DNA of 64,000 bases from Lycium barbarum. Taxonomy: Eukaryota > Streptophyta > Magnoliopsida > Solanales > Solanaceae. The translations under genes were made by a program, and so were the position numbers. This document shows positions 1-64,000 of the stretch, one piece after another; the stretch's first letter is position 1; each line of letters opens with the position of its first letter. The notes under the pieces are model-generated. The model was given only the letters and a program-made list of their open reading frames with translations, did no database searches and was not told where the DNA came from. The stretch is from the NCBI RefSeq assembly GCF_019175385.1, contig NC_083344.1, forward strand, positions 60,636,782 through 60,700,781, in the 5' to 3' direction.

Positions 1-546
1 TCGGTATTCTCTCATGATGTATATGCTTTGATTGATCCGGGGTCCACGTTGTCATATGTTACTCCATATATTGCGGGTCGATTTAGAGTCGAGCCGGAGT
101 CGATCAAACCTTTTGAGGTGTCTACACCCGTGGGTGAATCGGCGATAGCTAGCCGAGTATATAAAAATTGTGTAATTGTGATTTGTGATCGTCGTACCAT
201 GATTGATTTGCATGAGCTAGAAATGGTGGATTTTGATGTTATTATGGGCATGGATTGGTTGGCTTCTTGTTATGCCAATGTCAATTGTAGAATGAAAATG
301 GTTCGTTTCCAATTTTTGGGAGAACCAGTCCTAGAATGGAAAGGAAATACGGCGTCACCAAAAGGTAGGTTTATTTCCTATCTAAAGGCAAGGAAAATGA
401 TCACAGAAGGATGCATTTATCATCTAGTTCGGGTTCAAGATGTAGAAGCTGAATCGTCGACCCTTCAGTCAGTTCCCGTAGTAAATGAATTTTCGGATGT
501 GTTCCCGGAAGAGCTTCTAGGTCTTCCTCCCGAGCGGGAGATTTAA
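1..546 (+). pseudogene. Element A pol: aspartic protease and linker to RT, partial
   Basis: Translation in frame 1 from base 1 gives the retropepsin active-site region, with the catalytic Asp codon at 34-36 in the context IDPGSTLSY, then the flap-like and IMGMDWL segments typical of plant Ty3/gypsy proteases. The protease would cut Gag-Pol inside virus-like particles. No Met begins this frame: it continues from gag to the left. The frame stops at 544-546 (TAA) where sibling element C reads Asp-Phe, so this stop is a mutation and not a natural terminus. After it the same frame reads on toward RT. Confidence 0.88.
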
Positions 547-1972
547 TTTGCCATTGATGTGTTGCCAGGCACTAAGCCTATATCTATTCCTCCTTATAGA
601 ATGGCGCCCGCAGAATTGAAAGAGTTGAAGGAGCAATTGAAGGACTTGCTTGAAAAGGTCTTTATTAGGCCTAGTTCATCCCCGTGGGGGGCACCCGTAT
701 TGTTCATCCGTAAGAAAGATGGCTCCCTGAGAATGTGCATTTATTATCGGCAAATGAATAAGGTGACGATCAAGAATAATATCCTCTCCCGAGGATCAAT
801 GACTTATTTGATCAATTGCAAGGTGCCAAATGGTTTTCAAAGATCGGTTTGAGGTCCGGGTATCATCAAGTGAGAGTTAGGGAGAAAGATATCCCTAAGA
901 CAGCCTTTAGAACAAGTTATGGTCATTTTGAGTTCCGGGTAATGTCGTTTTGGCTAACTAATGCACCGGCAGTGTTTATGGATTTGATGAACGATGTGTT
1001 CAGGCCTTTCCTGGATTTATTCGTGATTGTATTCATCGACGCCATCTTGCTGTATTCTAGATCCGAGGCAGAACACGCGGATCATTTGCGTACTATCCTT
1101 GGAGTTCTTCGAACTCAAGAGTTGTTTGCAAAGTTTTCAAATGTGAGTTTTGGTTGAACTCAGTGGCATTTCTGGGGCATATTGTTGCAGCCGATGACAT
1201 TCGAGTGGATAGTCAAAATATTGAGGCCGTGAAGACTTGGCCAAGGCCCACAACTCCTACGGAGGTTCGCAGCTTTCTAGGCTTAGCAGGTTATTACAGG
1301 AGGTTAGTTGAAGACTTTTCTTCTATTTCTGCAATGCTCACAAAGTTGACCCAGAAATTGGCAAAGTTTCAATGGACAGACGCTTGTGAACGTAGCTTCC
1401 AAGAGTTGAAAGGTAGATTGACTTTTGCCCCAATTTTAACACTTCCAGAGGGTTTGGAAGGATATGTTGTCTATTGTGATACTTCGTGTGTTGGGCTAGG
1501 TTATGTATTGATGTAACATGGTAAAGTAATTGCATATGCTTCAACGCAATTGCGGGAACATGAGCAGAATTATCCAACCCATGATCTAGAATTGGCCGCA
1601 GTGGTTCATGCATTAAAGATATGGAGACATTGTCTATATGGTGTCCATGTGGATATTTATACAGATCATAAGAGCCTTCAGTATATCTTCAAGCAGAAAA
1701 AGTTGAATTTGCGGCAACGACGATGGTTAGAATTGCTAAAAGATTACAACGTTGATATCTTATATCACCCTGGAAAGGCAAATGTTTTGGCTGATGCTCT
1801 TAGCCGTAGATTGATGGGAAGTCTATGTGATGTACGACCAGAGAAGAGAGAAATGGCCCGTGAGCTCCAGCAATTAGCTAGCCTAGGAGTCCGAGTAGTG
1901 GACTCAGGTAGCAGAGGAGCTACTATTCAGAATTCTTTAGTCTCGTCGCTAGTAGCAGAAGTGAAGGAGTGA
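547..1972 (+). pseudogene. Element A pol: reverse transcriptase and RNase H, disrupted
   Basis: RT would copy element RNA into cDNA and RNase H would degrade the RNA strand. The RT palm motifs are visible: the fingers segment [10 protein letters not shown] (about 675-705), then [10 protein letters not shown] (about 838-870) and FIDAILLYS (about 1034-1060). Element C reads [10 protein letters not shown] and FIDDILVYS at these places, so A has lost the motif A Asp (to Gly) and the second Asp of the FIDD box (codon 1041-1043, to Ala). Frames change near 785-815 and 1140-1154. Stops occur at 1514-1516, within RNase H, and at 1970-1972. RNase H signatures remain, such as [11 protein letters not shown] and YTDHKSLQY. 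Clearly non-functional. Confidence 0.92.
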
Positions 1973-3412
1973 CAATATGAGGATCCCATGCTAATGCAGT
2001 TCAGAGATACACTCCCTCAGAAGGAGGAGTCACTATTTGGTATTTCGGGAGATGGAGTTCTCCGATGCCGAGGCAGATTATGTGTTCACGATGTGGCAGG
2101 TTTACGCCACCAGATATTGAGGGACGCTCATTATTCCCGTTATTCTTTTCACCCCGGAGCAACGAAAATGTATCATGACCTTAAGTCTATATATTGGTGG
2201 AATGGAATGAAAAAAGATATAGTGGAATTCGTAGCTCAATGTCCTAATTGTCAACAAGTGAAAATCGAGCACCAAAAGTCGGGTGGATTGTTGCAAGCTA
2301 TAGAAATCCCAACTTGGAAATGGGAAGTGATTAACATGGACTTCATTTCAGGCTTACCCCGTTCTCGACGTAAGTATGATTCCATATGGGTGATTGTGGA
2401 TAGACTCACAAAGTCAACTCATTTCTTACCTGTCAGAACGACCTATGTGGCAGAAGATTATGAAAAGCTTTACCTTAGAGAGATAGTGAGACTCCATGGT
2501 GTTCCGGTATCTATTATCTCCGACAGAGGGACTCAGTTTACAGCTAACTTTTGGAAGTCTTTCCAAGAGGGTCTAGGGACCCAAGTGAGCCTTAGCACGA
2601 CATTTCACCCGCAGACCAATGGGCAAGCGGAACGTACCATTCAGACTCTTGAAGATATGTTACGGGCATGTATGATAGATTTTGGGGGAAATTGGGATGA
2701 TCATTTTCCACTCATTGAGTTTCCTTACAATAACAGTTATCATTCAAGCATTCAAATGGCACCGTATGAAGTTTTATATGGGCGAAACTGTAGATCCCCA
2801 ATTGGGTGGTTTGAAACAGGAGAGACCAAATTGATAGGGCCAGACTTGGTCCAGCAATCCATAGAGAAAGTTAAGCTCATACAACATAAGTTGTTAGCAG
2901 CCCAAAGTCGTCAAAATTCCTATGCGGATAATCGCCGAAGAAACTTAGAATTCCAAGTGAATGATTGGGTATTCCTGAAAGTGTCGCCAATGAAGGGCGT
3001 CATGAGATTTGGTAAAAAGGGGAAGCTTAGTCCCCGATACATTGGGCCTTATGAAATTGTGCGCAAAGTGGGCAAAGTGGCCTATGAATTAGATCTACCT
3101 CCGGATTTGGAGTCAGTCCATCCAGTTTTCCATGTCTCGATGCTTCGGAAATGTGTAGGAGATCCTACTAAGATCGTGCCAATAAATGATGTGCAAGTGA
3201 CAGAAAAGTTATCTTACGAAAAGGTACCCATTGCCATATTAGATAGGCAAGTACGGAGGCTTAGAAACAAAGAAGTGGCCTCGGTTAAGGTTCTATGGAG
3301 AAGCAGTAAACGAAAGGAAATGACATGGGAAGCGGAAGAGAGTATGCGATCCAGATATCCGCATTTATTTCAACCCTTGGAAGAAATCCAAGATGAGACG
3401 TCAAGATTTTAA
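1973..3412 (+). pseudogene. Element A pol: integrase with chromodomain, open segment of a dead polyprotein
   Basis: An uninterrupted 474-codon stretch (first Met at 1988) encodes integrase, which would insert cDNA into the genome. Counting from that Met, the zinc-binding H-H-C-C residues are H48, H55, C85 and C88. The catalytic triad is D118, D179 and E215, with the classic 35-residue spacing between the last two. A GPY/F-like region (about 335-385, with PRYIGPYEIV) and a chromodomain (about 405-470, with VKVLWRSS and MTWEAEE) follow, ending at a natural-looking stop at 3410-3412. The Met at 1988 is internal to the ancestral polyprotein: the upstream stop 1970-1972 (TGA, probably from CGA) separates it from RNase H. 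Intact domain, but the polyprotein around it is dead. Confidence 0.93.
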
Positions 3413-3475
3413 GGTATGTATGTTTTCCTTTTATGCTTTTTGGTCGTGTGTGGCCAAATTTTTATGCTATTGTGT

Positions 3476-3560
3476 TGTGGCCCTGTGAGGCATCGGTATT
3501 ATGGGTTGTTGTGACAGGATGGTAGTGCCATATTATTGGGGAAACTCTAGCGAAATTTTT
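3476..3560 (+). other. Conserved non-coding block near the 3' end of A
   Basis: The block contains GGCCCTGTGAGGCAT followed by a GGGGAAACTCT segment and an AAATTTT tract. The same arrangement recurs in B (minus, about 11805-11900), I (about 41900-41995), M (minus, about 32755-32850) and inside solo LTR J (about 45972-46070). No reading frame explains the conservation. Function unknown. Confidence 0.6.
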
Positions 3561-3580
3561 GTAGAATTCCCGAAGCCTTC

Positions 3581-3615
3581 AACATTCGAGGACCAATGTT
3601 CTTAAGGGGGGAGAA
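3581..3615 (+). promoter_or_regulatory. Element A polypurine tract with upstream inverted repeat
   Basis: An inverted repeat (arm AACATTCG, loop AGGA, arm with one mismatch, 3581-3600) is followed by a G-rich purine run at 3604-3615, which ends at the LTR start. A PPT primes plus-strand DNA synthesis. The same inverted repeat plus PPT occurs in B, I, L and M. Confidence 0.85.
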
Positions 3616-3958
3616 CGTTACACCTCGAAATATCTTCCGTTGGTATGCAAGTGAATGAACTAGTGAGGAGTACGAGTATACGATATTTCCATAAGAAAGA
3701 AACAACGTTTGATGACCCTAAGTGAGATTTCAAAGGCATCCGATGTAAGACGAGAAAGTTGGCTAAGATAGGGCAAGGTATACGATGAGCATCGGAAAGG
3801 AAATACGAGTAACGAGTTAGCAAGGCCTTGATGATGTCTTGAATAAGTGTGATAACATACCTTAGATTTCTATTGAAGTGTTGAACAAGTGATAAGAAGG
3901 TTCCATAAGGATTGGAGATCAAACGAATCGACAAAACGGACTTCGGAACCACTGGGGG

Positions 3959-4020
3959 TTATACGGCCAAACATAGTGGCCGTATAAATTATACGGTCCG
4001 TATGTTTGGGACCGTATAAT
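3959..4020 (+). repeat. Two perfect hairpins in the U3 of element A LTR
   Basis: Hairpin 1 has 10-bp arms (TTATACGGCC and its complement) at 3959-3987 with a 9-nt loop. Hairpin 2 has 12-bp arms (ATTATACGGTCC and its complement) at 3988-4020. Further copies of the TACGG..CCGTA theme continue to about 4110. Related cassettes are in B's LTRs (about 8660-8815 and 15352-15490), and a different-sequence cassette is in E. Confidence 0.85.
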
Positions 4021-5060
4021 CAGCCCAGAAAGGAAAAGGTTTCTGGACCAAATATACGGCCATACATACGGTCCATATAAATTATACGGACCATATGTTG
4101 GTCCATATATCCGGTCAGGCAGATTTTTGGTGTATTAAATGAAGGGACCAAGGTTATTTAATTTCACTTCCACTTCACACCCCTTATCTCTAAAACATCT
4201 CTCTACATATATTCCCCAAAAAGTCAAGGATATTTGGTGATCAACAACATTAAACAAGTGAATCAAGTGTAAGCAAACCCATTAAGGATCATTCAAGTCA
4301 AGAAAATCTCATGGAGATAAACTAGGGTTTTTGCTCAAGTGGAGTATTATCAACTAAAGCTTGTTCCTACAACATCTAAGGTAAGATTCATGATATTTCC
4401 ATCTTTTTCAAGGTATTTAAGAGTTGAAATACATGGATTGTAGAAGGGTATGGTAAAATGGGTCATGAATATGAAATAGTGTCATTTTGAGAAATGGTTT
4501 GAATTGAGTTATGGTTCTTGATATATTGTGATGTAAATATGTTATAAATGATGTTGAGAACATGAGATGATATGTAAATGGACGTTTTCATGTATTATGA
4601 CCATGGATATGGGTGAATGGAAGCAAATTGAGAAATGTGGACAATGTGGATGAATAATGACTATTGTTATGGTATTGTGAATGTATCTTTGACGTTTGGG
4701 AGTTGATATACGTTATGGAGGAATGTCGTATAAATAAAGGAGATGTTGTCCGCTTTTCTCTAGCTTTAGTCATATATGCTAGCTATCGATTCTAATGATA
4801 GTATGACTTTAACGAAGGTAGAAACGCGAGCGTTGGAGGAGAACGCGCAAGTGGTAAATAGTTGAACGGAAAAGGTATGTAAGGCTAGCCCTCCTTTCAT
4901 AAGGCATGTTTCTTTGGCCAAACGTCTAAATCTTCTATTAGACTATGATATCCTTCAAAAGGTTTGATCTTCCGAGCTTGTAAGCTCAAGATTCTTGATT
5001 CGCTACGATTGTACTAAATCCCTCGTATGACGAGTGAGCCTATAGAGATAGATGTGGTGA

Positions 5061-5155
5061 ATGACGATAATAGTGATAACGATATTGATGACGACTATAA
5101 TGGTAATAATGATGATGATAACGATGACGATTATGATAATGATGCTAATAGTAAA
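5061..5155 (+). repeat. GAT/AAT-rich trinucleotide stretch in A LTR
   Basis: An imperfect GAT/GAC/AAT repeat. The B LTRs carry the same stretch on the other strand (about 6955-7050 and 13655-13750), where it reads as an Asp-rich open frame. It is simple sequence within an LTR, not a gene. Confidence 0.85.
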
Positions 5156-6210
5156 GATGCTTATGAGATATTATGTGTATGTATCTATGTATGACTATTA
5201 TGGGACCCCGAGCTTTTGAGGCCGGGTAAGATATGTAAATAAGTATGTATATGACTACGTAACGCGCGCACACCTCTGCAGATGGTACGTACAACCCTGA
5301 CGCCTTGGAAGGCCCAGGTGGATGTAACCCTGAAGCCATGGTAGGGCCAGGTATGTGTAACCTTGAGCCTTGGTTGGCCAAGTATGTATGAAACACTGAC
5401 TCTGCATGGTCGGGTATGCTATGTAAATGCTATGTATATGATATGATTATGTATATGATATGGATATAAGTATGAAAACGAACATGATATGATATGAATG
5501 CGAATAAAGGTGTGTATGCGAATATGAGTACAGATATGGAACGGATACGGATATGGATGTATGTACGTAAATACGCATTAGAAACGGAAAGATCCTATGT
5601 AAGGCAAGTAAGTGCCCATGACGGTGATATTGCCATCTCCCATTCTATGTTATTTCTTATGTTGCTATTTATGCTTTTATATTGATATTGATCATGCTTT
5701 ACATACTCAGTACATTCTTCGTAATGACGTCCTTTCTTTTGTGGACGCTGCGTCATGCCCCCAGGTGCACAGGGAGACAGGCTTTATCCATAGCTGCTTT
5801 CTCAGAGATTACATAGCAGAGCTCTATTTCATTCGGAGCCATAGCTTTTGGGTACTTATTCTTTTGTGTATATAATTATTGGCATAGCTGGGTCCTGTCC
5901 CGCTTATGTGATATGTTATACTCTTCTTAGAGGCTCGTAGACATGTGTATATGGTTAGATGTGTCTGGCCTTGTCGGCCTATATTTTGTATATTATTTTG
6001 ATAGCCTTGGCGACTCATGTACATTGACGTTGTATAGATGCCAACCATGATATGAAAGCATTGTCGTCCAATGGGACTAGTATGATTGATCAATAGAAAT
6101 GTATGCTTAATTATGTGGATCACCTAGATGTAAGAGTAAAAGTAAGCTGAGGGGTGCCCGGGTGGGCTAGCACCGGGTGCTCGTCGTGGCCCTCGAGACG
6201 GGTCGTGACA

Positions 6211-6727
6211 TACCAGCACATTCAATGTGCTGACGTCCCCTTATTTGACCGGGGGACTTCATTTCACGATGCAGGTACTGATATATAGAACGACACATCT
6301 GCTCAGTAGGACAGCATTCGTATCAGCTTATTGGTGAGCCCCATCTCATTCGGGGTTTAGTCAACTTTTGTTTTATGATTAGTTATGCATCTAAGGTATG
6401 CTGGGGCCCTTGTCCCAGCAAGTATGTTTTCAAGTCAGACTCATGATAGAGGTTTCATAGACTAGACAAGTCAGTTATGTTATGTCAGACATTCAGACTA
6501 GTATAGCCATTTTGGCTCATTCATGTTATTTCGCACTCATGTTTAAACAAGTATATTTATTAAGTATTATGACTTACTACGTTTTATAAAGGCTCATTAT
6601 GCATTCACGTTATATTCCGCTCATGTTATGCCTCATGATGATTCAGCGAGCCATGTGGTTCGCTCGGTCACATGCAGTAAGGCACCGAGTACCGTGTTTC
6701 GCCCAGGCCATGGTTCGGGGCGTGACA
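6211..6727 (+). repeat. Element D: 3' portion of an LTR of another gypsy family
   Basis: The segment ends GGGGCGTGACA at 6727, like the other LTR ends here, but its sequence differs from A, B or L. It carries the R-type stem GTCCCC/GGGGAC at 6235-6257. Its left part is missing because A was inserted at 6210/6211; its right end abuts the interior of B's LTR. The simplest reading is A inside D inside B. The rest of D should lie left of A, outside the window. Confidence 0.75.
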
Positions 6728-9151
6728 ATACCTGGCCAACCAAGGCTTCAGGGTTATACATACCTGGCCAACCAAGGCTTTAGGGTTATCTCTACCTGGC
6801 CCTACCAAGGCGTCAGGGTTATCCCGTACGCAACTGCAGAGGTGCGCGTGCTTTACATAATTATATATATGTATACACATACATTCTACCCGGCCATATA
6901 AGCTCGAGGTGTCATAATAGCCACACATATATACATAAAGCCCATAAATATCTTTAGCGTCATCACTACTATCATCGTCATCATTATCATCATCACTATC
7001 AACATTGCCATCATTATCATCATCACTATCAATATCGTCATCATTATTATCACGTATATCCCATAAACTTATCATAACTTATCATATAGCACGTATTTGA
7101 ATTTAAAGACAATCTATGAAAATTGTATCATACTCGTAGCATGAACTTCGTAATAATATCGCATGATAGACTTTATAATCTCTAACTTAGGCTCATCATT
7201 ACCATCATCATATCTATAGCATATCTCTTACCTTTATCTCATATGAAATCCCTTATGAGCATAGGCTAGTAACTTTTCGGAACATTGGTCATAGGACATG
7301 TATTAGAGCTTATAGACAATCTATAACAATGTCGGGGTGACATAATGTCGAGAGCCCCCGATTCCATTATGGAGCTTTCATAAGCAATCTGACTCACCTT
7401 GAAGGAATTTTCATATAAGGTGAGTGTAGTCAATGAACAACATCAATGGATCATAATATGGATCATTAGCCTTGTAGAACCATAATATTATAGGCCTTAG
7501 AATCTTTAGACTTAGACTCATCATCATCATTATCGCATTTGTAACATACCTCTTATCTTATCCCATATGGCTATTCATGAACATAGGCTCTTAGTTTTCC
7601 GGAAGGTAGGAAAGTCATGGAGAGGTAAGAAAAATACTATCATAGGAATCATATAAGGATTATTAGCTTCGTATGAATATCACATCATGATCCTTATGAC
7701 TCCTAGACTTAGATTCATTATCTGTATTGTCATGTTCGTAACATACCTCTTTTCTTTATCTCTTATAAAGCTCTTCATCCTCGTAGACTCGTTATTCCCG
7801 ATACGTAGGAAAATCATGAAGAAGGAGGAAACATCATATCATAAGATTCATGCTTTAGAAAGAAGGGACTAGCCTTACATACCTCTTTCGTTTAACAATT
7901 TTCATCGCTTGATTGATCTCCTTCAATGCTCACGTTTCTACCTTCAAGAGAATTCGCATTCGCATTAGGTAATCGATTATATGAACGTGCTTACTAAAGT
8001 TAGAGAAAATTGGGCAGCATTTCCTTTGTTTATACAACCTTTCCCATATCGTATATCAACTCCCAAACATTCATAATAACGTTCACAATATCATAACCAC
8101 CAATCGTCATTCATCTACATTACCCTCATTTCAAAATTTCACTTCAATTCATCCATAATCATGGTCATAGTATACTAGTATGTTTCCTCACATATAATGC
8201 TTATCCCATGTCCTTAATATCATTTATAACATAAACATATCACAATACATCAATAATGATGACTCAATTCAATTTATCACTCAAAATGACACTATTCACA
8301 CTTTCATGACCCATTTTCTATATCCTTCTACAATCCAAGTGTTTCAACTTTCAAATACCTTAAACAACATGTAAATACCATAAAAACTTACCTTAGATGG
8401 TGTATGAATGAACCTTGGGTGGAAACTCCTCACTTGAGCAAAACCCTAGTTTCACCTTCCCTTGGATTCCTTATCTTGGATGAACTTTAATGAGTTTCTT
8501 ACACTTGATTCACTTGGTTTGATGTAATTGATCACAAATACCCCTTGAATTATTGTTGGAGAAGTGTAGAGAGATGTTTTAGAGAGAAGGCGTGTGAAGG
8601 GAAATGAAATGAAATGAACTTGGATCCCTTTATTAATACACAAAATCTGTCCCGTCCCATTTATACGGACACACATACGGTCCGTACAATTTATATGGTC
8701 TGTATGTGTGACAGTATAATGGTTCCAGCAGGGACCTTTCTCTGGACAAGTTATACGGCTAGATCTACGGTCCGTATCTTTTGTACGGTCCGTATAATAG
8801 ACCGTACAATCAACTGTTTTCCGAAAATCATTTTCGTCGACTCGTTTGATCTCCAATCCTTATGGAACCTTCTTGACACTTGTTTATCACTTCATTAACA
8901 ATCTAAGGGTCGTTATAACTCTTTTCAAAAGCATCATTAAGTCATCGTTAATTCGTTATTCGTAAATCCTTTCCGATACATCTCGTATGTCTTGCCTCCT
9001 CTTGGCAACTTTCTTCTCTTACTTCGAATGTCTTTGAAGTCTCATTTAGAATCATCAAATGCTATTTCTTACTTATCAGAACATCACATACGTTGTACTC
9101 CTCATCATTCTATTCACTGTGTATGAACGGAAAATTTTCCGAGGTGTAACA
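6728..9151 (-). repeat. Element B 3' LTR, truncated by D
   Basis: It matches the 5' LTR of B (13380-15827) collinearly over about 2.4 kb. It starts on the minus strand with TGTTACACCTCGG at 9151 and breaks off at 6728 within the CCTGGCC tandem repeat. The missing piece, roughly 0.8 kb, is expected beyond the left window edge. Confidence 0.88.
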
Positions 9152-9187
9152 TTCTTCCCCCCTTGGGAACATTCGTTCTCGAATGTT
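9152..9187 (-). promoter_or_regulatory. Element B PPT and upstream inverted repeat
   Basis: On the minus strand an inverted repeat with arms AACATTCG and CGAATGTT and loop AGAA (9168-9187) precedes a purine tract with six consecutive G (9152-9164), directly followed by the LTR. Confidence 0.85.
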
Positions 9188-12100
9188 AAGCTATCCGGGA
9201 TTCTACGAAATTTCGTCATATATTTTCCTTCAACTGACCCGGAATATCATGACCACACTATTTTTGCTTACCTCTTACTCCTCTTTTTAGGTACCTACTT
9301 GGTTTCATCGGCGACGTATAAATACTTACAAGTTACATAATCGTTTCTTGCGTGATTCGTGTACATACACATATATACATATACAAGTATCCACATCCGT
9401 ATCTGCATTCGTAATCGTACTCATTTACCCGTCGTATCCATAGTCATATTCATATGCATATCATTTACATAGCATGCCCGACCACGAAGGTTCGGTGGTT
9501 CGCGTGCTCGACCATGGCTAGGGTCGGTGATCGTATATACTTAAACTCTTTTGTCTATTTGTAGTAACTTGTCTCTTCATGCTCTCTTCCTTCCTTTATT
9601 TTTCCCTTGATTATCATATCTTACATCCTACTGTAGAAAACCTTAACTCCCTTTCTCAATTGCCGCTTATAAATCGCAATATCATTACGTACGACTTTAC
9701 CGTTAGCACATTTTCCTCCATTCTAGTATCACATCGCCATCCTTTACAATACCCCTTGAGTTATTTGCTCTCAATGTCACGTGGTTCAAGGTCTTCATGA
9801 ATGATTACCCGTACTCTCTCAGAGGCTTGCTCAATTCGTGTTCGTTTATTTACAAGTCATTAGACTTATTTCTGCATAACTCTCACTCTTTGTTTTAGAG
9901 TCTATATCTGTCACATCGTAGGGTCCATCATTTCAATCTCTACACTTGTATTCTTTTTATTCGTTTCCCCCCTTTAAGGGTTTTACTTGTACCGTTCTCA
10001 AATCTGTTGCCTCACCTTCAAATCTTGAATTCATATATCCCTTACTATACTACATCTCATTTATGTTGTTTCCCATAATTTATAACTACGATAATTCATG
10101 TGGGAGGTCTTAACATACTCATCTTGCAGTTTTGTAATCAAGTAATACAACCGATATAGCAATCCGAACAAGGATGTATTTTACTTAGCTCATCTGATAG
10201 TTATGAGTCAATGTCCAAGTCCGCTCCAATTAACAACTTCTGTCCCATAGGGATGATCACAATAATAGTAGGTCTAGTTATCCATACCATCCATATAATG
10301 TCACTTCCCCTCTTTTTCGGTGCTCAAAGTTCACTTGTAACGTCATCTTTGTTTTTCGGGACCTAAGTCTCATGTGCAACTAATACTCCTTATGCCTCAT
10401 ACTCTTTTACTCTTGTTTTGCACTCAACATTGGTTTCAAAACCAACCATAATCGTATTGCGTTTGTTGTTGGTGGTAACTTTATTCTACCGTTTTATCGT
10501 CGTACGGTAAACTTCATAACACATGATCATCTTTTCTTTTCAACTTATTATTTCATATACTTTACTTGTTCTAACTTGGTATAGGATATTCGTAGGAGAA
10601 GCATCTTCCTTTAACCATAACACAAATACTTCTTAAGCACGCGTACTTTATATATATCCTTTTCTCTCTATTCTCATTCTTATTCTTGTACATTCCTTCC
10701 TTCTCAATTTATCTTATTTTCCTCCCGTTTTATAATCTATCCTTTAATCCTCACCCAAGGAATCCTATTCTTAACTTAGTACCGCTTGTCCTTTAGAATA
10801 TACTGCCTTTGTACAATCCATTCTTCGCATCAAAACTTATTCCGCCTATTCTGATCATCCCCTCTCATCTTTATTGTGTTGATCCTTTCTCTAATAAACG
10901 TCCTATTTCGTTATTCATCTTTTCGTAGTCTTGGTCTTTTACCTCCAGCTAAAGATATCACTCATACTCTGGATTATACCAACCGCAAACTACTACTACT
11001 TTACCATATCACATTTCTCTAATTTCTTTTTTTTCAGATGGACTTCCCTTTTTATCATTACTTGCTATCATTTCTGTCATTGCGGAACCCCTAGGATGGA
11101 CTTTCCGCTAACGAGGTCTTATAAGCTTTCTCATCTACTGCTCCATGGCTCGCTTGTTGGTTTCATATTTGCATTCACTGTTTATTCATATAGGACATGT
11201 CACATCTTTAGTCGTTTCCTCGCTATACTTTGTATTACAGTTCTTGCCACGCTCTCATTATCTCTTGGTCATAATCAACGCTATAGAGTGATACTTCTTT
11301 ACCTTGTTCGCAAGCCTGCTCATAGAATAAAATAAAATAAACCTTACGAAGTAAGCATACTCAACTCGTTACTCTTTCTAATCAGCCCTATTACACTTAC
11401 CACATAAGTTATCTCACCAATGTAGTCACATTCATTATAACTCTTCATATTCGTACCTCTATCTTCGTGATGCTGTTACTTTATTTTGTTAAATAAACTT
11501 ATCGTATCTTACTCGTGCTTATACATCCAATCGCTACTCCAGTATCGCACTCTATTAGAGTTACACTTTCTCTTCCATGTCATGTTTTAGTGCTACCAAT
11601 CTCCTTAATTTACTCTAGCATTTCTCTTTACCGTATCAATGTCGCCCTTATAACTGCCATTACTATCAATTCAATAGTATCTAACTCAACTCTTGTAGTC
11701 ATTAACGATACTCCTAACTTAATCTCATTCTCCCATTACTCTTTTGCACATCATCTTTTCTTTTTAGGACATATTACAAGCTTATATCCTATCTCCTTTA
11801 GATTCTAGGAAAATTTCGGCAGAGTTTCCTTTATATTTCTTACTATCTCAAAACCTGCACGCAGCAAATACCAACAATGCCTCACAAGGCCAATATATAG
11901 ATATACGACATATCTCAGCCACACAGGGCACCCACTTTCAAGTAAAAGCTCAAAGATGTCAAAAATTACCTCATATATCGCACTTCGAGATGTACCTGAT
12001 CCTTTAGCGATCTGCCCTGGTATCCCTTCCTATTTACTTTCTCTTTCATCTTTCAGCTTTACATTTCAATCATATCTCAATATTCTTACTCTATTCGACA

Positions 12101-12459
12101 CACATCTTTCGTACCGTCGCTTACCTTTGTTCTGATTCATTCAATTTGCTTAGTTCTCAACTTATAACTGAACATATCATCAAGAAACACATTTAATCAA
12201 TTTCTCCATCATATGAACACTGGCTTACCTCTATGGCAACCAATCCATTAACATATGAATACGTACCCTGATAACGTAGTCTCAGTGAAGTGACTTGCCT
12301 CTGTAACATTCAATGTCATCAATCACTTCTTTTATCATTACCATTCCTCTACTGCAATCAGGGGTTAGTATAAGGAATCTCATTTCCTATGGCTTAGCTC
12401 TATCGCACGATCTTAGAGATGAAAGAAGAGTAACCATCCTAAATGCCCTGTAGCCTCCT
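9188..12459 (-). other. Element B interior, non-coding
   Basis: About 3.3 kb rich in T and C on the plus strand. The open frames seen are short and lack domain motifs. The block nearest the PBS is homologous to the interior of element I and includes the conserved module at about 11805-11900. I recognise no gene. It could be a heavily decayed coding region or a true LARD interior; conservation with I without coding potential favours the latter. Confidence 0.7.
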
Positions 12460-12492
12460 GTTTATAGATATGGCGCGCAGCACACCATAAAC
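12460..12492 (-). ncRNA. Leader hairpin of B with palindromic loop (candidate dimer-initiation signal)
   Basis: On the minus strand: outer arm GTTTAT, inner arm GGTGTG, loop CTGCGCGC, inner arm CATATC, a bulged T, outer arm ATAAAC. The loop contains the self-complementary hexamer GCGCGC. In L, I and M the same position has GTGCAC. The two hexamer differences are at positions that pair with each other in a loop-loop dimer. It lies about 50-80 nt downstream of the PBS. The RNA role is inferred. Confidence 0.65.
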
Positions 12493-12540
12493 AAGACTCT
12501 ACTAGACACGACTCATAGACACTTCCTAGGACTAAACCTG

Positions 12541-12552
12541 GCTCTGATACCA
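12541..12552 (-). promoter_or_regulatory. Element B primer binding site (tRNA-iMet)
   Basis: The minus strand reads TGGTATCAGAGC, the standard plant initiator tRNA-Met complementary site, a few bases inside the 5' LTR end. It fixes B's orientation and its 5' boundary. Confidence 0.93.
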
Positions 12553-12556
12553 CTTT

Positions 12557-15500
12557 TTTCACGACCCGACTAGGGCCATGACGGGTACCCGGGGCTATCC
12601 ACCGAGCACTGCTCATCCTATTACTTATCATACTCGTTAAGCGTTCATTCGCCAAATTCATACTCAAATCATAGAAAAATCATTTTTCATTTGGAAACAT
12701 AATTACCTTTATATGCATAAACTCTTCGGCTATCAAAATAAAACACGCATACATATATACATACATACGCTTATCAAAATCGTGAGACCATACTACCCAC
12801 ACATACGTATCTACGAGCCTCTACTAGAGTACTAGACATATGGACGGGACAGGACCCCGTCATGCCCAAAACATACATGTACATAAAATAGTAACTCAAA
12901 GGCACCTCCGGAATAATGGAGTGCTTTCAACACTCTGTTTATCTACTTCTACAAATCTAGGTCTCCTCCCTGCCTACCTGTGGGCATGAACACAACGTCC
13001 AAAGAAACAGACGTCAGTACGAATATTGTACTGAGTATGTAAGGCATAAATGAAATAAACATATTAGAGAAATCATAGGGCATAAGATGTAGACATAACC
13101 TGTGTTACTTTTAAGGGAGAATACCTTCGATGCCTATATCATATATAATCACAGTACATGTATCATCATAGCGCATACATCGTCGTATCACACATGTATC
13201 ATGATACCGTATCTGCTCATACACATTAACGTTATCCGCATTCGGCCACGTAGTGGCTCGACAATATCACATACATATTTTTCCGGGCTTTTCCAACATA
13301 TATCATATACCTATTTATATCATGTACATATCCATATCGTATACATATTCATATATCATATACATATTTATATCATATACATACCTGGCCAACCAAGGCT
13401 TCAGGGCTACACATACCTGGCCAACCAAGGCTTCAGGGTTATACATACCTGGCCAACCAAGGCTTCAGGGTTATCTCTACCTGGCCCTACCAAGGCGTAA
13501 GGGTTATTCTGTACCCAACTGCAGAGGTGGGCGCGCGTTACACAAATATATATATATATACACATACATTTTACCCGGCCATATAAGCTCGAGGTGCCAT
13601 AATAGCCATACATAGGCACATATATACATAAAAGCCCATAAATATCTTTAGCGTCATCACTACTATCATCGTCATCATTATCATCATAACTATCAACATC
13701 GCCATCATTATCATCATCACTATCAACATCGTCATCATTATCATCACATATATCCCATAAACTTATCATAACTTTTCATATAGCACGTATTTGAATTTAA
13801 AGACAATCTATGAAAATCGTATCATACTCGTAGCATGAACTTCGTAATAATATCGCATGATAGACTTTATAATCTCTAACTTAGGCTCATCATTACCATC
13901 ATCATATCTATAGCATATCTCTTACCTTTATCTCATATGAAATCCCTTATGAGCATAGGCTCGTAACTTTTTGGAACATTGGTCATCGGACATGTATTAG
14001 AGCTTATAGACAATATATAACAATGTCGAGGTGACATAAGGTCGAGAGCCCCCGATTCCATTATGGAGCTTTCATAAGCAATATGACTCACCTTGAAGGA
14101 ATTTGCATATAAGGTGAGTGTAGTCAATGAACAACATCAATGGATCATAATATGGATCATTAGCCTTGTAGAACCATAATATTATAGGCCTTAGAATCTT
14201 TAGACTTAGACTCATCATCATCATTATCGCATTCGTAACATACCTCTTATCTTATCCCATATGGCTATTCATGAACATAGGCTATTAGTTTTCCGGAAGG
14301 TAGGAAAGTCATGGAGAGGTAAGGAAAATACTATCATAGGAATCATATAAGGATTATTAGCTTCGTATGAATATCATATCATGATCTTTATGACTTCTAG
14401 ACTTAGATTCATTATCGGTATTGTCATGTTCGTAACGTACCTCTTTTCTTTATCTCTTATAAAGCTCTTCATCCTCGTAGACTCGTTATTCCCGATACGT
14501 AAGAAAATTATGACGAAGGAGGAAACATCATATCATAAGATTCATGCTTTAGAAAGAAGGGACTAGCCTTACATACCTCTTTCATTTAACAATTTCCATC
14601 GCTTGATTGATCTCTTTCAATGCTCACGTTTCTACCTTCAAGAGAATTCGCATTCGCATTAGGTAATCGATTATATGAACGTGCTTACTAAAGTTAGAGA
14701 AAATTGGGCAGCATTTCCTTTGTTTATACAACCTTTCCCATATCGTATATCAACTCCCAAACATTCATAATAACGTTCACAATATCATAACCACCAATCG
14801 TCATTCATCTACATTACCCTCATTTCAAAATTTCACTTCAATTCATCTATAATCATGGTCATAGTATACTAGTATGTTTTCTCACATATAATGCTTATCC
14901 CATGTCCTTAATATCATTTATAACATAACCATATCACAACACATCAATAATCGTGACTCATTTCAATTTATCACTCAAAATGACACTATTCACACTTTCA
15001 TGACCCATTTTCTATATGCTTCTCCAATCCAAGTGTTTCAACTTTCAAATACCTTAAACAATATGTAAATACCATAAATATTACCTTAGATAGTGTAGGA
15101 ATGAACCTTGGGTTGAAACTCCTCAATTGAGCAAAACCCTAGTTTCACCTTCCCTTGGATTCCTTGTCTTGGATGAACTTTAATGAGTATCTTACACTTG
15201 ATTCACTTGGTTTGATGCAATTGATCCCAAATACCCCTTGAATTCTTGTTAGAGAAGTGTAGAGAGATGTTTTAGAGAGAAGGGGTGTGAAGGGAAATGA
15301 AATGAAATGAACATGGATCCCTTTATTAATACACAAAATCTGTCCCCTCCCATTTATACGGACACACATACGGTCTGTACAATTTATACGGTCTGTATGT
15401 GTGACCGTATAATGGTTCCAGCGGGGACTTTTCTCTAGACAAGTTATACGACCAGATCTACGGTCCGTATCTTTTGTACGGTCCATTATCACAGTTTTTA

Positions 15501-15827
15501 AAATCATTTTCGTCGACTCGTTTGATCTCCAATCCTTATGGACCCTTCTTGACACTTGTTTATCACTTCATTAACAATCTAGGGGTCGTTATAACTCTTT
15601 TCCAAAGCATCATTCAGTCATCGTTAATTCGTTATTCGTAAATCCTTTCCGATACATCTCACATGTCTTGCCTCCTCTTGGCAACTTTCTTCTCTTACAT
15701 CGAATGTCTTTGAAGTCTCATTTAGAATCATCAAATGCTATTTCTTACTTATCAGAACATCGCATACGTCGTACTCCTCGTCAGTCTATTCACTGTGTAT
15801 GAACGGAAAATTTTTCAAGGTGTAACA
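12557..15827 (-). repeat. Element B 5' LTR (about 3.27 kb)
   Basis: It starts on the minus strand at 15827 with TGTTACACCTTG and ends at 12557, where the usual ...TGACA is mutated (plus strand TTTCAC instead of TGTCAC). It contains the 32-bp tandem array (13380-13507), the GAT-rich stretch (about 13655-13750), U3 hairpin motifs (about 15352-15490) and an R-type stem ACGTC/GACGT (12995-13014). Confidence 0.9.
13380..13507 (-). repeat. 32-bp tandem repeat, four units
   Basis: Units start at 13380, 13412, 13444 and 13476, each with CCTGGCCAACCAAGGCTTC or a near variant; the fourth is diverged. The partner LTR retains about three units (6728-6830) and the array is degenerate in A. Confidence 0.9.
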
Positions 15828-17436
15828 CACTACTAGCGATGAGACTGCTGAATTTTGAATGGTAGTTCCCCTGCTACCTGAGTCCACTACTCGAACTCCT
15901 ACGCTATCTAACTGCTGGAGCTCACGAGCCATTTCTCTTTTCTCTGGTCGTACATCACACAAACTTCCCATGGATCTACGGCTAAGAGAATCATCCACAA
16001 CATTTGCCTTTCCATGGTGATATAGGATATCAACATCGTAATCTTTTAGCAATTCCAACTATCGTCGTTGTCGCAAATTCAACTCTTTTTGCTTGAAGAT
16101 ATACTGAAGGCTCTTATGATCTTTGTAAATATCCATATGAACACCATACAAGTAATGTCTCTACATATTTAATGCATGAATCACTGCAGCTAATTCAAGG
16201 TCATGGGTTGGATAATTTTTCGCATGATTCCGTAATTGCCTTGAAGCATACGCAATCACCTTACCATGTTGCATCAACACACAGTCTAGCCCAATTCCTG
16301 AAGCATCGCAATAAACAACATAACCTTCAAATCCCTCTGGAAGTGTCAGGACTGGGGCAGACGTCAATCTATTTTTTTAGCTCTTGGAAATTACGTTCAC
16401 AAGCATCTGTCCATTGAAACTTTGCTGATTTCTGGGTCAGCTTTGTGAGTACTGCAGAAATAGAAGAAAATCCTTGTACAAATCTCCTGTAATAACCTAC
16501 TATGCCCAGAAAGCGACGAATCTCCGTAGGAGTTGTGGGCCTTGGTCAAGTCTTCACGGCCTCAATCTTTTGGCTATCTACCCAAATGCCATCGGCTGAA
16601 ACAAAGTGCCCCAGAAATGTCACTGAGTTAAACCAAAACTCCCACTTAGAAAATTTTGCAAACAATTCTCGAGTTTGAATAACTCTAAGGACAGTACGCA
16701 AATGATCCGCATGTTCTGCCTCGAATCTAGAATACACCAAGATATCATCGATGAATACAATCACAAATAAATCTAGGAAGGGCCTGAACACATCGTTCAT
16801 CAAATCCATAAATACTACCGGTGCATTAGTTAGCCCAAATGACATTACGCGGAACTCAAAATGGCCATATCTTGTTCTGAAGGCTGTCTTAGGGATATCT
16901 TTCGCCCTAACTCTCACTTGATGATACCCAGATCTCAAATCTATCTTTGAAAACCATTTGGCGCCTTGTAATTGGTCAAATAAGTAATCAATCCTCGAAA
17001 GAGGATATTTATTCTTAATCGTCACCTTATTCAGTTGCCGATAGTCAATGCACATTCACAGGGAGCCATCTTTCTTTCGAACAAACAATATGGGTGCTCC
17101 CCACGGGGATGAACTAGGCCTAATAAAGCCTTTCTCAAGCAAGTCTTTCAATTGCTCCTTCAACTCTTTCAACTCTGCGGGAGCCATTCTATAAGGTGGA
17201 ATAGATATAGGGTTGGTGTCTGGCAACACATCAATAACAAAATCAATCTCTCTTTCCGGAGGAAGGCCTGGAAGCTCTTCCGGGAATACATCCGGAAACA
17301 CATTCACTACGGGAACTGACTGAAGAGTCGACGGTTCAGCTTCTACATCTTGAACCCGAACTAGATGATAAATGCAACCTTTTGTGATCATTTTCCTTGC
17401 CTTCAGATAGGAAATACCTACCTTGTGGTGACGCAA
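15828..17436 (-). pseudogene. Element C pol: reverse transcriptase and RNase H, disrupted
   Basis: Minus-strand translation gives an RT with both catalytic boxes kept: [10 protein letters not shown] and FIDDILVYS, within the open stretch 17055-16546. The frame is closed by a stop next to 17055, where an Arg codon would be expected (SL*MCI). RNase H follows, with [17 protein letters not shown] and YKDHKSLQY, in several broken segments (16367-16161 and 16058-15828). The last open frame, 16058-15786, runs straight from RNase H linker (SSLVV) into the first bases of B's LTR, an artefact of the junction. Compared with A, this copy is better preserved in RT but lacks integrase. Confidence 0.92.
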
Positions 17437-17948
17437 GATTTCCTTTCCATTTTAAAACTGGTTCTCCCGGAAATTGGAAACGAAACCATTTCTATTCTAC
17501 AATCAACATTGGCCAACCAATCCATGCCCATAATAACATCAAAATTCACCATTTTTAACTCATGTAAATCAACCATAGTATGATGGTCACAAATCACAAC
17601 TACACAATTTCTATACCCTCGGCTAGCTATTACCGATTCACCAACGGGTGTAGACACCTCAAAAGGTTTGATCAACTCCAGTTTGACTCTAAACCGACCC
17701 GCAATATACGGAGTAACATATGACAATGTGGAGCTCGGATCTATCAAAGCATATACATCATGAGAAAATACCGATAATATACCTGTGACAACATCAGGAG
17801 AAGACTCAAGATCTTGGCGTCCAGCCAAAGCGTAAATACGCTGCTGAGGACCACTAGAACTAGGGACTCTCCCTCTGCCTCTACCATACCCTACTGGCGC
17901 ATATGAACCTGGCCCTATAGGGAGTATGGATGACAAAGATTCGGCCAC
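17418..17948 (-). pseudogene. Element C: gag-pol linker and protease fragment
   Basis: The frame carries a Gly/Arg-rich gag tail, the linker RIYALAGRQDLESSPDVV and the protease with IDPSSTLSY at the catalytic site; the usual Gly after Pro is Ser. The IMGMDWL segment follows, with a small in-frame loss relative to A (residues SCYA missing). It begins without a true Met (GTG), just downstream of an in-frame TAG (17961-17963) separating it from the zinc knuckles. The linker matters because L's gag stops just after the same motif. Confidence 0.88.
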
Positions 17949-18645
17949 CGACCCTGAAGGCTAGGCCCTACCTCTACCACCAACTGAGGGGCAATCGCGA
18001 TTAATATGGCCTGGCCGACCACATGAATAACAAACCTCCGAACCCAATTTGCACTGACCCCAATGTAAGTTCCCACACTGGGAACATCGTGGCATGGGTT
18101 GTCTCGCCTGACCCGAATCACCCCTGAACTGAGAACCGGAAAAACTCTAACTTGGCCCGGAATGAGTAGATCTATCAAATCTCTGGCCTGAAAACCATGG
18201 AGGCGCACTAGTCATAGAATGGCCTGAATGCCTAGAAAACTGCTATCTGTGCCTGCCTCTAAACTCACTCATCGGACCCGAAGATCTAGCCCTCTTGTTA
18301 TACCCTCTATCATGTTCATGCTCACTTCTTTGTTGTTATAGGCTTTCTTCTAAATTTTGAGCATGGGCCTGAATGCGTGAAATATCCATGTTGTCTTGAA
18401 GGGACGCAGTCAAGCACCTATCCATCAAATGTGGCCCTGCCTTTCACAAATCGGTGCACTCGGTCACCCATATCCGCTACAATGGCCGAAGCATACCTTG
18501 CCAAAGAATTGAAGTGGAAACTATACTCTAAAGCACTCATGCTTCCTTGCCTCAAATTCTAGAACTTATCGGCTCCAGCTCGCCAAACTTCTGGAGGCAG
18601 GTAGTGTCGGAGGAAAGCAGCTACAAATTCTTGCCATACCGGGGG
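17949..18645 (-). pseudogene. Element C gag, 5'-truncated, with two zinc knuckles
   Basis: Minus-strand translation shows the C-terminal half of a Retrotrans_gag domain (for example LRHYLPPEVWRAGADKF, about 18615-18560, then a stop), a hydrophilic Arg/Ser region, and two CCHC-type knuckles. The first, CSQCGNLHWGQC (18086-18051), has shortened spacing. The second, CYSCGRPGHINRDC (18032-17991), is canonical. Gag would form the particle and bind RNA. Stops and a frameshift (about 18430) inactivate it. Insertion of E at 18645/18646 removed the N-terminal part from view. Confidence 0.85.
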
Positions 18646-19317
18646 TGTTACACCTCGGAACTTTGGGTTGCCGAGCGGTGGATGGACTAACATAAGTTAA
18701 GGTGTACATGGTTTCCCTACAAGTAAGAAGGGTTGCTTAATGATACTAATTAAGATTCAAAAGAAGTTGAGGCAAGGGAGAAAAGTTCGTCAAATGAGAC
18801 TTCACTGCAGTCCAAAAAAAGGGGGATTCGACGGTCGTTCTTTGTACCGTCGAACGGGTCGACGCTTCGTCGATTGTGCCGTACAATTGAGTTAGCACGA
18901 AGGCCATTCGACGGAGCCTACAGACGCTCCGTCGATCTATCGGACGGACCGTCCTTCTCACCGTAGAATGAAAAGAAATGACAGGTTGCTCACTAGAAAT
19001 TTAACGACTTCGACGATCAGATCGACGCTCCGTCGATCCGATCGACGCTTCGTCGATCGTACCATATATCTGGTTGGGGACAGATTGGTTCATTAAGTAA
19101 GGGATTCAAGTCTTATTTCATTTCGTTTCCATATCACACCCCTTCTCTCTAGAACATCTCTCTACATTTATTCCATAAGAATTCAAGAGGTATTAGTGAT
19201 CAACCACATAAACTAAGTGAATCAACTGTCACAAACCCATTAAAGATTATCCAAGTCAAGAAACCTCATTGAAGATGAACTAGGGTTTTGGCTCAAGTGA
19301 AGTATTTCCACCCAAAT
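18646..19317 (+). repeat. Element E: left piece of an LTR inserted in C gag
   Basis: It starts TGTTACACCTCGG at 18646 after a GGGGG run in C gag, and belongs to the A/B LTR group. It carries a U3 cassette of CGACGG..CCGTCG inverted repeats (for example 18827-18854 and about 18885-19070). It is cut by I at 19317/19318. The right continuation at 61180-61302 corresponds to a position about 1.1 kb further along A's LTR. Confidence 0.82.
18827..18854 (+). repeat. U3 inverted repeat in E
   Basis: Arms TTCGACGG and CCGTCGAA flank 12 nt. Several more imperfect CGACG/CGTCG inverted repeats follow to about 19070. They occupy the same LTR position as the TACGG/CCGTA hairpins of A. Confidence 0.8.
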
Positions 19318-19332
19318 TGTTACATCCCATAT
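19318..19332 (+). repeat. Element I 5' LTR, first 15 bp
   Basis: TGTTACATCCCATAT, identical to the start of the 3' LTR at 48597. It ends where F inserted; the rest of the LTR resumes at 38183 after the duplicated catat. Confidence 0.92.
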
Positions 19333-20434
19333 TGATAGAATCCACGGTGGCATACGTTCATTAAAGGTGACAGGCTTCAACAGAAAATAAAAAGATGTTT
19401 TTTGTGGAAAAAAGAGCCCAAGAATTATGACGAAGAGTGAGCTAAGTGCTACACGTATTTCCAAGTCCAAGTCCAAGAAGGAAAAGATTTGCCCCACATG
19501 ATGCCCAAAAAAGAGAGGCTCACATGGAGCCCATAAAGAACCCAATATGGATTACTTTACACGTGAGAATCATGCCCAAAGGGGGCTGAAATTCTCACGC
19601 CCAAACATGCAGATATGGCATGTATTTAGATGCCAAACATTATCCATCATTCCCTTATTTTCTTGTTAGTTAATTTCAGGAAGAATTTTGGTATTATTTT
19701 ACATGCTTTCCTAGTTTAAAGCTCCATAGTTTAATCCTAGTTAGGTTTTATTATTTATTATTTCCATAAAAGTAGAATTCGAATCCCATTCTATTTGGGA
19801 TAGGTTTCTGTCACGACCCAACCCCGTGGGCCGTGACTGGTATCCTAACTGGATACCCGTACGTAATTACCTACCAGAGTTGGCGTGCCCAAAAAAACTA
19901 ATTCACATTAGCTGTAAACGGATCCATAATAAAATAAAATACAGCGCACGAGAACATATACATACATAAGCATACTTAGACTTACACTTAAGCCGTTAAG
20001 GCTATCATAGCAGACAGAATAGAAAACTCGTACATACCTACCTAAACAGTGACAACCCATAACCCACATACATATCTACAGGCCTCTAATCGGACATACA
20101 GAATCAGATGACGGGACAGGGCCCCGCCGTACCCCAAGTTACCATACATACAGAATATATAGATGTCAGAAGATATATACCAAAAGTACATGCTCCGGAT
20201 CAAAGGAGCTCTCCCAAAACAGCAGAATCAGTGTCCTAGACTAGCAGCGTATCACCGGGTGCGTCTGTACCTGCGGGCATGTAACGCAGCCCCCGAAGAA
20301 CCGGGGGTCAGTACGAAAAATGTACCGAGTATGTAAAGTGAAAATATAACAAATGTAATCATAGTCTGAACCAGAAGCACAGAAATATAGCGGACAGAAT
20401 CATAATCCAAACGGACGGGCAGAAATGTACCGGA

Positions 20435-20634
20435 CAGAATCATAATCCAGCCGGACAGACAGAATCATAATCCAGACGGACGGACGGAATCATAATCCAG
20501 ACGGACGGACGGAATCATAATCCAGACGGACGGACGGAATCATAATCCACACGGACAGACAGAATCATAATCCAGACGGACGGACGGAACCATAATCCAG
20601 ACGGACGGACGGAATCATAATCCACACGGACAGA
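20435..20634 (-). repeat. 25-bp tandem repeat, eight units
   Basis: Units begin at 20435 and every 25 bp to 20610, each with AATCATAATCCA followed by a CGGAC-rich half. Neighbouring units differ at one to four positions. The same 25-bp unit appears in M's LTRs. Confidence 0.93.
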
Positions 20635-22482
20635 CAGAATCATGCATGCAGAGTCATACAGAGTCATATGCTTATACAGATGCAGATAGCATATACATAC
20701 ATACATACAGATCCCGGCCCTCTCATGAGGGACGCGGTAACAGAACCCGGCCCTCTTAGTACGGGATGCGGTGGACAGACAGATCAGATCATATGCCATC
20801 CTGGCCGCCAACCCCATACACACATCATAATATCATATACAGATGTAAACAGATCCCGGCCCGCACACCGAGGGACGCGGTGAACAATGCAGTGGAATAT
20901 GCACGATAACAGAACCTGGCCCGGGCGCAGTGAAGGAAGCGTTGAGGCATCCACGAACAGATTAATGAGAAACCACATACATGCAGATCATCATACAGAC
21001 TCAATGGAACTGAAATAGGCCAAACGGCAGGTCAAATCAAAGTATTCGGACAGTATTCAAAATACGCGCCTATATATCACTTGGGATGGCACGACAGATT
21101 ATTACCAGGATCAGATTTCCAGATGTCAAAAATATTTTGTCAGATTTATGAAAATAGTCATAACGCTTGCCGTATAACGGATAGAATATTAGTCCAGATG
21201 TTGTCTGAGAAAATCGGACAGAAACAAGGTAGTTAAAGTTATACAGAAAGTATCGGGCTTTGTGGGCCCACCTCGGACCAACTCGAGGCGGCGTACGTAA
21301 ATTACAGATAATAGACCTTATGAGGTCGTCCATAATCATTTAGAAGCATACCGACTCCGTTTAGGAAAGTTGCATACATAAAGTTTACTTTAAGGGCAAG
21401 TTATAAGAAAACTGATTCAATCTTACTGAAGGAAATGGATCGGATTTCAATCTCGAATTCCGAATAACAGAGTCGTATCTAAGGCTCGCAGCCGAGCCTA
21501 TTACGTCTAGAACATGCCTGAGAATGAAGGGGTAGGCTTTAGATACCTTATTCGCTCCTTACGCCTTTCCAAATTCAAATCCCGTTTCGTCCGAAATCTG
21601 CATTTGGCCATGTTTACCAAATATTAATCATAGGGCCTAAAGGTTCAATTTTTGCCAATACTTGTCTACGAAAATTTGGGCAGCATCTCCCCTATACATA
21701 CAACATCCCCGAGATTCAACTCGGCTCAAATAGCAACAACCAACCCAATCAACAATGCCAACAATATCAACAATACATTAGAAATGCATTCTAACATAAA
21801 TTGTCTTCTTTTTCAAATAATGCAACAACTTCCAAACCAACTTTACACTTTCAAGTCAATATCAACCTACTCATATTCATTTACTAATCAAGATCATTAC
21901 AATACAATTTGGAAATATTTCATATCATTTCCACAAAATATTCACAAGGTATACAAAATATACAAACTTTCCACCAAAGTCATAATTCATCCAAAACTTC
22001 TAATATTCAACCTACCTATCCATAACATATTTCCATCTTCCAATTTCATCAACCATAATCATAATTCACATCTTAACAACTTCATTTCCATAATATCACA
22101 AAATCATTCTAAAGTGACATAATCTTCTACATTCCAACTTCAACCAAAATTCATTCAACTTTCATTCCCAATATAATTTTCACCATAACCACAACTAAAA
22201 TACAACATAAAATTAACTCATTTTGGCTATACAATATTCACATGCACACGGCTACTTACACACATATAAACACCATACAAACTTCCATACTTTCATGAAT
22301 TCTAACCATTTCTACATACTACAACATAAATAAACCCTTCATACCACATAAAAAGGGATTAATTCTTACCTTTTTCTCCTTACTTCTTCACTTGACCAAG
22401 GTGTGCATTTGATGAACCAAGGGTTCTATCTTCCAAAATAATTACACCAAGTTGTAGAGGACCCTTGAATTAGTGGGTATAC

Positions 22483-25400
22483 TGTCACGACCCAACCCCG
22501 TGGGCCGCGACCAGTGCCCGAGTTGGGCACCTATACGTACCCGATACCCCAAATTAGCATATTAACAGAATAATAATATAATAATAATATTAGTGGTCGC
22601 TACAGAATTTAGCAGAAAAGCAGACTTGGCACACATAGGCCGATAAGGCCATCACAGAACAGAATATCCCAAACATATGTACAGAACCCACACAGATGTA
22701 TCCACAGACCTCTACAGAACATATCATAATCATAAGACGGGACAGGGCCCCGTCATACCCTGAACAAAGTACATATCCAGATATCAGTGACAGATTGTAC
22801 CAAAAGATGGGCTCTGAAGAAGAGAGCGCCCCAAAATAGCAGAAACGGGATCCTAAACGTGTGGATCAGCGAACCTGTCGTCTGTACCTGCGCGGCATAA
22901 AAACGCAGCCCCCGAAGAAAGGGGGTCAGTACGAAATATGTACTGAATATGTAAAGCCTGAATCACAGAAACCAAAATCATAACCGGTACAGAACGTACA
23001 GAAAAGTGAGTGTAAAATCCAGAATATCAAATGCATATTTTCAAAACATACAGAGTGTGTACGGAAACATATGCCATATCATATCCGGCCCCTGCCAAGG
23101 GACTCGGTAGACAGAACGTGGCCACCCTCCCGACGCTAGTGCCACAACACAGAGGAATCAGAGTGGGGGTATAACCCCGTAACATAACATATCGTATCAG
23201 ATGGCCATATCAGATCATATCATATCATATCAGAGTGTGTACATGGCACATCATACTCCACAACCCATGTACATGTATACCTGCCCCCTCACATCGAGGC
23301 ACGGCGAACAATGCAGTGGAATACGCTTGACAACATATCCTGGCCCGGGCTCAGTGTGGGAAACATTGAGGCATCCACGAACGGAGTAGTGAGAAACTAA
23401 ATGCAATAAAAATAACATATATATTTCCAGAGACTCAATGAAGCATATCGAATAACAAATCGAAATGATAAAACTGGGCGGAACTATAGTAAGCATATTT
23501 CGGATGTCATAATGGATCACGGATGCACAATCTTTCTGAAATCATTTCCAAGTTTCAAAACAATTTATAAAACTTAACTGAATATTTAAAAAAAAAATTT
23601 AATTAATAGTTAGAGGAGTAGTTAAAACATTTCCTTTAAAGCCGCTCGTAGACAAGTCATAAACACAAAAGGGTAAAATCGGAAATAGTGGGCCCATCTC
23701 GGGACAAACGAAGCGGTGGGCTCAAATTACGTATTTTAAGCTTATAGAGTCATCTACGGAGGTTCTGGGGACATTCCATAATTTTCTAGACAATTTGCGG
23801 AAGTTTGCACAATTCTTTCAATAAAGCATACTTATAGGGTTCAATTCCATTGAATGAAAAAGGGGTATTTTCAAATGCGGATTCCGATGAGCAGAACACT
23901 TTCCGAGGCTCAAATCCGATCCTAGTACACCTAGGGCATGCCAAAAGAAGAATCGGGATAGCTTTACATACCTTTCTTGCCTTTACGCTTGCCAAAACTC
24001 AAATCCCGTTTCGTCCAAAACCTACAAATGGTCACATTTACCAATTTACTATTCATAAGACTTAAAATTTCAACCTTAACCAATTCTTGTCTATAAAATT
24101 TGGGCAGCATCTCCCCTATACATATAGCGCCCCCGAAAATTCAACTCAGCCAAAACAATCAACAACAACCCAACAACAACACCAACAACAACAATAATCA
24201 CTACAAAACACAATATAACATAATTATTCATCTTTCCAACATCATGTCGTAACCTTCATTCCAACTTCGTATTTTCAAATCAATATCGCCATTTTCATAT
24301 TCATTACTAATCAAGATCATTACAATACAATTCGGAAGCATTTCATATCATTTCTACAAAATATTCACAAGATATACAAAATATACAAACTTTCCACCAA
24401 AGTCATAATTCATCCAAAACTTCTAATATTCAACCCACATATCCATAACATATTTCCATCTTCCAATTTCATCAACCATAATCATAATTCACATCTTAAC
24501 AACTTCATTTCCATAGTATCACAAAATCATTCTAAAGTGACATAATCTTCTACATTCCATATTTCCAACTTCCACCAAATTTATTCAACTTTCATTTCCA
24601 GTATAAATTTCACCATAACCACAACTAGAATACAACATAAAATTCAACTCATATTATTTATACAACAATATACATATATGTCCACTTACGTATATGCACA
24701 CCCACTTTGCAAACTTCCATATTTCCATAAATTCTACTCATTTATACATACTACAACATAAACAAACCTTCATAACATAATAAAAAGGGATTAAATCTTA
24801 CCTTTCTTCTTCAACTTCTTCACTTGACTAGAATGCGGAAACGACGAAACAGATGACTTATCTTCCGAAACAATTATACCACGTTGTAGAGGACCCTTGA
24901 ATTAGTAGGAATACCACAAGAAAATAATTTTTGAGGCAAGATTTGGAGGGGTGATTTTTCCTATGGCCAACCCGAAATGGCCCTTTTTTTGCTCTTGTTC
25001 TTGCTCTTCTTTGTGTTTTTCTTGGTTTCTAATTTTTCTCTTGAAGTTTCTAGGGGTTTTGACCCCTTATATTAATTTTTCGCATGGCAAATTAATTGGA
25101 ATTATGGGCTTGGGCCATAAGATGGCCGGCCACCCCTTTCCCTTGGGCTTGATTTTTATTTTTTATTTTTTTGGGCCAACCCGGTTGGTCCCGAGTTGGG
25201 CCTAGCCCACTGACCTTTCGGCCTTTAAACGTTCATATCTCCTTGTACCGACGTCACATGGGAACCCACGACCTATGGATGGAAAGCTAATTCAATTATC
25301 TACAACTTCTATATCTTGGTATTTTTCCAAATTCCAAACTTATAATACCGTTTTTGCCCCCCAAAGTCAGGTTACCCGAAAACGTTTTCTTAAAAATATT

Positions 25401-25568
25401 CGTTTGGAGGACTTCCACTTTGATTTGGCCCAAGGGTCCTTCTTGAGTTGTGTTTAACTTCACATATGTGATTCATATAATTTGTCACATGTCCCAAAAA
25501 AAATCTTGACGTGTGGGCCCCACCTCAACTTACAATTAATCCGACGTTCAAAAATACGGGATGTAACA
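22483..25568 (-). mobile_element. Solo LTR H (3086 bp) inside G
   Basis: Perfect TSD tatac (22478-22482 and 25569-25573). Plus-strand ends are TGTCACGACCC and GGGATGTAACA, a minus-strand LTR starting TGTTACATCCCG. It is related to J and K, has an R-type CCCCC/GGGGG stem near 22911-22927, and has no interior. It is the innermost insertion of the chain C > E > I > F > G > H. Confidence 0.96.
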
Positions 25569-26698
25569 TATACAACAAGAAAATAATTTTTAGAACAATA
25601 TTTCATGGGGGGAAAATTCCCCCATCTTGGCCGAAATGGCCATGGAATTTTCTCCTTGTTCTTTCTTTTCTTTCTCTCAAGTTTTCTTGAAACTTCTATG
25701 CTTTATGACTCATCCAAGGCTCTTATATTAATTAGCACATGGAAATTTAATTAAACTATGGGTTGGGCCTCACTTGGCCGGCCACCCCTTAAACATTGGG
25801 CCTAATATTTTTTTTTCAGTTTTTTTTTGGGCCAACTCGGTAGGTCACTAGTTGGGCCTAGCCCACTGACCTTTCAACCTTAAAACGTCCATATCTCCTT
25901 GTACCGATGTCACCTATAGGCCCATGACCTACCGTTGGAAATCTATTTCAATTATCTACAACTTTTATTTCTGGGCGTTTTCCAAAATTCCAAACTTATA
26001 ATGCCGATTTTGCCACTCCAAGTCAGGTCATCCGAAAACGTTTTCTTAAAAATATCCGTTTGGAGGGCTTCCACTTTGATTTGGCCCCAGGGCCCTTCAC
26101 GAGTTGTGTTTAACTTTACATATGCGATTTATATAACTTGTCACATGTCCCAAAAAAAATCTTGACGTGTGGGCCCCACCTCGACTTACAAATAATCCGA
26201 CGTTCGAAAATACAGGATATAACAGTTTCCCTATAAATAGGTTGGATTTTGTTATTTTCATTAGGAAAATATTATTATTATTATTGAGAGTTTCTCTATT
26301 TCACACCTTTGTGTGGCTACTTTGGATTTATCTTGCAACCTTATAAGAACGATTATTTTTAAGAGGTAAGATTAATCCGTATTTGATATCTTTGGTTCTT
26401 ATTCGTAAATTAAATAAGGTAATTAGTCTTATACTAATTATTGTCTCTAATTTCTTCGAAATAGGAGTCTAGATCACCTTTTGATATAAGTTCTTGAATT
26501 GACTCTATTAGTATCTTAATTAGTCTTAATCCGCTAATTTTGAATACTAAGACCAATTAGGGTTCTTATCACTTAATCTTGAAATTTGGGGATTTTATTC
26601 CTGAATTTCGCCTATCTTTATATTCTTGTCTTTAATCTTCATATTTTCACTTCCGCATTATAATCTTGTTTTGTTCAAGTAACCCGATTCTTATCAAG

Positions 26699-26710
26699 TG
26701 GTATCAGAGC
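26699..26710 (+). promoter_or_regulatory. Element F PBS (tRNA-iMet)
   Basis: TGGTATCAGAGC, a perfect match, three bases inside the end of the 5' LTR. Confidence 0.95.
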
Positions 26711-27152
26711 GGTGCTATCAAGGTTCCGTTCTTGATAATCTTGGGAGTTTCGTGAAAAAACGAAAATTCTCTTTTTCTTTTAGTAGCTTAAAATATTAAA
26801 GCTTTATGGCAAAAAAAAAAAATCTTGCAAATTAAGAAACTCCATAGTTGTTGTGTTTCTTGGTTTCCAACATTAAGAAGGAAAACCAATAAGAGAGGAA
26901 ATTTGAAGTTTTCTTTTTACATAAATTGGTCTTTTTTCTTGTTTCATCAATCCCAATTCATCTTGGAGTTGGTAAATTATTTTTCTTTCTAAATCTTACT
27001 TCTAAAAGGTTGTTACTAATAGGGTTTATATATAAATCCTAAAGGATCCAACCAAAGGTAGTAATTTGAGTGGAAAAAGGCAAGGGTAAGATCAATAGAG
27101 AGAGAAAAAGAGCCAAATTGAGAGATACTAGTTTCTTTGATATTTTCTTGAG

Positions 27153-27851
27153 ATGTCTCAAACAGGTAAGGAAATTGAAGCTGGAACTCAAAACGACACC
27201 AACTTAGCTAAAGTGTCCCGTATGATGACCACACGATTGGAGGATATGAATGTCAATGTAGCTGATTTAAGGAAGGAAAATATTTTTCATACAAGGTGTG
27301 GGATAAATGGTAGACTTTGCTCTATGATTATTGATAATGCAAGTGGTGCTAATGTGGTGAGTTCGTACGTGGTGGAGAAGTTGGAACTTACATGCATCAA
27401 GCACACTACTCCTTATAAGCGGCAATGGTTGAATGATTTTGGTGAACTTAAGGTGACAAAGCAATGCGTAATTTCTTTCGCTATTGGAAAGTATTCTGAT
27501 AATGTTCTTTGTGATGTAATTCCAATGCAAGATTGTCATATCATGCTTGGACGCCCATGGTTGTTTAATAGGAATGCAATTCATGACAGGGAGAAGAATA
27601 GAGTTTTTCTTGAGCTAAATAGAAGAAAACATATGCTTGCACCTTTACCTCCATCAGAAGTTTATGAAGATCAGAAACGTGTTAGGGAAGCAATGAAAAG
27701 TTTTGAGAGAGAAAAGAATGAGAGAAGTAAGGAAGTGCATGTTGACATCTCAAGAGAGGAAAAGGAGAGGTTGTGTTTAGTGAAGAGAATGAGATGTCAA
27801 GTGAGAAAAAAAGTGAGAATTAGAGTGACAAATAAAAAGAAAGTAGTTTGA
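27153..27851 (+). CDS. Element F ORF1: retropepsin-like protease domain protein, 232 aa
   Basis: The ATG at 27153 is the first Met after the leader. Residues 1-40 are hydrophilic and resemble a gag N-terminus without the gag core. Residues about 45-155 resemble the aspartic protease domain of plant Ty3/gypsy polyproteins. The active-site region is MIIDNASGANVV (Asp61), where family members usually have Asp followed by Gly or Ser, and the second conserved motif MLGRPWLF lies near 130. The tail (175-232) is highly charged (Lys/Arg/Glu). With gag core, RT and integrase all missing, this looks like an internal-deletion product. The atypical active site makes activity doubtful. Confidence 0.75.
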   Translation: MSQTGKEIEAGTQNDTNLAKVSRMMTTRLEDMNVNVADLRKENIFHTRCGINGRLCSMIIDNASGANVVSSYVVEKLELTCIKHTTPYKRQWLNDFGELKVTKQCVISFAIGKYSDNVLCDVIPMQDCHIMLGRPWLFNRNAIHDREKNRVFLELNRRKHMLAPLPPSEVYEDQKRVREAMKSFEREKNERSKEVHVDISREEKERLCLVKRMRCQVRKKVRIRVTNKKKVV

Positions 27852-28189
27852 GTGAGATTATTTCTTATTCTAACTCTAATACTCTTACTTCTACTTCTAG
27901 TTGTTTTGACTCTCTTGTAGGCACTCATGGGAAATTTTGCATTGTAGAACCATCATTGGATGAAATTAATCCTAAAGTGGTCGAAACTACACATCTCATA
28001 GGGCGAGTGCATGTTGATGAGAAGGATAAAGTTGTGAACCTAACACCAATGAACCTAACACCAATGAACAAGGAAAAACGAGGTGATATTATTTCTTTGC
28101 TGCATAAGACCAAATACGGTATGTATAATTGGTTTATTCACATTCTTGGAATTCCTAGAACACTAGAGGTCTTTCTAGAGGTAATGAAC
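27836..28189 (+). pseudogene. Element F ORF2, first part, split by M; product unrecognised
   Basis: This frame is open after the stop at 27833-27835 and overlaps the end of ORF1 in the -1 frame; the first usable codon listed by a bacterial-style start rule (27848) is TTG, not ATG. It reads SEIISYSNSN... onward without domain motifs I recognise. It is interrupted at 28189 by M. When M and one TSD copy are ignored, the frame continues at 36276 to a stop at 36480-36482, giving roughly 180 codons in total. Function unknown. Confidence 0.55.
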
Positions 28190-31136
28190 TGTCACGACCC
28201 AACCCCGTGGGCCGCGACTGGTACCCTAGCTGGGTACCCGTACATACCTACTTAACCGAATTTCGTATCATACAGATTTTTTTTTATTTCCAAACAGATG
28301 TTACAGAAGTAGGCCGATACAGATACGGCAAGCGCGCAAACATATATATACTTGAACATACAGAAATTTACAGATAAGCCGATAAGGCTAACATACGAAT
28401 AACGTCATACAATCGTACGTACCTACCTGAACAGATGTAACCCGTAACCCACACATCTATCTACAGGCCTCTAACATACATACAGAATCATATGACGGGA
28501 CAGGGCCCCGCCGTACCCAGAATTTCCATACATACAGAACATACAGATACCAGAAGATGTATATACCGAAGTACATGCTCCGAATCAAAAGGAGCTCTTC
28601 AAGATAGCAGAACCTGTGCCCTAGACTGGCGGCGTGTCACCGAGTACGTCTGTACCTGCGGGCATGTAACGCAGCCCCCGAAGAACCGGGGGTCAGTACA
28701 AAAATGTACCGAGTATGTAAAGCAGAAATATATGAAACAAAATTATGATCTGGACCGGAAGCGCAGAAATATACTAGACCGGCTCATAAGCCGGACAGAC
28801 AGGGTCATAGTCCCGACAGACGGACAGAATCATGGTCCAGACAGACAGAATCAGAATCCCTACGGATATACAGAATCGGAATCCATACGGACATACAGAA
28901 TCGGAATCCATACGGACATACAGAATCGGAATCCATACGGACATACAGAATCATAACCAGTCGGACAGACAATCCGGGCGGACAGACAGAGTCATAGCCA
29001 GTCGGACAGATAATCCGGACGGACAGACAGAATCATAACCTGTCGGACAGATAATCCGGACGGACAGACAGAATCATAACCAGTCGGACAGATAATCCAG
29101 ATGGACAGACAGAATCATAACCAGTCGGACAGATAATCCAGACGGACAGACAGTATCATAACCGGTCGTACAGATAATCCAGACGGACAGACAGAATCGT
29201 ATATAGGGTACAGGAACGTGGTCGCCACTCCTGCCATTGGCACCACAACACAACATATATCAGAAATTCTTCTCTGATCTCCGTCATACATCATAACATA
29301 ACCACGGTACCCGGGGGCGGACAGATAACACAGCACCCCGAGCCCGGACACATCATACTTCATAATATATCCTCGGTAACCGGGGACGGACATATACCAC
29401 AGTACCCCGAAACCGGACACATCACACTTTGAAATTCACATATGGGGCTCGGCGGCCTATCCGCACGATATACATACCGGCCCGGGATTCGGTGAAAGGA
29501 ATCATAGCACATGCACGAACTGATTAATGAAAAACCACATACGTACAGATCGTCGTACAGATTCAACGGAACAAAAATAGGCCAACTGGCAGATCGAATC
29601 AAAGTATTCAGATAGTTTTCAAACTACGCACCTACACGTCACTTGGGGAGGCACGACAGATCATAACCCGAACTAGATTTTCAGATATCAAAACCATATT
29701 GTGAGATTTATATAAAAATAGTCATATTATGTTCAAAATGATAGTTCAGATGTTGCCTGTGAAAAACGGACGGAAATGAGGCAATTTAGATCATTCACGA
29801 GATATCGGGGCTCCGTGGGCCCACCTCAGACCAACTCGAGGCAAGATACATAAATTACTGATAAAAGACCTTATGAGGTCATCCATAATCATTCGAAAGT
29901 ATTCCGGCTCCATTTAGGAAGGTTTCGTACAAAAGCATACTTTAAAGATATTTTATAAGGACATGGTTTCAATCTTACTGAAGGAATTGGAGTAGATTTC
30001 CATATCGAATTCCGAGGAACGGAGTCTTATTTAAGGCTCGCGGCCGAGCCTATTATGTTCAGAACATGCCTAAGAATGAAGGGAAAGACTTTACATACCT
30101 TAGCTGCGTCTTACGCTTGTCCAAATTCAATTCCCGTTTCGCTCAATATCTACAAATGGTCACATTTACCAATTGTCAATAGTAAGACTTTTAGCATTCT
30201 TTAATTCACTATTTGTCTACAGAAATTTGGGCAGCATCTCCCCTGCTTATATGCCTAGCCCGAATTTTTAATTCAGCAGTCAACAACACAACAACAATAC
30301 CAACATCAATAATATCCTTTTTCATATCAACATATTCCATAAAACAGCCCACACGCTGTTTTCCAACTTTTATAAGTAATTAACTCAGTATACAATTATT
30401 TAATCGCGTCTTCTTCGTAAATAAACTAGTATTAACACAAATAGGAAGAGATTCATACCTTTCTCCTTTTAATATTGTTGTATCTTCCCTTTTTCACCTT
30501 ATTTTTATGCCACAACACACCGCCATACGATTCTGCAGTGAAAATTATACGCTATCCGGACTGAAATTGGGAAATTATACCTGGTTTGGGATAAAATTTG
30601 GTGGTGGAAAGTTGGAGAGTTTTCTGGAATTTTTGGGGAGTTTTTTCGTGGTTTTGGATGAAAATGAGGGGGTCTCCCCCTCTTTATAACCGTTTTGGAA
30701 GCTGCCAGAAGCAGCTGGAAAATTGCTCATCGCGTTCGCGCTGCCTTCTGGCGCAATCGCGCAGAGTTAAATTTTCTGACTGGATGTTCGTTCAGTAAAA
30801 TGGTCATAACTTTTGATCCCAATATCGTATGAGGGCCCACGACCTATGGATGGAAAGATAATTCAATTATCTACAACTTTTATTTCTGGGCGTTTTCCCA
30901 AATTCCAAACTTATAACCGTTTTTATCCCTGGAAGTCAGATCATCCGAAAATGCTTCCTTAAATTATCCTTTTGGAGGGCTTCCACTTTGATTTGGCCCA
31001 AGGGTCCTTCTTGAGTTGTGTTTAACTTCACATATGTGATTCATATAATTTGTCGCATGTCCCAAAAAAAATCTTGACATGTGGGCCCCATCTCAGCTTA
31101 CAAATAATTCGACGTTCGAAAATGCAGGATATAACA
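28190..31136 (-). repeat. Element M 3' LTR (2947 bp)
   Basis: Plus-strand ends TGTCACGACCC...GGATATAACA. It contains four 25-bp units (28846-28945), six 41-bp units (28946-29191) and the R-type stem CCCCCG/CGGGGG (28675-28692). No gene. Confidence 0.95.
28846..29191 (-). repeat. Adjacent 25-bp (x4) and 41-bp (x6) tandem arrays in M 3' LTR
   Basis: 25-bp units start at 28846, 28871, 28896 and 28921; 41-bp units start at 28946 and every 41 bp to 29151. All units start CAGA[A/G]TC. The longer unit looks like the shorter one with an extra 16 bp containing another GGACAGA half. The same arrays occur at 33980-34325 in the other LTR. Confidence 0.92.
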
Positions 31137-31173
31137 TTCTCCCCCCCTTTTGAACATTCGTCCTCGAATGTTC
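31137..31173 (-). promoter_or_regulatory. Element M PPT and upstream inverted repeat
   Basis: On the minus strand, an inverted repeat with perfect 9-bp arms GAACATTCG and CGAATGTTC around AGGA (31152-31173) precedes a purine run with eight consecutive G (31137-31150), adjacent to the LTR. Confidence 0.9.
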
Positions 31174-31321
31174 GATTGACCTTAGGGGGTCTCGTGACAC
31201 TTCGGGGAGGTTCCTTTCTTTCCTTCAAAATTCCTTTCAACGTTACGATTGCCATCAACATCTTTCACCTCTTGTCACACTTCTCGGTTCCTTACAACGT
31301 TATCATAATTTCACGTTACAT

Positions 31322-31690
31322 CAAACAGGTTCATAACTAGAGCCAGACGCACAAAAGCATATCGGACAGATCCATAATCAGAGACAGATGTACTGCACTA
31401 TGTCGGACAGATTCGTAGTCGGAGTCAGACGTATAGAATTATATCAGACAGATCCACGATCAGAGTTAGACGTACAGAGATGTACCAGACAGATTCGTAT
31501 CCAGAGTCAGACATACAGAGGCGTGTCAGACATATTCGTAATCAGAGTCAATCGTACAGAGGTATGTCAGACAGAAACGTATTCAGAATCAGACGTGCAA
31601 AGATTTATCAGACGGAAACATAATCGAGTTCAGAAGTACAGAGACGTAATAGGCAGAGCCTTATCAAAATCGGAAGTGCAGAAGTATAAC
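31322..31690 (-). repeat. 41-bp tandem array, nine units, M interior
   Basis: Units start at 31322 and every 41 bp (31363, 31404, 31445, 31486, 31527, 31568, 31609, 31650), most with CAGACAGA or CGGACAGA at the start. The homologous array in L is at about 56016-56432 on the other strand. Confidence 0.9.
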
Positions 31691-32311
31691 AGATAGAATC
31701 TGAATTAGAATCGGATCACTCTTATTAAGGATCCAGTAATTATGAAAATTTCCCTTATTTGTAAACTTGTTCGCCAAGTTGTCATACAAATCGTCTTGCG
31801 TGTCGCTTATCGACTCTTTCAGAGATTCCGCTTATTCGCACTTCTTATCTTTCATCTTTCCTACCATCCATACTCATTTTCTTTTTCAGACATCGTCATA
31901 CCAGACTGAGTTATAATGGGATAGGGGTTTTTCTAGTCCTTGACAACATTTGTGTCCTCACCCCCGCTTCGTTTCATGTATTCGGTTTAGTAAAACCTTT
32001 CATCTATCACAACGTTAGTTGCCGGGACTCGGCTCTTGACCCATATGGGCACCAAATGAAAATCATACACATACCCATACACACACACATATATATTTTC
32101 TAGTATCTTAGTGGCGAACACCTCCGACCGTTATTCAAATTCGCTCAATTTCCGAGCGGTATTGCGCTTTTTATTTACGCCCATTTGGTCTGCATTGGTC
32201 TGTGCGGCTTCTGCAAGGGCACTAGTTACTCCACACATTCTCTTTTCCTTTAGGTTATCCCAAATTTCCATTTATATCTTTCATACTTTCACTTGTGAAA
32301 AATTTTGCATT

Positions 32312-32375
32312 ACTTCCCAGGGGGTCACCCATCCTAGAATTGCTCTGGCTTGAGCACGCTTAACCCCGAAACTTT
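32312..32375 (-). other. 5S rRNA-derived block in M interior
   Basis: On the minus strand the block reads GTTAAGCGTGCT (box A region), then, after a gap of the same length as in 5S, GGATGGGTGACC followed by CCTGGGAAGT (box C region). The standard plant 5S rRNA has GTTAAGCGTGCT, GGATGGGTGACC and CCTGGGAAGT in the same order and spacing; the intermediate bases are diverged. The 5' third of 5S is not recognisable. The homologous block is in L at 55605-55668, same sense relative to the element. It is a derived fragment, not a 5S gene. Confidence 0.8.
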
Positions 32376-32754
32376 CACGCATTTTGACGTATTAGGGCTG
32401 ATATAATTTCGGCGATTGCCCCTCACGACCTTTGTCACATAATTTTAGGGCAGATCGGGGTCTTAGCAAATTTTCAGAAAATTCTCGTTGCGGGTCCCAC
32501 CCCGGGCGAAGTCATACAATTACCATGTTGCCTTTCTGAATCTCCGATATTCACTTTCATACACATATACATACAATTACAGACAGGCCACAGATTTAAG
32601 TCTTCGTCCCACGAATTCCGTCTCCAAATGGCCGGTGGAATCTGATAAAATGTTACCATAAGGTGTTCTCCAGCCACCGACAGAAGAAAACTAAATTCCG
32701 ACAAGTATCGCGGGACCTTTTAGCACTTAATTTATATATTTACTTTCATATTTC

Positions 32755-32850
32755 TGGAAAAATTTGGGCAGAGGTTCCTCTGTATTTCTTACTATCCGAA
32801 ACCTGTACACAAGAAATACCAACCATGCCTCACGGGGCCAACACATATAC
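32755..32850 (-). other. Conserved non-coding block in M interior
   Basis: On the minus strand it includes GTGAGGCATGGTTGGTATTT and an AATACAGAGGAACCTCTGCC segment, the same block as in A, B, I and J. No coding frame. Confidence 0.6.
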
Positions 32851-33229
32851 GCATATATATACATCATATCATGTTGTCTCGTAGCCACACGGGGCTAACA
32901 ATTACAGATAAAATTATACAGATATCGAGGCTTACCTCACATGCCCAACTCAAACAACATCGGAGGCTTCTTCCTGTTCACTTTTCTGTTCAATCTTCAA
33001 CTTTATATTTCTACCACACTTCAAACAACTTCTCCGACACACAGCTTTCATGTTATTGCTTACCTGAGTACTGTGCGGCCTCCAATATCATCAGCCATTG
33101 CCTTCTGTCGATGCCGTCCTTTGGCTGAAATTAAAAGTTAGTCGAAAGGAATTCATATCCTACAGCTGGCTCTATCGCATGATCTAAGATTCAAAGAAGG
33201 GTAACATCCTAGATGCCCTGTAGCTTCCT

Positions 33230-33263
33230 GTTTATAGATGTGGTGCACAACACATCGATAAAC
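33230..33263 (-). ncRNA. Leader hairpin of M with GTGCAC loop (candidate dimer-initiation signal)
   Basis: On the minus strand: arms GTTTAT/ATAAAC and GATGTG/CACATC around the loop TTGTGCAC, with C and T opposed between the stems. It is identical to the L copy although the elements lie in different hosts and M has no gag. Confidence 0.7.
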
Positions 33264-33307
33264 AAGACTCTACTAGACACGACCTGTAGACATTCCGAGG
33301 ACTAACC

Positions 33308-33319
33308 ACTCTGATACCA
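33308..33319 (-). promoter_or_regulatory. Element M PBS (tRNA-iMet, one mismatch)
   Basis: The minus strand reads TGGTATCAGAGT; the final base differs from the perfect site in F, L and B. It lies four bases inside the 5' LTR end at 33324. Confidence 0.9.
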
Positions 33320-33323
33320 CTTC

Positions 33324-36270
33324 TGTCACGACCCAACCCCGTGGGCCGCGACTGGTACCCTAGCTGGGTACCCGTACATACCTACTTAACCGAATTTCGT
33401 ATCATACAGATTTTTTTTTCTTTCCAAACAGATGTTACAGAAGTAGGCTGATACAGATACGGCACGCGCGCAAACATATATATACTTAAACATACAGAAA
33501 TTTACAGATAAGCCGATAAGGCTAACATACGAATAACGTCATACAATCGTACGTACCTACCTGAACAGATGTAACCCGTAACCCACACATCTATCTACAG
33601 GCCTCTAACATACATACAGAATCATATGACGGGACAGGGCCCCGCCGTACCCAGAATTTCCATACATACAGAACATACAGATACCAGAAGATGTATATAC
33701 CGAAGTACATGCTCCGAATCAAAAGGAGCTCTTCAAGATAGCAGAACCTGTGCCCTAGACTGGCGGCGTGTCACCGAGTACGTCTGTACCTGCGGGCATG
33801 TAACGCAGCCCCCGAAGAACCGGGGGTCAGTACAAAAATGTACCGAGTATGTAAAGCAGAAATATATGAAACAAAATTATGATCTGGACCGGAAGCGCAG
33901 AAATATACTAGACCGGCTCATAAGCCGGACAAACAGGGTCATAGTCCCGACAGACGGACAGAATCATGGTCCAGACAGACAGAATCAGAATCCCTACGGA
34001 TATACAGAATCGGAATCCATACGGACATACAGAATCGGAATCCATACGGACATACAGAATCGGAATCCATACGGACATACAGAATCATAACCAGTCGGAC
34101 AGACAATTCGGGCGGACAGACAGAGTCATAGCCAGTCGGACAGATAATCCGGACGGACAGACAGAATCATAACCAGTCGGACAGATAATCTGGACGGACA
34201 GACAGAATCATAACCAGTCGGACAGATAATCCAGATGGACAGACAGAATCATAACCAGTCGGACAGATAATCCAGACGGACAGACAGTATCATAACCGGT
34301 CGGACAGATAATCCAGACGGACAGACAGAATCGTATATAGGGTACAGGAACGTGGTTGCCACTCCTACCATTGGCACCACAACACAACATATATCAGAAA
34401 TTCTTCTCCGATCTCCGTCATACATCATAACATAACCACGGTACCCGGGGGCGGACAGATAACACAGCACCCCGAGCCCGGACACATCATACTTCATAAT
34501 ATATCCTCGGTAACCGGGGACGGACATATACCACAGTACCCCGAAACCGGACACATCATACTTTGAAATTCACATATGGGGCTCGGCGGCCCATCCGCAC
34601 GATATACATACCGGCCCGGGATCCGGTGAAAGGAATCATAGCACTTGCACGAACTGATTAATGAACAACCACATACGTACAGATCGTCGTACAGATTCAA
34701 CGGAACAAAAATAGGCCAACTGGCAGATCGAATCAAAGTATTCAGATAGTTTTCAAACTACGCACCTACACGTCACTTGGGGAGGCACGACAGATCATAA
34801 CCCGAACTAGATTTTCAGATATCAAAACCATATTGTGAGATTTATATAAAAACAGTCATATTATGTTCAAAATGATAGTTCAGATGTTGCCTGTGAAAAA
34901 CGGACGGAAATGAGGCAATTTAGATCATTCACGGGATATCGGGGCTCCGTGGGCCCACCTCGGACCAACTCGAGGCAAGATACATAAATTACTGATAAAA
35001 GACCTTATGAGGTCATCCATAATCATTCGAAAGTATTCTGGCTCCATTTAGGAAGGTTTCGTACAAAAGCATACTTTAAAGATATTTTATAAGGACATGG
35101 TTTCAATCTTACTGAAGGAATTGGAGTAGATTTCCATATCGAATTCCGAGGAATGGAGTCGTATTTAAGGCTCGCGGCCGAGCCTATTATGTTCAGAACA
35201 TGCCTAAGAATGAAGGGAAAGACTTTACATACCTTAGCTGCGTCTTACGCTTGTCCAAATTCAATTCCCGTTTCGCTCAAAATCTACAAATGGTCACATT
35301 TACCAATTGTCAATAGTAAGACTTTTAGCATTCTTTAATTCACTATTTGTCTACAGAAATTTGGGCAGCATCTCCCCTGCTTATATGCCTAGCCCGAATT
35401 TTTGATTCAGCAGTCAACAACACAACAACAATACCAACATCAATAATATCCTTTTTCATATCAACATATTCCATAAAACAGCCCACACGCTGTTTTCCAA
35501 CTTTTATAAGTAATTAACTCAGTATACAATTATTTAATCGCGTCTTCTTCGTAAATAAACTAGTATTAACACAAATAGGAAGAGATTCATACCTTTCTCC
35601 TTTTAATATTGTTGTATCTTCCCTTTTTCACCTTATTTTTATGCCACAACACACCGCCATACGATTCTGCAGTGAAAATTATACGCTATCCGGACTGAAA
35701 TTGGGAAATTATACCTGGTTTGGGATAAAATTTGGTGGTGGAAAGTTGGAGAGTTTTCTGGAATTTTTGGGGAGTTTTTTCGTGGTTTTGGATGAAAATG
35801 AGGGGGTCTCCCCCTCTTTATAACCGTTTTGGAAACTGCCAGAAGCAGCTGGAAAATTGCTCATCGCGTTCGCGCTGCCTTCTGGCGCGATCGCGCAGAG
35901 TTAAATTTTCTGACTGGATGTTCGTTCAGTAAAATGGTCATAACTTTTGATCCCAATATCGTATGAGGGCCCACGACCTATGGATGGAAAGATAATTCAA
36001 TTATCTACAACTTTTATTTCTGGGCGTTTTCCCAAATTCCAAACTTATAACCGTTTTTATCCCTGGAAGTCAGATCATCCGAAAATGCTTCCTTAAATTG
36101 TCCTTTTGGAGGGCTTCCACTTTGATTTGGCCCAAGGGTCCTTCTTGAGTTGTGTTTAACTTCACATATGTGATTCATGTAATTTGTCACATGTCCCAAA
36201 AAAAATCTTGACGTGTGGGCCCCACCTCAGCTTACAAATAATTCGACGTTCGAAAATGCAGGATATAACA
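33324..36270 (-). repeat. Element M 5' LTR (2947 bp)
   Basis: Same length as the 3' LTR and nearly identical to it; contains the tandem arrays at 33980-34325. It ends on the plus strand in GATATAACA at 36270, followed by the TSD. Confidence 0.95.
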
Positions 36271-36275
36271 TGAAC

Positions 36276-37230
36276 TACACTCTTATTTCTTATGTTGGTG
36301 ACTTTATTAATTTTGAGGATGATGCTATGTTGCTACATAATAAGTCATTAACTAGAACCTCTAAGTTCAAGCGTAAGAGTAATTTGTTCCCTTTTAATAT
36401 TGAGCATGGCGTTGTTATTTGTGGATTCTCACTTGCTGAAAAAAGACATAATGTGTGTGGGAGGAGACTTCTAGTGAGTTAGATGATTCTTATTCCCTTA
36501 TTTTAGTATCGAAAGAGTTTTCATGTGACAACTTGATGAAATATGATTATTTCTGTGTAATGAGACATAATTCTTCAAGTATTGATGATTGTGAGCATGA
36601 AAAGGTGTTTGCTGCTAGTGATGAGGAGATACATAATTATTATGATACTAGTGATCAAATACTTTTTGTGGAATGCATCCATGATTCCTTGTTTGAGAAA
36701 TTGAGCAATTACTTGAAATTCAATGATTTTGAAAAGAATGAGCTTGAATTTAATGGAGATTTTTGTTTTGGAATTTAAGGGTTCTTCTAACTTTCTTGAA
36801 ACCTCTATTGCTTATGTGAATAGCTTTTATGTGGGAAAATTTGTGGGAGGTGTAATTAAGGATGCTTGGATATATCATAAAAGTGTTCAATTTGAAGAAT
36901 GTTTTAGAGATTTTATGTCATCTTTATCATGCCCATTGAAATACTTTATTGACAAAAATAAATTGGAGAGACATGTATCATTCTTTATGGCATCTAAACG
37001 AGAACCTTGTTGTGCTTATACATGTTGGAAAAAATTCTATTGGGATGATGATGTCTACATGATTTTTAAGGGTGTATTTATAAATGCTAGGGTTAATTGG
37101 GTGAAGAGGACACATGGTCACTACCCTGTTTTATTCCTACTAGTATTGCTCTCGATTAATGGATGTTGTTTACTAATGCATGTCTTCTTGATTTTGCGAG
37201 ATTCAAATTCGAGGACGAATTGTTTTCAAG
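36276..37230 (+). pseudogene. Element F ORF2 remainder and further open frames, unrecognised
   Basis: ORF2 resumes at 36276 and ends at 36480-36482. Two overlapping frames follow: one ending at 36776-36778 (107 codons from a Met at 36455) and one from 36723 that reads on past the PPT. They encode acidic then hydrophobic stretches, including VLFLLVLLSINGCCLLMHVF near 37126-37185, a possible membrane segment, and end in DSNSRTNCFQEEGN. That ending resembles the C-terminal DSRTN motif often found before the PPT in plant gypsy polyproteins. No RT or integrase motif is present. I do not recognise the product. Confidence 0.5.
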
Positions 37231-37240
37231 AAGAGGGGAA
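37206..37240 (+). promoter_or_regulatory. Element F PPT with upstream inverted repeat
   Basis: Inverted repeat AATTCG-AGGA-CGAATT (37206-37221), then the purine tract AAGAGGGGAA (37231-37240) directly before the 3' LTR. The arm sequence differs from the CATTCG/CGAATG of the other elements by a paired change. Confidence 0.88.
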
Positions 37241-38182
37241 TGATAGCATCCATGGTGGCATACGTTCATTAAAGGTGACAGGCTTCAACGGAAAATCAAA
37301 AAGATGTTTTTCTTGGAAAAAGAGCCCAAGAATTATGCCGAAGAGTGAGCTAAGAGTTGCACGTATTTCCAAGTCCAAGTCCAAGAAGGAAAAGATTCGC
37401 CCCACATGATGCCCAAAAAAGAGGGGCTCACATGGAGCCCATAAAGAGCCCAATATGGACTACTTTACACGTGAGAATCATGCCCAAATGGGGCTGAAAT
37501 TCTCACGCCCAAACATGCAGATATGGCATGTATTTATATGTCAAACATTATCCCATCATTCCCTTATTTTTCTTGTTAGTTAATTTTAGGAAGAATTTTG
37601 GTATTATTTTACATGTTTTCCTAGTTTAAAGCTTCGTAGTTTAATCCTAGTTAGGTATTATTATTTATTATTTCCATAAAAGTAGAATTCGAATCCCATT
37701 CTATTTGGGATAGGTTTCCCTATAAATAGGGTGGATTTTGTTATTTTCATTAGAAAAATATTATTATTATTGAGAGTTTCTCTAATTTACACCTTTGTGT
37801 GACTACTTTGGATTTATCTTGCAACCTTATAAGAACGATTCTTTTTAAGAGGTAAGATTAATCCGTACTTAATATCTTTGGTTCTTATTCGTAAATTAAA
37901 GAAGGTAATTAGTCTTATACTAATTATTGTCTCTAATTTCTTCGAAATAGGGGTCTAGATCACCTTTTGATATAAGTTCTTGAATTGACTCTATTAGTAT
38001 CTTAATTAGTCTTAATCCGTTAATTTTGAATACTAAGACCAATTAGGTTTCTTATCACTTAATCTTGAAATTTGGGGATTTTATTCTTGAATTTCGCATA
38101 TCTTTATACTCTTGTCTTTAATCTTCATATTTTCGCTTCCGCATTATAATCTTGTTTTGTTCAAGTAACACGATTCTTATCA
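37241..38182 (+). repeat. Element F 3' LTR (942 bp)
   Basis: Starts TGATAGCATCC, ends CTTATCA, followed by TSD catat. The open frame from 36723 runs about 170 bp into it without meaning. Confidence 0.95.
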
Positions 38183-41100
38183 CATATTTTCATGCATTGG
38201 AAAGCGTGCGAATTAAATGACACTACTAGCGAAAACGTGGTTATCCCCCGAGCTTATAGGTTATTAGAGTGATGGTACATATGCGTTGGAAATGTTAGAA
38301 GTTAAAAAAATTGAAGAAAATAAGTTTCGTTGAGGTTTGAAATTTATTTGAATGAAATATGGTCCAAGCTATAATATCCTGCATTTTGGACCGGGAAATT
38401 GAAACGTCCAACATGAGAAAATTTACCCGAGCATGGAGGATTTGGTCATCTTCAAGCATGCAAATTAATAACTCGGTGTATAAAAGGATGAAGTCCCAAA
38501 ATGATTTAAGATGGTAAAGAGTGACATCAATGATTGGAAATAATATTTTATGTGTGGAAAATGAGGCCATGAACTAGTGACATATCATAGAAGTATAAAA
38601 TGAGTATATAAGGTGTGCTAAAAATGATTATTATTTAAGTGAATTGAGATCAAGAAATTAATTATATGGGTAATTGGTTAAAAGTGGAATAAAGTGGGAG
38701 AGTATGGAATTAATTGTAGTGTTAATTAAAATTAAATGGATTATTGTTATCTTGTTGATCTCCACGTGGCTCTATGGGAAAGAGTGGGATATATGACTTG
38801 ACAATTAAAAGGTGGGCACTATACTAAAGTGGAATAAGAGGGGTGTACTAGGTGGACACGTAGAAAGCAAGAAAGTAGCATGTAAATATTTCTATTTCTC
38901 TGAGAATTCATTCTAGTTTTAGAAAACTCATATGCTGATACTTAATTCTTAGAACAAGAAACGTTATTTCTTTTTTTTTTTTTGGCAATCATGGCAGCGG
39001 TGCTTTTTCTCTTTAATGAGCAAAAATATAATTCCCTTAAGAACAACGTACGAGCTTAAGTCTTCACTTCGATATCGTTGTTCCGCCTTGTCGTGTTGTT
39101 GGATTCGGGTTTTCTTCGTAGTGAAGTAAGGTGGAAGAAGATTATTTCTTAGAATATAAGGTAAGAATTCTCCTCTACTAGATATATTTAAATTCGTCCA
39201 GGCCATAGCTAAATTGTGAGACGGGAACTACGAAATTAATTGCGGGAAATCGGATAAATTCTTATTGCTATCATGTGGACTGTTTGGTAGTTGTTATAAA
39301 TTGTTTGGTGTGCTCGAATATCGTGGGATTGGCTGTGTTGTTGTTTTGCTTGTTGTTATACTATATACATACGAAAAAAAAAAAAAGTGTATACAGGTAA
39401 CGGTATAGGAATACATATTGGGCTGTTTTGGAGGTAATTTGAGAATGGATTTAATTTTAGTTTGATATGAAATTATTGGTATTGTTGTTATTGGTATAAT
39501 GATTGATATTTTTGCTAAGTTGGAATCACGAGGATTATTATGGTTTTAGAGAAGATGCTGCCCGAATGTCGTTAGATTTCTAAGTAATTAAGGATTGGTT
39601 TGAAAGAGTATCCTAATTTAATTATTGGCATATTTGGTACTATTTGTAGATGGTATGAGATTAGTGAGACGTGGGCCGAATTCTATAGAGTTATGAAGTG
39701 AGTTATTGCTCTGTTTCCATAGAATTTATGTGATCACGTTGTTGAAGTCTTTGTTTGTGATATGGAAATGATATGAAGTTTGGTTAGAACGAATTATACA
39801 GGGGATTCATTAAATCATTTGTTAATTTAATATGAGTTTAAAGCTAATTCCAACGGACTGATTTGAGCATATCACTTTGGGATATAGACTTGCAGGTTCA
39901 AGAAATGAGACGTAGGATGAGTAAGTAAGCGACGAGGTATGTAAAGCTAATCCTTCTTTATTTTTGGCATGATTTATATGAAACGAACAAACGACGAATG
40001 TATAAGCTCCTATTCTTAGAGACACTAGGATGGTTAATGTTCTTGATTTCCATCAGCTATTTCATATTGTCTCGATACGTGTCTATGATTCCTGAAGTTC
40101 CATTTGACATAATTCATAATGACGTTCGAGGGATACTTGACATGACTGCCTCCGTTGATATTCAAGTGTTAGTTCATTCTATCTATTCTACCGAGTCTCA
40201 GATGATGATTTGATTTGCATATGGTTACTCACTACTCTGCTCGTGCATGCTGTTATTATATCTTTCATCGAGTCCCGGGCCGGGTATGTTCTCGTGCACA
40301 GTTCACTGCAGTGTTCACCGAGTCCCTCACTAGAGGGCCGGGTACGGTATATGTATATATATGATGATATGATGATGTGATGATGTGATGATATGATGAT
40401 ATGATGATGTGATTATGGCGCCAAGGATGGTATGTGATGACTTTATTCACCGAGTCCCGTAATGGGCCGGGTACGATATATGATAATGACATGCATGTTT
40501 TACGTTTCATAATGCCAGTGTATTGGAATTTTAAATGTCATACTTGTCTCCTATAATCTCTATTTTAGTCGTGATTCTCTTTGTTGTATTTCATGCTTTA
40601 TATACTCAGTACATATCTCGTACTGACCCCCTTTCTTCGGGGGGCTGCGTTTCATGCCCGCAGGTACAGATACTCGATTTGGCGATCCTCCAGCTTAGGA
40701 TTTCCACTCAGCTGTCTTGGGGAGCTCCATTGTCCCGGAGCCTAGACTTTTGGTACAGATCTTTTGATGTATATATATGTTTAGCAAGGGGTACGGCGGG
40801 GCCCTGTCCCGTCATATTTCACTATCGATACTCTTAGAGGTCTGTAGACATATGTGTGGGTTGTGTATAAGTTTTGTTCAGCTGTGCCTATATGGCTTAC
40901 GTATGGTATTGACATGTTGTGACAGCCTTGTCGGCTTACATATGGTATTGACATGTTGTGACGGCCTTGTCGGCTTATGTATGGTATTGACATGTTGTGG
41001 CAGCCTTATCGGCTTGCGTATCATATTGACATGTAGTGGCAGCCTTGTCGGCTTGCGTATCATATTATATTTTGATTAGTTGTGACTCCTCAGGAGACAG

Positions 41101-41259
41101 GTTACCTGATACCTATATATGATGACCTTGTGAACCTTTGTGGTTCTTTTTCAAAGTTTCCATATTGTTCTTAAGAATCAGTTTGTGTATATTTAACAGG
41201 TACGTATACGAGTGTCCCGCTCGGCCACTAGTCATGGCCCACGGGGTTGGGTCGTGACA
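38183..41259 (+). repeat. Element I 5' LTR, main piece
   Basis: It resumes at the duplicated catat (38183-38187), is collinear with the 3' LTR (48612-50472 and 59997-61179), and ends GTCGTGACA at 41259. It contains a GATGAT microsatellite (about 40360-40415), a four-unit 39-bp array (about 40896-41066) and an R-type CCCCC/GGGGG stem (40627-40644). Confidence 0.93.
40896..41066 (+). repeat. 39-bp tandem repeat, about four units, in I LTR
   Basis: Each unit contains GTATTGACATGTTGTG and GCCTTGTCGGCTTACG or near variants. The other LTR has the same array at about 60815-60985. Confidence 0.88.
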
Positions 41260-41263
41260 AAAG

Positions 41264-41275
41264 TGGAATCAGAGC
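41264..41275 (+). promoter_or_regulatory. Element I PBS (tRNA-iMet, one mismatch)
   Basis: TGGAATCAGAGC, differing from the perfect site at the fourth base, four bases after the LTR end. Confidence 0.9.
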
Positions 41276-41319
41276 AGTTCATCCTCGGAGTGTCTACAGA
41301 CCGTGTCTAGTATAGTCTT

Positions 41320-41353
41320 GTTTATCGGTGTGTTGTGCACCACATCTATAAAC
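41320..41353 (+). ncRNA. Leader hairpin of I with GTGCAC loop (candidate dimer-initiation signal)
   Basis: Arms GTTTAT/ATAAAC and GGTGTG/CACATC around the loop TTGTGCAC. Relative to L, one inner-arm A became G, which turns an A-T pair into a G-T wobble and keeps the stem. Confidence 0.7.
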
Positions 41354-43083
41354 AGGAAGCTACAGGACATTTAGGATGTTACTTTTCCTTCTTACTCTAG
41401 ATCGTGCGATAGAGCCAAGAGATAGGAAATGATATCCCTTATATACTGACCTTTTGATTTCAGCAGGAGAGTGGTGTCGACAAGAAAAGGTAAATGATGC
41501 TACTGGGAGTTACAGAGGTAAGATATTTCATCGAGGTTACGTTATCCGAAATTGTATATGCAGAATGGCAACTGGTCATCATCAAGGTTAGTAATTGTAA
41601 ATATAGTAAGAAAATGGATTGAATGTATATATGTTGATGATAAGTTCAGTTATAAAGTGTGGACAGAAGAAGCTGAAGGAATAATAAAAAGATAGGTAAG
41701 CAGGGTATATGTCAGATACGTTATGAATGTTGCAGGTATGATTGAAACCTGCAGTTAAAGATTGAAAGGGAAAATAAACAGGAAAGTGTAACAGGTACAA
41801 TTTGAGTTGGACATACGAGGCAAGTTCGTCATTTTCATACTGTTATTGATATAGAAAGCCCTGTGCGGCTATGATACGATATACTTTATACATATATATG
41901 TTGGCCCTGTGAGGCATTGTTGGTATTTCCTGCGTGCATGTTTTGGGATAATGAGAAATACAGGGGAAACTCTGCCAAAATTTTCCTACAAATAAAAAGG
42001 GAATGAGATATAAGTTCGTAATATGTCTTGAAAGGTTATGTCAACAGTAATGATAGGATTTGACAAAGTTGCAAGTCTGACTTCGAGAAATAAGTTAACC
42101 GTTGAATTGATGGTAATAGTAATTATGAGGTCGATGTCAATATGGTAAAAAGGAAATGCTAGGATAATTTGGAAGGGCTTATGATAATAAGAGATGATTT
42201 AGAAAAGGGTTGGCAAATTTTAATAGAGTGTTATATTGAGGTATCAACTGAATTGACAAGCAGGGATAAATTACGATGAGTTTATAGTTAGAAGAAGTAA
42301 TAGTATGATTGAGACAAGAGTATAGAGGAAGAAGAATTGTGACGAATATGAATGTGTTGATAAAATAGCTTGTGAGGTATTAAGGATAAGATTGGCCAGG
42401 AAGGGTAAAAGGTTAAGTACGCTTACTCCACAGAGTGTAATTAAACCATAGTAAGAATCGTGAATAAGGTTAAGAAGTGTTACACTATAGGATCGATTAC
42501 GAACAGGATATAATGCGAATATAATAAGGATTGTTATGAAAATGAGTAAAAGCCTAGTGAGGAAGTGGCTAAAAGATATGACGTGATCTATGTGACTAGA
42601 GTATAAAGGCAAGTGTGAAACGGAAAAGCGAGCTATAGAACGAATAAAAAAGACTTATAAATTTTTGTAGGGAAAGTTCGGAATAAAGATTATGTGGTAA
42701 TAGAAATGATAGCGAGCACAAGAAAAGAAGGTGTTAATTGAAAGAAGGAAATAAGAAGAAAAGTGAGATAACAGTCCAGTAATAGGTTATGACATGTATA
42801 GCCGAGAACATGAGTAATATAAGTGACGGAATTGTGAAAGACCAAACTATAGAAAGATGAGTAACGAGGTAGAATGAGGGCCAGAAAATGACTGGTATGA
42901 TAAGAACAAACAGGGATGAACAGAGTACGTTTTGAAAATGAGAAAGGGGTTATGTAGAAGTAATGTTTTCCGAAGGATCCAGAGGTAGCATAAGATTCCT
43001 CGTGCACAGAATAAAAGATGGACATAGACTGGAGAAATGGTAAGGGAATTCTAAAGGAAGCACCCAAGATAGACGTAATTAAT
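41354..43083 (+). other. Element I interior, left part, non-coding
   Basis: A/G-rich sequence with short frames and no domain motifs. The first several hundred bases are homologous to B's interior and include the conserved block (about 41900-41995). I recognise no gene. Confidence 0.7.
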
Positions 43084-46000
43084 TGTTATATCCCGTGTTT
43101 TCACACGTTGGGAAAATTTGAAAATAATCTTGACTTGTAAGAAATAAGGTCAAAGTTAATTTTTATTTGACATAGGAGTTGTGCATGACAGAATAGAGTC
43201 GTGGAAGTGTGGGACAAGGCTAAGGGCAATTTTGGAATTTTAGAAATTAGTTTCGGGAATTGCAAAATATGATTCACAAGTCATTGGGCTCAAAAAAAAA
43301 TTGAAGTGGAATTGAGGCCCAAAGTAGGGATCATGGCCGGCCAACATGGCCATGATCCAAGCCCATTTTATTTGGTCATGTGCTTGGTCATGTGACCAAG
43401 TCTTTATATTATATGCATAGAAGATTCAAGACATTAGAAAGCAAGAACAAACAAAACAAGCAAGAGAGAAAGAGCAAGAGGGTTTCGGGTTTGCTTGGGA
43501 AATTTCACTCCCAAAAATCTTGTTCCAAAAATTGTTGCCTTGTGATTTATCTACTAATTCAAGGTCCCTTTGTAACTTGGTGTAGTTGGTTTGGAGAGAG
43601 AAGCATCAAATTCATCAAAGTGACCATACCTCCAAGTGAAGAAGACTAGAGGAAAAGGTGAGAATTTATCCCCTATCCTTATGTTATGAAGTCTTGTTTG
43701 TGTTGTAGTATGTAGAAATGTGTTAATTGTATGGAGAAATGGAAGTTTGCAAAGTGGGTGTGTGATGTATATGTGTAGCCGTGGGTATGTATATGATTGT
43801 ATAGTCATAATGTGTTGAATTCATGTTATATTCTAGTTGTGGTTGTGATGAAATGCATATTGGAATTGGAAGTTGAATGAATTTGGTTGATGTTGATAGA
43901 GGAGCATATGGCCGTGTACTATGTTGGAGTTGGAGTGGGAATGGATTAAGTTGTTTAGTGTGTTAGTGTGTTATTGTGATGTTTGCAATGTAAATGAAGA
44001 TAAAATGATATAAGTTTGTATTGAAATTGAATGTAGAAACTTATGTCGTTTTAGTATGATTTTCCGACATTAGGAAAATGAAGTTATTTGGTTGTTAATT
44101 GTGATGATCATTGATGAATTTGGAAGTTGGAAACATGTGGTGAATATGTGTGCCAAAGATTAGATGTTTTGAATAAGTTATGACTTTGGCGGAAAGTTGT
44201 ATATTATGTATATCGTGTGTATAACTTGAGGAAACGATATGAAATGTTTCTAAAACTATATTGTGATGATCCTGATTGATAATGAATGTGAAATCATTTA
44301 TATTAGTTTAAAGATTTAGGTTGGAGTGAAGGTTATGTCACTTTGTTAGAATGATGGCTAGTTGAAGGATATTGTGTCTCTAATGTTTGTTGTTGATGTT
44401 GATGTTGTTGTTTGGGTTGTTGTTGGTGGTTTTGAGCCGAGTTGAATTCTCGGGGGTGCTATATGTATAGGGGAAGTGCTGCCGAAATTTCGGTAGGCAA
44501 GTATGCATTAAGTTGAATTTATGGCATCCATAACTCATAATTGGTAAATGTGACCATTTCCAGATTTTTGACGAAACGGGAAGTGAGCTTGGATAGGCTT
44601 AAAAAGCTCAAAGGGTATGTAAAGCTACCCCGATCCTTCTTTTGGCATGCCTAAGTGTATTAGAATCGAATTCGGGCCTCGTAAGACTTTCTGGCCATCG
44701 GAATCTGCAAGTAAAAATCTCGTCTTTTCCTTCAGTAGAATTGGACCATTTTGGTATGCTTTTCCCGAGATTATGCAGATTTGCTCTAAATTACTTGGAA
44801 AGCTATAGAATGTCCGTAGGACCCTTTTAGGTGACCCCATAAGCTTAGAGGGCATAATTTGAGCCCGCCGCCTTGTTTGTCCCGAGACGGGCCCGCTATT
44901 CCCGGTTTTGCCCTTATTGTACTTAAGTCCTATTTTCGAGCGGTTTTTGAAAGAAAGGTTTTAACTACCATTCTAATTACCTAACAAACATTGTTTTAAA
45001 TATTCCATTAAGTCTGATAAGTTGTTTTGACACTCGGAACGATTTCAGAAAGGTTATACTTCTGTAATTTATTATGACATCCGAAACTCATTTATCATGA
45101 TCCCATCCGACTTCATTGGATTGGTTTGTCAGTAATATGCCTCATCGAGTCTCTGAAAATATTTATACTATTTTAATTGCATTTAGTCTCTCACTACTCC
45201 ACTCGTGGATGCCCCAATGTTTCCCATACTGAGCCCGGGCCAGGATATGTTGTCAAGCGTGATCCTTTGCATTGTTCGCCATGCCTCGATGTGAGGGGGC
45301 AGGTATACGCGTACATGGGTTTGTGGAGTATGTTGTGCCATGTACGCTTGTTCTGATATGATTTGCTATGGCCATCTGATATGATATATTATGTGACGGG
45401 GTTATGCCCCCATTCTGATTCTTCTGTGTTGTGGCACCAGCGTCGGCAGGGTGGCCACGTTCTGTCTGCCGAGTCCCTTGGCAGGGGCCGGATTTGATAT
45501 GACATATGTTTCCGTACACACTCTGCATGTTTTGAAAATATGTATTTGATACTTTGGATTTTCTGCTCACTTTCTGTACGTTCTGTACCAGTTATGATTT
45601 TGTTTCTGTAATTCAGCCTTTACATATTCAGTACATATTTCGTACTGACCCCTTTTCCTCGAGGGCTGCGTTTTCATGCCGCGCAGGTACCGACGACAGG
45701 TTTGCCGATCCGTCTGTCTAGGATATCTTTTCTGCCATTTGGAACGCTCTTTTATTCAGAGCCATCTTTTGGTACAGTCTGTCACTTCTATATATGTATA
45801 TTCTCGTTCATGGGTACGGCGGGGCCCTGTCCCGCCATATGATTCTGTTGGTCTGTTTAGAGGTCTGTAGACATGTTTGGGGGTTGGGGTCTTTCTGTAC
45901 AGATGTGTACATATGTTGTGTTTGGGCGATCCCATTCGCCGCGGCGGCCGGTTCGCATATATTTAAATGTTGCTCTGTTGGCCCTGTGTGGCCTTTGTTG

Positions 46001-46178
46001 GTATTTTCTGCGTGCAGGGTATTTGGGATAGTCCGTAAAACAAAGGAGACTCTGCCAAAAATTTTCTGGAAATTAGCTAAATTTGAAATAAAGCCTTGTC
46101 GGCTTCTGCTATATACTGGAATGCGTTTGAGTGCCTAGATCGGGCACTAGTCACGGCCTACGGGGTTGGGTCGTGACA
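43084..46178 (+). mobile_element. Solo LTR J (3095 bp)
   Basis: Perfect TSD ttaat (43079-43083 and 46179-46183). Starts TGTTATATCCCG and ends GTCGTGACA. No PBS, PPT or interior. It is related to H and K. It contains a reduced R-type stem (CCCT/AGGG, about 45651-45666) and, unusually, the conserved block (about 45972-46070) otherwise found in element interiors. Confidence 0.96.
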
Positions 46179-46183
46179 TTAAT

Positions 46184-48560
46184 TGAATATGGGTATAGAA
46201 CGCAAGGGAAATATATAGCTATGAACTTAAAGGTGTAGTATGACGACAAGGTGATAAGATAAGACCAGTATGAAGACGAACTTGATATGATTTTGAGTAA
46301 GTTAGAAGTCAGTGTTGGGTACACAACAAGGGTAAAAGAGCATAAGGCATAAAAGAGTACTGCGTGTATATGACTTCACCTCGGAAACAGTGAAATCCTT
46401 AAAGGACAAGGACTGTAGGTTTGAGGAACAAACGATGTATTGTAAATTTATTAGAGGAAACATATGATACAGGTTGGAATAAAGATAATGTTACAAGAGA
46501 GCTTTGGACATTTATTATCAGAATATAAGTGCTACCTAATTGAGAATTCGGAACGACTACAAATACTAAATAATTATTGATTGGAGTGAGTGGAATCTGG
46601 CCTTGGATGAGTTGCTACATTGGTTGCATTACTCGATTACAGATTATCAGATGAGATTTTGTACTATACGTGGATAATCAAAGTTATAAATTATAAAGAA
46701 AAGATATGGATATGGTACAGGATACCAAGTGAGTTGGAAAAAGAATCAGATAAATTTGAGATTGGAAATGGGGACATAGAGCATAATATAAACAGATAAT
46801 GGTATAAGTACACCCTAAAGGGGGGAAGCGGGTGAGAGAAATGCAGGTGTAAGATGGAGACAATTGACACTGAAATATATTTGATATAGATGCTTAAATT
46901 TCAATTGAGATCCCTTGCTGAGACAAGTTAGTAAGATCTAAAAGCCAGCAATTGATGGATAGAAGTTAGAATGGTATTTGAGACAGTGCTGAGAATCGTT
47001 TGTAAAAGTCTTGAATGATATGACATTAGAAAGTGGGTGCTTATGAAAAAAACAGAACACGACAAGAGAATGGAAACGAGTAACTTAAGAGATATTATAA
47101 AGAATAGCAATGTTATACTGGATTAGAGGCTAAGATGTTAGCAATAGAGTTGTTTGCTAATGATATTGTGACTTACAAGTAGCAAAGGAGAAGGGATAGA
47201 AAAATCTTCTACAGTAGGATATGAGAAAATCAAAGGGTGAATAAAGGAAGGGAAAGGAGTATGACAAGAAACGACATGACATAATATGCCTAAAAGTGCT
47301 ATAAGTTGGATTAAGGGAAATTGTGAAGTGGTTTAAGCGAGACGATCAGAACGAGCGAGTTACTAGAAGACAGTGAATTTAAAGAGAACGAACAAAAGGA
47401 CGGGCACCTTAAGTTTGGGTTGTAACAGAAGGATTAGTTATGAGCTATATTACTAAAAAGGGCTAATGCGTAAGATGGCCTATGGGTCTCAATAAATTTG
47501 TGGCAAAGAACACTATGACAAAGGCATCTATCCTATGATGAGATAGTTATAGACATTAGACAATGAAGGGAAAATGACCCTTGACATTATGAGGTGATAC
47601 GACAAGCATAGACGTAAGAATGAAATGGTAAGAGGTATGGACCGAAGGACAAAAGAGGGACGGAAAGTTCAAGATAGCACTTCGTCAGGTGATACAAACT
47701 GTAAAACAAATTTGAAAAATGGCATATGACAGAAGAGAGATATTACCTCAATGTGATGATAGGGGTGCTATAGGGGAAAATTACCTATATAAGTGTTCAC
47801 TCAAGATGTGATACGAGTATTTACCTCAAAAGAGTACTTTCGAGAAATTCATTATGGGACATGATTAACATGGGATTTAAAACCCCTTAAGATCATCATG
47901 TATTTTAACCTTTATTTAGATATAAGTTGAGCGAGAAGAGACACCCGAAGAGGATTCTAAAGATAAGAAGAAGGTTCCTAATTATTACGTAATCGCGAGA
48001 GGTTCAGAGATGACATGGTATCACTATGTAACAAATGATTCACATGGTTGATTTAATAATGTGGGTATAGAGGTAATGACTATATGATTAATATTATGAG
48101 AAGGAGTAACGATAAGGACGAAGGGTTTCTAGACTAGTTAAGGCAAAAAAAAAAAAAAGGGGGATCGACGAGTTCAAGTATCAAGGAGGTACGTTGCGGA
48201 CTATGCGACCTACATAAAGAGTGGAAGTAGACCTATAAGAATAAGAAGAGAGAACAGGAGGAACCAATAGGCGATGGTAAACATACCCAAAGGAAAGACA
48301 GCTCCTATTCTACAGTGTTACTGAAAAGATGACTCCACAACAAGAAAAACTTGACTTAAGCTTCAAGTGTAGATGGATATAGTAAGTTTCAGTCAACCAC
48401 GGAAGTATCTAAACTATGACCACGTTCTTTAGAAATTCAATATTGACTGATGCAAGTGGAGAATTGTATTAAGTTAAGCAAGGAAAGGCACAGAATGGTA
48501 GAAGAGTAATTGATTCGTTATAAGGTCACCATACCCAACATACTTATACAGGACTAGTTT
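46184..48560 (+). other. Element I interior, right part, non-coding
   Basis: About 2.4 kb, purine-rich on this strand, short frames only, no recognisable protein domain. It includes a short A-run/G-run near 48146-48165. It could be highly decayed pol, but no motif supports that. Confidence 0.65.
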
Positions 48561-48596
48561 AACATTCGAGGACAAATGTTCTAAAGGGGGGAAGGA
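48561..48596 (+). promoter_or_regulatory. Element I PPT and upstream inverted repeat
   Basis: Inverted repeat AACATTCG-AGGA-CAAATGTT (one mismatch, 48561-48580), then a purine run at 48583-48596 directly before the LTR. Confidence 0.88.
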
Positions 48597-50472
48597 TGTT
48601 ACATCCCATATTTTCGTGCATTGGAAAGCGTGCGAGTTAAATGACACTACTAACGAAAACGTGGTTATCCCCCAAGCTTATAGGTTATTAGAGTGATGGT
48701 ACATATGTGTTGGCAATGTTAGAAGTTAAAAAAATTGAAGAAAATAAGTTTCGTCGAGGTTTGAAATTTATTTGAATGAAATACGGTCCAAGCTATAATA
48801 TCCTGCATTTTGGACCGGGAAATTGAAACGTCCAACATGAGAAAATTTACCCGAGCATGGAGGATTTGGTCATATTCAAGCATGCAAATTAAGAACTCGG
48901 TGTATAAAAGGATGAAGTCCCAAAATGATTTAAGACGGTAAAGAGTGACATCAATGATTGGAAATAATATTTTATGTGTGGAAAATGAGGCCATGAACTA
49001 GTGACATATCATAGAAGTATAAAATGAGTATATAAGGTGTGCTAAAAATGATTATTATTCAAGTGAATTGAGATCAAGAAATTAATTATGTGGGTAATTG
49101 TTAAAAGTGGAATAAAGTGGGAGAGTATGGAATTAATTGTAGTGTTAATTAAAATTAAATGGATTATTGTTATCTTGTTGATCTCCACGTGGCTCTATGG
49201 GAAAGAGTGGGATATGACTTGACAATTAAAAGGTGGGCACTATACTAAAGTGGAATAAGAGGGGTGTACTAGGTGGACACGTAGAAAGCAAGAAAGTAGC
49301 ATGTAAATATTTCTATTTCTCTGAGAATTCATTCTAGTTTTAGAAAACTCATATGCTGATACTTAATTCTTAGAACAAGAAAAGTTATTTCTTTTTTTTT
49401 TTGGCAATCATGGCAGCGGTGCTTTTTCTCTTTAATGAGCAAAAATATAATTCCCTTAAGAACAACGTACGAGCTTAAGTCTTCACTTCGATATCGTTGT
49501 TCCGCCTTGTCGTGTTGTTGGATTTGGGTTTTCTTCGTAGTGAAGTAAGGTGGAAGAAGATTATTTCTTAGAATATAAGGTAAGAATTCTCCTCTACTAG
49601 ATATATTTAAATTCGTCCAGGCCATAGCTAAATTGTGAGACGGGAACTACGAAATTAATTGCGGGAAATCGGATAAATTGTTATTGCTATCATGTGGACT
49701 GTTTGGTGGTTGTTATAAATTGTTTGGTGTGCTGGAATATCGTGGGATTGGCTGTGTTGTTGTTTTGCTTGTTGTTATACTATATACATACGAAAATAAA
49801 GAAGTGTATACAGGTAACGGTATAGGAATATATATTGGGCTGTTTTGGAGGTAATTTGAGAATGGATTTAATTTTAGTTTGATATGAAATTATTGGTATT
49901 GTTGTTATTGGTATAATGATTGATATTTTTGCTAAGTTGGAATCACGAGGATTATTATGGTTTTAGAGAAGATGCTGCTCGAATGTCGTTAGATTTCTAA
50001 GTAATTAAGGATTGGTTTGAAAGAGTATCCTAATTTAATTATTGGCATATTTGGTACTATTTGTAGATGGTATGAGATTAGTGAGACGTGGGCCGAATTC
50101 TATAGAGTTATGAAGTGAGTTATTGCTCTGTTTCCATAGAATTTATGTGATCACGTTGTTGAAGTCTTTGTTTGTGATATGGAAATGATATGAAGTTTGG
50201 TTAGAACGAATTATACAGGGGATTCATTAAATCATTTGTTAATTTAATATGAGTTTAAAGCTAATTCCAACGGACTGATTTGAGCATATCGCTTTGGGAT
50301 ATAGACTTGCAGGTTCAAGAAATGAGACGTAGGATGAGTAAGTAAGCGACGAGGTATGTAAAGCTAATCCTTCTTTATTTTTGGCATGATTTATATGAAA
50401 CGAACAAACGATGAATGTATAAGCTCCTATTCTAAGAGACACTAGGATGGTTAATGTTCTTGATTTCCATCA
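48597..50472 (+). repeat. Element I 3' LTR, left piece
   Basis: Starts TGTTACATCCCATATTTTC and is nearly identical to 38188-40050. It is interrupted by L after catca (50468-50472). Confidence 0.94.
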
Positions 50473-53400
50473 TGTTACATCCGACATTTTTGTTCATTCG
50501 GAAAATTCAAGATAAAATGACTTGTGATGAATAAGGCCACAATTGGACCTTACTTGGCATGAATGTGTAAGTTATGAATACCTTGGTGTGGAATTACGAA
50601 AGGAGGCCAAGGGCCAAAATTGGAATTTTGGAAAACTTGGTCCATGAATTACCATTTTTAGCCAACAATTTGGGCTCAAAAAAAAAAAATAATAAGATAA
50701 GGCCCAATTGGGAAGGCCCAACCGGCCACTTCACTTTAGCCCAAGTCCATGGTGAATAATTAATCACCATGTGACATTATATATGTGATCTTATCTTAAG
50801 AAGGTTCAAGAAAAAAAATCAAAAGAAATCAAGAGCAAAAGAGGAGAGCATTTCGGGTTTTGGAGAGAAAAAGAAAGAAAAGAAAGAAAATTTTTTGGAG
50901 CCAATCCTTTGGTTTAAAGAGTTCATCTATTGAGAGATTATTGCTAAGCACAAGATTCTCTACAAGTTGGTATAAATATTGGGGCAAGAAAACAATTTTT
51001 ATCTCCAAGTGAAGGGCTTGAAGAAAGGTGTGAATTTCATGATTTTGTTGTGTTATAAATGGTATATGTATGTTGTAGTATGTGTGAATGAATGAAAAAC
51101 ATTGAAATTTTGTGTGTTGGAACTAGGGTTGTGTTGGCCGAATATGTACATGAAATTGCATGATTTTAATGGCTTGAATTCTTGTTGTAATCTAGTTGTA
51201 ATATGATGGGAATTATATTAGAAAGGAAAGTGGAATGAATTAGTGAAAAATTGGAAGTGTGGGAGGTGGCCGTGTGGTGCTAGGTTTGATATGAAATATG
51301 AATTTGATTTTTGGTTGTATGCTAATTGAGTTAAGGTGAATTGAATCTTGTTAGCATGTTAATTGTGTTGTTATGGAAGATTGGTTATTAAGTTGTTGAA
51401 GGAAATTATTGAACTTTGTTATGATTTGTGTATAAGTGAAAATGAAAGTGTTAAGAGGCAAATTATGCTTATGACAATGAACTTGGAATATAAAAATGTG
51501 TTGATGAGTTTGCATGTTGAAAGTTAGGAAGGGATTGGAAAAGTAGTGACTTGATGGAAAGTTGAATGTTTGTGAATTTTATGAATATCTTGTGAATATT
51601 ATGTGAACATGTTATGGATTCCTCCGATGTGTGTCGTAATGATTTTGATGGATAATGGATATGCAAATAATAAGTTTTGGTTGGAAATGTAAGCTTGAAA
51701 CGAAAGATGATTCGTCGTGTCGAAGGGTGGCTAATAATGCCATAGCGTATGATTTAGTGTTTATTGATGTTTGTTGTTGTTTGGATGTCTCCTCTGGGTT
51801 GTTGTGTTGCTAAGTTGAGCCGAGCTAAGTCTCGGGGATGTCGTATATACAGAGGAAATGCTGCCGAAATTTCGGTAGGCAATTATGTGTAAAGTTAGAG
51901 TATTGAAAGAATGAAACTAACCAAATGGTAAACTTGACCATTTCCAGATTTTGGACGAAATTTGGATTGACGTCGAGCGAGCATAAGGCGCCATCGAGGT
52001 ATGTGAAGCACTTCTCTACGTTCCTAGGCATGTTCTGGACGTGGTAGGCTCGACCGCGAGCCTTAAGTCCGACTCCGTTCCCCGGAATTCGAGACGGAAA
52101 ACCGCTCCAATTCCTTCAATTCAATTGAACCTATTTTCTTACAAATTGTCCTTAAAGTGAGATTTTGCACAAAAATTTCCCCAAACGGAGTCGGAACACT
52201 TCCGAATGAGTATGGGTGACCTCATAAGGTCAATTATCAATAATTTACGTATGTAGTCTCGGGTGGGTCCGAGGTGGGCCCACAAGGCCCGATACTCCCG
52301 GTATGATTTTAAAATACATCTGTTTTGGTCCGATGTTCTCCAAGAACTTCTGAACTATTGTTTTATGTATATTATGGCTATTTTTGTGTAATTTATACAA
52401 TATGATTTCTGAACAGTTGAGAATCCCATTCTGATAATAATCTGTCGTGCCTTCCCAACTAGGATATAGGCGCGTACTATGCATACTATCTGGATATTCT
52501 GATTTTGGCTCGCCGTTTGGCACCCTTCAATTTGATCGAGTCTGTATGTTGAGTCTGTAGGTAGGTGGTTTCTCATTTATCGATTCGTGTCTGTCTCAAT
52601 GCATTCTTTCACTGCGACCCAGGCCAGGTTCTGTTATCGTGCATAATTCTCTGCATTGTTCACCGCGTCCCTCGGCGTACGGGCCGGGATCTGTATGTCT
52701 GTATGATCTGTGTATGGGGATGGCGGCCAGGATGGCATATGATCTGATTTGATTCTGTCTGTCCACCGCGTCCCGTACTAAGAGGGCCGGGTTCTGTTAC
52801 CGCGCCCCCAGACAGGGCCGGGATCTGTATGAATATATGCGTGTGCCATCTGTATTTATAAAGCACACGCCCTTGTATGATTTTGTATGACTCTGTGCTA
52901 CTCTGCATGCATAATTCTGTCCGTCATACTACTGTCTGTCCGTCTGTGTTACGACTATTTCTGTATGTCCGTATGGCTTCTGCTTCTGTATGTCCGTATG
53001 GATTCAGATTCTGCTCGTCTGTCCGTATTATGATTCCGTCTGTCTGTCCGAACTATAATTCTGTTCATTTGTGTGTAACACGATTCTATATGTCTGTCTG
53101 GATCATAACTCTGTCCGTTAGTTTGACTTATGATTTTGCCCGTTATATTTCTGTGACTCTAGTTCGGACTATGTTTATATCTGTTACGTTTCTGCTTTAC
53201 ATACTCGGTACATTTTCCGTACTGACCCCCGTTCTTCGGGGGCTGCGCTACATGCCCGCAGGTACAGACGCACCAGGTGATACGCCGCCCGCGTAGGATT
53301 CCGACTCTGCTTTTTGAAGAGCTCCTTTGACCCGGAGCATATCTTTTGGTATATATTTTCTGTCTTCTGTGTACTCCGTATGTGTGTATATTCTGGGTAC

Positions 53401-53700
53401 GGCGGGGCCCTGTCCCGCCATATGATTTTGTATGTCTGTAGAGGCCTGTAGATAGATGTGTGGGTTACGGGTTTCGTCTGTATGTTAGCCTTATCGGCTT
53501 ACTTATAAATGTCTGTATGTTCAGGTATATATGTATATATACGTATGGTTGCGCGCGTGCCGTATTTGTATCGGCCTATTTCCGTACTTCTGTTTTGAAA
53601 CGAAAAAAAAAAATTTGTATGATTCAAATTCGATCAGATAGGTACGTATGGGTATCCAGTTAGGGTACCAGTCGCGGCCCACGGGGTTTGGGTCGTGACA
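50473..53700 (+). repeat. Element L 5' LTR (3228 bp)
   Basis: TGTTACATCCGAC...GTCGTGACA. It contains CTGTCCGT/CTGTATGTCCG-rich imperfect repeats (about 52910-53160) and the R-type twin hairpin with CCCCC/GGGGG at 53226-53242. No gene. Confidence 0.96.
53226..53242 (+). ncRNA. R-region hairpin of L LTR (representative)
   Basis: CCCCC-GTTCTTC-GGGGG, preceded by a second inverted repeat, CGGTAC and GTACTG, and followed by GCTGCG. The same twin arrangement is in the 3' LTR and in G, H, I, K and M, with changed but still complementary arms in A, B and D. Confidence 0.7.
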
Positions 53701-53704
53701 AAAG

Positions 53705-53716
53705 TGGTATCAGAGC
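53705..53716 (+). promoter_or_regulatory. Element L PBS (tRNA-iMet)
   Basis: TGGTATCAGAGC, perfect, four bases after the 5' LTR end. Confidence 0.96.
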
Positions 53717-53760
53717 GGTTAGTCCTCGGAATGTCTACAGGCCGTGTCTAGTAGAGTCTT

Positions 53761-53794
53761 GTTTATCGATGTGTTGTGCACCACATCTATAAAC
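53761..53794 (+). ncRNA. Leader hairpin of L with GTGCAC loop (candidate dimer-initiation signal)
   Basis: Outer arms GTTTAT/ATAAAC, inner arms GATGTG/CACATC, a single C-T opposition between them, and the loop TTGTGCAC, whose last six bases are self-complementary. It lies 45 nt after the PBS and 109 nt before the gag ATG. Flanking sequence (CTACAGG..CGTGTCTAGTA before, GAAGCTACAGGGCAT after) is also conserved in B, I and M. Confidence 0.72.
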
Positions 53795-53903
53795 GGGAAG
53801 CTACAGGGCATTTAGGATGTTACCCTTCTTTGGATCTTTAGATCGTGCGATAGAACTGTATTAGTAGGATGAACCTCTCCTAACGATCTGCTATGTTTCA
53901 GTG

Positions 53904-55334
53904 ATGCCTCCGAAGAAGGCAACAGCTGCCCAGAAGGGCAAGGCCAGGATTGAGGCAGGAGAGACCAGCCAGGCCCCGAGGGTTACCAGGGCCAGTGTGC
54001 ACCCTGCACTTGAGGATGTGCCCCCGTCGTCTGGATCTGTTACACCCCCCTTGCCGGAGGATATCAGAGCAGCAGGAGCTGCTAATCGGGAGACGGCTCC
54101 ACCGCAAGCCCCTGAGGTTCCAGTGCCCGAGCCTCCAGCTCCACAGGCAGGGGCGGAGGGTAGGGCCATGCGAGATGCGGTTCAATTATTGACCATATTG
54201 ATGGCGGAGCAGGTTCGCAGGCATGGATTTGGGGGTGGTCGTGCGGATAGGTACGAGAGCTCTAGGGCTCGTGAGTTTCTGACATGTAATCCTCCAGAAT
54301 TCTCGGGGGCAAAACCTGAGGAGGATCCCCAGGAGTTCATTAGAAAGATGGAGAGCACACTACGACTGATTAAGGCTTCGCCGACTGAGTCTGTGGAGTT
54401 GGCTTCGTATCGATTATATGAGGTGGCAGCAAATTGGTATGAGTCTTGGCAGCTCTCCAGGGGTGACGATGCTCCCCCAGCGGTATGGGCCGAATTTACT
54501 AAGGCCTTTCTTGACCATTTTCTACCACCAGAGCTACGAAGAGCTAGGGTCGATCGGTTCTTGAACTTGAGACAGAATGGTAGAAGTGTTCGCGAGTACA
54601 GCCTAGAGTTCGACTCACTGGCTAGGTATGCGCCCGCCATAGTAGCCGAGATGGCCGACAGGGTGCACAGGTATGTGATGGGACTGGACTCTTATCTGAT
54701 TGATGGTTGTTTGGCTGTGGCTGCTCAGCCAGGGATGCATGTAGCCCGGGTACAGGCACACGCCCAGGGCATGGAGGACCGACGTAGGGAACGTCGGCCT
54801 GATAGGGGTTACGACAGGGGCCAGCCTAAGAGAGCCAGATCGGCTGGGTATTCAGAGGGATTTCAGAGCGAGCCTTCCCAGCGGCAGAGAAATAGGTATT
54901 CGTCCCAGCCAGCCTACAGTACGCCCCCACAGTTCGCAGGACAGAGCTCCAGAGGTCCCGGTCAGTCGAGGCCACCCATACCCCCGTGTTCTTATTGTGG
55001 GAGGCCCCACCCGGGGGAGTGTTACCGCGCTACGGGCGCTTGTTATTTTTGTGGGAGCCCAGACCATCGAGTCAGAGAGTGCCCACTTAAGGGCAGTTCG
55101 GGTTCAGCCCGGCCTGCTGGGTCCGTTGCAGGCTCATCTTCTCCTTCAGCGGCCATGCGCCCTGCGGGGCGAGGAGCACCAGCACCAGCACCAGCGCCAG
55201 CGGGTCGTGGCAGAGGACGTGGTGCAGCTTCTGGTTACAGCGGTCCTTCGAACCGCGTGTTTGCTTTAACTGGCCGGCAGGACCCAGGAGCATCTTCGAG
55301 TGCACGCCCAGGTACGCCAGCCAATCCTTTTTGA
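53904..55334 (+). CDS. gag: Element L Gag, intact, 476 aa, no pol attached
   Basis: The ATG at 53904 is preferred over the in-frame GTG at 53901; it gives the N-terminus MPPKKATAAQKG. Residues 1-90 are Ala/Pro-rich and disordered. About 125-295 is a Retrotrans_gag capsid-like domain (with FLTCNPPEFSGAKPEEDPQE, then FLDHFLPPELRRARVDRFL and REYSLEFDSLARY). Residues 300-360 are Arg/Gln-rich. Two zinc knuckles follow: C362-C365-H369-C373 (shortened spacing) and C380-C383-H388-C393 (canonical CCHC), for RNA binding. A Gly/Arg tail ends with RVFALTGRQDPGASS and a stop. In C the same linker leads into protease, so L is truncated just upstream of protease. GC content is higher than the surroundings. 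No inactivating change is seen. Confidence 0.93.
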   Translation: MPPKKATAAQKGKARIEAGETSQAPRVTRASVHPALEDVPPSSGSVTPPLPEDIRAAGAANRETAPPQAPEVPVPEPPAPQAGAEGRAMRDAVQLLTILMAEQVRRHGFGGGRADRYESSRAREFLTCNPPEFSGAKPEEDPQEFIRKMESTLRLIKASPTESVELASYRLYEVAANWYESWQLSRGDDAPPAVWAEFTKAFLDHFLPPELRRARVDRFLNLRQNGRSVREYSLEFDSLARYAPAIVAEMADRVHRYVMGLDSYLIDGCLAVAAQPGMHVARVQAHAQGMEDRRRERRPDRGYDRGQPKRARSAGYSEGFQSEPSQRQRNRYSSQPAYSTPPQFAGQSSRGPGQSRPPIPPCSYCGRPHPGECYRATGACYFCGSPDHRVRECPLKGSSGSARPAGSVAGSSSPSAAMRPAGRGAPAPAPAPAGRGRGRGAASGYSGPSNRVFALTGRQDPGASSSARPGTPANPF

Positions 55335-55604
55335 GAAATGTATGTATGGATAAGTTTGTATTTTGCTGAATTACGTGATCTTATACTTCTGGGTATTGGA
55401 AATAGTAAGATAAATGTTAATTTGGTGGATACCGAGATTCAGAAAAGCAATATGGTAATGGTATGACTTAGCCGGGGGTGGGACCCGCTACCAAAATTTT
55501 TCAGAAAATCTGCGAAGGCCCCGATTTACTCTAAAATTACGTGACAAAGGTCGTGAGGGGCAATCGACGAAATTATGTTAGCCCTAACGTGTCGAAATGC
55601 ATGA
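55335..55604 (+). other. L interior downstream of gag, non-coding
   Basis: No open frame of note. From about 55470 it is homologous to M's interior (minus, about 32510-32380), including GGGTGGGACCCGC and GACAAAGGTCGTGAGGGGCA segments leading into the 5S-derived block. Confidence 0.75.
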
Positions 55605-55668
55605 AAGTTTCGGAGTTAAGCGTGCTCAGGCCATAGCAATTCTGGGATGGGTGACCCCCTGGGAAGTC
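55605..55668 (+). other. 5S rRNA-derived block in L interior
   Basis: It contains AGTTAAGCGTGCT (55614-55626) and GGATGGGTGACC plus CCTGGGAAGTC (55645-55668), matching plant 5S rRNA box A and box C regions with the same spacing and no gaps. I count roughly eight differences in the 18-20 bases between, and one within box C. The 5' third and the extreme 3' end of 5S are absent or too diverged. It lies in sense orientation, after gag. Confidence 0.82.
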
Positions 55669-56015
55669 ATGCAAAGTTTTGCTCAAGTGTAGGTATGACC
55701 GATATAAATGAAAACTTGGGGTAATCTAAAGGAAAAGAGAATGTATGGAGTAATTAGCGCCTTTACAGATACCACACAGACCGACGCGGGTTAAATGGGC
55801 AAAAAGGAAAGGTGCGATACCACTCGGAAAACTTAGCGAATCTGGATAACAGTCAGCGACGACCCGAATGTTGTTAGGGGATAGAAAAAGCCCAATTACA
55901 TCATAAGTTAGTCTGGTATGGCGATGGTTGTAAAAGGAAAGAGAGTATGAATAGTAGGGAAGGAGAGAGATAAGTAGAGCGAGTAAGCAGAAACTTTGAA
56001 AAAGTCGATAAGCGA
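55669..56015 (+). other. L interior between 5S-like block and 41-bp array
   Basis: Non-coding; homologous to M's interior on the other strand (about 32310-31700). I see no further feature. Confidence 0.65.
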
Positions 56016-56432
56016 CACCCAAGACGATTTGTATGATTGATTCTGAATACGTTCCTGTCTGACATATCTCTGTACGATTAACTCCGATTACGAATCTGTC
56101 TGACACACCTCTGTATTTCTGACTCCGGATATAAATCCGTCTGGTGTGCCTCTGTACGTCTAATTTTGATCACGCATCTGTCTGATACATCTCCGCATGT
56201 CTGATTCTAAGTGTGACTCTGTATGATACATTTCTGTAAGCCTGATTCCGATTTCGAGATCCGTCCGATACCTTTTTATACATCTGACTCTGATCTCAGA
56301 TCTGTCTGACATACTTCCGTATCTCTTCTTTTGATTATGAATCTATCCGCCATAGTTTGGCATGTCTGCTTCCGATTACGAATCCGTCCGATATGCTTCT
56401 ACGCGTCCGGTTCCAGTCCTGAATCTGTTGGT
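56016..56432 (+). repeat. 41-bp tandem array, about nine to ten units, L interior
   Basis: Clear 41-bp phase from 56056 (56056, 56097, 56138, 56179...), each unit with a TGTCTGA[C/T] start and a CTGTA[C/T]G motif. Some later units have small indels. Homologous to M's array at 31322-31690. Confidence 0.85.
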
Positions 56433-56732
56433 AAGAAGTGTCTGGTATGAAGTGGGATTATATTGATGTGGTAGAAATCTCCGGAGTGTAACAAGAAATG
56501 ATACGGACTATGACGTCTGGAAAGCGTTCGTCAGTTACAAGAATATAGCTTATGGTTCGACGATTGCGTGGGGTACGAGAAGATATATTATGAAGGCATC
56601 TGAATCTGTGATGTGAAAAAAAAATAAAAAATTACCCCATATGTTGGTAAAGAAGCCATATCGGAAAGTAAGCAAGGGACGATTATAAAGATAACCCTCC
56701 CGGAGTAGTATGGCGCCCCATAAGGTCAATTT

Positions 56733-56768
56733 AACATTCGAGGACGAATGTTCTAAAGGGGGGGAGGA
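56733..56768 (+). promoter_or_regulatory. Element L PPT and upstream inverted repeat
   Basis: Perfect 8-bp inverted repeat AACATTCG-AGGA-CGAATGTT (56733-56752), then a purine run with seven consecutive G (56755-56768), ending at the LTR start. Confidence 0.93.
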
Positions 56769-59700
56769 TGTTACATCCGACATTTTTGTTCATTCGGAAA
56801 ATTCAAGATAAAATGACTTGTGATGAATAAGGCCACAATTGGACCTTACTTGGCATGAATGTGTAAGTTATGAATACCTTGGTGTGGAATTACGAAAGGA
56901 GGCCAAGGGCCAAAATTGGAATTTTGGAAAACTTGGTCCATGAATTACCATTTTTAGCCAACAATTTGGGCTCAAAAAAAAAATAATAAGATAAGGCCCA
57001 ATTGGGAAGGCCCAACCGGCCACTTCACTTTAGCCCAAGTCCATGGTGAATAATTAATCACCATGTGACATTATATATGTGATCTTATCTTAAGAAGGTT
57101 CAAGAAAAAAAAATCAAAAGAAATCAAGAGCAAAAGAGGAGAGCATTTCGGGTTTTGGAGAGAAAAAGAAAGAAAAGAAAGAAAAATTTTTGGAGCCAAT
57201 CCTTTGGTTTAAAGAGTTCATCTCTTGAGAGATTATTGCTAAGCACAAGATTCTCTACAAGTTGGTATAAATATTGGGGCAAGAAAACAATTTTTATCTC
57301 CAAGTGAAGGGCTTGAAGAAAGGTGTGAATTTCATGATTTTGTTGTGTTATAAATGGTATATGTATGTTGTAGTATGTGTGAATGAATGAAAAACATTGA
57401 AATTTTGTGTGTTGGAACTAGGGGTGTGTTGGCCGAATATGTACATGAAATTGCATGATTTTAATGGCTTGAATTCTTGTTGTAATCTAGTTGTAATATG
57501 ATGGGAATTATATTAGAAAGGAAAGTGGAATGAATTAGTGAAAAATTGGAAGTGTGGGAGGTGGCCGTGTGGTGCTAGGTTTGATATGAAATATGAATTT
57601 GATTTTTGGTTGTATGCTAATTGAGTTAAGGTGAATTGAATCTTGTTAGCATGTTAATTGTGTTGTTATGGAAGATTGGTTATTAAGTTGTTGAAGGAAA
57701 TTATTGAACTTTGTTATGATTTGTGTATAAGTGAAAATGAAAGTGTTAAGAGGCAAATTATGCTTATGACAATGAACTTGGAATATAAAAATGTGTTGAT
57801 GAGTTTGCATGTTGAAAGTTAGGAAGGGACTGGAAAAGTAGTGACTTGATGGAAAGTTGAATGTTTGTGAATTTTATGAATATCTTGTGAATATTATGTG
57901 AACATGTTATGGATTCCTCCGATGTGTGTCGTAATGATTTTGATGGATAATGGATATGAAAATAATAAGTTTTGGTTGGAAATGTAAGCTTGAAACGAAA
58001 GATGATTCGTCGTGTCGAAGGGTGGCTAATAATGCCATAGCGTATGATTTAGTGTTTATTGATGTTTGTTGTTGTTTGGATGTCTCCTCTGGGTTGTTGT
58101 GTTGCTAAGTTGAGCCGAGCTAAGTCTCGGGGATGTCGTATATACAGAGGAAATGCTGCCGAAATTTCGGTAGGCAATTATGTGTAAAGTTAGAGTATTG
58201 AAAGAATGAAACTAACCAAATGGTAAACTTGACCATTTCCAGATTTTGGACGAAATTTGGATTGACGCCGAGCGAGCATAAGGCGCCATCGAGGTATGTG
58301 AAGCACTTCTCTACGTTCCTAGGCATGTTCTGGACGTGGTAGGCTCGACCGCGAGCCTTAAGTCCGACTCCGTTCCCCGGAATTCGAGACGGAAAACCGC
58401 TCCAATTCCTTCAATTCAATTGAACCTATTTTCTTACAAATTGTCCTTAAAGTGAGATTTTGCACAAAAATTTCCCCAAACGGAGTCGGAACACTTCCGA
58501 ATGAGTATGGGTGACCTCATAAGGTCAATTATCAATAATTTACGTATGTAGTCTCGGGTGGGTCCGAGGTGGGCCCACAAGGCCCGATACTCCCGGTATG
58601 ATTTTAAAATACATCTGTTTTGGTCCGATGTTCTCCAAGAACTTCTGAACTATTGTTTTAGGTATATTATGGCTATTTTTGTGTAATTTATACAATATGA
58701 TTTCTGAACAGTTGAGAATCCCATTCTGATAATAATCTGTCGTGCCTTCCCAACTAGGATATAGGCGCGTACTATGCATACTATCTGGATATTCTGATTT
58801 TGGCTCGCCGTTTGGCACCCTTCAATTTGATCGAGTCTGTATGTTGAGTCTGTAGGTAGGTGGTTTCTCATTTATCGATTCGTGTCTGTCTCAATGCATT
58901 CTTTCACTGCGACCCGGGCCAGGTTCTGTTATCGTGCATAATTCTCTGCATTGTTCACCGCGTCCCTCGGCGTACGGGCCGGGATCTGTATGTCTGTATG
59001 ATCTGTGTATGGGGATGGCGGCCAGGATGGCATATGATCTGATTTGATTCTGTCTGTCCACCGCGTCCCGTACTAAGAGGGCCGGGTTCTGTTACCGCGC
59101 CCCCAGACAGGGCCGGGATCTGTATGAATATATGCGTGTGCCATCTGTATTTATAAAGCACACGCCCTTGTATGATTTTGTATGACTCTGTGCTACTCTG
59201 CATGCATAATTCTGTCCGTCATACTACTGTCTGTCCGTCTGTGTTACGACTATTTCTGTATGTCCGTATGGCTTCTGCTTCTGTATGTCCGTATGGATTC
59301 AGATTCTGCTCGTCTGTCCGTATTATGATTCCGTCTGTCTGTCCGAACTATAATTCTGTTCATTTGTGTGTAACACGATTCTATATGTCTGTCTGGATCA
59401 TAACTCTGTCCGTTAGTTTGACTTATGATTTTGCCCGTTATATTTCTGTGACTCTAGTTCGGACTATGTTTATATCTGTTACGTTTCTGCTTTACATACT
59501 CGGTACATTTTCCGTACTGACCCCCGTTCTTCGGGGGCTGCGCTACATGCCCGCAGGTACAGACGCACCAGGTGATACGCCGCCCGCGTAGGTTTCCGAC
59601 TCTGCTTTTTGAAGAGCTCCTTTGACCCGGAGCATATCTTTTGGTATATATTTTCTGTCTTCTGTGTACTCCGTATGTGTGTATATTCTGGGTACGGCGG

Positions 59701-59996
59701 GGCCCTGTCCCGCCATATGATTTTGTATGTCTGTAGAGGCCTGTAGATAGATGTGTGGGTTACGGGTTTCGTCTGTATGTTAGCCTTATCGGCTTACTTA
59801 TAAATGTCTGTATGTTCAGGTATATATGTATATATACGTATGGTTGCGCGCGTGCCGTATTTGTATCGGCCTATTTCCGTACTTCTGTTTTGAAACGAAA
59901 AAAAAAAAATTTGTATGATTCAAATTCGATTAGATAGGTACGTATGGGTATCCAGTTAGGGTACCAGTCGCGGCCCACGGGGTTTGGGTCGTGACA
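56769..59996 (+). repeat. Element L 3' LTR (3228 bp)
   Basis: Same length as the 5' LTR and nearly identical to it. Ends GTCGTGACA at 59996, followed by TSD catca. Confidence 0.96.
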
Positions 59997-61179
59997 CATC
60001 AGCTATTTCATATTGTCTCGATACGTGTCTATGATTCCTGAAGTTCCATTTGACATAATTCATAATGACGTTCGAGGGATACTTGACATGACTGTCTCCG
60101 TTGATATTCAAGTGTTAGTTCATTCTATCTATTCTATCGAGTCTCAGATGATGATTTGATTTGCATATGGTTACTCACTACTCTGCTCGTGCATGCTGTT
60201 ATTATATCTTTCACCGAGTCCCGGGCCGGGTATGTTCTCGTGCACAGTTCACTGCAGTGTTCACCGAGTCCCTCACTAGAGGACCGGGTACAGTATATGT
60301 ATATATATGATGATATGATGATATGATGATGTGATTATGGCGCCATGGATGGTATGTGATGACTTTATTCACCGAGTCCCGTAATGGGCCGGGTACGATA
60401 TATGATAATGACATGCATGTTTTACGTTTCATAATGCCAGTGTATTAGCATTTTAAATGTCATACTTGTCTCCTATAATCTCTATTTCAGTCGTGATTCT
60501 CTTTGTTGTATTTCATGCTTTATATACTCAGTACATATCTCATACTAACCCCCTTTATTCGGGGGGCGGCGTTTCATGCCCGCAGGTACAGATACTCGAT
60601 TTGGCGATCCTCCAGCTTAGGATTTCCACTCAGCTGTCTTGAGGAGCTCCATTGTCCCGGAGCCTAGACTTTTGGTACAGATCTTTTGATGTATATATAT
60701 GTTTAGCAAGGGGTACGGCGGGGCCCTGTCCCGTCATATTTCACTATCGATACTCTTAGAGGTCTGTAGACATATGTGTGGGTTGTGTATAAGTTTTGTT
60801 CAGCTGTGCCTATATGTCTTACGTATGGTATTGACATGTTGTGACAGCCTTGTCGGCTTACGTATGGTATTGACATGTTGTGACAGCCTTGTCGGCTTAT
60901 GTATGGTATTGACATGTTGTGGCCGCCTTGTCGGCTTGCGTATCATATTGACATGTAGTGGCAGCCTTGTCGGCTTGCGTATCATATTATATTTGATTAG
61001 TTGTGACTCCTCAGGAGACAAGTTACCTGGATACCTATATATGATGACGTTATGAACCTTTGGAGTTCTTTTGCAAGTTTCCATATTGTTCTCAGATTCA
61101 GTTTGACTATATCTAACAGGTACGTATACGAGTGTCCAGCTGGGGCACTAGTCATGGCCCACGGGGCTGGGTCGTGACA
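59997..61179 (+). repeat. Element I 3' LTR, right piece
   Basis: It resumes with catca and runs collinear with 40046-41259, including the 39-bp array (about 60815-60985) and the R-type stem (60549-60566). Ends GTCGTGACA at 61179. Confidence 0.94.
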
Positions 61180-61302
61180 ATATGATATAGATATGAGTAT
61201 GAATACAAACATGAAACGAATACGAATAAGACTATGTATATGAATACGATTATGGACGCAAATGAGTACGGATACGGATATGGATGTATGTACACGAATA
61301 CG
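61180..61302 (+). repeat. Element E: right piece of LTR
   Basis: The segment aligns with A's LTR around 5453-5575 (shared GGATACGGATATGGATGTAT). It is the same LTR group as 18646-19317 but about 1.1 kb further along, so a middle portion of E is missing at the point where I sits. Confidence 0.7.
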
Positions 61303-64000
61303 TGTCACGACCCAACCCCGTGGGCCGCGACCAGTGCCCTAGCTGGGCACCTATACGTACCCGATACCCAAATTAGCATATTAACAAAATAATATAATAA
61401 TAATATTAGTGGATGCTACAGAATTTAGCATAAAAAGCAGACTTGGCACACATAGGCCGATAAGGCCATCATAGAACAAAGTATCCCAAACATATGTACA
61501 GAACCCACACAGATATATCCACAGACCTCTACAGAACATATCATAATCATAAGACGGGACAGGGCCCCGTCATACCCAGAACAATGTACATATCCAGATA
61601 GTAGTGACAGACTGTACCAAAAAGTGGGCTCTGAAGAAGAGAGCGCCCCAAAATAGCAGAAGTGGGATCCTAAACAGATGGATCAGCGAACCTGTCGTCT
61701 GTACCTGCGCGGCATGAAAACGCAGCCCCCCCCCCCCCCCCCGAATAAAGGGGGTCAGTACGAAATATGTACTGAATATGTAAAGCGGAATCACAGAAGT
61801 CAAATCATAATGATTTCAGAAAATGAGTACAAAATCCAGAGTGTCAAATGCATATTTCCAAAACAGACAGAATGTGTACAGAAACATATGTCATATCATA
61901 TCCGGTCCCTGCCACGGGACTCAGCAGACAGAACGTGGCCACCCTCCCGACGCTGGTGCCACAATACAGAGGAATCAGAAAAAGGGGCGTGACCCCGTAT
62001 CATAAAATGTCATATCAAAATGGCCATAACAGATCAGATCAGAATAGACGGACATGGCACATCATACTCCACAGACCCATGTACGCGTATACCTGCCCCC
62101 TCACATCGGGACGCGGCGAACAATGCAGAGAATCACGCTTGACAACATATCCTGGCCCGAGCTCAGTGTGGGAAACATTGGGACATCCACGAATGGAGTA
62201 GTGAGAAACTAATGCAATTGAAAAATATCATAAATGTTTTCAAAGACTCGATGAAGCGTATCAAAGCCAAACAGATCCAATGGAGTCGGACGGGATCATA
62301 ATAAATGCATTTCGGATATCATAATAAATTACAGAAGTATAACTTTCCCGAAGTCATTCCGGGTGTCAAAATAATTTATAAGATTTAATAGAATATTTAA
62401 AACAATGTTTATTAGGCGATTAGTATGATAGTCAAAACATTTCTTTCAAAAATCGCTTAAAAAGAAAACTTCAGTACATTAAGGGCAAAACCGGGAATAG
62501 TGGGCCCGCCTCGGGACAAACAAGGCGGCGGGCTCAAATTGTGCCCTCTAAGCTTATGGGGTCACCTAAAAAGGTTCTACAAACATTCTATGACTTTCCA
62601 AGTAATTTAGAGCAAAGTTGCATTATTTCATGCAAAGCGTTCTAAATGATTCAATTCTACTGAAGGAAAAACTGAAATTTTCTCTTGCGGATTCCGAGGG
62701 CCAAGAAGTCTTTCGAGGCCCGGATCCGACCCTAACACACTAAGGGCATGCCAAGGGAAGAATTGGGGTTGCTTTACATACCTTTCAAGCTCCTCACGCC
62801 TTTCCAAACTCACTTCCCGTTTCGTCGAAAAACTGCAATTGGTCAAGTTTACCAATTGTAAGCTAGGAATACCAAAGTTTCAACTTAATGCATATTTGTC
62901 TACCGAAATTTCGGCAGCACTTCCCCTATACATATAGCACCCCGAGAATTTAACTCAGCTATAAATCATCAACAACAACCCAAACGACAACATCAATATC
63001 AACAATGAACATTAAAAACACAAATATCCTTCAACTAGTCATTTTTCTCACAAGTTGACATAACCTTTATTCTAACCCAAACTTTCACTAATATCAATAA
63101 TTTCACATTCATCAACAATAAAAATCATCACCATATAGTTCTAGAAGCATTTCATATCGTTTTCCTCAAGTTACACACTCGATATACACAATATACAACT
63201 TTCCGTCAAAGTCATAACTTATGCAAAACATCAAATCTTTGGCATACAACTTCATAAGAAGTTTCCAACTTCCAAATTCATCAATGATCATCATAATTCA
63301 CAACCAAACAAATTCATTTCCTTAATGTCGGAAAATCATACTAAAACGACATAAGTTTCTACATTCCAATTCAATACAAACTTATATCATTCTAACTTCA
63401 TTTACATTACAAACATCACAACAACACTTTAACACACTAAACAAACTTAATCCATTCCATTCCAAACCACTCCATACCACACGGCCAAATGCTATTTTCA
63501 TCAATTCAATCAAATTTATTCCACTTTCATTCTCAACATAAATTCCATCACATTCACAACTAGAATACAACATGAATTCAACACATTGTCACCACACAAC
63601 ACACACACACCCACGGCTCCAAGCCATATTCCAAACCCACTTTGCAAACTTCCATTTTTCCATACAATCAACACATTTCTACATACTACAACACAATCAA
63701 AACTTCATAACACAATAAAAAGGTAGAAATTCTTACCTTTTCCTCAAGTCTTCTTCACTTGGAGATGTAATCACTTTGGTGATTCTAATGCTTCCCAAGT
63801 TACAAAGGAACCTTGACTTAGTAGGAAATCAACAAGAAATAAATTTTTAGAACAAGATTTTTGGGGGTCAAATTTCCCCACCAAACCCGAGAGCTTCTTG
63901 CTCTTCTTCTATTTTTTTGTTCTTGATTATCATCTTTGTTGACTTGTCTTGATATTTATCCTAACATATACTAGTTGATCACATGACTAGCACATGATCA
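61303..64000 (-). mobile_element. Element K: LTR related to H and J, cut by window edge
   Basis: The plus strand starts TGTCACGACCC at 61303, following atacg (candidate TSD 61298-61302). It is collinear with H (22483 onward) and, inverted, with J. The expected length of about 3.1 kb puts its other end roughly 0.4 kb beyond the window, so solo LTR and full element cannot be told apart. It carries a run of 17 C at 61726-61742 in the R-type stem. Confidence 0.88.

Follow-up and report, generated by a model that had tools for sequence, protein, structure and literature searches.

A conserved leader hairpin as a candidate kissing-loop dimer or packaging signal of plant-like Ty3/gypsy retrotransposons

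A family of Ty3/gypsy-type retrotransposons carries, shortly after the primer-binding site (PBS), a leader hairpin that exposes a GC-rich and mostly self-complementary loop hexamer, and we put the probability that it is a DIS-like kissing-loop signal for dimerisation or packaging at about 0.55. This reading is preferred because of the position between PBS and gag, the exposed GC-rich palindrome and the survival of the hairpin in elements that lack gag. The hairpin itself is real: the four copies that a sequence-only reading had placed in the window (the whole 64,000-nucleotide stretch analysed), in elements designated L, I, M and B, are all present where, and on the strands on which, it had placed them (Table 1), and a recognisable form of the hairpin occurs in every one of 22 leaders of the family.

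Hairpins, elements and the leader sample

Counted from the first base of the PBS, the hairpin begins after 56 nt in L, I and M and after 60 nt in B; the PBS of L, TGGTATCAGAGC, is presumably an initiator-tRNA-Met site. In L, I and M the fold consists of two helices separated by a 1x1 internal loop and capped by the 8-nt loop TTGTGCAC, with z-scores from -4.07 to -4.81 and none of 200 shuffles in each case being equally stable. The fold of B, with the loop CTGCGCGC, is weaker (z -2.40; equalled by 5 of 200 shuffles), and its open-loop form is 0.3 kcal/mol less stable than a competing fold that engages some of the hexamer with the 5' arm. The two-part stem with an 8-nt loop earlier described for all four copies thus stands for L, I and M, while the better competing fold of B had gone unnoticed. 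A longer stem is formed downward in the folds of M and B, spanning 68 nt in M; of the 26 pairs modelled on it, the lowest six compete with other pairing in L. A search of the whole window against Rfam at the gathering score returned no match.

Table 1. Features of the leader-bearing elements in the window
Feature	Position	Strand	Basis or remark
L 5' LTR	50472..53700	+	99.6% identity to 3' LTR; repeat ends at about 53700
L PBS TGGTATCAGAGC	53705..53716	+	pattern match
L extended 26-pair stem model	53744..53811	+	placed on L from the MFE fold of M
L leader hairpin, upper part, loop TTGTGCAC	53761..53794	+	two-part stem; MFE -16.5 kcal/mol for 53757-53798; 0/200 shuffles as stable
L loop hexamer GTGCAC, self-complementary	53776..53781	+	sequence
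L gag ORF, capsid and CCHC zinc knuckle	53901..55334	+	domain search and similarity scan
L 3' LTR	56768..59996	+	repeat comparison
I PBS	41264..41275	+	1 mismatch to pattern
I leader hairpin	41320..41353	+	hexamer GTGCAC 41335-41340
M leader hairpin	33230..33263	-	hexamer GTGCAC 33243-33248
M PBS	33308..33319	-	1 mismatch to pattern
B leader hairpin	12460..12492	-	hexamer GCGCGC 12473-12478
B PBS	12541..12552	-	pattern match

In L, which has LTRs of 3.2 kb each, the hairpin sits between the PBS (53705) and the gag ORF (from 53901), and the interior gave matches solely to gag-containing queries. Six gag/pol pieces taken from relatives were compared by tblastn (1e-8) with the interiors of I, M and B, whose limits were set from the repeats of the window (with a putative LTR assignment for B), and none of them hit; with LTRs and a PBS but no gag/pol match inside, these three qualify as LARDs (non-autonomous large retrotransposon derivatives), whereas L, a gag carrier, does not. 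Four elements are indeed present, but their independence had been overstated, as L, I and M form one clade; being related copies, the four do not provide four independent draws of a palindromic loop.

The family assignment comes from a similarity scan and from Retrotrans_gag, RVP_2, RVT_1, RT_RNaseH and SH3_Tf2-1 domains, which are distributed over 9 of 10 submitted ORFs lying downstream of leaders L036, L044, L045, L046 and L050, so that the gag, aspartyl protease, RT/RNase H and integrase-end domains of Ty3/gypsy elements are all represented among the leader-bearing elements. The pieces of these same five leaders gave no match to the integrase core, and those of L036 and L046 gave no Chromo hit at E 0.001, SH3_Tf2-1 being found. 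A chromodomain at the integrase C-terminus would mark the Tekay/chromovirus lineage, and the Tekay label of the sequence-only reading is provisional. Elsewhere in the window, a 474-aa integrase fragment (1988-3412, + strand) with Integrase_H2C2 and SH3_Tf2-1, together with sub-cutoff matches to the integrase core and the chromodomain, is linked to no leader. A fifth perfect PBS-like site (26699-26710, + strand) is followed by no hairpin and resembles the leaders only around the PBS.

The leader sample was drawn from the window and 200 kb of the surrounding chromosome (263 kb in total, with an uncovered 6.8-kb gap between the pieces), that is, from one region of one chromosome in one genome. 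Leaders were sought with the hairpin masked by N, and 22 were found, 4 within the window and 18 outside it, all of which were counted. As the hairpin had been replaced by N in the search, its presence in 22 of 22 leaders is not an artefact of conditioning on it. The most distant leader, L039+8101, shares 74% identity with B.

Leaders L001-L030, of which L009 is L itself, were excluded from every loop count, since as the best matches to the L query, all with the same loop, they are uninformative on variation. Of the best 40 scored matches to the L leader, out of 2187 first-look candidates genome-wide, 36 were 100% identical. The mean density of family leaders in the 263 kb is one per 12 kb, and this density together with the identity among the best 40 suggests a recent burst. 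Two leader-bearing copies, L032 and L033, stand in tandem at about 10.6-25.7 kb of the left stretch, and three L-type leaders of C5, at 39270807, 39277100 and 39283393 (spacing 6293 bp), look like a similar array. In a viral contig collection, one leader pattern and two looser ones gave 0 matches each, and of three stretches that fitted a peptide pattern for the gag protein, none could be confirmed as related; one leader pattern run against a genome contig collection likewise gave 0 matches.

Constraint on stem and loop

Across the 22 leaders and 26 pairs of the stem model (572 cells), 539 cells hold standard pairs (94%). Under a null in which the observed changes were re-dropped on a tree inferred without the hairpin columns, the mean was 74%, and none of 2000 runs reached the observed value; the upper stem alone is paired in 95% of cells against a null of 79%, reached by 5 of 2000 runs. 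When partners were slid, only 215 to 328 of the 572 cells paired, compared with 539 for the true partners. Double-sided changes that keep pairing occur at the column pairs 69-118, 77-110, 84-103 and 85-102, three of these four being seen only in L039+8101, and the double-change score of the stem lies within the tree null (reached by 329 of 2000 runs), with most stem variation being G-U or one-sided. Of the compensation expected for the stem, therefore, pairing far above the null was obtained, but an excess of double changes was not.

Gag similarity on the same strand, within 8 kb downstream or in the L interior, accompanies 12 of the 22 leaders and is absent from 10, one of which has an integrase-end match that possibly belongs to a neighbour. 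Stem pairing is found in 290 of 312 cells where gag lies downstream and in 249 of 260 where it does not, which bears out the claim that the hairpin is kept in elements without gag. Since the stem is kept equally in both groups, the hairpin is most likely a cis-acting RNA structure and not a product of coding constraint; shared descent may account for part of the conservation in the gag-less elements.

The loop hexamer is GCGCGC in 10 leaders, GTGCAC in 8, CTGCAC in 2 (one a tandem duplicate), and ATGCAC and GCACGC in 1 each. It is thus palindromic in 18 of 22, and the four exceptions amount to three events, two of the four loops being the tandem duplicate: L032 and L033 were rejected as independent non-palindromic sources, as they share 99.3% identity over 7946 bp. 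The dimer proposal had been made to depend on loops staying palindromic in a larger alignment, and 4 of the 22 loops do not. Parsimony places 0.83 changes per column in the hexamer (5 in 6 columns). The corresponding values are 0.50 for the PBS, 1.19 for the stem, 2.09 and 2.27 for the two leader flanks, and 2.0 for the two loop bases preceding the hexamer. GCGCGC contains two CpGs, and a CpG-rich, mostly unpaired hexamer that changes this slowly looks constrained, six columns being few. It is preceded by T in 20 leaders and by A in the other 2 (L043-9168 and L043+4194), and no unpaired base follows it.

How often such a loop would arise by chance was gauged on one strand of 20 dinucleotide shuffles of the window, which gave a mean of 30.2 hairpins of the same geometry per 64-kb strand, 1.35 of them (4.5%) with a palindromic loop hexamer. 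The scan of the real sequence counted at least 587 of 1034 hairpins with such a hexamer but provided no usable control, as the rows listed were mostly overlapping AT-repeat hits. Finding a palindrome in the loop of a single conserved hairpin is therefore suggestive and not proof.

Exposure of the hexamer bears on a purely intramolecular alternative, in which the 5' arm GGTGTG would pair with CGCGCC instead of with the 3' arm, giving two states and no contact between molecules. That pairing is the MFE fold of B, and B and the most distant leader are among the five of 22 in which the hexamer is predicted to be fully unpaired at P <= 0.40. In the other 17 the open loop is favoured at P >= 0.7, and by sequence reading the switch would need an A-C pair in L and, in L039+8101, the loop it left would be too short, so that we regard it as very improbable.

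Origin of the two loop types

At positions 2 and 5 of the hexamer, 11 leaders have T/A and the other 11 have C/G, so that the two bases are complementary in all 22. On the tree, GCGCGC is ancestral and the difference traces to one C>T and one G>A change on a single branch, for which the double-change score of the loop is 121 against a null mean of 5.4, with none of 2000 runs reaching it and one event on each side; the paired fraction of the loop is not significant on its own, being reached by 196 of 2000 null runs. The probability that two independent changes share a branch is 0.047; the branch in question makes up 1.2% of the tree and has a support of 0.31.

The switch from GCGCGC to GTGCAC consists of CpG-to-TpG and CpG-to-CpA, the exact products of CpG deamination. 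The covariation could accordingly be methylation decay, the clade with GTGCAC having descended from a founder in which both CpGs were lost (C2 to T, G5 to A), with the hairpin serving, for example, translation control, export or reverse transcription. The ancestral state and the placement of both changes on one branch would be expected under such decay, and a single-CpG product, GCACGC, exists in L031+9299. Double decay of GCGCGC can yield GTGTGC, GTGCAC, GCATGC or GCACAC, and because two of these four are palindromes, the covariation shifts the odds from methylation decay towards kissing by no more than about 2:1. Both CpGs are nonetheless intact in 10 of the 11 GCGCGC-type loops, and a coincidence of two decay events would have to fall on that short, if poorly supported, branch; taken together, we consider this explanation doubtful.

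A second conserved block lies about 50 nt past the hairpin, reading ATCGTGCGAT in 15 of 22 leaders (53842-53851, + strand, in the window) and forming an inverted repeat, ATCG..CGAT; in L039+8101 it reads ATTGTGCAAT and is again complementary, as ATTG..CAAT. As this change from ATCGTGCGAT to ATTGTGCAAT follows the same CpG pattern, it fits methylation decay and calls for caution on the covariation of the loop. Compensatory loop changes in independent lineages come down to the single CpG-compatible event, and covariation as a proof of kissing, which the sequence-only reading had seen in the paired hexamer positions, is not established.

A further alternative keeps the packaging role and dispenses with loop-loop contact: the hairpin would bind Gag or nucleocapsid, the protein would read the loop as sequence, and the palindrome would be incidental. 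Constraint on stem and loop and survival without gag are equally expected in that case; apart from two events (CTGCAC and ATGCAC), each loop either is GCGCGC or can be derived from it by CpG deamination, and the 22 leaders include no palindrome of unrelated sequence. What such a reading leaves to coincidence is that a clade-wide pair of hexamer changes preserved self-complementarity and that the loop is palindromic at all, for which the a priori chance is about 4.5%. We hold a protein-read loop to be credible, if on the whole unlikely.

Known dimer signals and significance

HIV-1 carries its dimer-initiation site (DIS), in SL1, between the PBS and gag, and Ty1, one of the yeast elements compared here, is of the Copia type. 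According to the available portion of one HIV-1 account, the prevalent DIS palindromes are GCGCGC, GUGCAC and GUGCGC, and flanking purines are important (PMC5874298). As far as that portion goes, the hairpin described here resembles SL1 in being a leader stem-loop with a 6-nt GC-rich loop palindrome, its two main forms being two of the three prevalent HIV-1 palindromes (PMC5874298), and differs from it in that the hexamer as a rule lacks flanking purines, with T before it in most leaders and no unpaired base after it. The loop has 8 nt in most leaders, the hairpin is known from sequence alone, and homology to HIV-1 is not claimed.

Among LTR retrotransposons, the accessible part of a yeast Ty3 account proposes as dimer site DS/PAL6, with the sequence CUGCAG at nt 391-396; of six palindromes it is the one nearest the 3' end, and three of the six fall inside the GAG ORF (PMC11381356). 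Both elements are of Ty3/gypsy type with a palindrome apical in a short hairpin near the RNA 5' end, whereas the palindrome described here lies in the leader, 71 nt after the PBS start in L (PMC11381356). For Ty1, SL1a-SL3a kissing loops are proposed, in the portion of the source at hand, to start genomic RNA dimerisation and packaging (PMC5454406); a loop-loop contact in an LTR retrotransposon is proposed in both cases, but Ty1 uses two different complementary apical motifs and the present hairpin one self-complementary loop (PMC5454406).

The closest plant parallel is barley BARE2, a gag-less parasite that, in the accessible part of its account, is said to keep signals for dimerisation and packaging and to be taken up into the particles of BARE1 (PMC3735527). 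BARE1 and BARE2 are plant LTR retrotransposons with a gag-less partner in which these signals are said to be conserved; they belong to the Copia superfamily, and that part of the account gives no hairpin or loop sequence (PMC3735527). The sequence-only reading had called a plant retrotransposon dimer signal with loop covariation notable without saying whether one had been described; dimer signals have already been claimed for BARE (PMC3735527). Among the open-licence papers listed, judged by title and the start of the abstract, none dealt with kissing loops as a signal of plant Ty3/gypsy elements, which is not proof of absence, and a term search of the main text of a 2025 review on host factors of plant LTR retrotransposons met no word beginning with "dimer" (PMC12786077). 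The leader hairpin, as a dimer or packaging signal in a plant-like Ty3/gypsy family, is a candidate new case of a known class.

Under the kissing-loop reading, the hairpin would act in cis in a genomic transcript, the GC-rich loop palindrome of one genomic RNA pairing with its counterpart in a second copy. Gag or nucleocapsid would then stabilise the RNA pair, and the two RNAs would be packaged together. Gag-less elements would keep the hairpin in order to use the particles of a relative.

The two hexamers GCGCGC and GTGCAC also divide the subtypes of HIV-1. Both loops occur here in gag-bearing as well as gag-less elements, and the hexamer might be a compatibility code that restricts co-packaging to RNAs with the same loop, the switch having divided the family into two groups by dimerisation, both of them with helpers that are autonomous and riders that are not; this extension is speculative and rather improbable. 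If the kissing-loop reading were confirmed, a plant-like Ty3/gypsy family would have a defined dimer or packaging signal, a short RNA would allow in vitro tests of how its gag-less elements depend on helpers, and the family and HIV-1 would have arrived by convergence at the same pair of loop hexamers.
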